A stretch of DNA of 64,000 nt from Blastocatellia bacterium (lineage in GTDB: Bacteria; Acidobacteriota; Blastocatellia; UBA7656; JADIYM01), in NCBI GenBank assembly GCA_021463145.1, contig JAJTWZ010000020.1, forward strand, positions 1 through 64,000, in the 5' to 3' direction. The notes below the pieces were generated by a model. The model did not search any database, had not been told where the DNA came from, and saw only the letters and a program-made list of their open reading frames with translations. Every line of letters starts with the position of its first letter. Within the stretch, counting starts at the first letter, position 1. A program made the position numbers and the translations under genes. Positions 1-64,000 of the stretch are shown here, in pieces.

Positions 1-167
1 GCGGTCGGACCGAGGTTGGCGGCGGTACCGCGGGTCGCGTGCGCTCGTTGCACTCGCTCCCGCGACCCACGGCTATTTCCTCTGACCGCTCCGCGGTCAT
101 AGAGCGCCTTTGGCGACGTTCCGGAATCATGCGGGTTGATCGCGATGCCGACCGCGGCGACATTACC

Positions 168-251
168 CAGGTTCGAAGCCTTCAGCGATCCAATGCAGGT
201 TCGAAGCCTTTAGCGATCCACTGCAGGTTCGGTGCCTTCAACGATCCACTG
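168..251. repeat. Three tandem 28-bp units (CAGGTTCGAAGCCTTCAGCGATCCAATG and variants)
   Basis: Direct reading: units at 168-195, 196-223 and 224-251 with few substitutions. Confidence 0.9.
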
Positions 252-461
252 CGTCGAATTCTGGCGGTGCCATCTATGTGAATCAGTGGACTAATCGCGA
301 CCACGCGCGCATCCGTCTCTTCCTCGAGCAGGATCTCGGCGTTGCTCTCTCAATGGACTCGGAGCACGTTCTCGTGGAGCGACCGCAACTCCCCCGCCGG
401 CGAGGCGGCCAAACGGTGACGTCCGCGGACACCAGCGGCATTGCGACGCCGGCCAACGTCT

Positions 462-1481
462 TCACGTCGCCTTGATCCCGATCACCATCGAATCCGGGCC
501 TACGAGATGTTCCACCCGCGTCGACTGGAATCCCGCGGCTTTCATCCACCCCTCGCAGTCGGCGCCCGTGAAGTCGAACCCGCCCGGCGTTTCGATGAGC
601 ATGTTGAGGCTCATCATGAGCCCGAACGCATTCTTCGAGCGATCGTCGTCGATGATGGATTCGTAGACGACGAGTGCACCGCCGGCAGGAACCGCGGCGT
701 AAGCCTTCTCGATGAGCATCTTCTTCACCGGCAGGTCCCAGTCGTGAAGGATGTGGCCCATCAGGATGACGTCGGCTTTCGGCAGTTCCCGATCGAAAAA
801 ACTGCCAGATACGAATTCGACGCGGCCGGCAACACCGACCCCGGCGACGTACTCTTCGAAGATCGGCCCCACCTCCGGCAGGTCGAATCCGACGCCGCGC
901 AGGTGCGGGTTCGCAAGCGCGATTTGCGCCGCGAGGTCGCCCTGAGCGGTCCCGACATCGGCGAACGTAGCGTAGTCAGCGAACGGAAACTGCCGAGCGA
1001 TCGCAATGTTCGAGCCGTGACTGATGCCGGTCATCGCGGCGAGAAACCCCTCGAGCCGCGCGGGGTCGGAGTAGATCGTCTCGAAGAGCCCGGGCCCGCC
1101 TGATTTCACCTCGTTCTGTGGAAGGCCGGTCTCCAGCGCTTCGGTGAGGCCTCCCCAGAACCCGTACAGCCGGCTGTTCGCCATTTCGAGGATGCCGCCG
1201 ATATACGACGGTTTCGCGCGGTCGAGAAACAGGCCGGTTTCCACCGTGTTCGCGTAATGGCCGTCTTTGCGCTCGAGGAAACCGAGCGCCACGAGTGTGT
1301 CGAAAAAGTCCCGGGCGCCTCGGTCGTGCAGGCCGAGGAGCGCCTGCAGTTCGCCAAGGGACCGCGCTCCGCGCGCCAGTTCAGTGAAAAGGCCGAGCTC
1401 GATGGCACTCAGCAGCGTCTTCGATGGCCAGAAACCGAGGCCGGTCTGAAGGATTCTGTCGGGGGTGGGTTCAGAATTCAT
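462..1481 (-). CDS. SAM-dependent O-methyltransferase family 2 (dimerisation plus methyltransferase domain)
   Basis: Winged-helix dimerisation-like N-terminus; [17 protein letters not shown] motif [12 protein letters not shown] motif typical of O-methyltransferases; start likely at MNSEPTP rather than the ORF-track start. Confidence 0.85.
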
Positions 1482-1674
1482 GGCATCTGGATACCACCAT
1501 TTGCCGGTGCAGGCCACCCGGGAGCCGTAAGGACAGGGTTGCGAGGGGAAGCGTGATCTTCCCGTGTTCGTTCGCCGTCAAAATCGGGCCCGGGAAACCG
1601 GTTCGCGCAGGTCGCTCTTCGCCATGGCACACGCGCGTTCTCGCACCAAGAAGGCTTTCCACCATGCTTCCGGT

Positions 1675-2061
1675 TCACGAATCCTGAATCGTATTTTCGC
1701 GCCGCTCAGCTACGTGCCAGAGCACACCGCACGGATCGTAGACATATGCGGTAAGAAGCCCCCAGGGCTGCATCGCGGGCGGCTTGGGCGGCTGTACCCC
1801 GAACTTCGCTGGCAGGTCGAGACCGACGATGTGGGCCCACCACTCGTCGAGATCGTCGACCATTAGCTGCACCACGAAGTTCTCGGCCCAATCCTTCTGA
1901 TAGTAGCGCTGTAGGATGAATCCACCCGATCCGGCATTGAAGATCGCAACCTCGCCATCCAGCACTTTTTCGAAGCCAAGTGCTTCCCAGAACCGCTTCG
2001 ACAGATCGGGATCCATCGCCGGCACGAACGGCCGCACTCGCTCTGTACCGCTCCGAACCAT
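1675..2061 (-). CDS. VOC / glyoxalase-bleomycin resistance superfamily protein
   Basis: Short VOC-like pattern: RPFVPAMDPDLSKRFWEALGFEKV ... YVYDPCGVLWHV; internal ATG at 2061 preferred. Confidence 0.75.
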   Translation of the reverse strand: MVRSGTERVRPFVPAMDPDLSKRFWEALGFEKVLDGEVAIFNAGSGGFILQRYYQKDWAENFVVQLMVDDLDEWWAHIVGLDLPAKFGVQPPKPPAMQPWGLLTAYVYDPCGVLWHVAERRENTIQDS

Positions 2062-2416
2062 AATCGTTCTCCGGACCCCAAGGTCTACGAACGTCAAGCA
2101 TCGGCGGTCGCTCGCGACGGCGTCAAGCGGGAAGGACAGATCCAGGCAGGCCGCTCTCTCGGGGAAACTCCCTGGCTGCAAACAGCAGAGGAATCGACAC
2201 GCTCAGCATAGGCGGGGGATTGAGGTCGCGGGGCGCGTGAGCATCTTGACGTGACGTGGTACAAGTGAGCCGTGCGCGATCGCAACACGGTAGTACTTGT
2301 TTCCAGGAGCTCCGGCCAACGGCCCAATGCTGACCTGTCCCGCGTGACCGGTGAGGAGCGGCTGGCGATGATGTGGCAGCTCGCACTCGATGCCTGGGCA
2401 TTCCGAGGAGATCGAG

Positions 2417-2866
2417 ATGTTGAATCCCGACTTTCGCGACATGTTGTCCGCGTTATCAGAACACGAAGTTGAGTACCTGGTCGTCGGGGCGTATGCACTC
2501 GCTTTTCACGGATTGCCTCGCGCAACGGGCGACCTGGACATCTGGGTACGTTGCTCGTCCGAGAACGCCTTACGCGTCAGGTCGGCGCTGATCGCGTTCG
2601 GCGCACCGCTGGAGGATGTGAGCGTGGAAGACCTGCACAAGCCGGGGATCGTTCTCCAGATCGGAGTCGCCCCGCACAGAATCGACATCCTGACGTCCAT
2701 TGACGGTGTTGGCTTCGATCACGCGGTAGAGAACCGGGACACGGCGACAATCGACGGCGTGGACGTACCGATTCTTGGTCGAAGACAGTTGATCGACAAC
2801 AAGAGAGCCGCCGGCAGGCCGCAGGACATCGCCGACCTGGCTTGGCTCGAGAGCCCGGACACGTGA
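2417..2866 (+). CDS. Nucleotidyltransferase-fold protein (DUF6036 / AbiEii-like)
   Basis: EYLVVGAYALAFHGLPRATGDLDIWV matches the G-S/A ... D-x-D NTase pattern; ATG at 2417. Confidence 0.7.
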   Translation: MLNPDFRDMLSALSEHEVEYLVVGAYALAFHGLPRATGDLDIWVRCSSENALRVRSALIAFGAPLEDVSVEDLHKPGIVLQIGVAPHRIDILTSIDGVGFDHAVENRDTATIDGVDVPILGRRQLIDNKRAAGRPQDIADLAWLESPDT

Positions 2867-3061
2867 CTGGCGCTCTGCGCTGAGTCAATCGTTCGGGATG
2901 CACCGGCGACGTACGATCGACAGTGCGCGTACGTTACCCGCAGTGTGGCTGGAGCCACAGGCACGTCACGCCCCTTTTGACCGAAACACTGCCGGTACGC
3001 CTCCACGGTAGCCGGCCGGTCAGAGAATCGCTACGATAGAGAGTCTGCCTGCAACTCAGCA

Positions 3062-4177
3062 ATGACCCTCTTCGATTCACGGATGGTGCGGGACTTCGAC
3101 TGGGCGCTCGCGGTCGTCCCCGTCGTGCTCGTCTGCTTCGGCACCGTCTTCATCTACAGCTCTCAACCGGACGAGTCCTACTGGAAGCGCCAGCTCCTTT
3201 TCATGGCTGTCGGCCTCGCGATGATGGCCGCCTTCGCGCTCACCGATTACCGGAAGTGGCTCCAGTTCGCCCCGTTTTTCTACGGCCTCGCGATATTCGG
3301 TCTCGTCGCGGTGCTCATCTTCGGTTCCGTCGTCAACGGCGCCCGCGCGTGGATCCGCTTCGGCGCTTTCGGCCTTCAGCCCTCCGAGTTCGCAAAGCTC
3401 GCGACGATCCTCATGCTCGGCCGTTTCCTCCACCAACCTCGCCGCGGTTCCCTCAGCCTGCGCGAGATCGCCATCGCGGGCCTCATCGTAGCCCTTCCCG
3501 TGGGTCTCATTCTTCTGCAGCCCGACATGGGCACCGCGCTCACCTTCTTCCCTGTTCTGTTGACGATGCTCTTCCTGAGCGGACTGCGGAAGAGGATGCT
3601 GATAGTCGCCGTTGCCGGCGCCATCGTCGCCGTCGTCCTTGCCTGGGGCTTCGTCCTGAAGACCTATCACAAAGAGCGCATCCAGATGGCCGTAACCCTG
3701 ATGGCGGGCGACACCGACCAGGTCAGCCGGCAGCAGAAGCGCGCCCAGGGTTATCAATCCATCCAGTCGATGATCGCCGTCGGCTCGGGCGGCACGTTCG
3801 GAAAGGGCGTGCTCCAGGGCACCCAGGGCAGGCTCGGGTTCCTGCCGGAACGCCACACCGACTTCATCGCCTCCATCGTCGCCGAAGAGACCGGTTTCGC
3901 CGGCGCGCTCGCCATGCTCCTGCTGTACGGAGCGGTCATCTGGCGGCTCACCGGCATCGCGAAGCTGTCGGCCGACCGCTTCGGATCCCTTGTCGTCATG
4001 GGACTTGCGGCGCTTTTGGGCTTTCACATATTCGTCAACTTAGGTATGGTGCTTGGCTTGATGCCAATCATGGGTATTCCGCTTCCCCTCCTCAGTTACG
4101 GGGGTTCCTCTCTGCTGATGATGTTCATGGGATTCGGACTCGCTTTGAGCGTGCGTCTGCGGCGGTTCGTGAACTGA
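3062..4177 (+). CDS. rodA: Rod shape-determining protein RodA (SEDS family)
   Basis: Multi-TM; IYSSQPDESYWKRQ, LQPDMGTAL, LPERHTDFIASIVAEE, GIPLPLLSYGGSS SEDS signatures. Confidence 0.93.
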   Translation: MTLFDSRMVRDFDWALAVVPVVLVCFGTVFIYSSQPDESYWKRQLLFMAVGLAMMAAFALTDYRKWLQFAPFFYGLAIFGLVAVLIFGSVVNGARAWIRFGAFGLQPSEFAKLATILMLGRFLHQPRRGSLSLREIAIAGLIVALPVGLILLQPDMGTALTFFPVLLTMLFLSGLRKRMLIVAVAGAIVAVVLAWGFVLKTYHKERIQMAVTLMAGDTDQVSRQQKRAQGYQSIQSMIAVGSGGTFGKGVLQGTQGRLGFLPERHTDFIASIVAEETGFAGALAMLLLYGAVIWRLTGIAKLSADRFGSLVVMGLAALLGFHIFVNLGMVLGLMPIMGIPLPLLSYGGSSLLMMFMGFGLALSVRLRRFVN

Positions 4178-4196
4178 GCCGCCTCCGGTCAGAGTA

Positions 4197-7070
4197 ATGA
4201 CGATTTCGTACGACGCCTACCGCTCCGCCCTCGACGACATCCTTCCGCGGGTCGAAAAACCTGTCCGGTACGTCGGTGGCGAATGGAACGCCGCCTCCAA
4301 GAATCCCGAAGCGATCCGTACCCGCATCGCGTTGTGCTTCCCCGACGTCTACGAGATCGGGATGTCGCACCTCGGGCTGAAGATTCTTTACGAGCTCCTC
4401 AACCGTCCCGAGCACTGGTCGGCCGAACGCTGTTACTGCCCATGGCCCGACATGGAAACCGAACTGCGCGCCTCGGGCCTGCCGCTTGCTTCGCTCGAAT
4501 CCTTCACGCCGCTCGTTGACTTCGACATCGTCGGTTTCTCGCTGCAGTACGAGATGACCTACACGAACGTCCTCACGATGCTCGATACCGGCGGCATTCC
4601 AATCCACTCCGGGCAGAGGACGCTCGATCACCCGCTTGTGATCGCGGGCGGCCCGACCGTCTACAGTTCCGAGCCGATCGCCGGCTTCATCGACGTCTTC
4701 CTCATCGGCGACGGCGAGGAAGCCTTCCCCGCGCTCATCCGCGCGTGGGAGCGGCTGAAGGCTGAGGGCGGCCGCTCACGTATCGATATGATCCGTGAGC
4801 TCGTGCAGATCGGAGGCCTTTACGCGCCGGCTCTCTACACCGTCACCGAGTCGGACTACACAGGCATCCAGATCGTCGACGAGCCGGACGATCCGGGCGT
4901 TCCGTATCCCGTTCGGCGCCAGCTCGTCGAAGACCTCTCGAAGTTTCCGTTCCCGTCGAGCTCGCCCGTGCCATTCACCGAACCGGTGCACGACCGGATC
5001 GCCGTCGAGATCGCGCGGGGATGCGTCGACGGATGCCGTTTCTGCCAGGCCGGAACTATTTATCGTCCCGTTCGTGAGCGCGACCCGAAGGAGATCGTCG
5101 ACACGATCATCGGCGGTCTCGAACAGGGCGGCTACGACGAGGCCTCGCTCACGTCGCTATCGACTGCCGACTACTCGTGCCTCACTCCTCTCGTGAAGGC
5201 GCTCGGCGACGAACTCGCCAAACGCGACGTCTCGTGGTCGGTCTCGAGCCTTCGCGCTTCTGGCGTCACGGAAGAGCTATCCGAAGAGATCGCGAAGCAG
5301 CGGGTGACGGGGCTGACGATCGCTCCCGAGGCGGGAACGCAGCGAATGCGTGACGTCATCAACAAGAACGTCACCGAGGAAGACGTGCTGCGCAGTTGCC
5401 GGACCGCGTTCAAGCACGGCTGGAAAGCCGTGAAGCTCTACTTCATGATCGGCCTGCCGACCGAGACCGACGAGGACATCATTGGCATCGCGGAACTCGG
5501 CAAGAAGATCGTCGATCTCGCTCGCACCGAGTTCAAGCGGCCGGTGAAGGTGACCGTATCCGCTTCTTCTCTGGTGCCGAAACCGCACACGCCGTTCCAG
5601 TGGAGCGAAGTCGTCGATCTTCCCGAGATCCGGCGTCGCCAGGAACTGCTCGGCGCGCTGTGCCGCCGCTACCGCCTGACCTACAAGCACCACCACGCCG
5701 AAACGTCGATGATCGAGGGCGTGCTGTCTCGGGGCGACCGCAGACTCGGACGCGTCATCGAGCGTGTGTGGCGAGAGGGCGGACGATTCGACGGCTGGAC
5801 CGAACATTTCAGTTACGACCGGTGGATGCGCGCGTTCGAAGCCGAAGGCATCGACTACCGCGTCTACCTTCGCGAGTTCCCGGTCTACACCGGGTACGAT
5901 CACCGTACTTCGCCGATGGCGCCGCTGCCGTGGGACCACCTCGACACTCTCGTCGAGAAGCGGTTCCAGGCCATCGAGCTTCGGAAGGCGATCAAGGGGC
6001 GCCTGTCGCCGCCCTGCATGCTTCCCGTCCAGATCGTGGACGGACGCCCGACGGCAATCGCGCCGAACGACAATGAATTCGACCGTGTCACTTCGAAGCC
6101 GCTGCTCTGCTATGCGTGCGGCCTGGACTGTGACTTGACCGTGGCGCGCGAGCAATTGGCGCGCGCCCGCCACATGCACGTGGAGGCGGACGAGGCGCTG
6201 CGAGCGCTCGCCGTCACGCCCTCTGCGAGCACTTCGGATTGGACCCCCGACCTGTCAGCGGACACGTCCGACGCGAGCAGCGCCCCAGCGTTGCGTCATT
6301 ACCGCGCCTCGTACACGAAGCTCGACACGGTCAAGTACCTTTCTCACCTGGATCTTGCGCGGACTTTGCCGCGCGCGTTTCGACGCGCGGGCATTCCGCT
6401 CGGGTACAGCATCGGATTCCATCCGATGCCTCTGCTCGCCTACGGCCCGGCGCTCGGCGTCGGTGCGGTCGGCGAAGCGGAGTGGCTCGACTTCGATTCA
6501 CCGGTCGAGCTCACGCCCGAGGCATTCCTCGAACGGATCAACGCCGTCCTTCCGGGCGGCATGCGATTCACGGCCATGCGCGAACTGCCCCAGGGCAGTC
6601 CAGCCCTGACGAAGATCATCAACCGCGCGGAGTATGCAGCGCGTCTGGACGATCCGGTGATTGCCGGAGCTGCCAGACGTCTTGCCGCGGTGCGCGACGA
6701 TCTCGCCGGGCTCGACATCGACGCCGTGCACCGCGCGCTCGCCGAGGAGTTCTTTGCCCGCCAGTCGCTCGTCATCGAGCGGGTTCGCAAGGGCCGCGCC
6801 AAAGAGATCGACATCCGCCACTACGCGAAAGCCTGCCGGTTCGAAGGATCGAACGGCGACCGCGAAGTACGTCTCATCCTGGAGCTGACGAATTCCGGAA
6901 GCGCCCGGCCCGACGAAATTCTCGGCAGTATTTATCGCCTCGACCCGAAGGAGCGCCAGTCGCTCTCGAGTCGTCTGCGACGCTGCCGCCTTTTCGTCTG
7001 GCGCGATGGCGTGGAAACGAGCCCAATCGAGACATCCGATGTTCGAGCCGCGGCGGCCGCGGATAGATGA
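4197..7070 (+). CDS. TIGR03960-type B12-binding radical SAM protein fused to C-terminal DUF2344 (TIGR03936-like) domain
   Basis: ARGCVDGCRFCQAG radical SAM cluster motif; C-terminal YRASYTKLDTVKYLSHLDLARTLPRAFRRAGIPLGYSIGFHPMP. Confidence 0.9.
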   Translation: MTISYDAYRSALDDILPRVEKPVRYVGGEWNAASKNPEAIRTRIALCFPDVYEIGMSHLGLKILYELLNRPEHWSAERCYCPWPDMETELRASGLPLASLESFTPLVDFDIVGFSLQYEMTYTNVLTMLDTGGIPIHSGQRTLDHPLVIAGGPTVYSSEPIAGFIDVFLIGDGEEAFPALIRAWERLKAEGGRSRIDMIRELVQIGGLYAPALYTVTESDYTGIQIVDEPDDPGVPYPVRRQLVEDLSKFPFPSSSPVPFTEPVHDRIAVEIARGCVDGCRFCQAGTIYRPVRERDPKEIVDTIIGGLEQGGYDEASLTSLSTADYSCLTPLVKALGDELAKRDVSWSVSSLRASGVTEELSEEIAKQRVTGLTIAPEAGTQRMRDVINKNVTEEDVLRSCRTAFKHGWKAVKLYFMIGLPTETDEDIIGIAELGKKIVDLARTEFKRPVKVTVSASSLVPKPHTPFQWSEVVDLPEIRRRQELLGALCRRYRLTYKHHHAETSMIEGVLSRGDRRLGRVIERVWREGGRFDGWTEHFSYDRWMRAFEAEGIDYRVYLREFPVYTGYDHRTSPMAPLPWDHLDTLVEKRFQAIELRKAIKGRLSPPCMLPVQIVDGRPTAIAPNDNEFDRVTSKPLLCYACGLDCDLTVAREQLARARHMHVEADEALRALAVTPSASTSDWTPDLSADTSDASSAPALRHYRASYTKLDTVKYLSHLDLARTLPRAFRRAGIPLGYSIGFHPMPLLAYGPALGVGAVGEAEWLDFDSPVELTPEAFLERINAVLPGGMRFTAMRELPQGSPALTKIINRAEYAARLDDPVIAGAARRLAAVRDDLAGLDIDAVHRALAEEFFARQSLVIERVRKGRAKEIDIRHYAKACRFEGSNGDREVRLILELTNSGSARPDEILGSIYRLDPKERQSLSSRLRRCRLFVWRDGVETSPIETSDVRAAAAADR

Positions 7071-7112
7071 AGGGAAACGGGTCCATGTTGAAAATCCTCC
7101 TCAGGAGAGAAC

Positions 7113-9749
7113 ATGCCCAAAGAGCTGATCATCAGTGCGAACGCGCACGAAAAGAAGGTCGCCATCCTCGAAGATGGCGTCGTTACTGAGTTCTACGTCG
7201 AACGGGTCAACGAGAACACCGGCGTAGTCGGAAATATCTACAAAGGCCGGGTGATGAAGGTGCTGCCAGGTATGCAGAGCGCCTTTGTGGACATCGGCCT
7301 CGAACGCGACGCGTTCCTCTACGTCTCGGACTTCCTCGACGTGCTCGAAGACGAAGCGATCGAGATCAAGTCCGACGCACCCGGTTCCGCCGGGCGCGGC
7401 AAGCGCGAAGCGGCCGATGCAGCCGACGAGGCGCAGGCGGCGGCGGAAGCCGAAGCGACCACGGCCGGACGCTCGTCCGGGCGTGATCGCGATCGAGATC
7501 GCGATCGCCGGACTGCGCGCGACTCGAAACCGGAAGCGGTGCCCGAAGCAGAAGAAGACAACGCGGAATTCCCTCCGGCCGACACGCCGGCGCCGATGGA
7601 GGCTGTACGGGACGACGACGAGGACGATGACGACGACGAGTCCGACGCCGATGCGGCAGGTGGCCGGCGTCGGCGCCGCCGCCGGCGCCGACGCCGCGGC
7701 GACGAAGTGGCGCCCGGGATGGACGAGTACGACGTGCCGCAGAAGGCGCAGGTGCTGGACTCGTTCGGTGACGACGATGCCAGCCGCCTGCGGATCGAGA
7801 CGGCATACGAGCACATCGAGGAAGTGCAATTCGCCGACACAGCGCCTTCGGTTCTCGAGGCTGGGGCGTCGAACTTCGAGCGGGTTTCCGACGACGACGC
7901 GCCGCCGCGAGAACGCGCGCGCAGGGATGTGCCTCAGATCGTCGAGTCCGCACCGTCTTTCCCGACCTATGAAGCACCGGTCGAAGAGATGCCGGCGCCG
8001 ATGCTCGTTGCTATCCGCGACGAAGACGACCTCGAGGCATCGGTCGACGCCGCGCTCGACGCCGTGGCCGCCCCTGCAAAGGGACGTTCGCGCAAGGCGA
8101 AGGCCGAACCGGCGGCAAAGGCCGCGCCGAAAACGGCTGCAAAGAAGACCGCCGCGAAGAAGGACAAGGACGCCGACTCTTCCGGCGACGAGGCTCCGAA
8201 GAAGGCCCGCGCGAAGAAGGCTCCCTCCGCGAAGGCGGCATCGAAGCCCCCGCGAGGCAAAGCGCGCAAGTCGGCGTTGGCCGACGCCGAAGCAGAGGTC
8301 TCCGATTCGCCAAGCCGCGCCGAGATGTCGACGCGAAGGGGAGGACGTGGACGGCGCCGGTCGTCGGGCCCTCGCGAGGGTGACGGAGGAACGCCGGAAG
8401 CTGCAGCCGCGGAAAGGTCACCGGAACCGGAGAAGAAGGAGCGCACCGAGCGAAACGATCGCGGCGAGCGGTCCGACCGGCCGGAGCGCGAGCGCCCGGC
8501 GTCCGGCAACGGGCGCAGCCGGCGGAGCGAACCGCTGATCAGCGAACTGCTGCGAGAAGGACAGGAGATCACGGTTCAGATCGCGAAGGAACCGATCGCG
8601 AAAAAAGGTGCGCGCATAACGTCGCACATCGTGCTTCCGGGCCGCTTCCTCGTGTTCATGCCCACCGTCACGCACGTCGGCGTCTCGCGCAAGGTTACCT
8701 CGGAGGGCGAGCGCACCCGCTTGAAGAAGACGGTCTCGGCTCTGAAGGAGAAGGAGGGCGGACCGGGAGGATTCATCGCTCGAACCGCTGCAATTGGACA
8801 GTCGGACGAGGACCTGCTCGACGACATGCGCTATCTGCAGCGGACGTGGGCGGAACTGAAGCGCGAGGCGGACCGGCGAAAGGCTCCGGCCCTGCTGCAC
8901 CGCGACCTCGACCTCGTCCAGCGCATCCTCCGCGACCAGATCTCGGATGACTTCTCCGCGATCCGTGTCGACAACGAGATCGAGTACGCGAGAATCGTTG
9001 ACTTCGTCAACCGTGTGCAGCCGAGGCTCGTGCGGCGCGTGAAGCTCCACACTCGCGACGAGTCGATCCTCGAGACGTACGGCGTGCAGGCCGAGCTCGA
9101 CAAGGCCGTGAAGCCGCGCGTGTGGCTGAAGTCCGGCGGCTACATCGTGATCAACCAGACCGAGGCGCTCGTCTCGATCGACGTGAACACCGGGAAGTTC
9201 GTAGGAAAGTCGGACCGGCTCGAAGACACGATCACGCGGACGAACATGGAGGCGGTACGCGAGATCGTCCGCCAGGTCCGGTTGCGCGATCTGGGCGGGA
9301 TCATCGTCATCGACTTCATCGACATGGAGGAGCGCCGTAACCGGATGAAGGTCACGCAGGCGCTCGAAGCGGAGATGCGGGCGGACCGGTCGCCATCGAA
9401 GGTGCTCGGCTTCAACGACTTCGGGCTCATAATCATCACGCGGAAGCGTGTGAAGCAGAGTCTGGAGCGCACGCTCTGCAGCCCGTGCCCGTACTGCCAG
9501 GGAGCCGGGCTCGTGAAGTCGACGCAGACGATGGCGTTCGAGATCCTGACCGAGGCACGACGGATCTCGAAGCACCTGGACGGACAGGCGGACGACGTGA
9601 CTTTGCGTGTCAGCCCGGGTGTCGCGCAGGCTTTGCGCTCGAGCGAATCGGCGATCTTCGAGGAGATCGAGGCGCATTTCTCTTCGCCGGTTCGGCTCAA
9701 GGTGGATCACGAACTGCATCAGGAGCAGTTCGACTTCGCGATCCTGTAA
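7113..9749 (+). CDS. Ribonuclease E/G family protein with a large low-complexity insertion
   Basis: Split S1 region (GNIYKGRVMKVLPGMQSAFVDIGLERDAFLYVSD ... GARITSHIVLPGRFLVFMP); IDVNTGKFVG; IVIDFIDM; CPYCQGAG zinc link. Confidence 0.93.
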   Translation: MPKELIISANAHEKKVAILEDGVVTEFYVERVNENTGVVGNIYKGRVMKVLPGMQSAFVDIGLERDAFLYVSDFLDVLEDEAIEIKSDAPGSAGRGKREAADAADEAQAAAEAEATTAGRSSGRDRDRDRDRRTARDSKPEAVPEAEEDNAEFPPADTPAPMEAVRDDDEDDDDDESDADAAGGRRRRRRRRRRRGDEVAPGMDEYDVPQKAQVLDSFGDDDASRLRIETAYEHIEEVQFADTAPSVLEAGASNFERVSDDDAPPRERARRDVPQIVESAPSFPTYEAPVEEMPAPMLVAIRDEDDLEASVDAALDAVAAPAKGRSRKAKAEPAAKAAPKTAAKKTAAKKDKDADSSGDEAPKKARAKKAPSAKAASKPPRGKARKSALADAEAEVSDSPSRAEMSTRRGGRGRRRSSGPREGDGGTPEAAAAERSPEPEKKERTERNDRGERSDRPERERPASGNGRSRRSEPLISELLREGQEITVQIAKEPIAKKGARITSHIVLPGRFLVFMPTVTHVGVSRKVTSEGERTRLKKTVSALKEKEGGPGGFIARTAAIGQSDEDLLDDMRYLQRTWAELKREADRRKAPALLHRDLDLVQRILRDQISDDFSAIRVDNEIEYARIVDFVNRVQPRLVRRVKLHTRDESILETYGVQAELDKAVKPRVWLKSGGYIVINQTEALVSIDVNTGKFVGKSDRLEDTITRTNMEAVREIVRQVRLRDLGGIIVIDFIDMEERRNRMKVTQALEAEMRADRSPSKVLGFNDFGLIIITRKRVKQSLERTLCSPCPYCQGAGLVKSTQTMAFEILTEARRISKHLDGQADDVTLRVSPGVAQALRSSESAIFEEIEAHFSSPVRLKVDHELHQEQFDFAIL

Positions 9750-9802
9750 GTGCAGTGCCGCGAGTGGTGGCGGGCGGGTAGACCGTGATGGCGAGCCATC
9801 CG

Positions 9803-9869
9803 CGGACTGCCCGCTCGCTGTCGCTCGCGGTGCCTATGCACGGACTACCCGCTCGGTGTCGCTCGCGGT
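9803..9869. repeat. Two copies of a 29-bp direct repeat CGGACT(G/A)CCCGCTCG(C/G)TGTCGCTCGCGGT
   Basis: Copies at 9803-9831 and 9841-9869, intergenic after the RNase E/G gene. Confidence 0.85.
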
Positions 9870-9873
9870 ACTG

Positions 9874-10740
9874 TCATTTTTCTACGATGTCGGCCTTGAC
9901 GGAGGACACGATGGCGAGCAGGTCCTTCTTTTCGGCCTCGGGGACGCTGAATGCGTCGAGCGCCGCAACCAGGTGACCGGCCGCCGTGTTCCAGTCGTCC
10001 TCGCTGATGCCCATTCCCTTGTGGGCCGTCTTCATGTCCCGCCCTGTATAGATACAGGGCCCACCGGCGGCGGCGCATACCTGGTCGACGATGTGTTGCC
10101 TGAGCTTGCCGGCGCTGTCCTGGCTGAGCCCCGCGAGGAAACGTTTCATCTTCGGATCGCCGTCCATCCGCTTGATGAACTCGTCGATGACCGCGGCAAT
10201 CGCGTCGTAACCTCCAAGCCGTTTGTAGAGCGACTTCGCCGCTCCGGGCGTCTCTTCCATGGTGACCGTGTCGGAAACGTAGACCCACGTTCCGCCGATC
10301 TTACGGCGCCAGTCGACGGCCCGCAGCGTGTAGGTTCGCTCGGCGGCGCCCTTCATCTTTTCGGTCACGCGCACGTGCCCGATCCACTGCACGACGTCGC
10401 CGTGCACGATGTAGGTGCCGTCGACGGTCTCGAGCTTCAGCGATTCGGCCGCCGAGAACAGACCGGCGTACACTCCTTTCACTGCATCGATTCCCATCGC
10501 GACGGTGCCGTCCGGACCGACGAGCATGACTCGCGGATCGTTCCAGTAGCAGGCCGCGGCCGCTTCTGCGTTGCGGGAATTGAAGGCGGCCTCGAAGCGC
10601 TTCGAGAGCTCCATGGCTTCGACGAGGATCTTGCCCTCCTTCGAGGACTTCTGTGGAAGCGCGAATGCCGGACTGGCGGCAACCGACGAGAGAAGCATGA
10701 TCGCCAGAGCGACCGGGCAACGGCGGAAGAGCGAGGACAT
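9874..10740 (-). CDS. Exported NTF2/SnoaL-like domain fused to a group I truncated haemoglobin domain
   Basis: Signal peptide; AMELSKRFEAAFNSRNAEAAAACYWNDPRVMLVGPDG (NTF2-like); LYKRLGGYDAIAAVIDEF ... GGPCIYTGRDMKTAHKGMGI (trHb). Confidence 0.85.
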   Translation of the reverse strand: MSSLFRRCPVALAIMLLSSVAASPAFALPQKSSKEGKILVEAMELSKRFEAAFNSRNAEAAAACYWNDPRVMLVGPDGTVAMGIDAVKGVYAGLFSAAESLKLETVDGTYIVHGDVVQWIGHVRVTEKMKGAAERTYTLRAVDWRRKIGGTWVYVSDTVTMEETPGAAKSLYKRLGGYDAIAAVIDEFIKRMDGDPKMKRFLAGLSQDSAGKLRQHIVDQVCAAAGGPCIYTGRDMKTAHKGMGISEDDWNTAAGHLVAALDAFSVPEAEKKDLLAIVSSVKADIVEK

Positions 10741-10860
10741 GAGGGCCTCCTCCTTTGTATGTCGGATTGACGTTCCGGGCCTGGATGAGTGGGTCGACAG
10801 TCGAACCCGGGTGACGTGGCCTCATTTGTACAACAGACGGGCCGTCACTCCAATACCAGG

Positions 10861-11910
10861 CTACCCCTGCCCTGCCGTCGTGTGCTCGGAGCGCTCGATC
10901 TGTCTCGGCGAAAGCAACTCGGTCCTGGTTTCACGCTCGGCGCCACGGACCTCGCGCAACGCGTGCACGAAAGCCGACGCCCAAACGAACGCACCAGCCA
11001 GGTAGCCTGGCGACAGCACGAGCAGCTTCAAAAACAGGACGAAGTCGTGACGCGCCAGCCACACGAGCGCGCGCGCAAGCCTCACAGGCGGCACCAGGAC
11101 GCCAAGCCAGGGATGCCGTATCAGGTAGGGCATCAGCCATCCAAGCGCCGGATACGCGCGAATGACCTCGAACGGTGGGTTCATCCTGTGTCTGGCAAGC
11201 GCCGAACTCTTGCCAAGCGTCCGCTGGTACTGGATGACCTTTCTCCATCCGACCCGGTTCTGGTGCGTCACCCTGATGCCCGGATCGAACAGAATCCGCT
11301 CCCCCGCAATCGACAGCCGCCAGTTGTAGAGCAGGTCTTCGCTTGCCCTCACGTCGTCGAAGAGCCCGAACCGTTCGAATACTTCCCGGCGGTAACAGAT
11401 GTTCGCGGTCGGAATCGTGAACACCTCGCGGCGCGGCGATGTCGGAATGAACTCACGGAACTCGAGGAGGTAGCCAATGAGGCCGCTCGCACTTCCGGGG
11501 GTACCGTCGCAGATTGCGCCTCCAACGGCGGCATACTCCCCGGTGCTGTGCGCCTCTACCACCCGTTCGAGCAAGTCGGGTGCGGCTACACAGTCCGCAT
11601 CGATCATCGCCAGCAGCCCGGCACGGGCCTCGCGGATCGCGGCGTTGCGCGCCGTTCCGGGATAGGCCCTGTGGCCGAGCCTGATGAGACGAACCTGCGG
11701 AAACTGCTTCTCCACTATCGCAGCCGTCAAGTCGGCCGAACTGTCCGCAACGATGACCTCGAAGTCGAACGGTGGACTCTGGCTGACGATAGACTCGAGG
11801 CACGCCGCGATCGTCGCCTCACCGTTGTAGACGGGAATGACCACGGAAAGGCACGGCGACCTCCCCTCTCGACCGTCGTGGCTCACGATACCCAGGATCA
11901 ACGCCTCCAA
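10861..11910 (-). CDS. Family 2 glycosyltransferase
   Basis: LSVVIPVYNGEATIAACLESI; MIDADCV; membrane-like C-terminus. Confidence 0.9.
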   Translation of the reverse strand: MEALILGIVSHDGREGRSPCLSVVIPVYNGEATIAACLESIVSQSPPFDFEVIVADSSADLTAAIVEKQFPQVRLIRLGHRAYPGTARNAAIREARAGLLAMIDADCVAAPDLLERVVEAHSTGEYAAVGGAICDGTPGSASGLIGYLLEFREFIPTSPRREVFTIPTANICYRREVFERFGLFDDVRASEDLLYNWRLSIAGERILFDPGIRVTHQNRVGWRKVIQYQRTLGKSSALARHRMNPPFEVIRAYPALGWLMPYLIRHPWLGVLVPPVRLARALVWLARHDFVLFLKLLVLSPGYLAGAFVWASAFVHALREVRGAERETRTELLSPRQIERSEHTTAGQG

Positions 11911-12207
11911 AACTCTGCGACAGACGACCTCGGGGGCAGCAAGTGCAGTCCAGCACTATAGTTGACACGCCCCGCTCCCGTCCACGTACCGCTTCGGAAT
12001 GAGTCGCGCTCCGCTCCGAATGATACCAGTGTCGCCCTGGCTGACCGGATCGCAGCAGGACTACGCGACGAACCATTCAATCGGATGGATGCGGCGGAGA
12101 AATCTTGGCGACTCCTTCCACTCGGAGCACGGCGTCACCGCCTTTTCTGCCCATTCGAGCGGCCTCGTAGCTATAATGCGCGTTTGAGTTCCGCAACTTT
12201 TCACGAC

Positions 12208-12987
12208 ATGACGACCGCCGGCCAGGTTCGATCGCTGTGGCGATACCGCGAACTGCTCCGCAATCTGGTGGTGCGCGATATCAAGGTCCGGTACAAGCGC
12301 TCCGTGCTCGGTTTCGCATGGATGCTGCTGAATCCTCTCATCTCCATGATCGTGTTCTCGATCATTTTTCGCGAAGTATTCGGGATGGAGCAGGACTATC
12401 CGCTATATGTGATCTCCGCGCTTCTTTTCTTCAATCTGTTCTCGCTCGGCAGTTCGCAGGGGCTCAACAGCATCGTCGCGTCGTCGGGCCTGATTCGGAA
12501 GGTTGCCGTGCCGAAGTCGATCTTCCCGCTTGCCTCGGTGCTGGCCAACCTCGTCAACTTCGGGCTTTCGCTCATACCACTTGCGGCAGTCATGATTTTC
12601 ACCGGAGCGAAACTCACGCCGGCGCTCCTTGTGGTACCGGTCGGAATCCTGTCGATCTCGCTGTTTACCTACGGCATTTCACTCGCACTTGCGACGGCAA
12701 ACGTCTTTTATCGAGACGTGAGGTGGTTCTACGACTCGGCGCTTCTCATCCTCTTCTACGTCACGCCCGTGATCTATCCGGCGAAGGTCGTGCCCGAGCA
12801 GTTCCGTTTCCTGCTGGCGCTCAATCCGTTGACGACCATGCTCGAGGTCTTTCGCGCCCCGATCTACGAAGGTGTCCTGCCGGCGCCAGCGGCGCTCGGC
12901 GCCTCGTTGCTGTACGGACTGGGGGCGACGATCGTTGGCTGGATGGTATTCCACCGGTACGAAGACCGGTTCATCAACTTCATCTGA
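12208..12987 (+). CDS. wzm: ABC-2 type polysaccharide/O-antigen export permease (Wzm-like)
   Basis: RELLRNLVVRDIKVRYKRSVLGFAWMLLNPL and multi-TM; internal ATG at 12208 preferred. Confidence 0.88.
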   Translation: MTTAGQVRSLWRYRELLRNLVVRDIKVRYKRSVLGFAWMLLNPLISMIVFSIIFREVFGMEQDYPLYVISALLFFNLFSLGSSQGLNSIVASSGLIRKVAVPKSIFPLASVLANLVNFGLSLIPLAAVMIFTGAKLTPALLVVPVGILSISLFTYGISLALATANVFYRDVRWFYDSALLILFYVTPVIYPAKVVPEQFRFLLALNPLTTMLEVFRAPIYEGVLPAPAALGASLLYGLGATIVGWMVFHRYEDRFINFI

Positions 12988-13000
12988 CCGGAAGCACGCG

Positions 13001-14605
13001 ATGGCCGCACCGAGCATTCCCTCAACGTCAGCCGCGCCGGGCACGCCGTCCGCAGCAGCTCAGGAGGCGGCGGCCTCTGGGGTCGCGATTCGCATCGACG
13101 ACCTGTCGGTCCGCCTGTCGCTTCAGAAGGAGGTCGTTCTCTCGTTGCGAGAGACGGCCATCCGATGGATCCAGCGCCGTCCCGTCGAGGTAGAGGAGTT
13201 CTGGCCGGTCCGCAACGTGAGTTTCGACGTCCAGCGCGGCGAGGCATTCGGCATCGTGGGCCGCAACGGCGCCGGCAAGTCGACAGTGCTGAAGGTCATC
13301 GCCGGCGTGCTGTCGCCGACGCTCGGAACGGTCGACGTGCGTGGACGCATCGCGCCGCTACTCGAGCTCGGCGCCGGGTTCGACTCCGAGATGACGGGCC
13401 GGGAGAATATCTACCTCTACGGCTCGCTGCTCGGGTTCCCGAGGCAGAAGCTCGACGAGCGGTTCTCCCACATCGTCGAGTTTGCCGAGTTGGAACATTT
13501 CATAGACGTGCCGCTCAAGAACTACTCGTCGGGAATGGCGTCGCGGCTCGGGTTCGCAGTCGCGACGGACGTGGACCCCGACATCCTCATCGTGGACGAA
13601 GCGCTCACGGTTGGCGACGCGCGCTTTCAGTTGAAATGCATGGAACGGATCGAGCTGTTCCGCCAGCGTGGCGTGACGATACTCTTCGTTTCTCACAATC
13701 CAGACCAGGTTAGACGGCTGTGTTCCCGCGCCTTGTGGCTCGACAATGGCGTCGTCCGGCTGCTCGGCGGCGTCGATGAAGTCGTGGACGGCTACACGGC
13801 GGTGGAGTACGAACTCCCCAGGCGCAGGACGGCCTGGACCAAGCCCGATCTTCCGTCGTTCGTCGAAGAGTCGGGCTCTGCCGGGAAACAGTCGGCGGTT
13901 TCGGTCGCGTACCGGTCGCCGAACGAGAATCGGCAAACCCCGCCGGTGCACGGCGAGTACGACTTCATCGACTTTACGCTCGTGGACGCAAGGTCGATGG
14001 AATTCTGCCGTGAAGCGTTCGGGGGCCGGGGACTGTCGGTTTCGAACAACATCGCGGTAGCCGAGCGAGTCCGGGCTGCGGGCGGCGATGCAGTGACGGC
14101 TGACCTCTCCGTCATCGATTTCCCCGACGACTCGTTCTCGTTCGTTTCGCTGATGGACTCGATTCACTTGCTGCCGGGACTCGAAGCCATCTCCCACGTG
14201 CTGGCGAGCTCCGCTCGCTGGGCGCGCGACTTCATATTCGTCCGGATGCCGAGCTACGAGGATGAAGAATATCTTCGAGCGTTGGGCCTCAAGCACTATT
14301 GGCACGACTGGTCGTGGTATCCGACGCACCCGCGCGTGGACCAGATCTCCAGCATCCTTCAATCTCTCGGTCTGGAGCAGTACCACGTGTCTCACCGCAG
14401 TCCGGCGCTTTCGAGCGACGCGGCTTCCATCCTTCCGCTTGCCGCTCCGCCTGACCAGGGCGTTTACGACGCAGAAATTCACGGTCCGAAGCTGTCGATC
14501 GAGTTTCCGCGGCCGATTTACGGCCAGATCGACGTTTTCATTGCCCTGCGTCGCTTCGAGACCGCCCAATGGCATGACATCATCACGAAAGGCACGCAGT
14601 CCTGA
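13001..14605 (+). CDS. wzt: ABC transporter ATPase (Wzt-like) with C-terminal methyltransferase-fold domain of degenerate motif I
   Basis: Walker A GRNGAGKST; LKNYSSGMASRLGFAVATDVDPDILIVDEAL; C-terminal ~220 aa aligns with the N-terminus of the 20253-21746 protein. Confidence 0.88.
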   Translation: MAAPSIPSTSAAPGTPSAAAQEAAASGVAIRIDDLSVRLSLQKEVVLSLRETAIRWIQRRPVEVEEFWPVRNVSFDVQRGEAFGIVGRNGAGKSTVLKVIAGVLSPTLGTVDVRGRIAPLLELGAGFDSEMTGRENIYLYGSLLGFPRQKLDERFSHIVEFAELEHFIDVPLKNYSSGMASRLGFAVATDVDPDILIVDEALTVGDARFQLKCMERIELFRQRGVTILFVSHNPDQVRRLCSRALWLDNGVVRLLGGVDEVVDGYTAVEYELPRRRTAWTKPDLPSFVEESGSAGKQSAVSVAYRSPNENRQTPPVHGEYDFIDFTLVDARSMEFCREAFGGRGLSVSNNIAVAERVRAAGGDAVTADLSVIDFPDDSFSFVSLMDSIHLLPGLEAISHVLASSARWARDFIFVRMPSYEDEEYLRALGLKHYWHDWSWYPTHPRVDQISSILQSLGLEQYHVSHRSPALSSDAASILPLAAPPDQGVYDAEIHGPKLSIEFPRPIYGQIDVFIALRRFETAQWHDIITKGTQS

Positions 14606-14631
14606 GTTACTGGTAGTCCGAGAGGATTCCG

Positions 14632-16092
14632 ATGGATCAGACGAAGCCCTCTGCCGACAACGCACCGCCAGCCCCGACGCCTTCGCGCAGCGAAGCGTTG
14701 TTCGAGCGGTCAATTGCGCCGCCAGTGGCGGCCTCGAGGGCCAATCCTCTCTCGGCGTGGCGGCTTCACGCGCGATTCGGCCCCGTAGTTGCCGCTCTCG
14801 AACGATTGCTGCGTCACGGCCGTCAGGCTTCGGCATCGCGCGTGCTCGCCCTCGGCCGTCGAAGCCCGGCCCTGGAGTCGCTGCTTCAACAATCGTTGTC
14901 AGCCAGTGCGGCCGGGCCTGCGCCGGCAGTCGAGCTCAATTGGATTGACGGGTCCTTGTCATTGCCATTGCCATACGAGGATGCGGCGTTCGACGCTGTC
15001 GTTGCGATAGATGCGCTTCCACTCGTCCCACCGTCGGCGCGCGAGCGCACCGTGCTCGAGCTTGGACGGGTCGCACGCCTGGGCGTCGTGCTGTCCTCGC
15101 CGTTCGACGGGCCGAATGTCGTTGCCGCCGAGCGCGCCGTCAATGGGCTGCATCGCTCTTCGCGCGGAGTGGATCATCCGGAGATTGGCCGGCACCTGGA
15201 GTACGGACTGCCCGATCTGGCGCTTACGTGCAGCTGGCTCGAACGCGTGTTCGCCCACGTGGCCACGATGCCGGTGGAGCACTTGCACGTGTGGCAGTCC
15301 ATGGCGTCGCTCGAACTCTTCGAACATTCCGAACCCACTGCCGCGGACGCAGCAGACGCGACATTCTTTCCGATCTCCGTTGGCGTCGGGGAGGGCGATC
15401 CCGCGTACCGGACGCTCGCCGTTGCCTCGAACCGGCCGTATGCGGTCGAGTTCCGTCCGCCGGGCGCCGGAAACGCCGAGTTCACCGCCCTCGCAATGCA
15501 TGTCGCGCTGGAAGGCGCAGCGCAGCGCCAGAGCCTTGACCGGCTCTTCCTCGCCGTTACGGCGGATCGGGAACGGGAGCGGCAAGAGTTCAGCGAGACA
15601 GTCGCCAGCCTGGCTGCCGAATTGCACGAGCGTGAGGCCATTGGCGAGAAGCTGCAGAGGGACCTTCGCGAGCGCGACCTGACCGTTGACCACCTGCAAG
15701 CGACGGTTGCCGAGCTTGAGCAGCGGATCGAGCTGACGGACGACCACGTCGAGAATCTGGAGGCCGCGATCGAGGCGACGCGCCTGCACGCCCGCAATCT
15801 CGATGCAATGCGCGATGAACAGCGGGCTCGAGCCGACGATCTCCAGGTCACCGTCGACGGCATGCACGATTCGGCAACCACATCGGCGCAACACATCGAA
15901 AATCTCGAGCAACTGGTCGCCACGCTGAGGGCGGAACTTTCCGAAGCAAGCGATCGGTGCCTCGAGGCCGACGCCCGGGCGTCGCAGGCGGTACAGAAGT
16001 TGGATGAGGTGTTCTCCAGCCGCGGCGGACGAGCGCTCGGTGGCTACGTTCGGATGAAACGGAGGCTGCTGGGGAAGGGCAAGGGGGAGTAA
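14632..16092 (+). CDS. Methyltransferase-like (motif I-degenerate) domain plus long coiled coil with basic C-terminus
   Basis: RVLALGRRSPAL; LPLPYEDAAFDAVVAIDALPLVPPSARERTVLELGRVAR; C-terminal ~160-aa heptad-rich region ending GGYVRMKRRLLGKGKGE. Confidence 0.72.
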   Translation: MDQTKPSADNAPPAPTPSRSEALFERSIAPPVAASRANPLSAWRLHARFGPVVAALERLLRHGRQASASRVLALGRRSPALESLLQQSLSASAAGPAPAVELNWIDGSLSLPLPYEDAAFDAVVAIDALPLVPPSARERTVLELGRVARLGVVLSSPFDGPNVVAAERAVNGLHRSSRGVDHPEIGRHLEYGLPDLALTCSWLERVFAHVATMPVEHLHVWQSMASLELFEHSEPTAADAADATFFPISVGVGEGDPAYRTLAVASNRPYAVEFRPPGAGNAEFTALAMHVALEGAAQRQSLDRLFLAVTADRERERQEFSETVASLAAELHEREAIGEKLQRDLRERDLTVDHLQATVAELEQRIELTDDHVENLEAAIEATRLHARNLDAMRDEQRARADDLQVTVDGMHDSATTSAQHIENLEQLVATLRAELSEASDRCLEADARASQAVQKLDEVFSSRGGRALGGYVRMKRRLLGKGKGE

Positions 16093-16245
16093 GGTGAGGC
16101 GCCCTTCCCCCCCCGAGCGCGGCAGGTTCGTCCCAGGCGGGAGGACGGCTCTCCCGAGCATCGATGCACTCCCTGGTCAAGGAGTCCCGATTCCCGGAGG
16201 GACGCACGTAATTCCCGGTGTCGCGAGAGGGAGAGGTCAGTCTGT

Positions 16246-19200
16246 ATGTGCGGGATAGCCGGCATCCTACTGAGCGACACAACCTCGCCGAATGCTCAGA
16301 GCCGGTTTGCGCGTCTCGACGCGATGGTCGAAGCCCTCGTCCGCAACGATCGAACAGCTCGACGCAGACTATCGGGAGAGAGAATCGCAATCGGCGAGTG
16401 CGGGCCGGCAATCGGCGGCCTGCCCGAATCCCGCCAGCTCGTTTCGAACGAGGATGGCACTATCTGGCTGGCGTTTGACGGCGAGTGCTTCAACGGGCGG
16501 GAACTGCGTGACGCCCTGATGGGCTCCGGTCATCGATTTGCGACCGGTCACGCCGCCGAGGCCGTCGTCCACGGATACGAGGAGTGGGGCATTCGAGGCG
16601 TCGCCGAGCGACTTGTTGGAGCCGCGGCCTTCTGCCTCTGGGACGCGAGAGCGGGAAAGGCATTCCTCGTTCGCGACCGGCTCGGGGTCAAGCCGCTCTA
16701 CTTCACGGCACGAGCTCCCGCACTGGCTTTTTCTACCGGACTACGGTCACTGGCGCGCTCCGGCCTTCTCTTGCCCAAACTGGACGAAGAGGCCCTGTGG
16801 GCACACCTCTACTGTGGGTTTACGCCTCTATCGAGAACGCTGGTCGCGGGCGCACAGCGCTTGCCAGCAGCGCACATTCTCGAATGGTCAGCCGAGTCTG
16901 GCGCGACGAGCGTCTCGCGCTACTGGGACTTCCCATTTGAGGACGAGGATTGCCGTCTGACGATGGCCAGCGCGGCGGGCGAAGTGAGGGACCTGCTCGA
17001 CGACGCCGTCCTCGGGCAGACGGGCGACGGCCCGGCCGGATGTTGGCTCACCGGAGAACTCGATTCGTCGGCAGTAGCGGCGTTTGCGGCGCGGCACTCG
17101 AATCGCTCGATCCGGGCGTTCTCGCCTCTGCTTCCAGGTATCGGCGAGACAGCATTGAACGCCGCTCGCCGTGTTGCGAAGCACATCGGCGCCGAACATA
17201 CGACCGCTCAGTTCGACGAGGCTGCTTACATCGCCGGGTTCGACCAGACGCTCGGCAGCACCGATGAGCCGGCTTCTGACGATTCGGCGCCGGTCGCGGG
17301 ACTGCTCTCGGAGTTTGCAGCAACCGGTGTTGGGATAGTACTCACTGGCTTCGGCGCGGATGAGCTCTTTGGCGGCCGTAAGTCTCATCGCCGTTTCGTG
17401 TTCGGCGAGCCCACGCTGCCAGCGGGCGCCCGATCCGAGCGACGCCGCAGCTTGTCCAACTTGCGAGAAGCTCTGGCCGTCCGGGCCGGAATCCACGCGC
17501 CGGCTCCGGTCCTGGACCTGACAAGCCCGCACAGCGGAATCCCGTATTCAATACAGCCCGAGTTCCTGTGGTGCCTGTTGAATCCGGACCGTCGTCCGTC
17601 GCTCGAAGTGTTCCGCGGATCTCTCGAGCGGATCGAAGGAGACATCGATGCTGGCCCTCCGGGCTCGCTGCGTCGGGCAATGGCCATCGATATCCAATTG
17701 CGGCTCGGCCAGGGAAACCTGATGACGGCCGGTGCGGAGGCGAGGTCCGCAGGCATCGATTTGAGGGCGCCATTTCTCGACCACCGCTTAGTGGAATATG
17801 CCTTCCGGCTGCCGGACCGGTTCAAGGTTGAACGCGATCAGGGCAACCTGGTGCTGCGCGAAGCCTTGCGCGGACTGTTGCCCGACGACGTCGTCGATGA
17901 CCGCTCGCGCGGTCCGCGTCTGCCGCTGGCGTCGTGGTTCCGCGGTCCGTTGCGTGACTACATTCGTGAAGCGCTGCTCGACTCCCACCTGGTCGACGAT
18001 GGAATGTTCACGAGGCAGATGCTGGAGGCGATACTCGTTGCGCATTTCGACCTGGACGTCGACATGTCGCGAACGATCGGATCGCTCGTGCGCATAGACC
18101 GATGGTGGCGGGCAGTTCGGGACGAGATCGTCGCGGCGCTGCCGCCCGACGGGGCAATTCCAGCCGGACCTCGCACCAGTGAGCCGACGGTCGACATCCT
18201 GATTCCGGTCTACGAGAACTTCAATCTGGTCCGCGACTGCGTCCGGTCGATTCGGGCATTCACCAGAATGCCGTTTCGCGCGATTCTGCTCGACGACAGG
18301 TCAAGCGATGCGACGCAGGAGAAGCTGCGACGGCTGGTGGCCGACGACTCGCGCTTCGAGCTCGTCTGCAACGAGGAAAACCTCGGATTTCTGGCCAACT
18401 GCAACCTTGGTTTCGAGCGTTGCTCCGCCGACTACATTGTCCTGCTCAACTCGGACACCGTAGTTGCCCCTGGGTGGCTGGAGCGCATGGTTGCCTGTGC
18501 CGAGAGCGATCCGGCGATCGCGATCGTAAATCCGCTCACGAACGAATCGGGCAACACCTCCGTCCGATTCGCGCCAGGGCTGAACCTGCTGACGATGGCG
18601 AAGGCGATTGCGGAGTCGTCTCCGCGCGATTACCCGGATCTCACAACGGCCGTCGGGATGTGCATGCTCGTGCGACGCTCGGCCACGCAGTTGCTCGGTA
18701 CGTTCGATCCGGCGTACCTGAATGCGTACTGCGAAGAGTCGGACCTCTGCATGCGATTCACAGAAGCAGGGCTGCGCGTGGTCGCCGCCGACGATGCCTT
18801 CATCTATCACAAGGGTTGGGCTTCGTACGACGAGCTGAAGAAGAAGCGCTACTACGAGCACAACCGGGCGATCTTCGACGCTCGCTGGTCGGTTCCGTAC
18901 GATCGCGATTGGGGGAGATATGCCCGGCGCGATCCACTCCAGCCTACGCGCGACCGGTTGTTGCGCTTTTCGATCGGTCGAGAAGATGCCGACAACCTCG
19001 ATCTGATCGATGCCCGATCGTCTCGGCTCTCGACAAGCGCGACCCTGCACGCCGTCGGCGATGGCAAGCGTGCGTCGTCGGCTGCGGTTCTGCTTCCCGG
19101 GCGATCGCCAATCGGCGGAAAGCCGGAATACGACTCGTTCCTGCAGAACCGCGCGGCCAATCCGCTCATGCGATTCGACGAGCGACGGCTGGCCTTACCG

Positions 19201-20313
19201 ACCTCAGCAACGATTCGGTCCCTGCCTTCGCTCGACCGCAACCGGCTGAGGATCACGTTTCTGGTTGCCAGTCTCCATCTTTCCGGAGGTGTCATCCAGA
19301 TCGTGCAACTGGCGCGAGAGATGCTGCTGGCCGGTCACGACGTCCGGATCGTCACCGAGTCGCCAGAGGACACTCCCGAAAAGCAGAACCTGTGGTTGCA
19401 GCCCCTCGTCTACAGGAACCGCCGCCACCTCATCGAGAACTTTCCCGAGAGCGACGTGGTCGTCGCCACCTTCTGGGTCACGGCTCATCGATATCTGCGC
19501 GAGTTGCGTGAGCGATACGACTTCGTTTCCGCATACTACATCCAGGACTACGAGGCGTGGTTCTACCCGGAGTCGGACTGGCTCAATCGAAACAACGTCA
19601 TCCATTCGTATTCGCGAGCCGAACACCACATCGTGATGTCGAGATGGCTGGCGAACCTCGTCGACGCGCACGGCCCACGCTGCGAGATTGTCTCGCTGGG
19701 ACTGGATCTGGGCGTCTTTTATCGGAGGGATACTCAACCGGCAACGCATCCGCGGGTGCTTTCGGTAGCCGCCATCGGGCCGGAAGTAGCCCGCCGTGGC
19801 TTTCCGGACACCGTCGAGGCTTTCCGGCGCGTGAAGGAGGCCCGGCCCGATGTCGAAATCGTTCTTTACGGGACGGAGCGTGAGCAGCTGCCCGGCCTGC
19901 CGTTCGAGGTGACTTGCGCCGGCCGCATCTACGATCAGAACAAGGTCGCGGAACTGATGTCGTCAGTGGATGTCGTGCTGGATGCTTCGCTCTGGCAGGG
20001 CTTCGGCCGGCCGGGACTCGAGGCGATGGCCTGTGGCGCCGTCCCGGTCCTCACGAATTTCGGCGGATTGAACGAGTATGCCGTCGACGGCGTAAATTCG
20101 CTGCTCGTGCCGCCAGGCGATCCCGCCGCCGCTGCAACGGCAATTCTCGACCTGCTCGGCGATCCAACTCGATACGCCAGGATGCGGAACGAAGGACTGG
20201 CAACCGCTCCCAGATTCGCCCACACCCTGGAAGCGGAGCGTCATCTCGAACTCTACGAGCGATGGGTATCCGAGAAGTTCCCGCAGAGAGGACGCGAGTT
20301 GTCGATGCGATAG
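16246..20313 (+). CDS. Three-domain fusion: AsnB-type glutamine amidotransferase / GT2 / GT4
   Basis: N-terminal MCGIAGIL (class II GATase Cys2); WLTGELDSSAVAAFA PP-loop-like; PTVDILIPVYENFNLVRDCVRSI (GT2); LRITFLVASLHLSGGVIQIVQLAREML and GFGRPGLEAMACGAVPV (GT4). Confidence 0.9.
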   Translation: MCGIAGILLSDTTSPNAQSRFARLDAMVEALVRNDRTARRRLSGERIAIGECGPAIGGLPESRQLVSNEDGTIWLAFDGECFNGRELRDALMGSGHRFATGHAAEAVVHGYEEWGIRGVAERLVGAAAFCLWDARAGKAFLVRDRLGVKPLYFTARAPALAFSTGLRSLARSGLLLPKLDEEALWAHLYCGFTPLSRTLVAGAQRLPAAHILEWSAESGATSVSRYWDFPFEDEDCRLTMASAAGEVRDLLDDAVLGQTGDGPAGCWLTGELDSSAVAAFAARHSNRSIRAFSPLLPGIGETALNAARRVAKHIGAEHTTAQFDEAAYIAGFDQTLGSTDEPASDDSAPVAGLLSEFAATGVGIVLTGFGADELFGGRKSHRRFVFGEPTLPAGARSERRRSLSNLREALAVRAGIHAPAPVLDLTSPHSGIPYSIQPEFLWCLLNPDRRPSLEVFRGSLERIEGDIDAGPPGSLRRAMAIDIQLRLGQGNLMTAGAEARSAGIDLRAPFLDHRLVEYAFRLPDRFKVERDQGNLVLREALRGLLPDDVVDDRSRGPRLPLASWFRGPLRDYIREALLDSHLVDDGMFTRQMLEAILVAHFDLDVDMSRTIGSLVRIDRWWRAVRDEIVAALPPDGAIPAGPRTSEPTVDILIPVYENFNLVRDCVRSIRAFTRMPFRAILLDDRSSDATQEKLRRLVADDSRFELVCNEENLGFLANCNLGFERCSADYIVLLNSDTVVAPGWLERMVACAESDPAIAIVNPLTNESGNTSVRFAPGLNLLTMAKAIAESSPRDYPDLTTAVGMCMLVRRSATQLLGTFDPAYLNAYCEESDLCMRFTEAGLRVVAADDAFIYHKGWASYDELKKKRYYEHNRAIFDARWSVPYDRDWGRYARRDPLQPTRDRLLRFSIGREDADNLDLIDARSSRLSTSATLHAVGDGKRASSAAVLLPGRSPIGGKPEYDSFLQNRAANPLMRFDERRLALPTSATIRSLPSLDRNRLRITFLVASLHLSGGVIQIVQLAREMLLAGHDVRIVTESPEDTPEKQNLWLQPLVYRNRRHLIENFPESDVVVATFWVTAHRYLRELRERYDFVSAYYIQDYEAWFYPESDWLNRNNVIHSYSRAEHHIVMSRWLANLVDAHGPRCEIVSLGLDLGVFYRRDTQPATHPRVLSVAAIGPEVARRGFPDTVEAFRRVKEARPDVEIVLYGTEREQLPGLPFEVTCAGRIYDQNKVAELMSSVDVVLDASLWQGFGRPGLEAMACGAVPVLTNFGGLNEYAVDGVNSLLVPPGDPAAAATAILDLLGDPTRYARMRNEGLATAPRFAHTLEAERHLELYERWVSEKFPQRGRELSMR

Positions 20314-21746
20314 GCGACGATCCTGTCGGCCGGCCCGTTGGTATTCGTGTCGCGGAGAATCCACAGGCCCCATTCCGGGACGTAGACTCCGATAGAGTCG
20401 ATACCGTCGCCATCCCAGTCGCCGACAACGGGCAGACCGCCTGGCGGACCGAATACGAAGCTCGTGTCCTCGCTGTCGAAACTCCCTTCGCCCCTCAGAT
20501 ACCAGGCGCCATCTGCCGGATCGTAGAGACCGACTTTGTCGCGGCCACTGCCGTTCCAATCGCCGGCAATCGCAAGCCGGTTCTCCTGAGGAGGGCCGAA
20601 CTGGAACTCCTCGTCCGCAGGACCGGGTCCGTTGGAATGGCGAACCTTCCAGCGCGACGCATCGGAATGGTAAACGCAGATCGTGGAAATTCCAGACCCG
20701 GTCCAGTCCCCGGTGGTTGGCTGCCCCCCGGGCGACGAGAACGACAAGGTAACGTCGGCGAGCCCGGCATCCTGCGAGTTCCGGAGAAAGAAGCTGGCGT
20801 CGGCCGGATCGTAGGCGCCAATCCCTTCGTGTCCGTCGCCGTCGAAGTCTCCAACCAATGGCAGCCAGCCGCGGCCTTCGGCTCCGTACTTCGCCGTCCT
20901 CTCCGAGCCATCACGGCCGCGCAATCTCCAGATCGACGTGGAAGGATCATAGCCGCCGAGATCCGTCGCCAATGGGCCGGCTGGAGGCTTCCGTGACGAG
21001 ACAATTCGAATCGGCCATTGCGGCGAACTCTCGTAAAGATCCGAAAAAACGATGGCTCGCCAGGCGTCGTCGGTCATCTCCGGGTTCAGCCTGACGAAGA
21101 TATCGAATTGCGTGTAGATCGGCCGGTCGAATCGGACGAACGGCTTCGGCCCGTGGACCGCCTCGTCGTAAGTGACCGTATCCCGGGGAGCGGTGATCGG
21201 GATAATCTGGTCGAACGAAGAGTCGGCAATAAGCAGTCGTGGCACTATCGCGTACTCGGTCCACCCCATTCGCTCGAAGAACCTCTCGAAGTCCTCGATC
21301 CGCATCATTGCCGGATGTCCGGTCCAGTCGGTCCAGGCAAGACGGAGGCCCACCGATTCGAGGTATTCGGATTCCTCGAAGGACGGATGTCGAATGAAGG
21401 CGAAGTCCCGCGCGGCGCGTGCGAATCGCTCCAGCACGTCGAAGGAAATGGCGTCGCCAGGCAGATGCTCGAGGAAATCCATCGCCGAAACGAATCGCAC
21501 GCAACGGTCCGGTACCGTGGTTGCGACGACGTCAGCTTCGACGACCGGGTAACCTGCCTGGCGCGCTCCCGCAACGTCCTTTGCGTCCAGTTCCAGTCCA
21601 AGCGACGACTTCGCGCCGAACCGGCGAATGCAGTGATCCGTCGATCCGCCGGTGCCACAGCCGAGGTCGATGAACTCGAATTCGCCCCTGGAAAGTCCGT
21701 CAATGGCTCGCTGGATGTCCACGGCCCACCGAGTATGCGAGAGCAC
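20253..21746 (-). CDS. Class I SAM methyltransferase fused to five ~46-aa GDWDGDG/IGVYD repeats
   Basis: FEFIDLGCGTGGSTDHCI motif I; C-terminal repeats GDFDGDGHEGIGAYDPADASFFL, GDWNGSGRDKVGLYDPADGAWYL, GDWDGDGIDSIGVYVPEWGLWIL. Confidence 0.85.
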   Translation of the reverse strand: MLSHTRWAVDIQRAIDGLSRGEFEFIDLGCGTGGSTDHCIRRFGAKSSLGLELDAKDVAGARQAGYPVVEADVVATTVPDRCVRFVSAMDFLEHLPGDAISFDVLERFARAARDFAFIRHPSFEESEYLESVGLRLAWTDWTGHPAMMRIEDFERFFERMGWTEYAIVPRLLIADSSFDQIIPITAPRDTVTYDEAVHGPKPFVRFDRPIYTQFDIFVRLNPEMTDDAWRAIVFSDLYESSPQWPIRIVSSRKPPAGPLATDLGGYDPSTSIWRLRGRDGSERTAKYGAEGRGWLPLVGDFDGDGHEGIGAYDPADASFFLRNSQDAGLADVTLSFSSPGGQPTTGDWTGSGISTICVYHSDASRWKVRHSNGPGPADEEFQFGPPQENRLAIAGDWNGSGRDKVGLYDPADGAWYLRGEGSFDSEDTSFVFGPPGGLPVVGDWDGDGIDSIGVYVPEWGLWILRDTNTNGPADRIVAYRIDNSRPLCGNFSDTHRS

Positions 21747-21858
21747 CGGTAAACTGTCAAAGCAGCACAGATGCGACGGACTCCATTACCAGGTCTATGC
21801 TGCGGACCAGATGCCGGCCCACGAAACGGGCTCGCCTTTCCAACTCCCGCCCGCTCGG

Positions 21859-22452
21859 TCAGCGATTCACGGGCGGAACCTCGAGGTTGCGGGTAGTCGC
21901 CTCGGTCACACTGTCGGGAGGGCCTGCAAGGGCGCGGTCCTGACGGTCCTGCCACTCGGCCTGCCTGTCCGTCGACCCGTTCTCAGCGCCCTTCAAGGCC
22001 GGATTCGCGAGCCATCGCTTCGATCCCAATCCGTTCAGGATGAGTCCGATTCCCACGAGAATCGGAATCAGCCCGGCCACCCACACCCGGCTCAGGATGG
22101 CCACCGCAACGGGATTCAACTCGGCGCTCGAGACAATCCCCTGCATTATCACGAAGACAACGATCGTAAAGGCGAGGCCGACGCTGGCAGTGACCGTGCC
22201 GTTCTTGATGTTCCGTGCGCCCTTGTGCTCGAGCGTGATGCCACGCCGGCGTTCGAGTTCCTCCTCGCGCGCCCGGCGTTCCGGCCCCGTGAGAAACATC
22301 GTCGCAAGCCAGGTCTGACCGAGTGAGATCCCGTCGTCATTCGGCTGCGGTCCTGCAGTCAATGCCTGTCGAACTGCCTTCAGGTTCGCGCCGCAGGAGT
22401 TGCAGAAGTTCAAACCGTCGGCCGGACTCGAGCCGCATTGCGGGCAGAACAT
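21859..22452 (-). CDS. Zinc-ribbon membrane protein of unknown function
   Basis: MFCPQCGSSPADGLNFCNSCGANL zinc ribbon followed by two hydrophobic segments. Confidence 0.75.
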   Translation of the reverse strand: MFCPQCGSSPADGLNFCNSCGANLKAVRQALTAGPQPNDDGISLGQTWLATMFLTGPERRAREEELERRRGITLEHKGARNIKNGTVTASVGLAFTIVVFVIMQGIVSSAELNPVAVAILSRVWVAGLIPILVGIGLILNGLGSKRWLANPALKGAENGSTDRQAEWQDRQDRALAGPPDSVTEATTRNLEVPPVNR

Positions 22453-22592
22453 CGGATTCCCTCCTCATCGGGATCAAGCGCAGCCGCTCGGATCAAAACG
22501 CCTGACAAGCTGGACGTAGAGCACGCTTCACACTCTACGTACCGGCTCAGCATAGCGGTTCGACCCAGGTCCGTCACGCCGGACGCAGGCGG

Positions 22593-23201
22593 TCAACGCC
22601 TGCGCCGCCCGCGCGAGAACGGGTCGCCGGAAGGACCGGATCCTCCGCTTGCCTTCTTCGCACGCTCGATGTAGCCGCGCAGTTCTTCACCGTCCACCAG
22701 CGTGCCGTTGCGGTCGTCCCAGACGTAGTAGTCCGAGATCCACGCATCCGCACCGTAGCGCATCCGTCCGGTTTCGTCGCGCTCGAGGAAGAGGACGAAC
22801 TTCCTTCCAGGCTCGAAGTAAGCGCCCGACAATCCGATCGCGCGGCTGTCGACGAATGGGCGGCCGAGACAGACGGGATGTGCCACGCGAAGCTCTTCGG
22901 AAGCGGTTTCGCCTTTGAGGACCTCGACGATCCGATAGGTGACGCCCTGCAGCGTGCACGGTGCGGCGGCCTGACTCGACACAGGTTCCAGCCGCAGAAC
23001 TTCCACTGCGGCGACGAGGTCGGCCCTGCGCATGTTGTCGATGAGATCGGCCGTAGTCGGCGCCGGGAGAGAGATCTCTACCGCGGGCGTCGGCGCGATC
23101 ACGAGTGGATTGCCCGGCGGTGGTGGCGGTGGCGTCTCGGAGCACGCCGCCACGATTGCGGCGAAGAGCAGAAACGTGGCCAGTTGGACGATCCGGAACA
23201 C
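22593..23201 (-). CDS. Predicted lipoprotein of unknown function
   Basis: Signal peptide LLFAAIVAAC lipobox-like; Pro-rich linker. Confidence 0.65.
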   Translation of the reverse strand: MFRIVQLATFLLFAAIVAACSETPPPPPPGNPLVIAPTPAVEISLPAPTTADLIDNMRRADLVAAVEVLRLEPVSSQAAAPCTLQGVTYRIVEVLKGETASEELRVAHPVCLGRPFVDSRAIGLSGAYFEPGRKFVLFLERDETGRMRYGADAWISDYYVWDDRNGTLVDGEELRGYIERAKKASGGSGPSGDPFSRGRRRR

Positions 23202-23464
23202 AGGCAGATCAGGCTCGACGCGTCCCGCCAGTCCCTAACGGCCGGGCGTGAACTTCGAAGCAGGACAGAACAACTCTTCAGGCGCCGTCAGCATACTCCA
23301 GGCGGCTGACAGGATCATTCGTGGAGCGACAAGCGGCCACATTTTTTCGTCACCCCCTAATTCGCCAGTGTCCGAAGGGATGATGCAACCCCGAGTGCGG
23401 TATACTGCCCGGCTTTGGCGCGCGACAAGCGTGCCGCCATTCAGATCCAGAGGTAGCAATCAGA

Positions 23465-24286
23465 ATGAAGGCAGCAGGAACGATCCTGAGATTCGGAGCA
23501 CTGGCCATTGCAGTCGCCACGGCCGCGTGCTCCCCGGCAACCGAGACCGCCAACAAGCCTGCGACGAACACCGGCCCGGCGCCCGTTGCTTCGAAGAAGG
23601 ACACGCCCGGCGTCTACGACCCGGCGGCCGGAACCTTCTGGGTCAGCGTGACCGGTGCCCCGGAAGCGAAGGCCGTGCAGTTCGGCGCCCCGAACATGGT
23701 TCCGGTGGTGGGCGACTGGAACGGCGATGGCGTCACGTCGCTCGGCCTGTACCAGGCCGCCGACGGGTCGTTCTTCCTGTCCGACAAGCTCGAACCGGGC
23801 GCTGCCACGATGACGTTCACCTTCGGCGCCCCCAACCAGAAACCGATCGCCGGCGATTGGGACGGCGACAACAAGGATACGATCAGCGTCTACGCGCCGC
23901 AGTCAGGAACGTTCTTCATTACCAACACGAACGCCGCGGGACCCGCATCGATCGTGGCAACGTTCGGCGCCTCGGACATGCTTCCGATCGCCGGCGACTG
24001 GGATGGTGACGGCAAGGACTCGATCGGAGTCTACGATTCGAAGTCAGGCACGTTCTTCCTGTCGAACGTGATCGAGAACCCAATGGCCTTTGCGACGTTC
24101 GCGTTTGGCGCGCCGAACCTCGTGCCGGTTGCCGGCGACTGGGACGGCGACGGGAAGGACACCGTCGGCGTTTACGACGCGGCGACGGCAACCATCCATA
24201 CGGCGTCGGAGAACACGGCATCGGCCAAGGCCACTTCGTCCGTCGCAGGACGACCCGGCCTCGTTCCAATCGTCGGCCGGTGGTAG
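23465..24286 (+). CDS. Predicted lipoprotein made of five ~46-aa FGAPNxxPVAGDWDGDGKDSIGVYD repeats
   Basis: Lipobox-like AVATAAC; repeated GDWNGDG/GDWDGDN/GDWDGDG/GDWDGDG units. Confidence 0.85.
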   Translation: MKAAGTILRFGALAIAVATAACSPATETANKPATNTGPAPVASKKDTPGVYDPAAGTFWVSVTGAPEAKAVQFGAPNMVPVVGDWNGDGVTSLGLYQAADGSFFLSDKLEPGAATMTFTFGAPNQKPIAGDWDGDNKDTISVYAPQSGTFFITNTNAAGPASIVATFGASDMLPIAGDWDGDGKDSIGVYDSKSGTFFLSNVIENPMAFATFAFGAPNLVPVAGDWDGDGKDTVGVYDAATATIHTASENTASAKATSSVAGRPGLVPIVGRW

Positions 24287-24405
24287 CACGAAGCACGTTG
24301 ACCCGACTCATCTGGAGTAGCCGGGAATTCGCGAAAGGCTGACGGACGAACTGGCGTGCCGGCCGTAAAATTCGCGGCAACCGCGTCAGCCCTCCGAGTA
24401 CCGGT

Positions 24406-27400
24406 TCAATCCTTACGGCTTTCGAGGCCGGCCAGGACGTGCGTCAGCCAGGCGTTCGTCAGTTTCTCGGAGACGCTGTTCATCTTCAGCCGCGCGGCGA
24501 GGTTCCCGAAGTCCACCTCGTCGAGAATCTGATCCTGATTGAAGCACGAAAAGACGACCGTTTCCTTGCCGGTCTCGGGGTCAACGTGCTTCTGCAGGCA
24601 CTGTGCGCATATCTCCTTCATCATGCACTGCATCGACGAATTGATGGATCCGATCGCCACGTGCCCGGCTTTCAGGTATGGCTGCAGCACTCCGTGACGA
24701 GCCGCCTTTACCGCCGCCATCATCCGATCGGAGCCGATCGCGATGATCCTGTCCACCTCGTGGAACTGGAATCGAGGCGCACCGAGTGCGCCGTTCGCGT
24801 AAGCGACCATGCATTCGACGATGTTGCCAGTGAAGCTCAGGTCGCCGTCGCGGCGAGGCTCGATCCGGGGCTCGACATCGGCGGTCCAGACGACCTGGTC
24901 CGTACCGGCTTCGATCTCGTCGCGTTTGAACACGTCGCCCGGATGCTTGTAACCGGCAAAATAGAGCACGCGGTTGCCGTGGTCCTTCAGTGCCTTCGCG
25001 ATCGAGAAGAGCACGGCGTTGCCAAGCCCGCCGCCGGCCAGCAGCACGGTCTCTCCAGTGGGAATTTCAGTCGGGGTCCCGGTCGGGCCCATGACGACCA
25101 CGGGGTCACCGGGCGCGAGTCGGGCGCACAGCCGCGAACTGCCTCCCATCTCGAGCACGATCAAGCTCAACAGTCCCTTCTCACGGTCAACCCACGCGCC
25201 AGTAAGTGCAATGCCTTCCATCATCAGCCGCGTGCCGTTGGAGAATAGGCTCCGGGTCTCGAAGTTCTGCAGGCGATAAAACTGACCCGGTTGGAATTTT
25301 CTGGCCGCAAGCGGCGAGCGTACGACGACCTCGACGATCGTTGGCGTGAGTCGTTCGACGCAGACGACCGAGGCGAGCAACTCGTCGTCGAGTCTCGCGA
25401 AGAGTCCGCGGAGTGCATCGTCGCGCTCGACCTGCCGAGTAGGATCGAGTCTCTCGAGCCGGTCCGCAAACAGCCGGACGACGTGCGGATACCCGTCCTT
25501 CGCGGAGGCCATCGCCTTGACGACGTTGCCTGCGTATATCGGATGGTTGTCGCCGTAAAAACTCACCGTGCGGCCATCCTTGCAGTAGGAAGTGAAGAAG
25601 CCCGACTTGTCGGCTTCGACACGGACGCCATCCGTTTCGGTAACCTCGGCGCGATACGTCTCGAAGTACTCTCCCCAACGGTCACGCTCGAACGTTCCAG
25701 GGTGCTCCTTCTCGTAGACGGCGTTCGGGTGCGTTCCGGCAGCGACCATCATCGATCGCGCCGGGAGCGTCACCCTTTCGCCGGTCGGCGTGAATTTTCC
25801 ATCGCCGGAAAGCGTGAGCCGCTCGAAGACGACGGACTCCAGGGCGCCGTGAGCGCCTGCGACGGCCTCACGCGGATCCAGCATCTCCGCAAAGTAAATG
25901 CCCTCTTCGAGCGCCTTGATGACCTCTTCGTGGTTGAGACGGTACGCCGGCGCATCCTGCAGCCGTTTTCGATAGGCGATCGTGACCCCGCCCCACGCGC
26001 GGCAGAGCGACGCGAAATCCGGCGACTCGCCGGCAGCCGCCGCGCGCTCGCGCTCGGCAGCGATTGCGCGAGCGTGAAGCAGAAACTCGTCCGCCACCTC
26101 CCGTTCCTCGGCGTCGTATCCTCGCAGAACCTGTTCGGCCCCTCCCGGTGCGGCCGCCGCAAGCTCCGCGAAGCGCGCCGCGTATTTTTCGCACTGCACG
26201 ACGTAGTAAGCGAGGCACTCGGTAGCGGTGTCGATGGCCGTCAGCCCGCCGCCCACGACGACCGCCGGCAGGCGCACCTGGAGATTCGCCATGGATTCGC
26301 GCTTGAACGCTCCCGTGAGCTGCAGCGCCATCAGGAAGTCGCTCGCCTTGCGGATGCCCCGCATCAGGTTGTTCACCATGGGGACGATCGTCGGCCGGCC
26401 CGCGCCCGAGGCGAACGCGACGTGATCGAATCCCATGGACCAGGCGTCGTCGAGCTCGATGGTCCCCCCGAAACGGACACCGCCGTAGGAGCGAATCGAA
26501 CGCCGGCGCGCCAGAGTAAGCTGCACGAGCGTGAGGAAGTTCTTGTCCCACCGGACAGTGATGCCGTATTCGGAGACGCCGCCGAAGCCCGACAACACGC
26601 GCTCGTCGAGCTCGCACTCGATCTCTCGCACGTCACGGATCGGCTGCGGGACGGAGCCGGCGGCCCCGGTCCAGTCGTCCGGCAGCGGCTCAACCTTGAG
26701 CCCGTCGATGCCAACGACGCCGAATCCCTCGTTTGCGAGGTAATGCGCGAGCGTATAGCCGGCCGGCCCCATTCCCACGACCAGGACGTTGATGCCGTTG
26801 TAAGGCAGCGCGTGGGGACGGCGTATGTTCAGCGGATTCCAGCGTGTGAGCAGGCCATAAATCTCGACGCCCCACGGAAGCTCCAGTACGTCGGTCAGCA
26901 CTCGCGTCTCGGCCTGTGGGATGTTCACCGGATCCTGCTTCTGGAAGATACAGCTCTTCATGCAGTCGTTACAGATCCGATGCCCGGTGCCCGGACACAT
27001 CGGGTTGTCGATCATTATCGTGGCGAGCGCCGCGATCGTTTCGCCGTCCCGTTCGAGCAGATGCATCTCGGAGATCCGCTCGTGGAGCGGGCAGCCGGCC
27101 AACGGAATCCCGAGCGGATTCTTCCTGACGGTCGAATCCTTCTCGCGTATTCCAGTCGAGCAGGAGTCCTTCTCGCGCTCGTGGCAGTAGAGACAGTAAT
27201 CGATTTCGTCGAGCGCGAGCTTGCGGGGCATTCGACGGTCGGTGAGCTCGAATCCGTCGCGCCGGCGGCGCCGCGATTCCGGCGCTGCAATCAACTCGGG
27301 AAGTTCCGTAAACGGACGCTCGATCTGCACGAGTTGCTGATAGTCCATCGGCTCGGCCACGCGCAGTGACGCCCAACGCCGATAGCCATGGTCGCCAGCG

Positions 27401-28047
27401 TGCAGCTGAGCGAGGTGATGGCAATAGACTTCGACGGGATCAAGGATCGCATCGATGGCGGCGAGTTCGGCGTCTTCGGACGAAACAGGCGCAACCTCGA
27501 GTCTCGTCGCGAGCGCTCGCACGCGTGATCTCGACGCAGTGTCGCCATCCGGGCCCGGCTTTCGGATGTCCGCGTCGAGTCCGAGCAACTCCATTACGGC
27601 TCTTGCAACCGCGACCTCGTCATCGGCCGGGCGTTCGCGCAGCACTGCGGCGAGGATACGGTCAACCGCGGCGCTCGCTTCGGCGAGCCCCATCTCCGGG
27701 TCTTCCCTGGCGAAGCGTTTGTGGACCCGCCGCCGCACGAACTGCTTCTTGAACTCGAAGACTACGGCGTGGTCGCGGGCCGCCTCTCGAAGCGCGCCGG
27801 CGTCTTCGCTCACACCGAACATCCGCTCGAGGAATGCCGCGAGGCGTGGCGCCATGCGCACGAGCACGTCCGAAACCTCCGCCGGCTTCAGCTCGGCGCC
27901 ACTTGCGTATGCTTCCCACGCGGCCGCCAGTTCAGGATCGAGTGCCGCCACTTCGAGGCGAAATGCAGTTGTCAACTCCGCAAGCTTTCGAGGCTCGTAG
28001 AGGTCGGCGTAGGAGAATCCGGGAATGCCAAGCGCTTCAAGCGTCAC
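24406..28047 (-). CDS. Large multidomain FAD/NAD(P) oxidoreductase (GltD-like core with C-terminal FNR/PyrK-like module)
   Basis: YCLYCHEREKDSC and CNDCMKSC clusters; NVLVVGMGPAGYTLAHYLA; VVVGGGLTAIDTATE; FQPGQFYRLQNF; C-terminal CMMKEICAQC...C. Confidence 0.85.
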   Translation of the reverse strand: MTLEALGIPGFSYADLYEPRKLAELTTAFRLEVAALDPELAAAWEAYASGAELKPAEVSDVLVRMAPRLAAFLERMFGVSEDAGALREAARDHAVVFEFKKQFVRRRVHKRFAREDPEMGLAEASAAVDRILAAVLRERPADDEVAVARAVMELLGLDADIRKPGPDGDTASRSRVRALATRLEVAPVSSEDAELAAIDAILDPVEVYCHHLAQLHAGDHGYRRWASLRVAEPMDYQQLVQIERPFTELPELIAAPESRRRRRDGFELTDRRMPRKLALDEIDYCLYCHEREKDSCSTGIREKDSTVRKNPLGIPLAGCPLHERISEMHLLERDGETIAALATIMIDNPMCPGTGHRICNDCMKSCIFQKQDPVNIPQAETRVLTDVLELPWGVEIYGLLTRWNPLNIRRPHALPYNGINVLVVGMGPAGYTLAHYLANEGFGVVGIDGLKVEPLPDDWTGAAGSVPQPIRDVREIECELDERVLSGFGGVSEYGITVRWDKNFLTLVQLTLARRRSIRSYGGVRFGGTIELDDAWSMGFDHVAFASGAGRPTIVPMVNNLMRGIRKASDFLMALQLTGAFKRESMANLQVRLPAVVVGGGLTAIDTATECLAYYVVQCEKYAARFAELAAAAPGGAEQVLRGYDAEEREVADEFLLHARAIAAERERAAAAGESPDFASLCRAWGGVTIAYRKRLQDAPAYRLNHEEVIKALEEGIYFAEMLDPREAVAGAHGALESVVFERLTLSGDGKFTPTGERVTLPARSMMVAAGTHPNAVYEKEHPGTFERDRWGEYFETYRAEVTETDGVRVEADKSGFFTSYCKDGRTVSFYGDNHPIYAGNVVKAMASAKDGYPHVVRLFADRLERLDPTRQVERDDALRGLFARLDDELLASVVCVERLTPTIVEVVVRSPLAARKFQPGQFYRLQNFETRSLFSNGTRLMMEGIALTGAWVDREKGLLSLIVLEMGGSSRLCARLAPGDPVVVMGPTGTPTEIPTGETVLLAGGGLGNAVLFSIAKALKDHGNRVLYFAGYKHPGDVFKRDEIEAGTDQVVWTADVEPRIEPRRDGDLSFTGNIVECMVAYANGALGAPRFQFHEVDRIIAIGSDRMMAAVKAARHGVLQPYLKAGHVAIGSINSSMQCMMKEICAQCLQKHVDPETGKETVVFSCFNQDQILDEVDFGNLAARLKMNSVSEKLTNAWLTHVLAGLESRKD

Positions 28048-28217
28048 CGGATGAAAGTACCAGAGACGGAGGAAATGTGGACAGGATTACAGTACTGTCA
28101 GGAGCGTCAGCGGTGACGGGATTCGGATTCGATCCTGCCGGAGCTGTCGATCTTGCGTGTCCCGACTACTCTGTTGTGCAACGTGAGGGTGCGCCTTGGC
28201 CCTCATACCGATTGACC

Positions 28218-29465
28218 ATGAAAATCCGAAGATCGATTGCGCTCTTCCTCGTCATTGCGGCCCTCGCAACCGGCGTTCGTGCGGCCGAGCAGGACGCCGT
28301 CGCGATATCCGCCCGGATACAGGCTCAGTGCCTTCCGCAGGGAACTGTCCTCGGACCGGTATTCGACACTCCAACGAGCAACGTAATTCGCGGATATTCG
28401 CGCGGCGGCGACTCCGCGCTGTGGACAGGCGCTTACGTCGCGGCGGAGGCGTACCGATTCCGCGCGACGAACTCGCCGGACGCGCTTGCAAACGTCGTGA
28501 AGGGCCTCAAGGCGTTACGCAGGCTCGTCAAGGTCACGAAGTCGGGCGTGCTCGCGCGGGTGTGCGTAAGCGTGTCGTGGGAAGAGATCGAAGACCGGCG
28601 CGCCATCGTCACGGAGGAAGCCGGTCACGGCGTGTACAGGTCCACGCTGAAGGGCGTCGACTATTACTGGATTGGAAACACGTCGCGCGACCAGTACATC
28701 GGAGTGTTCTTCGGCCTCGGCGTCGCCTACGAACTCATCGACGAAGCGGCTCACCCCAAGGTCCGGACCATCGCGCGGAAGATCGCGACCGAGTTGCTCG
28801 AGTACCTCCTCGAGAACGATTGGACGGTCCGGATGCCGGACGGCGCGATCTCGACGACTTTCGCGGGCCGGCCGGACCAGCAACTCGCGCTGCTCCAGGT
28901 CGGCCGGTTGGTCCATCCGTCCGTGTTTGCACTGCCATACGAGATCGGCCGGAGCGAATCGGCGTCATCGGTACCGCTCGTGATCGGCTTCGAATGCCTG
29001 AACGACCACGACAGTTATTTCAAGTTCAATCTCGCGTATCTGTCGATGTATTCGCTCTTGCGTTACGAAGAGGCCGGCTCGCAGGCGCGCGGCTCGTATC
29101 GCCTCGCCTACGGCCTGTTGCGTGAGACGACGGCGCTGCACGGGAACGCGCACTTCAATGCCGTCGATCTGGCGATCGACGGGCCCGACGAGTTGCGAGA
29201 TGCCGAGACGCGCCGTCTACTCGACGAATGGCTGGAGCGACCGATCCGCGACGAGTGGGTGGACCTGCGGACCGAGGTGGCGATGTGCGGGGAGGATCGG
29301 GCGTGCCTGCCGATCCCGGTTCGCGATCGGGTGCGAACGGACTTTCTGTGGCAGCGAAGCCCGTTCCTCGCATTCGGCGGAGGAGGAGGCACGATCGCGT
29401 CGCCAGGGGTGGACTACATCCTGCCCTACTGGATGGATCGGTACTTCCGGCAATCCGCGCATTAG
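28218..29465 (+). CDS. Secreted protein of unknown function
   Basis: Signal peptide MKIRRSIALFLVIAALATGVRAAEQ at internal ATG 28218. Confidence 0.65.
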   Translation: MKIRRSIALFLVIAALATGVRAAEQDAVAISARIQAQCLPQGTVLGPVFDTPTSNVIRGYSRGGDSALWTGAYVAAEAYRFRATNSPDALANVVKGLKALRRLVKVTKSGVLARVCVSVSWEEIEDRRAIVTEEAGHGVYRSTLKGVDYYWIGNTSRDQYIGVFFGLGVAYELIDEAAHPKVRTIARKIATELLEYLLENDWTVRMPDGAISTTFAGRPDQQLALLQVGRLVHPSVFALPYEIGRSESASSVPLVIGFECLNDHDSYFKFNLAYLSMYSLLRYEEAGSQARGSYRLAYGLLRETTALHGNAHFNAVDLAIDGPDELRDAETRRLLDEWLERPIRDEWVDLRTEVAMCGEDRACLPIPVRDRVRTDFLWQRSPFLAFGGGGGTIASPGVDYILPYWMDRYFRQSAH

Positions 29466-29598
29466 AATCGGCCGAGAAGAAAATCTCGGCTCTCGTCCTG
29501 TCGAAATTCCCATCGGCCGCTCGTCGTGTAAACGGAGCGGGAATTCCGAGGCTCAGCGCTTCGAATGGCTCGACCAATCCGACCAAGGAGAAACGACG

Positions 29599-30018
29599 AT
29601 GCGATTCATGATGTTGATGTACCCGGGCGCCCACGCCGAGGCGGGCCAGATGCCTACGACGGAGCAGATGGAGAACATGATCCGGTTCAACGGAGAACTC
29701 GGGAAGGCGGGCGTGTTGCTCGCACTCGACGGGCTGCAGCCGTCGGCGGAAGGCGCCCGCGTCACGTTCGAAGGCGGGAAAGCTCACGTTGTCGACGGAC
29801 CGTTTACGGAGTCGAAGGAACTGATAGGTGGCTACTGGATCATCCAGGTGAACTCTCGCGAGGAAGCTGTCGAGTGGGCCAGGCGTATCCCGCAGGATGG
29901 AGTGAGTTTCATCGAGGTTCGACGTATGTGGGAGCTTTCGGACTTCCCTGAAGACCTCCAGGAAGTGGCCATCCGCGAAATTGGAAAGGTCGCTCCTGAA
30001 AAAGTCGCGAATCGCTGA
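29599..30018 (+). CDS. YCII-related (DGPF-domain) protein
   Basis: MRFMMLMYPG ... VVDGPFTESKELIGGYWIIQVNSREEAVEWARRIP; ATG 29599 preceded by AAGGAG. Confidence 0.85.
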   Translation: MRFMMLMYPGAHAEAGQMPTTEQMENMIRFNGELGKAGVLLALDGLQPSAEGARVTFEGGKAHVVDGPFTESKELIGGYWIIQVNSREEAVEWARRIPQDGVSFIEVRRMWELSDFPEDLQEVAIREIGKVAPEKVANR

Positions 30019-30280
30019 CTGGAGTGATGTCGAAGGCTTGGGGGCCCGATGAACGACCGATAGCGATCGCCCGCCGGGATCGGGCCCAGGAGCCGCAACG
30101 GTTGGCCGCTCGCCCCACGTCCGGCCACGGAAGAATATTCCCCCGTGCCGAACATCCGAGAATCCTGTCGCCTTTGCGCGCGTGTAAGTCATCCGGAGAC
30201 GCGGGCGGCCAAAGCCCCCGTTCCGGAGCGCCGCAGGCGCACAACGTGCGGCAAGCCATTCCTTCAGGAGCCCTGGCAAA

Positions 30281-31657
30281 ATGAAATACACGATCTTGAT
30301 GCTGGTCATCGGCGTCTTTGGCCAGCCCGCCTTTGCGGGCTCGTCAGAAGGCGCTGACTCCTCGGCGCTCGCTTCGCTCGTTGCGAAGGCCGTCAACGCG
30401 GATCCGTCCGTGGCCGGTCCGGCGATCGACGCACTCCGCTCGCGCGGAACCGACGGCCTCGCGGCCCTGCTCGACGCGAATCGCGATTCCCTCGACGTCG
30501 TACGCAATGGCGGACCTGCGCCGGCGAACTGGGAGGTTCTTCGGACGGCTGTCGATCGCGTGGCCGGACAGCGCGATGCCTACGCCTCGCGACTGTTCTG
30601 GCATACCGGCCTCGATGCCGCGATCGCCGAGGCCCGCGCGAAAGGCAAGCCGGTCCTTTCTTTGCGCCTGCTGGGCCGCCTCGACGAGGAAATGAGTTGC
30701 GCGAACAGCCGCTTCTTCCGGACAGTGCTCTACGCGAACGCCGCAGTGAGCGCACGGATGGCGAACGGCTTCGTGCTGCACTGGTCGACCGAGCGGCCCG
30801 TTCCGCGGATCACGATCGACTACGGCGACGGACGGACGATCGAGACGACGATTACCGGAAACAGCGCGCACTACGTCCTCGACACGAATGGCCGTGTCGT
30901 CGACGTGATCCCGGGTCTCTACGGTCCCGATGCGTTCCTTCGCGAGCTCGACATCGCCGGCTCGCAGGCGGCTCGTGTCGGCACGTTCTCGAACGGTGAG
31001 TGGCGCGACGCGCAGATGGCGTACTGGCAGTCGCGTGCTGTCGCGGCCGAATCGGAATGGAACGCGCTCGCGGATCGAGCTGGAATGCTACCGGCCAGCC
31101 TCGAGGCTGAATCCGCCGTGGCGAGACCAGCGGCGAGGACGGGACCAACGCAGCGCCGATCGCACGTCGCGTCGAGGCCCGCGCCGGCTCCCGGCCCTCA
31201 GGACAACCAGGCCGCGCCGACCGCTACGGAAGCGGCGGTCCGGGTTGTCGGAAAGCGCGCCATCGAAAGGCCGATCGTGCGAGAGATCGACCTCGCGCCT
31301 TTGCCGGACGTGACTGCGGCATTCGACCGCACGGTCCGCGCGATCGTGCCGTTCGTCTACCAGGAGTGTCGACTCGACTCAGGCGGTGTCGCTCTCATGG
31401 CGCGAAAGGCCGGCGCAGATACCGACTTCGCGACCTTGCGGCTGAATTTCGAGAGGTCGGTCACCGAGGACACGATCCTGAACCGCTACCGGATTCATCC
31501 GATGATCCTCGGCGTGCTCATGACGAACCCGGACGCGTCCTTCGAAGCCATAAACCGTGTCGTGTACGACCAGGTGTTCCAGACGCCAGCCAGCGATCCG
31601 TGGCTGGGACTCAAACCCGACGGGGTCTATACGGCACTCGAGCCCGCATCCCACTGA
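30281..31657 (+). CDS. Secreted protein with a possible thioredoxin-like region lacking CxxC
   Basis: Signal peptide; HTGLDAAIAEARAKGKPVLSLRLLG ... YVLDTNGRVVDVIPGLYGPDAFLREL. Confidence 0.6.
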   Translation: MKYTILMLVIGVFGQPAFAGSSEGADSSALASLVAKAVNADPSVAGPAIDALRSRGTDGLAALLDANRDSLDVVRNGGPAPANWEVLRTAVDRVAGQRDAYASRLFWHTGLDAAIAEARAKGKPVLSLRLLGRLDEEMSCANSRFFRTVLYANAAVSARMANGFVLHWSTERPVPRITIDYGDGRTIETTITGNSAHYVLDTNGRVVDVIPGLYGPDAFLRELDIAGSQAARVGTFSNGEWRDAQMAYWQSRAVAAESEWNALADRAGMLPASLEAESAVARPAARTGPTQRRSHVASRPAPAPGPQDNQAAPTATEAAVRVVGKRAIERPIVREIDLAPLPDVTAAFDRTVRAIVPFVYQECRLDSGGVALMARKAGADTDFATLRLNFERSVTEDTILNRYRIHPMILGVLMTNPDASFEAINRVVYDQVFQTPASDPWLGLKPDGVYTALEPASH

Positions 31658-31861
31658 GCTAGCGGACGGGACTGCAGGAACGGCGGAGGAAGATCCGGAC
31701 TCACTTCCCTTCTTTGACCGATCGTCGCGCGAGTCAGTCCAATGAGAGTCGCGACAGTCCGCGAGCAGACTTCTTGACCACTTCAGCCCAAAATGCAGCC
31801 GGGCCGGCGTTCCCGAAAGAACGCCGGCCCGATTGCGACCGAACAGGCAGCTGCCGAATCC

Positions 31862-34800
31862 CTAGAAGTTGATTCGCGCCGCGAGCTGAATGACGCGCGA
31901 CTCGGCAGCACCCGTGTACTTGCCGAACGAGCTCTTCAGCGGATCGGGCCGCCCCGTGTTCGGGTCGAGCACGATGTTGCCGAGGTTCAGGTCGATCGCA
32001 TTGAACTGGGTATGGTTGAAGGCGTTGAAGGCCTCGAAACGAAGCTCGAGGTTCGACGTCTCGCCCCAGAGTCGCGTCTTCTTCGACACGATCAGGTCCC
32101 AGTTGTTGACACCGTTGTTGAGACGGTGCTCGTTGGCGGCATGCGTACCGCGCCGGAAGTCCGTCGCCAGCACGAAGCCGGAAGCCGGGTCGCCGAACGA
32201 GCGGAACGCGTCCACATTGAACGCGCGCGAGTCGTTCGCCCGAGGATCCAGCAGCACGAACGGAGCACCGTTGTCAGCGAAGCTGAAAACGCCGCCGCCC
32301 GTGCCAAGCGTGTCGAACAGGTTTCCAACCGTGAACGGAGTTCCCGACTGGAAAGTTGCGATCGCGCCAACGCCCCAGCCGTCAGCCAGCCGGTTCGTCA
32401 CGCCAGTGGTTCCCTTCCAGAACGGAAGCTCCCAGATGAAGTTCCCGACGAATCGATGCGGGGCATCGAACGAGGAAAGGCTGCGTCCGAAGCTGAGATC
32501 GATGATGTCGAGCGATCCGCGCTGCGAGTCCGCGTCGCTGATCGACTTCGACCAGGTATACGCGAGCTGGAACGTGAGGCCGTCCGCAAAGCGCCGCTGG
32601 AGCTGCGCCTGGAAGGCGTGATAGTCCGACGTTGCCGCCGAGCTGAGCTGCTGAATTCCGCCGCGAATGTCGTCGTTGTCGCGACGCGAGTTCGCGTTCG
32701 ACGCCGTCGGGACGGGAATCGCCCTCTGGGTCGGGAAGAAGGTTCCGAGCGCCGGATTGACCTCGACACGCGTATAGAGCTTTCGCCCGCGCGTTCCGAC
32801 GTAACTGACGGTAGCGACGTAGTTCTCGAGGAAGCCACGTTCCACCGTCAGGTTCCACTGGTAGGTGTACGGCGTACGGATGTTCGGATCGATCGGCTGG
32901 GCCGTATTCGTGATCGGAGCCGTGACGTACACGTTCTCCGTCGCGAACGGGTTGGGCAACGTGCCCTGGTCACCCCGGAAATTGGGGAACGGGTCCGGCG
33001 CGAACGGATCGGCCAGCGTACCGCTGCCCGGGAAGAAGAAAGCTCCAGTCGCATTGAAGCCAGGCGCGCTCAACTGCTGCAGCGCCGTGTCGCCAATGAT
33101 ATAGCCGTAGTAGACGCCGAGTCCGGCGCGGATGGCCGTCTCGCGATCGCCAAGGAGCTTGCGCCAGATTCCGTCTTCGGCGTAAGGCGCGTAGGCGAGA
33201 CCGACGCGGGGAGCGAAGTTGTTGAAGTCCTTCGCAACACCGCCGTCAGGAACGGTTCCGCCGAGCACGTTGTCCGGATCGCCAACGAAGACGATGCCGT
33301 TGGGCGGACGTCCACCAGGCCGGACACCGATGACAGCGCCGGTCTGAGGCTCGATCAGGCCGCCGTTGACGAGCAACTGCGACGTGGATCCAGGACGGTA
33401 GTACGACACGCGGTTGCGCTCGTCCGTGATCGGCGAGGTGTACTCGTAGCGAACGCCGAACGTGAGGGTCAGGTCGTCGCGCAGACGCCAGGAATCCTGA
33501 CCGAACAGCGCCACGTACTTCTGCTCGTAATCGCGCTCGCCGGCGTTGCCGGTCTGGAATGCGATCGGAGAGTTACCGATCAGAAGATCGGCGAAATCGT
33601 CACCGGTCGTGTTTCCACCGAAGCGGCCCGAGTAGGTGAAGATGCCCTGGTTGATGAACAGGAACGCCTGGTCCTGCAGGTACAGCGTGCCATCGAATCC
33701 GAACTTGAACCGATGGTCGCCCTTCGACCAACTCACCGACTCCTGAATCTGGAAGTTCTCGGGAATTCGGATCTGCGGTCCTTGAATCGTGTTGCCGAGG
33801 ACGAGGCCTCGATCGTTGAGCGTGATGCGCGGTGCGCCGGCAAGGTCTTCGTTGATGATGAAGTTGCCAGTGAACCCGATGTCGCGCGGCGAAACCTTGC
33901 TCGTGGGGAGTACCGCCGGGAAGTTGTTCCGGGAGTAGTTGACCGCGAAGCTGTTTACGAGCGTCGGAGTGATCGTCCAGGTGTGGCGGATGATGTGGTT
34001 CTGGGTCGTCGCCTTATCGGTCGATCCGAAGCCCGGTACCGACGAGCCGCCAAACGCAAAAGCGCTGATGCCAGCCTGATCGAAGTAGTTGAAGGTGTAG
34101 TTGATCGTCTGGTTCTGGGTGAGGTAGTGGTCGAACCTCATCGTCCACTGATCGTAGTTGGTGATGTTGTCGCCACCCACGGTCGCGCGGCCGGTGGCAT
34201 CGCCAACCGGGAGGAACTGCGTGTAGTAGCCAGCGATCGGGGAAAACCGGTCGAGCGGAATCCGGTTGCCCGGGAACGGATCGCCGGTGGCCGGGTCGCG
34301 AATCACACGGCCGAGGCCGCTGAAGTCGCCGAGTCTCTCGGCCGCCAGCGGCAGACCGGAGAGAGTGGCGGTCGCACCGACCTTCTGGCGACGTCCCTCG
34401 TAGTCGACGAAGAAGAAAGTCTTCTCGCGACCGTCGTAGAGCTTTGGAATCCAGATAGGACCGCCGAGGTTTCCGCCGAACTCCTTGCGCTCGAACGGTC
34501 GGCGGAAATCCCCATCCGCATTCTTGATCGTGATCGGGTTCGTCGTGGCCTTGTCGAAGTATCGCGCGGCCGAGAGGACCGTCGGGCGCCAGAATATGCG
34601 CGCATTGCCGTGGTACTCGCTCGTTCCACTGCGCGTAACGACGTTCACGATTGCGCCGGAATTTCGTCCAAACTCGGCGTCGTAGTTCGACGTGAGAAGA
34701 CGGAACTCCTGAACGGCATCAGGACGCGGCTGGAAGCCGACCGTGCCGCCCGTGGCGACTTCGTTGTTGTTGGCGCCGTCGAGCTGGATGTTGTTCTCGA

Positions 34801-35395
34801 CCGGGCGGGCGCCGTTGACGCTGAAGCCCGTGCCGCTGCCGAATCCACCTCCAGACGGGGTAACGCCGGGCTGCAGAGTCGCGAGTTGGAGAACGTTGCG
34901 TCCATTGAGCGGGAGGCCCTGAACGCGCTTGCGATCGACGGTAGTGCCGAGCGTAGACGACTCTTTCTCAATGAGCTCGGTCGCCGCCGTGATCTCGACC
35001 GTTTCGGTCGATCCCGAGACGTTCATCGTCGCGTCGAGCCGCACGTTGCGGTTGGGCTCGACCTTCAGATCGAGGAGTCGCGTCTCGGCGAAGCCGGTGG
35101 CCGTGATGACGATGTTGTAGTTGTCCGGGTCGACTTCGAGGAAAGTAAAACTGCCGTCTTCTCCCGTCTGCAGCGTCTTGAGGATCTTCCCGGAGGAGAC
35201 GCTTTCGATCTGGACGGTGGCTCCGGCTACAACGGCTCCATTCGGGTCCGTTACGGTACCGCTGATGGTGCCGCGGACGCCCTGAGCAAAAACGGCGACG
35301 TTCGCAACTATCAGGCAGACCAGAGCGAACGTGAAGTGCGCAAGAAACGCGCTTCGACGGCCGGCCGGTCCGCGGTGAACAGGATTGAGTCTCAA
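31862..35395 (-). CDS. TonB-dependent receptor with N-terminal carboxypeptidase-regulatory-like domain (Oar-like)
   Basis: GTISGTVTDPNGAVVAGATVQIESVSSG; plug domain and long beta-barrel; reads as a TTG start with upstream GGGAGG. Confidence 0.9.
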   Translation of the reverse strand: MRLNPVHRGPAGRRSAFLAHFTFALVCLIVANVAVFAQGVRGTISGTVTDPNGAVVAGATVQIESVSSGKILKTLQTGEDGSFTFLEVDPDNYNIVITATGFAETRLLDLKVEPNRNVRLDATMNVSGSTETVEITAATELIEKESSTLGTTVDRKRVQGLPLNGRNVLQLATLQPGVTPSGGGFGSGTGFSVNGARPVENNIQLDGANNNEVATGGTVGFQPRPDAVQEFRLLTSNYDAEFGRNSGAIVNVVTRSGTSEYHGNARIFWRPTVLSAARYFDKATTNPITIKNADGDFRRPFERKEFGGNLGGPIWIPKLYDGREKTFFFVDYEGRRQKVGATATLSGLPLAAERLGDFSGLGRVIRDPATGDPFPGNRIPLDRFSPIAGYYTQFLPVGDATGRATVGGDNITNYDQWTMRFDHYLTQNQTINYTFNYFDQAGISAFAFGGSSVPGFGSTDKATTQNHIIRHTWTITPTLVNSFAVNYSRNNFPAVLPTSKVSPRDIGFTGNFIINEDLAGAPRITLNDRGLVLGNTIQGPQIRIPENFQIQESVSWSKGDHRFKFGFDGTLYLQDQAFLFINQGIFTYSGRFGGNTTGDDFADLLIGNSPIAFQTGNAGERDYEQKYVALFGQDSWRLRDDLTLTFGVRYEYTSPITDERNRVSYYRPGSTSQLLVNGGLIEPQTGAVIGVRPGGRPPNGIVFVGDPDNVLGGTVPDGGVAKDFNNFAPRVGLAYAPYAEDGIWRKLLGDRETAIRAGLGVYYGYIIGDTALQQLSAPGFNATGAFFFPGSGTLADPFAPDPFPNFRGDQGTLPNPFATENVYVTAPITNTAQPIDPNIRTPYTYQWNLTVERGFLENYVATVSYVGTRGRKLYTRVEVNPALGTFFPTQRAIPVPTASNANSRRDNDDIRGGIQQLSSAATSDYHAFQAQLQRRFADGLTFQLAYTWSKSISDADSQRGSLDIIDLSFGRSLSSFDAPHRFVGNFIWELPFWKGTTGVTNRLADGWGVGAIATFQSGTPFTVGNLFDTLGTGGGVFSFADNGAPFVLLDPRANDSRAFNVDAFRSFGDPASGFVLATDFRRGTHAANEHRLNNGVNNWDLIVSKKTRLWGETSNLELRFEAFNAFNHTQFNAIDLNLGNIVLDPNTGRPDPLKSSFGKYTGAAESRVIQLAARINF

Positions 35396-35519
35396 AATGA
35401 GGTCCTCCCTTTGGTTTTGTGAGCCAGGCGGTAAGCCAAGCCTCGGTCAGACCCGAAGAGCGGGTGCAGACGGAATCGAGCAACTTGCGTTCCACGTTGA
35501 AGGCACTCCGGCACCATCC

Positions 35520-35545
35520 AAAATCGGCGATTTCTCGCCGATTTT
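35520..35545. promoter_or_regulatory. Perfect 11-bp inverted repeat AAAATCGGCGA-TTTC-TCGCCGATTTT upstream of the TonB receptor gene
   Basis: Direct reading of palindrome; 125 bp 5' of the receptor start. Confidence 0.6.
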
Positions 35546-35770
35546 CGACAGGCCGGTCAGGAAAATGATCGGAAATGTGGAAAGCTCTCCGAGAATATGG
35601 TCATGAGGGCGGATTCGTCCAGTCCGGTCCGTGCCGGCGGATTCTGGAAGGCCGGGCCCATTGCCTGTCGGACGCCATTAGAGTTTTACTAGATCGCATT
35701 AAGGATCTTGCCGCCTGGGCAGAGTTAAGATAAGGCCACTGAGACTCTGTTCTCGGGAAAGGAGCCCCAC

Positions 35771-36490
35771 ATGTACAAGCGCTCAATCGTTGCTTTCCTC
35801 GTCGGTGTGTTTGTCCTCTCCGCAGGCATCGAAGGCCGCGCCGACGTGATCTTCGACACCAGGATCCGAGCGATGACGCACTATGTCGGCCACGTCCTCG
35901 CTCCCGACGGCGCGGACACCGGAGCGTTCGTCGCGATCGCGGTCGGACCCAGTCCGATCAAGGGCAGCCTCGAGATCGCCGGCTACGTCTGCGATGGGAC
36001 GCCGATGGGTCAGTTCCAGTACTACCGGGGACTCGTCCCTAACGATGGCGGCGGCGCCCTGCTTTCGCTCAGCGCCGAGACGACGCTCTCGGTGCGCGTG
36101 GACAAGAAGACGGCGACCGGCACGATCGCCATTTCGGATGGAACGAGCAACACGTTCACTGCCTCCAGGATGACCAACGGCGGGGGCTTCTATACGGTGA
36201 CCCTCATGCCGGACGGTCAGATTTTCGGCGACCAGTTCCGGTCCCGGAGCCGTATTCGAGGACGGGTAGCGAGCAACGGATCCGTGACGACTATCGTTGG
36301 AGAGTTCATACGGATTGGCGGTCCGGTGCTGGCGTTCGACGGACTCCTCGATATCGTTGGAGAGCCCGGTGACTACCGGTTGATCGTGTCCGATGACGGA
36401 AACATCATCGGAGCAAGTCATCGGCCGTACATAGAACAGGACAGCGCCGCGCCCGGGACGACACTCCGAGGCCAGTTCACGGTGCGGTAA
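35771..36490 (+). CDS. Secreted protein of unknown function
   Basis: Signal peptide MYKRSIVAFLVGVFVLSAGIEGRA; strong RBS GAAAGGAG. Confidence 0.65.
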   Translation: MYKRSIVAFLVGVFVLSAGIEGRADVIFDTRIRAMTHYVGHVLAPDGADTGAFVAIAVGPSPIKGSLEIAGYVCDGTPMGQFQYYRGLVPNDGGGALLSLSAETTLSVRVDKKTATGTIAISDGTSNTFTASRMTNGGGFYTVTLMPDGQIFGDQFRSRSRIRGRVASNGSVTTIVGEFIRIGGPVLAFDGLLDIVGEPGDYRLIVSDDGNIIGASHRPYIEQDSAAPGTTLRGQFTVR

Positions 36491-36616
36491 GTGTCTCGCA
36501 TTGAAGCACGGAGGGGCGCTGACGCGTACCCTCCGCCCGATTCATTGCCGGGGGTACGCCGCAGGCCAATGGGGTAATGATTCACTGGCCTCTCCGCACC
36601 TCTTCCGATCCTCTTA

Positions 36617-36693
36617 ATCGGAAGGACGGCATCGGGTCGACAAGGACGGCACTGGATCGGAAGGACGGCTCCGGATCGGAAGGATCACTCCGG
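36617..36693. repeat. Four degenerate 19-20-bp tandem units (ATCGGAAGGACGGCTCCGG-like)
   Basis: Direct reading of units at 36617, 36636, 36656 and 36675. Confidence 0.7.
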
Positions 36694-36881
36694 ATAGGCA
36701 TGACCGCGAAGCGGTCCCACCGACCCAGCGGATCGGACCGACCGCGGAGCCGTCGCACCGTCGTTAACGCGGTAAGCGCGGAGGAATCGCGTCCTTTGGG
36801 AACCTGTGCGACCGCTCCGCGGTCGGCGCGTTGGGGTTGGGGTGTCCGCGGGTCGCGCAGTGGCTCGTTGCACTCGCCGCG

Positions 36882-37140
36882 CGCGACCCACGGCTATTTT
36901 ATCGACCGCTCCGCGGTCGCTGACTCGCCCTCGCGCGACCCACGGCTATTTTATCGACCGCTCCGCGGTCGCTGACTCGCCTGCGCGCGACCCACGGCTA
37001 TTTTGTCGGCCGCTCCGCGGTCGCGGACTCGCCCTCGCGCGACCCACGGCTATTTTTTCGGCCGCCCCGCGGTCGCGGACTCGCCGCGCGCGACCCACGG
37101 CCATTTTATCGACCTCTCCGCGGTCGCGGACTCGCCCTCG
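36882..37140. repeat. Five tandem 51-52-bp units CGCGACCCACGGCTATTTTATCGACCGCTCCGCGGTCGCTGACTCGCCCTCG
   Basis: Units at 36882, 36934, 36986, 37038 and 37089, each containing the hairpin GACCGC-TCC-GCGGTC or a variant. Confidence 0.93.
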
Positions 37141-37320
37141 CGCAATTCCCGGCTGACACGAAGCACGGCCGTGCGTGTACGCCCACCCTCCGCCCATTCA
37201 ATTGCCGTGGGTTCGCAGCTGAGGTGTGGGGAACTGCTTCCTTTCGCCGTTGCGCCCGATCGCACCGTTTTTCCCACGCCGCCGCTTGACGCTGGCGCGT
37301 GCGCGCTTCGATCCTTTCGC

Positions 37321-37911
37321 GTGCAGTCCTTCAGCTCACTACTTTCGGAGGTGCGCGCGTGCACCATCTGCGCCGGGCATATTCCCCACAATCCCCGACC
37401 CGTCGTCCAGGCGCATCGCTCGGCCCTCATCCTTGTTGCGGGCCAGGCGCCCGGCCGCCGCGTTCACGATTCGGGAATTCCGTTCAACGATCCGAGCGGC
37501 GACCGGCTGCGCACCTGGCTCGGACTGTCGCGAGACGAGTTCTACGACCCGCGAAAGATAGCGCTGCTTCCAATGGGCTTCTGCTACCCGGGCAAGGGAC
37601 CGGGCGGCGACTTGCCCCCTCGTCCCGAGTGTGCGGCTGCCTGGCGCGCCCCATTGCTCGCCCAGCTAACGAACGTCGAGTTGACTCTCGCCATCGGGCA
37701 GTACGCTTTGCGGTACCACCTCCCGGATGCGCGTGGATCTCTCACGGAGATCGTCCGCAACTGGCGCGACTTCGGCCCTCGCATCATGCCGCTGCCGCAT
37801 CCGAGCCCTCGCAACCTGATGTGGTTGCGCCGCAACCCGTGGTTCGAGGAAGAGGTCGTGCCTGAACTGCGACATCGAGTCGCTGCAATTCTCCGGTTGC
37901 ATCGACGCTGA
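37321..37911 (+). CDS. Uracil-DNA glycosylase-superfamily protein
   Basis: ILVAGQAPGRRVHDSGIPFNDPSGDRLRTWLGL; FCYPG; LPHPSPRN; GTG start at 37321 preferred because the upstream ORF extension is repeat sequence. Confidence 0.75.
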   Translation: MQSFSSLLSEVRACTICAGHIPHNPRPVVQAHRSALILVAGQAPGRRVHDSGIPFNDPSGDRLRTWLGLSRDEFYDPRKIALLPMGFCYPGKGPGGDLPPRPECAAAWRAPLLAQLTNVELTLAIGQYALRYHLPDARGSLTEIVRNWRDFGPRIMPLPHPSPRNLMWLRRNPWFEEEVVPELRHRVAAILRLHRR

Positions 37912-37954
37912 CTGTCTCGCGACTGCGCATATCGCGCTTACCGGCCGGTCCGCT

Positions 37955-38401
37955 TCAGCGATTGCGTGGAGCGGCCGGTTCGGCTACGAATGGCCGGATC
38001 GCCTCGACGAGTGGCGGCGGGATCGGGACGGGACGCATCGACTCGCGGTCGGTAGCAACCATCACGACGTGCCCGGTAGCCGTTACCGTCGACTTGCCGT
38101 CCGCAAACTTCGACGTAGAGAAATCGAGCTGCAATGACGTACGGCCGACGCGTCCTATCCACGACTCGACGTCGAGCAGATCGTCGAGAAGCGCCGGATG
38201 GTGGAACTCGAAGTGAAGCAGCTTGCGGGGAAGCCAGATGTCGAGGTCGTCGAACATGGTCGAATACGGGTAGCCGACCGAGCGGAACAGCTCGGTTTCG
38301 GCTATCTCGAAGAACCGGACGTACGACCCGTAACAGATGATCCCCGCCTTGTCGACGTCACTCCACCGGACGAACTCGCGACTGCGATAGCGCTCAGACA
38401 T
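37955..38401 (-). CDS. Acyl-CoA thioesterase (hot-dog fold, 4-HBT-like)
   Basis: REFVRWSDVDKAGIICYGSYVRFFEIAETELFR. Confidence 0.85.
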   Translation of the reverse strand: MSERYRSREFVRWSDVDKAGIICYGSYVRFFEIAETELFRSVGYPYSTMFDDLDIWLPRKLLHFEFHHPALLDDLLDVESWIGRVGRTSLQLDFSTSKFADGKSTVTATGHVVMVATDRESMRPVPIPPPLVEAIRPFVAEPAAPRNR

Positions 38402-38565
38402 GCCGACACTCTAGCAAACTCGGGATGGGGCAGGGCTACGCACTCCATTGATCTGAAAATCGAGGACGGATCCGGCCGCGGCAATACCGCACCTTCGTAA
38501 CCGTCGGATTGGCTCAATCCGTCAATCTGTGGTCTTCCGCCGAACAAGTCCGGGGGCTTCCCGGC

Positions 38566-40011
38566 TCAACCCCGTACCCGTTCGAGGATCTCGGCAAACA
38601 GGTGCTCGTACTGCAGCGCCGAACGCTCCCACGAGAAGTCGTCTCTCATCCCGTTCCGCCGAAGGTCCCCCCAGAGTTCCTGGTTCTGCCAGGTAAGCAG
38701 GCTTTCGTAGAGCGTCTCCATCAGCCGATCCTCGCGGTACTCATAGAACTTGAACCCGTTCCCGAGCCTCGAGGCCCGGTCGAAGTGCGTGATCGTGTCG
38801 TCGAGACCGCCAGTTGCCCGCACGATCGGCACCGTCCCGTAGCGGAGGCTGTAGATCTGGTTCAACCCGCACGGCTCGAACCGGCTCGGCATGAGAAATG
38901 CGTCGGCGCCGGCCTCGATGACATGCGCGAGCGGATCGTTGTACCCGCGGTAGGTGCCCACGCGTGTCGGGTACGTGTCGCGCATCGCCTGGAACATGTC
39001 TTCGTACTGGCGCGACCCCGACCCGAGCTGGATGAAGTATGCACCGCCTTCGATCAGCCGCGTCGCGGTTGCGGCGACGAGGTCGATGCCTTTCTGGTCG
39101 GACAGCCGCGACACCATGCCGTATATCGGCCGGTCGAGTTCCCAAGGCAAGCCGAACCGGGAGAGCAGGTCCATCTTGCACGTTCGCTTGCCTTCCATGT
39201 CGTCGACCGAGAACGGCGCGGCAATATGCTTGTCGTGCCGCGGATCCCAGTCGTCATAGTCGACGCCATTCAGGATGCCGACGAGGTCCTTCGCACGCGC
39301 CCGAAGGAGTCCGTCCATCTTGAAGCCGAACTCCGGCGTCTGGATCTCCTCCGCATATTTCCGGCTCACCGTCGAGATCATGTCCGACGCGAGCAGGCCG
39401 GCCTTGAGCATGCTTGCCGTTCCGTTGAACTCGAAGCCGCCGTCCGTGCGATACGTAGCCGGCGAGAAGCCGAACCTGGGGACGTCGCGCGGATCGAAGA
39501 GTCCCTGGAACGCCAGGTTGTGGATCGTCAGGAGCGTGCCCGCTCCTTGCCAGTAAGGGTCGTCGCCGTAGGTCACCTCGATGTGAGCCGGCACGAGGCC
39601 CGTCATCCAGTCGTTGCATTGGACGATGTCGGGCGCCGGTCCGAGCACGCGCATCGTCTCGACCGCCGCGCGGCAGAAGTACGCAAAGCGCTCGCCGTCG
39701 TCATACTCGCCGTATGGCGACTTCTTGCCGCGCATGAAGTACTGCGGCGCATCGATGAAGAACGTCGGAATGCCTGTCGACTCGTCGAAGTAGACGTCGG
39801 ACCATTGGTCGCGATAGTCGAACGGCACCTGGACGCCGAAGCCCGCAGGCCATGCCCGCTCCAGAATCTGCTTCGCATCGTAGCGCGGCATAATCAGCGC
39901 TACGTCGTGGCCGCGCTTCTGCAGAGCCTTCGGCAACGCCGCAGCCACGTCGGCAAGACCACCGGTCTTCACCCAGGGATTGGCTTCGGAAGCTACGAAA
40001 ACTATTCGCAC
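38566..40011 (-). CDS. glgA: Glycogen synthase (GT5)
   Basis: MRIVFVASEANPWVKTGGLADVAAALPKAL; SRFEPCGLNQIYSLRYGTVPIVRATGGLDDTI. Confidence 0.95.
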   Translation of the reverse strand: MRIVFVASEANPWVKTGGLADVAAALPKALQKRGHDVALIMPRYDAKQILERAWPAGFGVQVPFDYRDQWSDVYFDESTGIPTFFIDAPQYFMRGKKSPYGEYDDGERFAYFCRAAVETMRVLGPAPDIVQCNDWMTGLVPAHIEVTYGDDPYWQGAGTLLTIHNLAFQGLFDPRDVPRFGFSPATYRTDGGFEFNGTASMLKAGLLASDMISTVSRKYAEEIQTPEFGFKMDGLLRARAKDLVGILNGVDYDDWDPRHDKHIAAPFSVDDMEGKRTCKMDLLSRFGLPWELDRPIYGMVSRLSDQKGIDLVAATATRLIEGGAYFIQLGSGSRQYEDMFQAMRDTYPTRVGTYRGYNDPLAHVIEAGADAFLMPSRFEPCGLNQIYSLRYGTVPIVRATGGLDDTITHFDRASRLGNGFKFYEYREDRLMETLYESLLTWQNQELWGDLRRNGMRDDFSWERSALQYEHLFAEILERVRG

Positions 40012-40034
40012 GGGGCGCTCCGGGGAGAAGAGCT

Positions 40035-40146
40035 GACAGGATTACAGGATTATCTGGATTTACAGGATTCCATTTGGGTTGAGAAGTCGGCATTCGAGCC
40101 AACCAAAGAGAATCCTGTTAATCATGAAAATCCTGTTAATCCTGTC
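40035..40146. repeat. Long imperfect inverted repeat GACAGGATTACAGGATTATC ... AATCCTGTTAATCCTGTC between rho and glgA
   Basis: The two ends are approximately reverse complementary; related sequence at 48638-48756. Confidence 0.75.
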
Positions 40147-40156
40147 CACTCTCTCT

Positions 40157-41455
40157 CTACATACTCTGCATCGCGTCGAGGAACTCCGCGTTCGATCGCG
40201 TCTTTCCGAGCTTGTCGAGCAGCAGTTCCATTGCCTCGACGGGCGAAAGCTGGCTGAGCACGCGGCGCAACACGTAGATTCGCGCCAGATCCTCGGCCGG
40301 CATGAGCAGCTCTTCCTTGCGCGTGCCCGATTTGTTGATGTCGATCGCGGGGAAGATGCGCTTCTCGACGAGCTTGCGGTCGAGATGGATCTCGAGGTTG
40401 CCCGTGCCCTTGAACTCTTCGAAGATCACGTCGTCCATCCGCGATCCCGTGTCGATGAGCGCGGTCGCGATGATCGTCAGGCTGCCGCCCTCCTCGATGT
40501 TGCGAGCGGCGCCAAAGAACCTCTTCGGCTTTTGCAGCGCGTTCGAATCGATGCCGCCCGAAAGGATCTTGCCGGACGGCGGCACGACCTGGTTGTGGGC
40601 GCGCGCGAGGCGCGTGATCGAGTCGAGCAGGATGACGACGTCACGGCCGTATTCGACCAGCCGCTTCGCCTTCTCGATGACCATGTCGGCGACCTGCACG
40701 TGGCGCTGCGCCGGCTCGTCGAACGTCGAGCTGATGACTTCGCCGTGCACGGAGCGCTGCATGTCGGTGACTTCCTCCGGGCGTTCGTCGATGAGCAGAA
40801 CGATGAGCGTCGCTTCTGGATGATTGCGCGTGATCGAGTTGGCGATCGACTGCATGAGCATCGTCTTGCCGGTGCGCGGCGGAGCGACGATGAGGGCGCG
40901 TTGGCCCTTGCCTATCGGAACGACCAGGTCGAGGACTCGCGACGAAAGATTGTCGCTCTCTGCCTCCATCCTGAGCCGCTCGTTCGGGTAGAGCGGCGTA
41001 AGATTGTCGAAAAAGACCCGTTCGCGAGCCATCTCGGGAGGCTCGAAGTTGATCGCCTCGACCTTGATCAACGCGAAATAGCGCTCGCCTTCCTTCGGCG
41101 GACGAATCTGTCCGGATATCGTGTCGCCCGTGCGGAGGTCGAACTTCCGGATCTGCGACGGACTGACGTAGATATCGTCTGGCCCCGGCAGGTAGTTGTA
41201 GTCCGGCGCGCGCAGGAAGCCGAAGCCATCAGGGAGCGTCTCGAGGACGCCTTCCGAAAAGATAAGGCCCGATTTCTCGGTCTGCGCCTGCAGGATCTTG
41301 AAGATGATCTCCTGCTTCCGCATTCCCGTGGCCCCGGCGATGTCGAGCGTCTTCGCGATCGTCGTGAGCTTCGAGATAGACATGTCCTTGAGTTCGGCGA
41401 TGTCCATCAGTTCGGGTTCTTCTGAGTGCACTGGTTCTTCAGACGACATAAACAC
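40157..41455 (-). CDS. rho: Transcription termination factor Rho
   Basis: [49 protein letters not shown]. Confidence 0.97.
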
Positions 41456-41596
41456 CTCGAAAAAGCGCGGGCGCTCCTGAAACTCCGCTTGTGTGAGGAA
41501 TGTTCCCTGGGTTGGGAGGTCGGTGGCAGGGCAGGCGTGCGGTCCGTCGTATGTGGAGGAGCGCCTGCTCCTTCGTCGATCGACTACTGTGTTACG

Positions 41597-42190
41597 TCAG
41601 TCAGGTCGAAACTGCTCGGTGCGATCGGTGATTGCCTTCCAGATCCGGTCGGCGCCCCGCCCCGTGATCGATGAGTACGGCAGGATCGAGTCGAGTCCCA
41701 TGCCGAGGCTCTCGGAAGTGGTGCGCAGTGAGTTCCGGAGTTGGTTGTTGGAGAGACGATCAGCCTTCGTGGAAACAACGATGAACGGCAACCCGCTGTG
41801 CTCCAGCCAGGACTTCAACTGCAGATCATTTGCCGTGGGAGCGTGCCGCGAGTCGAGGATGAGGATTGATAGCACGAGCTCCTTTCGATTCGCAAGGTAA
41901 TTCTCCACCATCGCGCCCCACTGTTTCTTTATCGCCATCGGCACTTTCGCGTAACCGTATCCGGGGAGATCCACGAACAGAATCGCGCGATTCACGCGAA
42001 AATAATTGATGAGCTGGGTGCGTCCCGGGGTGTTGCTCGTGCGGGCGAGCTTCTTGTTGAGAAGGCTGTTGAGGAGGCTGGACTTGCCGACGTTCGACTT
42101 CCCCATGAACGCCACTTCGGCCAGGCGTTCCTTGGGGTAGCCCTCTGGTCCGGCGGCGCTGGTTACGAACTCGGCGGAGGTTACTTTCAT
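41597..42190 (-). CDS. engB: Ribosome biogenesis GTP-binding protein YsxC/EngB
   Basis: VAFMGKSNVGKSSLLNSLLNKKLARTSNTPGRTQLINYF; VDLPGYGYAKVP. Confidence 0.96.
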   Translation of the reverse strand: MKVTSAEFVTSAAGPEGYPKERLAEVAFMGKSNVGKSSLLNSLLNKKLARTSNTPGRTQLINYFRVNRAILFVDLPGYGYAKVPMAIKKQWGAMVENYLANRKELVLSILILDSRHAPTANDLQLKSWLEHSGLPFIVVSTKADRLSNNQLRNSLRTTSESLGMGLDSILPYSSITGRGADRIWKAITDRTEQFRPD

Positions 42191-42212
42191 CAGGGGAGCC
42201 GTCCACTCGTTG

Positions 42213-42302
42213 GATCAGTACCGCGAGCGGTAGCGAGCGGGTCGACCGTGCCGAGCGAGCACCGCACGATCGACCTGCTCGCTACCGCTCGCGGTACTGA
42301 TC
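42213..42302. repeat. Perfect 26-bp inverted repeat with 38-bp loop (GATCAGTACCGCGAGCGGTAGCGAGC / GCTCGCTACCGCTCGCGGTACTGATC)
   Basis: Arms 42213-42238 and 42277-42302 are exact reverse complements. Confidence 0.93.
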
Positions 42303-42307
42303 TGCGA

Positions 42308-42366
42308 CCACGGATCGACACAGATCTCCACAGATCGGATCTGTGGCCTTCTGTGTCGATCCGTGG
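42308..42366. terminator. Nested inverted repeat immediately 3' of lon (17-bp outer arms, inner CCACAGAT/ATCTGTGG)
   Basis: CCACGGATCGACACAGA (42308-42324) and TCTGTGTCGATCCGTGG (42350-42366) are exact reverse complements; ends 1 bp from the lon stop codon. Confidence 0.6.
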
Positions 42367-42367
42367 G

Positions 42368-44800
42368 CTATTCCGCCCGTCCCTCGGCCCCAACCTCGGG
42401 ACGGCGCGCCGTCCAGAGCGGAACCTTCGCGAACGAGTCTTCCTGCACCGGATACTCGACGAGTGCAATCTGGAGGGCTTCGTCGGTCGTCTCGACGAGG
42501 TGGATCTGCATCGCGCCACGGACGTCTTCCGGCAACTCGACGAGGTCCTTCTCGTTGTCCTTCGGCAGGAGCACGGTCGGAATGCCCGCGCGATGCGCGG
42601 CCAGGAGCTTCTCCTTGATGCCTCCAACCGGAAGAACCTTGCCACGGAGCGTGATCTCGCCCGTCATCGCAACGTCGCGACGCACCGCCGTGCGCGTGAG
42701 CGCCGATACGATGGCCGTTGCCATTGCGACGCCGGCCGAGGGACCGTCCTTCGGAATCGCCCCCTCGGGCACGTGGAGGTGGAAGTCGAAGTTCCGGTAG
42801 AAGTCGCTCGCGAGGTCGAACGCGATCGCGCGCGAGCGAACGAACGTCATCGCGGCCTGCGCCGACTCCTGCATGACGTCGCCGAGCTTGCCCGTGATCG
42901 AGATCTTGCCGCGGCCGGGCATGAGCGTTGCCTCGATCTGCAGCACCTCGCCACCGACCTCGGTCCAGGCCAACCCGTTCGATAGCCCGATCTCGTTGGT
43001 CGCGCCGATCATCTGCGGCCGGAAGCGCGTCGGTCCGAGGTACTCCTTCACTACGTCGCCATTCACCGTGACCTTGAAGTTCTCCGGATCCTCGGAGCTG
43101 ACGACGCGACGCGCGATCTTCCTGAACGTGGAAGCGATTTCGCGCTCGAGGCTGCGCACGCCGGCCTCGCGCGTGTAGTACTCGATGATGGTCTTCACTC
43201 CGTCCGTCGTGTACTCGACCTGCTCGGGCTTGAGGCCCGATTGCTCGAGCTGCTTCGGCACGAGATGACGGTTCGCGATCTCGAGTTTCTCGCGCTCGGT
43301 ATACCCGGGCAACCGGATGATCTCGAGCCGATCCTGCAGCGGGGGCGGGATCGAATGGAGCACGTTCGCCGTGGCGATGAACATGACGTTCGAAAGGTCG
43401 TACTCGACGTCGAGGTAGTGATCGTGGAACGAATGGTTCTGTTCGGGATCGAGCACCTCGAGAAGAGCAGACGAGGGATCGCCACGGAAATCCATCCCCA
43501 GCTTGTCGACCTCGTCGAGCAGGATCAGCGGATTCACGGTGCCGGCCTTTCGCATCATCTGGATGATCTGTCCGGGAATCGCACCGATGTACGTACGGCG
43601 ATGGCCGCGAATCTCCGCCTCGTCACGCACTCCGCCAAGAGAGAGCCGGACGAACTTGCGTCCCGTTGCCTTCGCGATCGACCGGCCGAGCGACGTCTTT
43701 CCAACGCCCGGAGGTCCGACGAAGCAGAGTATCGAACCCTTCGGATTCGCAACCAGCTGACGGACGGCGAGGTACTCGAGGATGCGTTCCTTGACCTTCT
43801 CCAGGCCGTAGTGATCGCCGTTGAGAACCTCTTCGGCGACGTGGATGTCACGCGTCTCTTCCGTGCGCTCCTTCCACGGCACGGCCAGAAGCCAGTCGAG
43901 GTAGTTGCGCGAGACAGTGGATTCGGCGGACATCGACGGCATCTGCTCGAGCCGCTTTAGCTCGGTCATCGCCTTGGCGAGCGCGTCCTCGGACATTCCG
44001 GCGTTCTCGATCTTCGCGCGAAGCTCGTCGAGTTCGGCCTTCTCGTCCTTCCGGCCGAGCTCCTTGTGAATCGCCTTGATCTTCTCGTTGAGGTAGTACT
44101 CCTTCTGCGCCTTTTCCATTTGGCGCTTCACGCGGCCCTGAATCGAGCGATCCACCTGGAGCTTGTCGAGCTCGACTTCAATGAGATCGATGAGCCGCAC
44201 GAGACGGTCGCGCACGGGATAGACCTCGAGCAGCGACTGCTTCTCGTCCACGGAAATCTTGAGATTCGACGCAATGGTGTCGGCGATGCGCTCCGGTTCG
44301 TCCATACGGAGCGCCGCCTGTATGGACTCGGGATTCTGGAGATCGCTCGCCTGGCGCACGTACTGGTCAACGAGCGAGCCCAACCGCCCGAGAATCGCAT
44401 TGAAGCTCGCCTTCGGCTCGGTCGACGCGGTCGCGAGACGGACGGTAGCCGACCATGATCCCGCCTTCGGGTCCGTGTCGACGCGAACGGTGCGTCCTCG
44501 GCCGGTGCCGTCGACCATTACCTTGATGTTTCCGTCCTGGAGGCGAAGGGAGTGACTGATGCGGGCAACGGTGCCGACCTCGAACACCTGGTCAGGTGTC
44601 GGCTCGTCGATCGTCGCGTCGTGCTGCGTCGCGAGAAAAATCAATCGATCGCCGGCTAGCGCCGTCTCCAGCGCGTGGACCGATGCCGGCCGGCCGATGA
44701 CGAACCTCGCCATCGTGTGCGGGAACACCACGACGTCTCGAATCGGCACCATCGGGAGGCGCACGACATCGGTCGGCGTACTGTCGTTGAACTCTTGCAT
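42368..44800 (-). CDS. lon: ATP-dependent protease La (Lon)
   Basis: [60 protein letters not shown] catalytic serine region; start likely at MQEFNDSTP. Confidence 0.97.
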
Positions 44801-45116
44801 TGAACCTCTCTCGAGCGCCAGCGAACGCAGATTCGGCACGCATGCGAGCCTGTTCGGGGCGCGGACTGCATTGTAACACCCGGACCGGCAAGCGCGAGTG
44901 ACGGCTGGTGCCGCCCGCGTCGTGTCCGGTGTTCCGCGACCGGGAACGGCCGGTGTCGGACTCCTTTCTTATTGCGGACACGCCGCAACTTACCCACGGC
45001 CATATTGCCGGCCGCTCCGGGGTCGCGGACTCGCCCACTCGCGGCGGGCGGTTCCGGCAACATCCGGACTCCAGTCACACAGCGGCCGCGGACACCCAGG
45101 AAGAGCCGGCCCCTCC

Positions 45117-46352
<1,236 letters not shown>

Positions 46353-46397
46353 TCGTTCCGCTCCACTCGTGCCGGACGTTATCCGGCAGATTCAACC

Positions 46398-47000
46398 TTA
46401 TTCGCGATGCGAAATCACCTGATCGATCAGGCCATATTCCCGAGCCTGCTCGGCATCGAGCCACCGGTCGCGTTCCACGTCGCGCTCGATCTGCTCCATC
46501 GGCTGGCCCGTGTGCTTGGCCAGAATACCGGACGTCATTTCCCGCATCCGCATGATCTCTTCGGCGTGAATCCGAATATCTGTAGCCTGCCCGCCAATCC
46601 CCGAGATCGAGGGCTGGTGAATGAGAATCCTGGAGTTCGGCAAGGCGAACCGCTTGCCCTTGGTTCCCGCCGTAAGCAGGAGCGCGCCCATCGAGGCGCA
46701 CTGCCCGATGCAGATCGTGGTCACGTCGGGCCGGATGAACTGCATCGTGTCGTAAATAGCCATCCCCGCGGTAATCGATCCACCAGGACTGTTCACGTAG
46801 AGGGAAATGTCCTTGTCCGGGTCCTCGGCCTCGAGGAAAAGCAACTGTGCGACGACGAGATTCGCGATCATGTCGTCGATCGGCGTACCGATGAAGATGA
46901 TGTTGTCCTTGAGCAGCCGAGAGTAGATGTCGAATGCGCGTTCACCGCGCGGCGTCTGTTCGACGACCATCGGGACCAATGCAGCGTGCGGAGCGTTCAT
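46398..47000 (-). CDS. clpP: ATP-dependent Clp protease proteolytic subunit ClpP
   Basis: [42 protein letters not shown]. Confidence 0.97.
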
Positions 47001-47077
47001 CCGTGTGTTCCTGTCCGATTCCTGCCCGTCACCCGATCCGGCGGATCCAATGCGACGGCTGTTCGTGTCCCGGCTCC

Positions 47078-48478
47078 CTACGAGCCGCTCTCTTCCTCGG
47101 CGCTGCCTGCGTCATCCGTCGACTTCGGCTCTCCGCCAGTGCCTTTCCCTGGCTCCAGTCCCTCGACCGTTTCGACCTTCACCGTCGCCGTATCAATAAC
47201 ATAATTCAGGGCTTTACGGCTACGAAGATGGTGGCGGATGCTATCGGCGCCCCCCTCCTTTGTCAAGCGGGCCTTCATCTGCTCCACCGGTTGCCCAAGG
47301 GCCTCGGCCAGTCGCGTTACTTCGGCCTCGAACTCGTCGTCACTTGGATCCAACTTTTCGGTGGAAGCGATCTTTTCGATTATCAGCATCGAGCGGACAT
47401 CCCGTTCCGCCCCGGCAAGCGCCGAGTTGCCGATCGCGGCCCAGTCCAACGACATCCCTCGCGGATCCATTCCGCCCTGCTCGAAGGCCCGTACGATCTG
47501 CTGCATCCGCGAGTTCGCCTGCTGGGCGCGCATGGCGTCAGGCACCGGAAACTCGTTGCCATCGATCAGGGCCTCGACCACGGATTCGTCGAGCTCGGCT
47601 TTCGTACGGTTTTCGGCCGACCGTTCGAGGTCGGCGCGGATCGCGGCCCGGAACTTCTCGGTCGTCTCGTACTGGCCGTTACCCTGTTCGCTCGCAAACT
47701 CGTCGTTGAACTCGGGCACCTCGCGAACGCGGATCGCCACGAGCTTCGCCGTGTATTCGATCGAATGGCCGGCCATTCCAGGCGCACCCGTGTCCGGGTA
47801 GGCCACCGTAAAGGTCTTCTCCTCTCCAACCTTCATGCCCTTGAGCGCCTCGTTGAACTCGGGATGAACGCCCTCTCGCCCGATCTCGATCGAATGGTCT
47901 CTCGCTTCGATCGGCTCGTGCTCGTGGCCCTCGTGGCCTTCGCCCTCGTCGAGGTGCTTGCCGATCACGTCGATCGAGACGAAGTCGCCGTCGGCCGCGA
48001 CGCGGCCCTCGTCGTCAACGGCGACGAGTTGCGCGGCGTCCTCGAGCATCCTTTCGATGACCGCGTCGACGTCAGACTCGAGCACCGTGTAGACGCGCTT
48101 CGTTATCGATAGCCCCTTGTAGTCCGCAAGTTCGAAGTCCGGGATTACCTCCACCAGCACGACCACGTCGAGCGTATCGTCCGAGGCGAAGTCGAGCGAC
48201 GCGACACCCGGTTCCCCGATCAGCCGTAACTTGTGGGTCTCGACTGCAGTCTCGAGGGCCGACGGCAGCAGGTTTCTGAGCGCTTCCTGACGAAGTTCCG
48301 ACTTGAAGCGCTGGCGGATGACCGACACCGGGACCCGGCCCGGACGAAACCCCGGCACTTTCGCGTACCTGGCCATTTCGGCGCTCGCGCGCTTGATCTC
48401 GCCACTGACGATTGACCCCGGGATCTGGATATCGAGCCGCCGTTTACAGCCGTCGAGGTTCTGGACTTCGATCTTCAA
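47078..48478 (-). CDS. tig: Trigger factor
   Basis: [18 protein letters not shown] ribosome-binding region; PPIase-like and C-terminal domains; adjacent to clpP-clpX. Confidence 0.93.
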
Positions 48479-48503
48479 GGACGCGCCTCTCTTTGTTCGA
48501 GTG

Positions 48504-48579
48504 TGGTGGCCAAGGTGGGAGTCGAACCCACACTGTCATGCTCCTAAGGCATGCGCCTCTGCCATTGGGCTACTTGGCC
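48504..48579 (-). tRNA. tRNA, anticodon UAG (Leu by the code), encoded CCA
   Basis: Hand-folded: acceptor GGCCAAG/CTTGGCC, anticodon stem CATGC/GCATG with loop CTTAGGA, T-arm GTGGG-TTCGACT-CCCAC, A73, CCA encoded, 76 nt. Confidence 0.85.
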
Positions 48580-48637
48580 GCTTCGATCTACGCCGAAGCG
48601 AACCCGGAAGGGTACTCGCATGATCGGGGAGCGTCCA

Positions 48638-48756
48638 GACAGGATTTGAGGATACTCGGAATTGACAGGATTGCCGGCCGATCCCGGCACTGCGACATAA
48701 TCGCGGACCCGGTCCTTTCAATTCCGAAAATCCCGTGGATCTATAGGTTTCCTGTC
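48638..48756. repeat. Second copy of the GACAGGATT...CCTGTC inverted-repeat family
   Basis: GACAGGATTTGAGGATACTCGGAATTGACAGGATT ... AATTCCGAAAATCCCGTGGATCTATAGGTTTCCTGTC. Confidence 0.6.
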
Positions 48757-49489
48757 AGTATCCGATCGTCCGCACGTAGACGAGCCGGACCTCCTGCCCT
48801 GCCCGAGTCCGGACATCCTCCCTCCTGATCCAGTTTCCCAGGGGGTCCAGTGTGTCTGTCCACGTCCGCTTCTCCGGGCTCGGAAAAACCGGATCGTAGA
48901 CGATCGTCTCGGTCCAGACTCGTTGCCGGTCGTACACGAACACTTCGCGGCGCACCTGTTGCTCCGGAAAACGCTCGAAATAGGTCGCGGCGCTCGGCCT
49001 TCCTGCCGTGTACTGATACACGACGCGAGCAGCCGGCGGTCCCTTCCTGGGTTCGCGCCCCGCGTACGTGAACTCGGCGAGCGGCCTCCCGCCAGCGTCG
49101 AAGTCGATCGTCCGGCAAAAGAGCTCCGCACCCGATTCGTCGAAGTAGCGCGGCGGAACGCGGCCGTTCTTCGGCTCGAGCCTGCTGAGCGGCGGACGGT
49201 CCGCGTATCGCCGAACCTCGACTCGCACCCCGCCCTCGGGATGCTCGAACGTCGACGTGTACAGGACTACTCCGGCGCGATAGACGATGCGTTTGACAAG
49301 CCGGCCCTCGCCGTCGAAGGTGGATTCGTCGACCTGCTCTTTCGCACCGGACGGCCGCTCGATCGCGGTGCTTACCGTGCGCGGTCCAGCCTTCAGTCCG
49401 TCCATCTTCACGTCCGTCCACCGAGCAGGCACGGTTCCGGCCTGCGCAAGCATCAACGATCCGAACAGAACGACTAGCAGTCCCTGCAC
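48755..49489 (-). CDS. Secreted protein of unknown function
   Basis: GTG start at 49489 preceded by AAGGAGGGGC; signal peptide VQGLLVVLFGSLMLAQAGTVPA. Confidence 0.65.
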   Translation of the reverse strand: MQGLLVVLFGSLMLAQAGTVPARWTDVKMDGLKAGPRTVSTAIERPSGAKEQVDESTFDGEGRLVKRIVYRAGVVLYTSTFEHPEGGVRVEVRRYADRPPLSRLEPKNGRVPPRYFDESGAELFCRTIDFDAGGRPLAEFTYAGREPRKGPPAARVVYQYTAGRPSAATYFERFPEQQVRREVFVYDRQRVWTETIVYDPVFPSPEKRTWTDTLDPLGNWIRREDVRTRAGQEVRLVYVRTIGY

Positions 49490-49509
49490 CGCCCCTCCTT
49501 GGCGCCCCT

Positions 49510-50235
49510 TCAGGCCTCGCTCCCGCGGCCGTCGGAAGCCACGAACTTGTACCCGACGCCGCGCACGGTCACAAGATGCTTCGGGCGAGACGGCACGTCT
49601 TCCAGGTACCGGCGCAGTCGCACGATGAAGTTGTCGATCGCGCGAGTGTCCGTATCCTCGCGCAGCCCCCACAAATCGGTCAGGATCACCTTGCGCGACA
49701 CGACGCTTCCTTCACGCTCGACGAGAAACCGAAGCAGGTCGGCCTCCATCGTCGTCAATCGCGTTACCTGGTCGCCGGCGCGCAATTCGAGCTCTTCGAA
49801 GTCGATGGTGCGTCCGTTCACTTCGATCGGCAAGATGGGCTTCTGCGATGCAGGCTCCCCGCGCGACCACTCGCGCCGACGCAGCAGTCCGCGAAGACGC
49901 GCCTGCAGAATCGCGAGCTCGAAGGGCTTCGGCAGGTAGTCGTCGGCGCCCGCTTCGAACCCCCTTAGCACGTCCTCGGGTCGTGACCGCGCCGTCAGCA
50001 TCAATACCGGCACGAATTCGCCCTTCTCGCGCAAAGAAGCGACAACGTCGAAGCCAGATATTCCGGGCAGCATGACGTCGAGCACGACGGCCGCCACATC
50101 GTGGCCCGTGGCGAGGCGCTCGAGCGCGGTCTCGCCGTCGTCAGCCACGTCGACCACGTAGCCCTCGGCCTCGAGGTTGAACGTCAGCCCCTCGGCGAGA
50201 TGGGCCTCGTCCTCGACTACCAGTATGCGCGTCAC
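49510..50235 (-). CDS. OmpR/PhoB-family response regulator
   Basis: RILVVEDEAHLAEGL; AVVLDVMLPGISGFDV; C-terminal winged helix DNFIVRLRRYLE. Confidence 0.95.
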   Translation of the reverse strand: MTRILVVEDEAHLAEGLTFNLEAEGYVVDVADDGETALERLATGHDVAAVVLDVMLPGISGFDVVASLREKGEFVPVLMLTARSRPEDVLRGFEAGADDYLPKPFELAILQARLRGLLRRREWSRGEPASQKPILPIEVNGRTIDFEELELRAGDQVTRLTTMEADLLRFLVEREGSVVSRKVILTDLWGLREDTDTRAIDNFIVRLRRYLEDVPSRPKHLVTVRGVGYKFVASDGRGSEA

Positions 50236-51137
50236 GATGCCGCGACCTTCGGAAGTTGAATCGTGAACGTGCTTCCGCGTCCCTCACCCTCGCTCTCGGC
50301 CAACACCCGGCCGCCGTGACGCTCGACGATCGCCCGGACGATGTACAAGCCCAGCCCGGTCCCCTTTATGCGTTGCCGCACCGCGCTCGGAACACGATAG
50401 AAGCGTTTGAAGATCCGCTTGGCCTGGCCAGCCGGGATGCCCATCCCGCGATCTCGAACCCGGACGATCGCCCGCCTGGTGTCGATGGACGCGACCTCGA
50501 CCGAGACATCCACGCACTCGCCCGAGTACTTCACTGCGTTGTCGAGCAGATTCGACACCGCAACTGTCAGTTCCTCGATATTGCCCCGAACGGTTGGGAT
50601 GTCCGCACCCTCGGGCTCAGCGAACCTGAACGAGTCGACGTCGAGACCGTACCTGAGCTTTGCAAGCTCGACGCAAGCACGGACGAGTCCACCGAGGTCG
50701 ATGTTCTCGTCCGTGATCGCGCGCCTCTTGACCCCGACCTGGCCCGCACGCAGCACCTGCTCGACCGTGGCCAGCAGCCGGTCGCTGTCCGCAAGCATGA
50801 CGTCGTAGAACTCCCTCCGCTTCGCGGGCTCTACTTCTCGGCTCTTCAGCGTTTCGAGGTAGAGACGAATCGATGCGATCGGCGTCTTGAGCTCGTGTGT
50901 TACCGCGTTGATGAACGCGTCGTGCTGCTCGTTCCGCCGGATCTCGCGGACCAGAAAGATCGTGTTGAGGACGAGTCCCGCGATAATCAGCAGGAAAAAT
51001 ACGATGCCGAGGACAAGCATCGCCGCTTGTCGCCAGCCAATGATCACCCAGCCGACGTTCAACGCGATCGCAAGACCGACCAGAATCGAACCGAACGCGA
51101 TGAAGAAGACCGGCCGGAATGTGCGTCTGGTTCGCAT
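50232..51137 (-). CDS. Sensor histidine kinase
   Basis: Two TM segments; H-box VTHELKTPIASIRLYLETL; DRGMGIPAGQAKRIFKRFYRV; overlaps the regulator by 4 bp. Confidence 0.95.
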   Translation of the reverse strand: MRTRRTFRPVFFIAFGSILVGLAIALNVGWVIIGWRQAAMLVLGIVFFLLIIAGLVLNTIFLVREIRRNEQHDAFINAVTHELKTPIASIRLYLETLKSREVEPAKRREFYDVMLADSDRLLATVEQVLRAGQVGVKRRAITDENIDLGGLVRACVELAKLRYGLDVDSFRFAEPEGADIPTVRGNIEELTVAVSNLLDNAVKYSGECVDVSVEVASIDTRRAIVRVRDRGMGIPAGQAKRIFKRFYRVPSAVRQRIKGTGLGLYIVRAIVERHGGRVLAESEGEGRGSTFTIQLPKVAAS

Positions 51138-51255
51138 CGGTGAGAGTCTAGGAGGCGAAAGGTCCGTTGTCGACCGGACCGCGCCGGCTGCGGGGGCGAC
51201 TCGCCTCGCGACCCGCGCTAGTTGCCAGAATCGCCTACTCGGCTATCATCGGGAC

Positions 51256-53220
51256 ATGGACCAGAGACTTCGGATTCGCAAGGTCGTGCTCTACAAGCAC
51301 GGTGTCGGATTCTTCGAACGGGAAGGACGCGTCGATGGATCTACGGAACTCGAACTGGCCTTCAAGACCGCGGACATCAGCGACGTCCTGAAATCGCTGA
51401 CGGTCCTGGACCTGGATGGCGGTCACGTCAGCTCGATTTCCTACGACGCGCTCACGCCGGCCAGAAAGCTCCTCGAGGATCTCGCCATCGGCGGGCTCGA
51501 CGGTCGCGGCCTGCTGGCTGTCCTTCCTCAGATACAGGGGGCCGAGATCGAGATTGCGGCCGGATCCGAGCGATTGCGCGGCCGCGTTCTCGGCGTCGAC
51601 ATTTTCGACCGCGATGACGGCAACGGAATCGTCCCGGTCCATTGGCTCTCCGTACTAACCGACAGCGGCGAAACTCTGCGCGTCGACGTCGTCGAGACCA
51701 GCTCGATCCGATTGCTTGACGAGAAGGTCAGGCGCGACCTCGAGTTCTATCTGCGGACGACGCTGGCGGCGAAGAAGCAAGATGCGCGGCAGTTCACGCT
51801 GTTCGCACAGGGAGAGGGTGAACGCCGGCTGCGCGTCAGTTACACGGTCGAAACTCCGGTGTGGAAGGCCACCTACCGCATTCTGCTCCCGCGCGAGGAT
51901 ACCGGCGACGAGCCCCTGATTCAGGGCTGGGCCGTCGTCGACAACACCCAGGATGAAGACTGGGACGAGGTGGAGCTTTCCCTGATCTCAGGGCTGCCGA
52001 TTTCCTTCGTTCACGATCTCTACAGGCCCAGGTACGTCCGCCGTCCGGTCGTCGCCGTGGAGGAACAGGCGTCCATCGCACCGCCAGCGGTGCAGGAGGC
52101 CTCTGCCCGACTCGCCGCCCGCATGCCAGTCGACGCGTTAGCCTTCGAGGTGGCCTCTCTCGGGGCGCCCACTGCCGGACTCGCGCCCGCAGCGCCGGCG
52201 CCCCGGATGGTCAGTTCGGTCGACGTGCAGACGCGCGAACGGCAGGTCGGCGACCTTTTCCAGTACGCCATCTCGCGGCCGGTCACCATCAAGCGCAACC
52301 AGTCGGCCCTCGTACCGATCGTGCTCAAGCCGTTTGGCGGGCAGCAGGTGCTGCTCTACAACCCGGAGAATCGCCCGAGGAACCCGTTGTCGGCCGTCGA
52401 GTTCGAGAACACAACCGGCCTTACGCTCGAAGGCGGCCCAGTGACCGTCATCGACGGCGACACTTATTCCGGCGAGGCCATGATCGAGACGATCAAGCCT
52501 GCGCAGACACGGATCATTCCCTACTCGGTGGAGCTTGCGGTCCTCGTCGACGGCGTCGCCGACACCCGGACGGAACGCATCCACCGCACGCGCATCGCAC
52601 ACGGCGTGCTCTGGACGTTTGCGATGGAGCGGCGACAAACGGTCTACACGATTTCGAACCAGAGCGGGCGCAAACGAACTCTGTATCTGGAGCATCGCCG
52701 GCACGACAACTGGGACCTGTTCGAGACGCCCTCGCCGCACGAGACGACGCCCGATTTCCACCGGTTCCGCATCGAGATCGCCGAGTCGGGCGCGACCGGG
52801 TTCACCGTCACGGAACGGATTCAGATCTCGCAGACGTTCAGTGTGCAGAATTTCGACTCCAGACTCGTGGCCGACTATCGCTCGGCGCGGTTCTTCGACG
52901 ACCGCGTTTCGGCGGCGCTCCACCACGTCCTCACGCTCAAGGACCGCGTGGCGCAGATCGACGTCGAGCGCGCCGAGGCGGCGCGCGAACTTGCCGCGAT
53001 CGCGGGAGACCAGCAGCGCATTCGCGAAAACCTCAAGTCGATCGGCGACGGGATCGACGAGAAACGGCTGCGCGCCACGCTCGTCGAAAAGCTCATCGCG
53101 CAGGAGCAGCGCCTCGAGCAACTGACCGCTGCCCAGAATTCGCTCGAGTTGAAGCGGCAGCAGGCCCAGGCCGAGGTCGACGCGGCAATCTCGTCGATCG
53201 AATTCGAAGGCGAAGTCTGA
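51256..53220 (+). CDS. DUF4139-type protein
   Basis: LRVSYTVETPVWKATYRILLP; NNTQDEDWDEVELSLISGLPISFVHDLYRPRY; C-terminal coiled coil; ATG 51256. Confidence 0.75.
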   Translation: MDQRLRIRKVVLYKHGVGFFEREGRVDGSTELELAFKTADISDVLKSLTVLDLDGGHVSSISYDALTPARKLLEDLAIGGLDGRGLLAVLPQIQGAEIEIAAGSERLRGRVLGVDIFDRDDGNGIVPVHWLSVLTDSGETLRVDVVETSSIRLLDEKVRRDLEFYLRTTLAAKKQDARQFTLFAQGEGERRLRVSYTVETPVWKATYRILLPREDTGDEPLIQGWAVVDNTQDEDWDEVELSLISGLPISFVHDLYRPRYVRRPVVAVEEQASIAPPAVQEASARLAARMPVDALAFEVASLGAPTAGLAPAAPAPRMVSSVDVQTRERQVGDLFQYAISRPVTIKRNQSALVPIVLKPFGGQQVLLYNPENRPRNPLSAVEFENTTGLTLEGGPVTVIDGDTYSGEAMIETIKPAQTRIIPYSVELAVLVDGVADTRTERIHRTRIAHGVLWTFAMERRQTVYTISNQSGRKRTLYLEHRRHDNWDLFETPSPHETTPDFHRFRIEIAESGATGFTVTERIQISQTFSVQNFDSRLVADYRSARFFDDRVSAALHHVLTLKDRVAQIDVERAEAARELAAIAGDQQRIRENLKSIGDGIDEKRLRATLVEKLIAQEQRLEQLTAAQNSLELKRQQAQAEVDAAISSIEFEGEV

Positions 53221-53290
53221 TCACAAGTTACCCCGAATTGCGAGCCCCCGGTTCCAAAGCGGATCGGGGTTGAGTTGCTCGAGGCCGCGG

Positions 53291-54595
53291 CTACTCCTCC
53301 GGCGGGACTCCTGGCCTCAGGCGGCGGCCGGTGATGATGCGCGCACCGCGCTGGTACACGAAGTACGAGTACGCCCAGTTGAGCAGTACCGCGACCCGGT
53401 TCTTGAACCCGATCAGAAAAAAGATGTGCACGGCCAGCCAGGCCATCCACGCCGGGAAGCCGCTCATCCTGAACCTGCCGAGCTGGGCGATCGCTCGAGA
53501 ACGGCCGATGGTGGCCATGCTGCCCTTGTCGACGTAGTGGAACGTCGAACGGTCCTTGCTCGCCAGGTCGTTGGATATCATCTTTGCGACGTGCCGCCCC
53601 TGTTGCATTGCTACCGGGCTCACGCCGGGAAGCGGACGGTCGCCCTGATGCACGAACGCCGCGGTATCTCCGATAGCGAATGCCTCGGGGTGACCCGGCA
53701 TCGAGCAATCCTTCTCGACCAGGACGCGTTTCGCGCGATCGAGCGGCACGCCGAGCGACTCGGTAAGCGGGGTCGCACCGACGCCAGCACCCCAGATCAC
53801 GGTCCTCGCCTCCAGGAAGTCACCGCTCGTGAGCCGCACGCCGTCGGGAGTCACGTCAGTCACCTTCGTATCGAGGCGAACCTCGACGTTGAGTTCCTCG
53901 AGTTGCCGAAGCGCGCTTGTGGACAGTTCCTGCCTGAAAGAGTCGAGGATGCGTGGGCCCGCTTCGATGAGGACAACGCGGGCTACCTTCGCGTTGATGG
54001 CGCGAAAGTCCCGGGCAAGGACGAATCGCGACAGTTCCGCGAGAGCGCCGGCGATCTCGACGCCCGTGGGCCCTCCTCCGATGATCACGAAGGTCATCAG
54101 CCTGCGGCGTTCGTCCGGATCCTTCGAGCGTTCGGCGGCTTCGAAGGCGAGCAGCACCCGCGTCCGGATCTCTACGGCATCGGAGAGGTCCTTGAGCCCG
54201 ATTGCCGATTTCCCCCATTCGTCGTGACCGAAATACGTCGTTCGCGCTCCAGTTGCGAGCACGAGGTAGTCGTACTCGATTCGCGCGTCGTCCTCTCCGG
54301 TGTCGCCGTCTCGAACCCGGACTTCACGGGCCGCGAGGTCGATGCCGGTTGCCTCGAGCATCAGCACCCGAGCGTTCTTCTGCGTGCGCAGGATCGACCG
54401 GAGCGGCCACGCGATCTCCGCCGGCGAAAGACCAGCCATCGAGACCTGGTAGAGAAGCGGCTGAAACAGGTGAAAGTTCGTGCGGTCCAGCAACGTGACG
54501 TCCACCGCCGAGTTCGCGAGCCCTTTCGCGGCCGAGAGTCCGCCGAAACCGCCTCCGATCACGAGGACGCGCGGGCGCTGACTCGACGTGTTCAT
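53291..54595 (-). CDS. ndh: Type II NADH dehydrogenase (FAD-dependent pyridine nucleotide-disulphide oxidoreductase)
   Basis: RVLVIGGGFGGLSAAKGLA; FVIIGGGPTGVEIAGALAEL; AIGDTAAF; C-terminal hydrophobic anchor. Confidence 0.92.
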   Translation of the reverse strand: MNTSSQRPRVLVIGGGFGGLSAAKGLANSAVDVTLLDRTNFHLFQPLLYQVSMAGLSPAEIAWPLRSILRTQKNARVLMLEATGIDLAAREVRVRDGDTGEDDARIEYDYLVLATGARTTYFGHDEWGKSAIGLKDLSDAVEIRTRVLLAFEAAERSKDPDERRRLMTFVIIGGGPTGVEIAGALAELSRFVLARDFRAINAKVARVVLIEAGPRILDSFRQELSTSALRQLEELNVEVRLDTKVTDVTPDGVRLTSGDFLEARTVIWGAGVGATPLTESLGVPLDRAKRVLVEKDCSMPGHPEAFAIGDTAAFVHQGDRPLPGVSPVAMQQGRHVAKMISNDLASKDRSTFHYVDKGSMATIGRSRAIAQLGRFRMSGFPAWMAWLAVHIFFLIGFKNRVAVLLNWAYSYFVYQRGARIITGRRLRPGVPPEE

Positions 54596-54659
54596 TCGAT
54601 GGCTCCCGTTCCCTGGAGTGGATGTTCGTGCTGCTTCGGCGTGACGTCCATCGTAGCGT

Positions 54660-56102
54660 TCACCCGCGCGTAACCAGCACTCGCGGCTCGGTCATCTCTT
54701 CCATCGCATAGCGCACTCCCTCTCGCCCGCGTCCAGATGCCTTTACCCCTCCGTAAGGAAAATTGTCCATGCGCACCATCGGGTAGTCGTCCACGATCAG
54801 GCCCCCCACCTCGAGCGTTTCGAATGCGCGCCGGATGAGACCGGCGTCTCGCGTGAAGACAGCCGCCTGCAGTCCGTACTCCGAAGAGTTGACGCGTTCG
54901 AGCGCGTCGTCGAAATCGGAAAACCGGTCTACTACGACGACTGGTCCGAAGACCTCCTCACAGCTTACGCGCAGGTCCGGGCCCGCTCCGGAGATAACGG
55001 TCGGCCTCACGAGTCGTCCCTCGCGCGTACCGCCCGTCAGGATCCGCGCTCCGGCCGCGCGAGCCTCGTCGACCCACGCCACGATCCGTTCGGCGGCTGC
55101 GTCGTCGATGACCGGCCCGGCGATCGTCGAAGCGGCTCCAGGATCACCAACCGGCAATGCTCGGGCAGCCTCGACGAACCGCTCGACGAACTCGTCGTGG
55201 AGTGAGTCGTGGACCAGTAGCCGCTGGATCGAAATGCAGATCTGACCGGCGTATGCGAATGCTCCTAGCACGCATCGCCGGACGGCCCAGTCGACGTCGG
55301 CATCGGCGTTCACGATCGCTCCGGCATTTCCGCCGAGCTCCAGCGTGACCCGCTTACGCCCGGCGACCGAACGCAGATGCCAGCCGACCTTCGCGCTGCC
55401 GGTAAAGGAGAGCATCCCCGGCCTCTCGTCGGTCGCCAGCCGTTCGGCATCGGCTGGAAGCGCGTGCACCACGTTGAACTGTCCCGGCAGTGCGCCCAAC
55501 GCGTAAACGATCTCGGCAAGAGCGAGTGCAGTCAGCGGCGCCTGCGGAGCTGGTTTCAGAACCACCGAACTGCCGACTGCGAGCGCCGGCGCCAGCTTGT
55601 GCGCGACCAGGTTGAGGGGGAAGTTGAACGGCGCGATGGCCGAGATCGGGCCGACTGGGAAACGCCGCGTCACGCACTGGTATCCCTCGAAGGCCGGCTC
55701 GATGTCGACGGGGACCACCTCGCCTCCGAAGCGCGAAAGTTCGTCTGCTGCCAACTCGAACGTGGACGCGGCACGGGCAACCTCACCCCGCGCGAAAGAA
55801 ATCGGCTTGCCGGCCTCGGCGCAGATGAGGTTCGCGAGCTCGCCGGAACGTGAGCGAATTCCATGGGAGATCTCGCGGCAGAGCAGGCGACGGGTATATG
55901 CCGACTGACGGCGCGAAGTTTCGAATGCCACGGCCGCGGCCGCAATCGCGGCGTCGACGTGTTCTGCGCCTCCGACCGCCACGGTACCGACGACCGAACC
56001 GTCATACGGATTGACGACTTCTTCCCGAACGCCGGAGTCGATCCACTTACCGTCGATGAAGAGATCTCGATGCACGGGCCGATTGTGGCATGAACCGGCC
56101 AC
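54660..56102 (-). CDS. NAD(P)-dependent aldehyde dehydrogenase
   Basis: PFNFPLNLVAHKLAPALAVGSSVVLKPAPQAPLTAL; VTLELGGNAGAIV; FAYAGQICISIQR catalytic Cys. Confidence 0.93.
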   Translation of the reverse strand: MAGSCHNRPVHRDLFIDGKWIDSGVREEVVNPYDGSVVGTVAVGGAEHVDAAIAAAAVAFETSRRQSAYTRRLLCREISHGIRSRSGELANLICAEAGKPISFARGEVARAASTFELAADELSRFGGEVVPVDIEPAFEGYQCVTRRFPVGPISAIAPFNFPLNLVAHKLAPALAVGSSVVLKPAPQAPLTALALAEIVYALGALPGQFNVVHALPADAERLATDERPGMLSFTGSAKVGWHLRSVAGRKRVTLELGGNAGAIVNADADVDWAVRRCVLGAFAYAGQICISIQRLLVHDSLHDEFVERFVEAARALPVGDPGAASTIAGPVIDDAAAERIVAWVDEARAAGARILTGGTREGRLVRPTVISGAGPDLRVSCEEVFGPVVVVDRFSDFDDALERVNSSEYGLQAAVFTRDAGLIRRAFETLEVGGLIVDDYPMVRMDNFPYGGVKASGRGREGVRYAMEEMTEPRVLVTRG

Positions 56103-56193
56103 GAGCGAGGAGACGGATTACCGGAATCACTAGCCGGCAGGCCGAGCCCCGATTCGATTCACGTCCGGCCAGGCGTGTCCGAATCGTGGTCTA

Positions 56194-57150
56194 ATGTTGA
56201 CCGTGCTTGCCGACGACGTCCGCATCAACATCCTCACCGGCTTTCTCGGCAGCGGGAAGACCACCCTGCTCCGGCACATCCTCGACCGCGGGCTCGATGG
56301 ACGACGCGTCGCCGTCATCATGAACGAGCTCGGCGACATCGGAATCGACGGCAAGGTGTTGCAGGGATTGAACATCGAACAGATGATCGAGCTCGGGTCG
56401 GGCTGCGTCTGCTGCACCGTGAACCGCGAATTCGGCCTTGCCCTTCAGGAGCTCGTCGAGACGGTCGCGCCCGAGTTGATCATTGTCGAGACGACAGGTG
56501 TCGCGGATCCGCCGAACATCGTGGTCGAGACCAGGCAGGCCGGGCTCCGCGTCGATGCGACAATCACGGTCGTGGATGCGTGCAACATCGACAGGCACCT
56601 CGATGTCAGCACCGCCGCTGCCGATCAGATCGCGGCCGCCGACTTCATAGTCCTGAACAAGGTCGATCTGGTCGACGGCGCGACGCTCGACAGGGTGGAA
56701 GCGGAGCTCCGCCGCAGAAACGGCAGGGCGTACATCGCTCGAACGGTGCACGGCGTGGCCGATGCTTCGGTGCTGTTTGCCACCGCCGCCGCCGTTCATC
56801 TGGAAGCGGTGGCCGGCGCAACCGGGCAACTGCCGGGACATTCGACTACCGGCCACCTGGAACGTGACCGAATTTCGGCGTTCGCGTACGAAACGCCACG
56901 GGCCTTCGACCGCGAAAGGCTCGAACGATGGATCGAGCGACTGCCGCCGGCCATCTACAGAGCCAAGGGAATCGTCCGCGTCACGGAGTCGGAATGGACG
57001 ACTCTCTTCAATGTGACGTGCGGCCGCGCGGACTTCGAATGGCAAGGGCGCGCCGCTGACGGATTCGTCGGACAGGTTGTGGTGATCGGCAAAGATGCGG
57101 CATCCATGCGCGACGAGCTCACGACGGAGCTCGAGGCGTGCCTGGCGTGA
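56194..57150 (+). CDS. CobW/P47K family GTP-binding protein (putative metallochaperone)
   Basis: ILTGFLGSGKTTLLRHIL; GCVCCTVNREF CxCC metal motif; LNKVDLVD. Confidence 0.93.
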   Translation: MLTVLADDVRINILTGFLGSGKTTLLRHILDRGLDGRRVAVIMNELGDIGIDGKVLQGLNIEQMIELGSGCVCCTVNREFGLALQELVETVAPELIIVETTGVADPPNIVVETRQAGLRVDATITVVDACNIDRHLDVSTAAADQIAAADFIVLNKVDLVDGATLDRVEAELRRRNGRAYIARTVHGVADASVLFATAAAVHLEAVAGATGQLPGHSTTGHLERDRISAFAYETPRAFDRERLERWIERLPPAIYRAKGIVRVTESEWTTLFNVTCGRADFEWQGRAADGFVGQVVVIGKDAASMRDELTTELEACLA

Positions 57151-57192
57151 TTGAAACCCGTTGCGGCCCTCCGCCGGTCCTGGATCCAGTCC

Positions 57193-58278
57193 TCAACGTG
57201 GCTTCGCGGTCGGAAGTGGCACGGGATCGCCCTGTCGGGGTTCACGCAACCACCGGGCGCTTTCGCCCGCCAGAAAATCGTCGAGGATTCTCGCTCGCTT
57301 CACCCTCATCTCGCCTGAGGGAGCGTTGTCGACGAGCATGCGCCGTAACTCCTCCTCGCCCTTCTCGAACTCGCCGGTGTAGCAACGCACGATGTAGATC
57401 GACAGCGCCAGGCCGAGGTACCGCTCGTCGCTCGCATCATCCGCTGCGTTGATCATCGCGATCGCTTCGGCGAGCTCGCCCCGGTACCTGTCGATCTCTT
57501 TGTCGTAGAAACCCTTCGCATCCGCTCCCGCGAACACGTATTTCCCCTCCCGCCATTCGTAGACCATCGTGCCGCCTGGCGCCGATGCGTGCGAGAAGTC
57601 GTCGTAGGATTCCCATCTGGCGTCGCCGACGAGCAACTCGAGGGTTCCGTCGCCGTTCAAGTCGCGAAGCGTCATCGGTTCGGCAACAAGCAGCCGAGGC
57701 GCCGGTCCGCCAAGCGCGTAAATCCGCACGTTGGAACAGGCCCAACAGTTGCCACCGTTCGCCGCGCTCACGACGAACTCGAGCACGCCGTCCTTGTTGA
57801 TGTCGGCGAAGGCCAGGTCGGGCTCCTCGTAGGTGCCGAACCCGATCGACATCTCGTCGAACAGCTCAGAAGAAGACACGACAGAACTGCCCGCGCGCTG
57901 GAAATACAATTTGAGCGACTTCATTCCCGCCCTGTCGCCCGCCGCCTCCGGATACTGGAAGATCACGGCGAGGTAACGCCCGGCGACCGCGCGATACTCC
58001 GAGAAAGCCGACACGCCGAGGCCCTTCCGCTCGAAGGCCGCGATAGCGGGCCGGAACGCCGCCGGGATCGGGTCCGGATCCGGCACGCGAGCGTCTGCGC
58101 GTGCCTTCTCGAGCGAGGGATCCGGAGTAGATTCCTCCATCGTGTTCTGCTGGCGCGCCTGGGCGCATACAACGCCGAACGCCCCGATGGTAATTGCGAA
58201 CGCCACCAGTACCTGCACCCCGAACCGCCTGACCGCGGCGGACGGAGTCCTCGTAAACTCCTCGTTCTTTCGAAGCAT
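57193..58278 (-). CDS. Secreted protein with VCBS/FG-GAP-like DINKDG / DLNGDG repeats
   Basis: FADINKDGVLEFVVSAANGG; TLRDLNGDGTLELLVGDARW; N-terminal hydrophobic segment. Confidence 0.65.
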   Translation of the reverse strand: MLRKNEEFTRTPSAAVRRFGVQVLVAFAITIGAFGVVCAQARQQNTMEESTPDPSLEKARADARVPDPDPIPAAFRPAIAAFERKGLGVSAFSEYRAVAGRYLAVIFQYPEAAGDRAGMKSLKLYFQRAGSSVVSSSELFDEMSIGFGTYEEPDLAFADINKDGVLEFVVSAANGGNCWACSNVRIYALGGPAPRLLVAEPMTLRDLNGDGTLELLVGDARWESYDDFSHASAPGGTMVYEWREGKYVFAGADAKGFYDKEIDRYRGELAEAIAMINAADDASDERYLGLALSIYIVRCYTGEFEKGEEELRRMLVDNAPSGEMRVKRARILDDFLAGESARWLREPRQGDPVPLPTAKPR

Positions 58279-58289
58279 TTAGGAACTCC

Positions 58290-59123
58290 TCACTGGCGGC
58301 GCTTCTGGAGCACCGCGATCATTTCGTCGTGGATGCGCCCGTTGGTGGCAAGGCATTCCGGAGTCCGAATGTCGAAGGACCGGCCGTCGAACTTCGACAC
58401 CTGGCCGCCGGCTTCGATGGCGATCAGAGCGCCGGCCGCCGTATCCCACGGCCTGAGCGCCAACTCCCAGAATCCGTCGAACCGGCCACACGCAACGTAG
58501 CACAGATCGAGCGCCGCCGACCCGTCACGACGAACCGCGCGCCCCGCGAGGCTGAAGTCGCGAAAGTGGTCGAGGTTCGTGAACTTCTCCTCGGCAATGC
58601 TGTACGGGAATCCGGTGACGAGAAGCGCCGAATCGAGCGGCGACGTGTCCGACACTCGGATCGGGCGCTGGTTGAGCGTGGCGCCGGCGCCACGTTCGGC
58701 GACGAACATCTCGTCGCGCGTTGGGTCGTAGATGACACCGACGACGACTTCACCGCGCCGCTCGACGGCGATCGACACGCAGAAGCACGGATAGCCGTGG
58801 GCGTAGTTTGTCGTGCCGTCGAGCGGGTCGACGATCCAGCAGTACTCGGCGCCGTCGCCAGCGCCCGACGAACCCTGCTCCTCGGCGAGAATTGAATGAC
58901 GGGGGTAGTGAGTCGAGATCAGGTTCGTGATCAACGCTTCCGACGCGAGGTCCATTTCGGTCACGAGATCGATCGGACCCTTGTGAGAGACCTCGATGCG
59001 CCTGCCGAGATTTGCAAGTAGCAGCGCACCGGCTTCCCGGGCCGCGCGGAGAGCGAGTTCGAGCACAATGACCTCCGTGACGCGTTCGTCGACGGGCCGG
59101 ATCTTAGCCGACTCTCGGGCCAC
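58290..59123 (-). CDS. Inositol-1-monophosphatase family protein
   Basis: DLVTEMDLASEALI; ILAEEQGSSG; WIVDPLDGTTNYAHGYP; RPWDTAAGALIAIEAGG. Confidence 0.95.
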   Translation of the reverse strand: MARESAKIRPVDERVTEVIVLELALRAAREAGALLLANLGRRIEVSHKGPIDLVTEMDLASEALITNLISTHYPRHSILAEEQGSSGAGDGAEYCWIVDPLDGTTNYAHGYPCFCVSIAVERRGEVVVGVIYDPTRDEMFVAERGAGATLNQRPIRVSDTSPLDSALLVTGFPYSIAEEKFTNLDHFRDFSLAGRAVRRDGSAALDLCYVACGRFDGFWELALRPWDTAAGALIAIEAGGQVSKFDGRSFDIRTPECLATNGRIHDEMIAVLQKRRQ

Positions 59124-59170
59124 TCTCCACCGGGCACGTAGCCCGGGAGTCCTCTGGTATCCTCCCGCGC

Positions 59171-61267
59171 ATGTCCATCGAACGATGGCGACAGTTCAGG
59201 ACCAAGGCGCGAGGGATGAAGCCCTCTGAACTGCTCCGCGAGGCCGCACGGCGGAGCGTGGAGTATTCGCGTCGCCGCAGGCGGGCCGCCGATGCGCTCC
59301 ACGGCCAGGCCCACGCCTCCGCTCCGGACGACGAGGTTCGTCTGGCGCTCGATACTTCGCTCGTCACCGTGCCGCCGTCCCCGGGACTCCGCTCACCGCG
59401 ACTCGACGGCGCGTGGATCGCGGAAGCACACCCGGACGTAGCGCAGCGCGCCATCGACGAGGGAGAACGGATAATCGGGGGCTTCCTTCGCCCTTTTACG
59501 GGCGACCCCGTCGCCTTCGAATGGCCGATTGCCTGGCGCACCGACTGGGTCTCGGGACGCGAATGGCGCCTCGAGCACTTCACTAAACTGCAGACGTTCT
59601 ATTGGGACGACTCGGACATCCGGCGCGTCTGGGAGTTCAACAGACTTCAGCACACTGTCGCCCTGGGAAGAGCGTGGTGCGTAACCGGCGACGAGCGTTA
59701 CCCTGAAGCCTTCGCCAGACACTTCGCATCCTGGTGCGAAGCGAATCCGATAGAGATGGGGCCGAACTGGTCGAATGCGATGGAGGCCGGGATTCGTGTC
59801 TCGAATCTGATCGTCGCCTTCCACCTGATGCGCGACTCGAAGATTGCAACGATCATACGTGAGCGCTTCGTGCGCACGGCTATAGAGCACGGACGCTTCA
59901 TCGCCGACAACCTGGAGGTCACTCACCGAGTAACCAGCAACCATTACCTCTGCGACCTCGCTGGATTGCTCTTCATCGGACTGGCGATGCCTGACCTTCC
60001 GCCGTCGAAGTCCTGGATCGACTTCGCCTGGCCGCGCTTCCTCGCCGAAGTGCGCAAGCAGGTGCATCCGGACGGCGTGGATTACGAAGCGTCCACGGCT
60101 TACCACCGCTTCGTGCTCGAGATCGTGCTTTCCGTCGTCCTTCTCGCTCGAGAGGCCGGGAGAATGATACCGGCCGACGTGTGGCGGCGCCTCGAGGACA
60201 TGTGCGTCGCGCAGGCCGCCATGCTGCGTCCGGACGGAACTCTGCCACTCCTTGGAGACTCTGACGACGGGCGTTTCATCGTGTGGGGCGAACGCCCGGC
60301 TGTCGACTGCGCATATCTGCTTTCGGTCGCGGCAGTCTGTTTCGACAACGCCGGATTCAAGTCTGGAGAGCTGTCCGATGAAGCCATCTGGCTCTTCGGC
60401 CGCGACGGGGACGTTGCGTGGCGCGCAATGACCGCTCCGGAGACGCGCCGGGCCTCCACTGTCTTCCCGGACGGCGGAATCGTTTCGATGTGCGGAGAGG
60501 ACACCTTCCTGCTGATCGACGTCGGCGGACACGGCATCTCCGGAAGAGGATCGCACGATCACAACGACGCTCTTTCGTTCGACCTCTACACGAATGGCCG
60601 AACCCTGCTGACCGATCCCGGCACCTACGTCTACACGGCCGACCCGGTCTGGCGCGACCGCTTCAGGCAGACGCGGTGGCACAACACCATCGAGATTGAC
60701 GGGGAAGAGATATCTCCCTTCCCTCCGGGCGCGATCTTCGCCCTCGGCGCCGATCCCGGCCCGCGTATCCTCTCGTGGACTACTGACGAAGCGAAGGAGG
60801 TACTCATCGCGGATCACCGCGGCTACGCACGGCTGCGGCATCCGGTCACACACAAGCGGACGTTCCGCCTTCACAATTCCGGAATCGTCGACATAATCGA
60901 CGACTTGTCGGGTTCGGCCATCCACGACTTTGCGCTGTCGTTCACCGTGGACGACCGATGTCGCATCGCAGTTCCGGGAGTTGCCGGACCGGTGGCCGCA
61001 GGGGATCCCGGACTCCACGAAATCCCGGTCGACGCAGTCGTCGTGCACTTCGAGGATCTGACGACAGGTGAATCGATCGCGAAGATCGAGGTGAAATGCG
61101 ACAGGGACCTGTCGTTCGCAGTCGAGGAGCGGTTCGTATCCCGGTCTTACGGTCACAAGAACCCGGCGATCGGACTCACCTGGTCGGGACGCGCCCGGTT
61201 TCCGCTGCACCTCGAAGCGACGGTGTACCCGGCTTGCGAGTTCCGGCCTTCCCGCGGGTCCAACTGA
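59171..61267 (+). CDS. Heparinase II/III family protein
   Basis: GPNWSNAMEAGIRVSNLIVAFHLM; RVTSNHYLCDLAGLLFIG; GHGISGRGSHDHNDALSFDLYTNGRTLLTDPGTYVYT. Confidence 0.93.
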   Translation: MSIERWRQFRTKARGMKPSELLREAARRSVEYSRRRRRAADALHGQAHASAPDDEVRLALDTSLVTVPPSPGLRSPRLDGAWIAEAHPDVAQRAIDEGERIIGGFLRPFTGDPVAFEWPIAWRTDWVSGREWRLEHFTKLQTFYWDDSDIRRVWEFNRLQHTVALGRAWCVTGDERYPEAFARHFASWCEANPIEMGPNWSNAMEAGIRVSNLIVAFHLMRDSKIATIIRERFVRTAIEHGRFIADNLEVTHRVTSNHYLCDLAGLLFIGLAMPDLPPSKSWIDFAWPRFLAEVRKQVHPDGVDYEASTAYHRFVLEIVLSVVLLAREAGRMIPADVWRRLEDMCVAQAAMLRPDGTLPLLGDSDDGRFIVWGERPAVDCAYLLSVAAVCFDNAGFKSGELSDEAIWLFGRDGDVAWRAMTAPETRRASTVFPDGGIVSMCGEDTFLLIDVGGHGISGRGSHDHNDALSFDLYTNGRTLLTDPGTYVYTADPVWRDRFRQTRWHNTIEIDGEEISPFPPGAIFALGADPGPRILSWTTDEAKEVLIADHRGYARLRHPVTHKRTFRLHNSGIVDIIDDLSGSAIHDFALSFTVDDRCRIAVPGVAGPVAAGDPGLHEIPVDAVVVHFEDLTTGESIAKIEVKCDRDLSFAVEERFVSRSYGHKNPAIGLTWSGRARFPLHLEATVYPACEFRPSRGSN

Positions 61268-62949
61268 TGTCAACGGCAGAGCGACCGGACCGGGCCGGGA
61301 GTGCCGCAGTCCGAAACATCAGACTCGTCGTGCTCTCTGGCGGCCTCGAGCCGGGTCTCGGCGCGGTCGAGCTGCGATACCCGGGCGCGTCCATAGACAT
61401 TGTCGACAAGGAGCAACTCCGCGGCCGGGAACGTTACAGACTGCTGCGCGAACTGCGGCGGCAGCCGTGCGACAGGCTCGTCTACTTCACTTTCGTGAAC
61501 GCCTGGCAACTGGACCGTTTCCGGATGGCCGTCTATGGCCTGCTTTCGGGTGCGCGGCGTGTCGAGTTGATCGACACAGAACACGCCGTGGAAGAGTTCG
61601 GGTACGGACGAGTGCTTCTGCGCGAGGCGCCTCGCTCCATTGTGGAGGTCGCACTGGCCGGCCCCGTTATCCTGCTCGGCCTGCTGCTTTCCTTTTTCGT
61701 GTCCGCCATCTGCGGGCGCGCGGCCCGGCGATTCCCGAATGCGCGGGCATCGGGTGACAGAGCACTCGATGTGCTCTTCGTTCGAACATCTCCGACGATC
61801 GGAGTCATGGAGGCGGGAGAATCGGCCCACATGCGCGGCGTTCTCGATGGACTGAAGGAACTTGGTCACCGTCCGCGAGTACTCTCGAACGACAGCCTGC
61901 CAGCCATCGATCGCGCGGGATACGAAGTCGACGTGCGCCGGCCCGGCGCGATGTTCAACGCAATGCCGCTCGCGTTCGAGATCTGGCAGAACCTGCAATT
62001 CGCCGTCTCGCTCGCCCGCGAGACGCGCGCCGTGCGGCCGGACTTCCTGTATCAGCGACACGGCCGCAACAGCTGGGCTGGAGTTGCCGCGTCTCGCCTC
62101 GCCGGCGTTCCTCTGGTGCTCGAGTGGAACGGTTCGGAAATCTGGTCGATCCGCCACTGGGCACCCGTCTCGGGCTGGTCCTGGATAGTGTCGGCGTTCG
62201 AGCGAGTGAACTGCCGCGGCGCCGACCGGATCGTCGTCGTGTCTCGCGCGCTCGTTGACACCCTGGTCGCGGAAGGCGTCGATCCGGAGCGAATAGTCCT
62301 CAACCCCAACGGAGTCGATCCTGCCCGCTTCCATCCTGGCGCCGGCGGCGCCGCTATCCGAAAGAGATGTGGCTTCGGCGACGATGTCGTGGTCGGGTTC
62401 GTCGGCAGCTTCAATCATTACCAGGGCACGGAATTGCTGATGCGGGCGGCGCCCGCAGTATGTTCGGCCACGAAGGCTTCGTTCCTTATGGTTGGCTTCG
62501 GGGAGACCCTGCCGGCGGCCCGCGCAGCGGCAGAGGAAGGGGGCGTCTCCGGCCGAGTCGTTTTCACCGATCGCGTACCCGTCGACGACGTGCCGGGCTA
62601 CGTGGACGCGAGCGACATCGCGGTTGCCCCGATGGTGCCGAACCCCGACGGCAGCGCTTTCTTCAATTCGCCGGTAAAGATCTTCGAGTACATGGCTGCG
62701 GGCAAGGCAATTGTCGCAAGCCGGTTGGGGCAGATCGGCGACGTCATCGAGGATGGCCAGACCGGTCTTCTGGTGGATCCGGACTCACACGAAGCGCTCT
62801 CGGAAGCGATCGTCCGGCTGGCCGGCGACCCGGCGCTCCGCGATCGTCTGGGGCGCGCTGCCCGAGTTGCGGCGGTCGAGCGCCACACATGGAAAAAGAA
62901 CGCCGCTCGAGTCATCGAGTCGTACGAGGCAATCCGGCGAGCCACTTGA
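61267..62949 (+). CDS. GT4 glycosyltransferase with an extra N-terminal domain and TM segment
   Basis: ATG overlaps the heparinase TGA (TGATG); IVLNPNGVDPARFHPG; VAPMVPNPDGSAFFNSPVKIFEYMAAGKAIVASRLGQIGDVIEDGQTG. Confidence 0.9.
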   Translation: MSTAERPDRAGSAAVRNIRLVVLSGGLEPGLGAVELRYPGASIDIVDKEQLRGRERYRLLRELRRQPCDRLVYFTFVNAWQLDRFRMAVYGLLSGARRVELIDTEHAVEEFGYGRVLLREAPRSIVEVALAGPVILLGLLLSFFVSAICGRAARRFPNARASGDRALDVLFVRTSPTIGVMEAGESAHMRGVLDGLKELGHRPRVLSNDSLPAIDRAGYEVDVRRPGAMFNAMPLAFEIWQNLQFAVSLARETRAVRPDFLYQRHGRNSWAGVAASRLAGVPLVLEWNGSEIWSIRHWAPVSGWSWIVSAFERVNCRGADRIVVVSRALVDTLVAEGVDPERIVLNPNGVDPARFHPGAGGAAIRKRCGFGDDVVVGFVGSFNHYQGTELLMRAAPAVCSATKASFLMVGFGETLPAARAAAEEGGVSGRVVFTDRVPVDDVPGYVDASDIAVAPMVPNPDGSAFFNSPVKIFEYMAAGKAIVASRLGQIGDVIEDGQTGLLVDPDSHEALSEAIVRLAGDPALRDRLGRAARVAAVERHTWKKNAARVIESYEAIRRAT

Positions 62950-63102
62950 CGGCGGGCCGCTCGATTCCGGCTACAGCCAGGGGCTCGCCTTCGACTTGCG
63001 AATTTTCCCGGCAACCGGGCAAAATTTGCAGTTCTCTCGGTCTCACCGTTCACCTACAACCCATTCGCTGTTTTCCGTTGCAGCAAAGGAAGGATTTCCA
63101 CA

Positions 63103-64000
63103 ATGAAGGTCCATTCATCACGCAGTCGAGCGGGGCACGCCGCCACTATCGGCGTCGTGTCTCTCGCACTGTTTGTCGTCGGATCGCCGCTTGCCGTGGC
63201 CAAGCGGTCTGCCGAGCACTCGAAGCGCTCGATCCCGGTTGCGGAGATGCGCACTGTCGATCAGAAGGTGACAGCGCCGGGGCCTGCGTTCGAAGCGCAG
63301 TGGTTCCAGTTCAAGGGCGCCGCCGCCAGCAAGGCCGCGCCTGGCGCGACGCCGATGTTTGGCGACGATCACATCTTCGCGCGTTTCAGCACGATCACCG
63401 GTTCGCCGCGTCTGGTATTCGGCGATCTCGGCCTGGCGCCCGTTGCCGGCAAGATGGGCGATCGAGCCCTCGCGTTCCTCAGCCAGAACGAGCACGTATT
63501 CGGCGTCGACACGTCGAAGCTCTCGCTCGTCCGGGCGATGGAGGGCGCGACCAAGCCGATTCACTTCTACTATGAGCAGCGCCACCAGAGCCTCCCGGTT
63601 TTTGGGGCTGAAGTCGCCGTCCACATGGACCGCGACGGCCGGGTCTGGGCGATCAACAACACATTCGTGCCGGTGACGGTGTCGAACCTCACGCCCGAAG
63701 TGACGGCCGACGGCGCAATCGCGACCGCCGCCGAAAAGCTGGGCGTCGACGTCAGCGACCTCGTGACCACGCACGTCCCCGCGCCCGAGCTTGGGATCTG
63801 GCCGACGGCCGACGGCGGCGCGCTGGCCTGGCGCACTGTCGTCGACGTGCGCGGCATCGGCGTTTACGAAGTGATCGTCGACGCCGCAACCGGGCGCGCG
63901 CTCGAGCCCGCGGTCTCGCGCGACTGCTATGCAACCGGCACCGGCAAGGTCTTCCAGCCCGGTCCCGTTGTGACGCTGGCGAACGATTCGCTCACTGACG
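63103..64000 (+). CDS. Secreted metalloprotease precursor (FTP propeptide region), 3' truncated by window edge
   Basis: Open frame from ATG 63103 to window end; signal peptide; IHFYYEQRHQSLPVFGAEVAVHMDRDGRVWAINNTFVPVTVS; not listed in the ORF track. Confidence 0.75.
   Translation, partial: MKVHSSRSRAGHAATIGVVSLALFVVGSPLAVAKRSAEHSKRSIPVAEMRTVDQKVTAPGPAFEAQWFQFKGAAASKAAPGATPMFGDDHIFARFSTITGSPRLVFGDLGLAPVAGKMGDRALAFLSQNEHVFGVDTSKLSLVRAMEGATKPIHFYYEQRHQSLPVFGAEVAVHMDRDGRVWAINNTFVPVTVSNLTPEVTADGAIATAAEKLGVDVSDLVTTHVPAPELGIWPTADGGALAWRTVVDVRGIGVYEVIVDAATGRALEPAVSRDCYATGTGKVFQPGPVVTLANDSLTD

Follow-up and report, generated by a model that had tools for sequence, protein, structure and literature searches.

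Gene content and order of the locus

The window analyzed here is a 64,000-nucleotide stretch of contig JAJTWZ010000020.1 from a Blastocatellia bacterium (GenBank assembly GCA_021463145.1). It contains a gene for a long coiled-coil protein in a locus that also encodes a Wzm/Wzt exporter (Table 1). The coil-protein open reading frame is complete (486 aa, ATG start), with exactly the boundaries originally predicted for it. It begins 26 bp past the stop codon of the Wzt-type ATPase gene that precedes it, and the large amidotransferase-glycosyltransferase gene starts about 150 bp downstream of it on the same + strand. Because no terminator-like site was found on the + strand between 11800 and 16400, a Wzm-Wzt-coil protein-glycosyltransferase operon would be the natural reading. 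The permease reading frame opens at 11962, and the start given in Table 1 is the first ATG just upstream of the ABC2 domain. The Wzt is the sole Wzt of its genome at E ≤ 1e-30. An antisense ORF at 14959-16161 was rejected as most likely a high-GC by-product, as the homology sits on the + strand.

The gene downstream of the coil protein encodes a chain of 1355 aa, and the NCBIfam model closest to its amidotransferase portion is of the XrtA/PEP-CTERM system type. Its 3' end overlaps the convergent methyltransferase gene by 61 bp. Elsewhere in the window, a gene at 7113-9749 on the + strand encodes an RNase E/G family protein in which several hundred residues of charged, low-complexity sequence interrupt the family matches ahead of the catalytic core. 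The product of 9874-10740 on the - strand reads by eye like a SnoaL-like domain together with a group-1 truncated hemoglobin.

Table 1. Genes and sequence features of the coil-protein locus, in window coordinates
Feature	Coordinates	Strand	Basis
GT2-like glycosyltransferase, divergent neighbor	10861..11910	-	read by eye; same-fold matches to GT2 genes of related loci
Wzm-type ABC-2 permease	12208..12987	+	PF01061 and Wzm/RfbD-type NCBIfam match
Wzt-type ATPase without Wzt_C; C-terminal degenerate methyltransferase domain at 13943-14557	13001..14605	+	
Coiled-coil protein with degenerate methyltransferase head, 486 aa	14632..16092	+	ORF; homologous family on same strand
Head, residues about 68-268, class-I methyltransferase-like	14833..15435	+	profile matches
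Motif I of head, VLALGRRSP	14842-14868	+	in frame
Coiled coil, residues 282-461	15475..16014	+	AlphaFold2 single-sequence model, heptad score
Basic amphipathic tail, residues 462-486	16015..16089	+	charge, hydrophobic moment, alignment to relative
Asparagine-synthase-type amidotransferase fused to GT2 and GT4; putative partner glycosyltransferases	16246..20313	+	
Intact methyltransferase with FG-GAP-like C-terminal repeats; sister of Wzt-fused domain	20253..21746	-	

Domain layout of the coiled-coil protein

Searched alone, the head returned a weak match to solved methyltransferases, with RebM (3bus) as the closest chain (E = 1e-4), and a weak, below cut-off match to a Pfam methyltransferase model. 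A profile of the head family matched solved methyltransferases at E = 1.4e-7, and 8 of the 14 members of the family alignment match Pfam methyltransferase models. On these profile matches we place the coil protein, by descent, in the class-I SAM methyltransferase superfamily and in a patchily distributed head family of the phylum.

The head family shares LDVGG as its motif I, LDVLEH as a further conserved motif and, on the acceptor side, a block of its own (APF..., AE..., EH...GLP). In the window head LDVGG is replaced by LALGRRSP and LEH by LPL. The acid and two of the glycines of motif I are lost, one glycine (G75) is kept, and the acid at the β2 position may survive as E101. The original prediction had considered catalysis doubtful from a motif I that reads VLALGRRSP, and these substitutions uphold that doubt: the motif is in frame, and a frameshift was rejected as its origin because no other frame restores the motif. 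At the sequence level the head thus lacks the SAM motif of a catalytically competent enzyme. Within the SAM-binding half, only 6 of the 21 residues conserved in other members are kept (the lowest count, with 10–17 in the others), as against 17 of 28 in the acceptor half, which lies within the 16–25 range of the others; the N-terminal columns of this alignment are less surely aligned. Judged by these losses, SAM binding by the head is improbable. The nearest relative of the protein (G003) retains the motif I acid and has likewise lost LEH. A Pfam scan of the coil protein found no kinase domain, as had been anticipated, although this carries no weight either way because the E. coli O8 WbdD methyltransferase has none (PMC3482155).

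In an AlphaFold2 single-sequence model, residues 282-461 form one unbroken helix that is followed by a break at residues 462-466 and a second helix at 467-481. Block means of pLDDT are about 86–93 over residues 311-410, and the head part of this model, which was built with no alignment, is without usable confidence. Prolines are absent from residue 278 to residue 486. The heptad score of the coil is 29.7 compared to 16.7 ± 2.9 for shuffled sequences, with none of 1000 shuffles reaching 29.7, and its hydrophobicity has a periodicity of 3.5 residues (p = 0.025). A heptad-rich helix had been predicted after residue ~310; the structure prediction and heptad score support the long coil but move its start about 28 residues earlier, to residue 282.

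The tail (residues 462-486, SSRGGRALGGYVRMKRRLLGKGKGE) is basic, with a net charge of +6 within an 18-residue stretch, and its hydrophobic moment of about 0.54–0.59 is moderately amphipathic, in line with the basic C-terminal tail that had been described. Its counterpart in the nearest relative, by alignment, is the segment SSLGWRLLSLYGPIKYRYL that follows the coil there. The coils of the L023, L024, L031 and L043 proteins are likewise followed by similar segments, in which a tryptophan is conserved; this tryptophan is a glycine in the window protein. Profile matches, the AlphaFold2 helix, heptad score and tail charge together bear out the proposed order of methyltransferase domain, coil and basic tail. 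The coil-plus-tail module is also present on glycosyltransferase proteins that lack this head (L043:3633-6080 and L004:2983-6308), and the module alone therefore does not imply a ruler.

Relatives of the head and the partner Wzt

The head family occurs in 18 of the 396 genomes of the phylum that were searched, the window's own included, and among the searched genomes of the window's order one other carries a relative. No head-family relatives were found on plasmids or in viral contigs. The exact layout was seen in the window's genome only. In the nearest relative the head, coil and tail run on into GT2 and GT4 modules within a single chain of 1141 aa, and the GT2 part of the window's amidotransferase-glycosyltransferase is 30% identical to the GT2 of this protein. 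With its GT2-GT4 pair in the next gene, the window would encode a split form of the same machine. Glycosyltransferase modules, their type read from sequence, also follow the coil in L023 and L024 (GT4-like, after proline-free coils of about 520–550 residues) and in L033 (GT2-like). The L031 chain stops after a ~157-residue coil with a basic tail, and short-coil members of the family likewise finish in basic tails. Across the family the proline-free coil ranges from about 45 to 550 residues. Nine relatives (L025-L026, L028-L030, L032 and L035-L037), as read from sequence and with a Pfam scan for L035 only, have two methyltransferase-like domains per chain, in the order canonical methyltransferase, beta-rich stretch, head family, and short coil with basic tail.

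The head protein and a Wzm/Wzt pair are at most 15 kb apart in 7 of the 11 genera with informative contigs, compared to 0.21 expected, a value derived from 2–6 Wzt genes per genome under a null that ignores the clustering of such genes in glycan loci. In the remaining 4 genera, among them the one to which the nearest relative belongs, the head protein has no Wzt nearby. Relatives away from an ABC exporter would suit a generic linker that joins glycan enzymes by a coiled coil, its head functionless and decaying, and that takes no part in chain-length control, as would the wide range of coil lengths and the occurrence of the coil and post-coil motif on glycosyltransferases without this head. However, the acceptor half of the window head is conserved as in its relatives and the SAM half is not, which is unexpected from even decay, and the reading frame is intact; we consider such a linker improbable.

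The neighboring Wzt adds two points that were absent from the original prediction: it lacks a cap reader, and it contains a further degenerate methyltransferase domain besides that of the coil protein. Wzt_C (PF14524) was found in all 8 Wzts scanned from linked loci (E = 2e-25 to 1e-6, the weakest match falling just below the gathering score); in the window's Wzt the scan found ABC_tran and no Wzt_C. The C-terminal part of this Wzt shares 37% identity with the product of the convergent methyltransferase gene in the same cluster, and the best matches of a rough, low-confidence two-sequence model of the Wzt-fused domain are solved methyltransferases. Its motifs are degenerate (FIDFTLVDARS and SIHLL). 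Those of the sister enzyme are intact (FIDLGCGTGGS and DFLEHLPG), and a second sister copy on contig 85 keeps the motif I glycines and LEH. A stand-alone enzyme of this family in another genome (G299), with largely kept motifs (FLDFGASTGGS and LLEHL), divergently adjoins genes for a Wzm and a Wzt without Wzt_C. This arrangement hints that the sister methyltransferase family may work with Wzts that lack the Wzt_C reader.

Aligned by hhalign, the head and the Wzt-fused domain match with E = 3e-7 and 14% identity. That the two are mutual copies was ruled out, as they are merely distant superfamily relatives. Loss of the same sites would thus have occurred in two different methyltransferase lines whose genes are neighbors here.

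Comparison with capped export systems and a proposed role

Two classes of ABC-exported glycan are distinguished: capped, with a terminator and a carbohydrate-binding domain on the Wzt, and uncapped. In the capped systems known so far, a methyl, methyl-phosphate or Kdo cap is attached by a head mounted on the distal end of a coil that determines chain length; an amphipathic region close to the membrane brings in the polymerase, and the cap is read by the Wzt accessory domain (PMC11231755, PMC3482155, PMC9445017). Wzt_C, the domain that reads the terminal cap, is essential for export in these systems (PMC9445017).

WbdD of E. coli O9a and O8 terminates chains with methyl-phosphate or methyl and has a coiled coil as a ruler. 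The window protein resembles it in having a methyltransferase-fold head at its N terminus, then a coiled coil and a putatively membrane-near C-terminal region, and in its ABC-transporter locus; RebM, the closest solved chain to the window head, is also one of the two structures named as closest to the methyltransferase of WbdD (PMC3482155). The likeness to WbdD that was originally proposed therefore holds for layout and for the ABC-exporter glycan locus but does not extend to descent, as the head-family profile search of the PDB did not list WbdD even at E ≤ 10. The K. pneumoniae O7 protein ORF6 has the order methyltransferase-kinase-CBM-coil-GT2-GT2 (PMC11231755). Its succession of head, coil and glycosyltransferases matches that of the fused relative G003, and its published orthologues include forms that stop after the coil (PMC11231755). 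The window protein differs from ORF6 in that its head is followed by the coil with no other folded domain in between, its glycosyltransferases are in a separate gene and its head is probably inactive. The window's Wzt, like those of A. aeolicus and E. coli O9a (PMC9445017), belongs to an ABC glycan exporter and has an accessory domain C-terminal to the ATPase, but this domain is a degenerate class-I methyltransferase and not the Wzt_C jelly roll. On the basis of layout we classify the coil protein as WbdD/ORF6-type. We do not assign it as WbdD because a search for sequence homology, a SAM motif and a Wzt_C-bearing partner found none of the three; the missing kinase, in turn, is a feature it shares with the O8 protein. 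A literature search on inactive methyltransferases in glycan export found no papers.

E. coli O8 WbdD, a methyltransferase without a kinase, caps by methylation (PMC3482155), and the window protein could be an active terminator of this kind with a divergent SAM site and a coil that serves as a true ruler placing the cap. Its layout and locus fit this explanation, as do the retained motif I glycine and the β2 acid possibly kept as E101. Considering the loss of the motif I acid, two glycines and LEH, and a partner Wzt without the Wzt_C cap reader, we regard active capping as unlikely. With a dead head, the classic mechanism in which the cap is added at coil length would be impossible.

The explanation we favor, with middling confidence, is that the protein is a membrane-tethered coil scaffold or spacer of an ABC-exported glycan complex, the head of which binds the glycan end, probably without methylating it. 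This proposal builds on computed features: the domain layout and long coil, the lost motifs, the linkage to an exporter, the glycosyltransferase fusion in a relative and the missing Wzt_C. Weighing against it are the occurrence of the exact layout in a single genome, the 4 genera whose head protein has no Wzt close by, the β2 acid that may persist as E101, and the presence of the coil-plus-tail module on glycosyltransferases lacking this head. The protein would have descended from a methyltransferase-headed coil protein. Its basic amphipathic tail would anchor that end of the protein to the cytoplasmic membrane, close to the glycosyltransferases, with the GT2-GT4 pair of the next gene recruited to act in trans; the tail itself and the GT2-GT4 fusion in the nearest relative are the observations that bear on this predicted membrane association and polymerase recruitment. 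The roughly 180-residue coil would set the head at a fixed distance, where the retained acceptor-side surface of the family may bind the growing glycan end and, the SAM-binding signature being absent, probably does not methylate it. By analogy with the known systems, control of chain length by the coil protein is plausible.

Recognition of the glycan end might then proceed through glycan binding by the two pseudo-methyltransferases, or through the intact sister enzyme, rather than through the customary methyl cap and its Wzt_C reader. That pseudo-methyltransferases have replaced both the writer and the reader of the cap, giving end recognition without a chemical cap, is a tentative idea that we think rather unlikely; in it, the glycan end would be bound by the dead head on its coil and by the dead methyltransferase domain fused to the Wzt ATPase. 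A locus that retains the coil scaffold while its head is dead and its Wzt bears another accessory domain would represent an intermediate or third type of system, and would allow the spacer function of the coil to be studied separately from capping chemistry.

Pseudo-enzyme/enzyme pairs are known among methyltransferases, and the head could instead be a docking partner of the intact methyltransferase, or of another enzyme, with capping done by that enzyme and its placement by the coil protein. The cluster does encode an intact sister of the Wzt-fused domain, and a member of the sister family adjoins Wzm/Wzt in G299. However, the intact gene is on the opposite strand, its product has FG-GAP-like repeats, which are more usual outside the cytoplasm, and it belongs to a subfamily distant from that of the head. 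We consider docking a rather remote explanation, on a par with the generic linker, and retain the membrane-tethered scaffold as the better account.

The combination of a methyltransferase domain with FG-GAP-like repeats occurs twice in the genome, in the intact sister enzyme and at L042:8534-10339 (- strand), with 41% identity over the methyltransferase part. In both, a cytoplasmic-type enzyme is joined to repeats that are usually extracellular, which is odd. A putative FG-GAP lipoprotein is encoded near the window copy, at 23465-24286.
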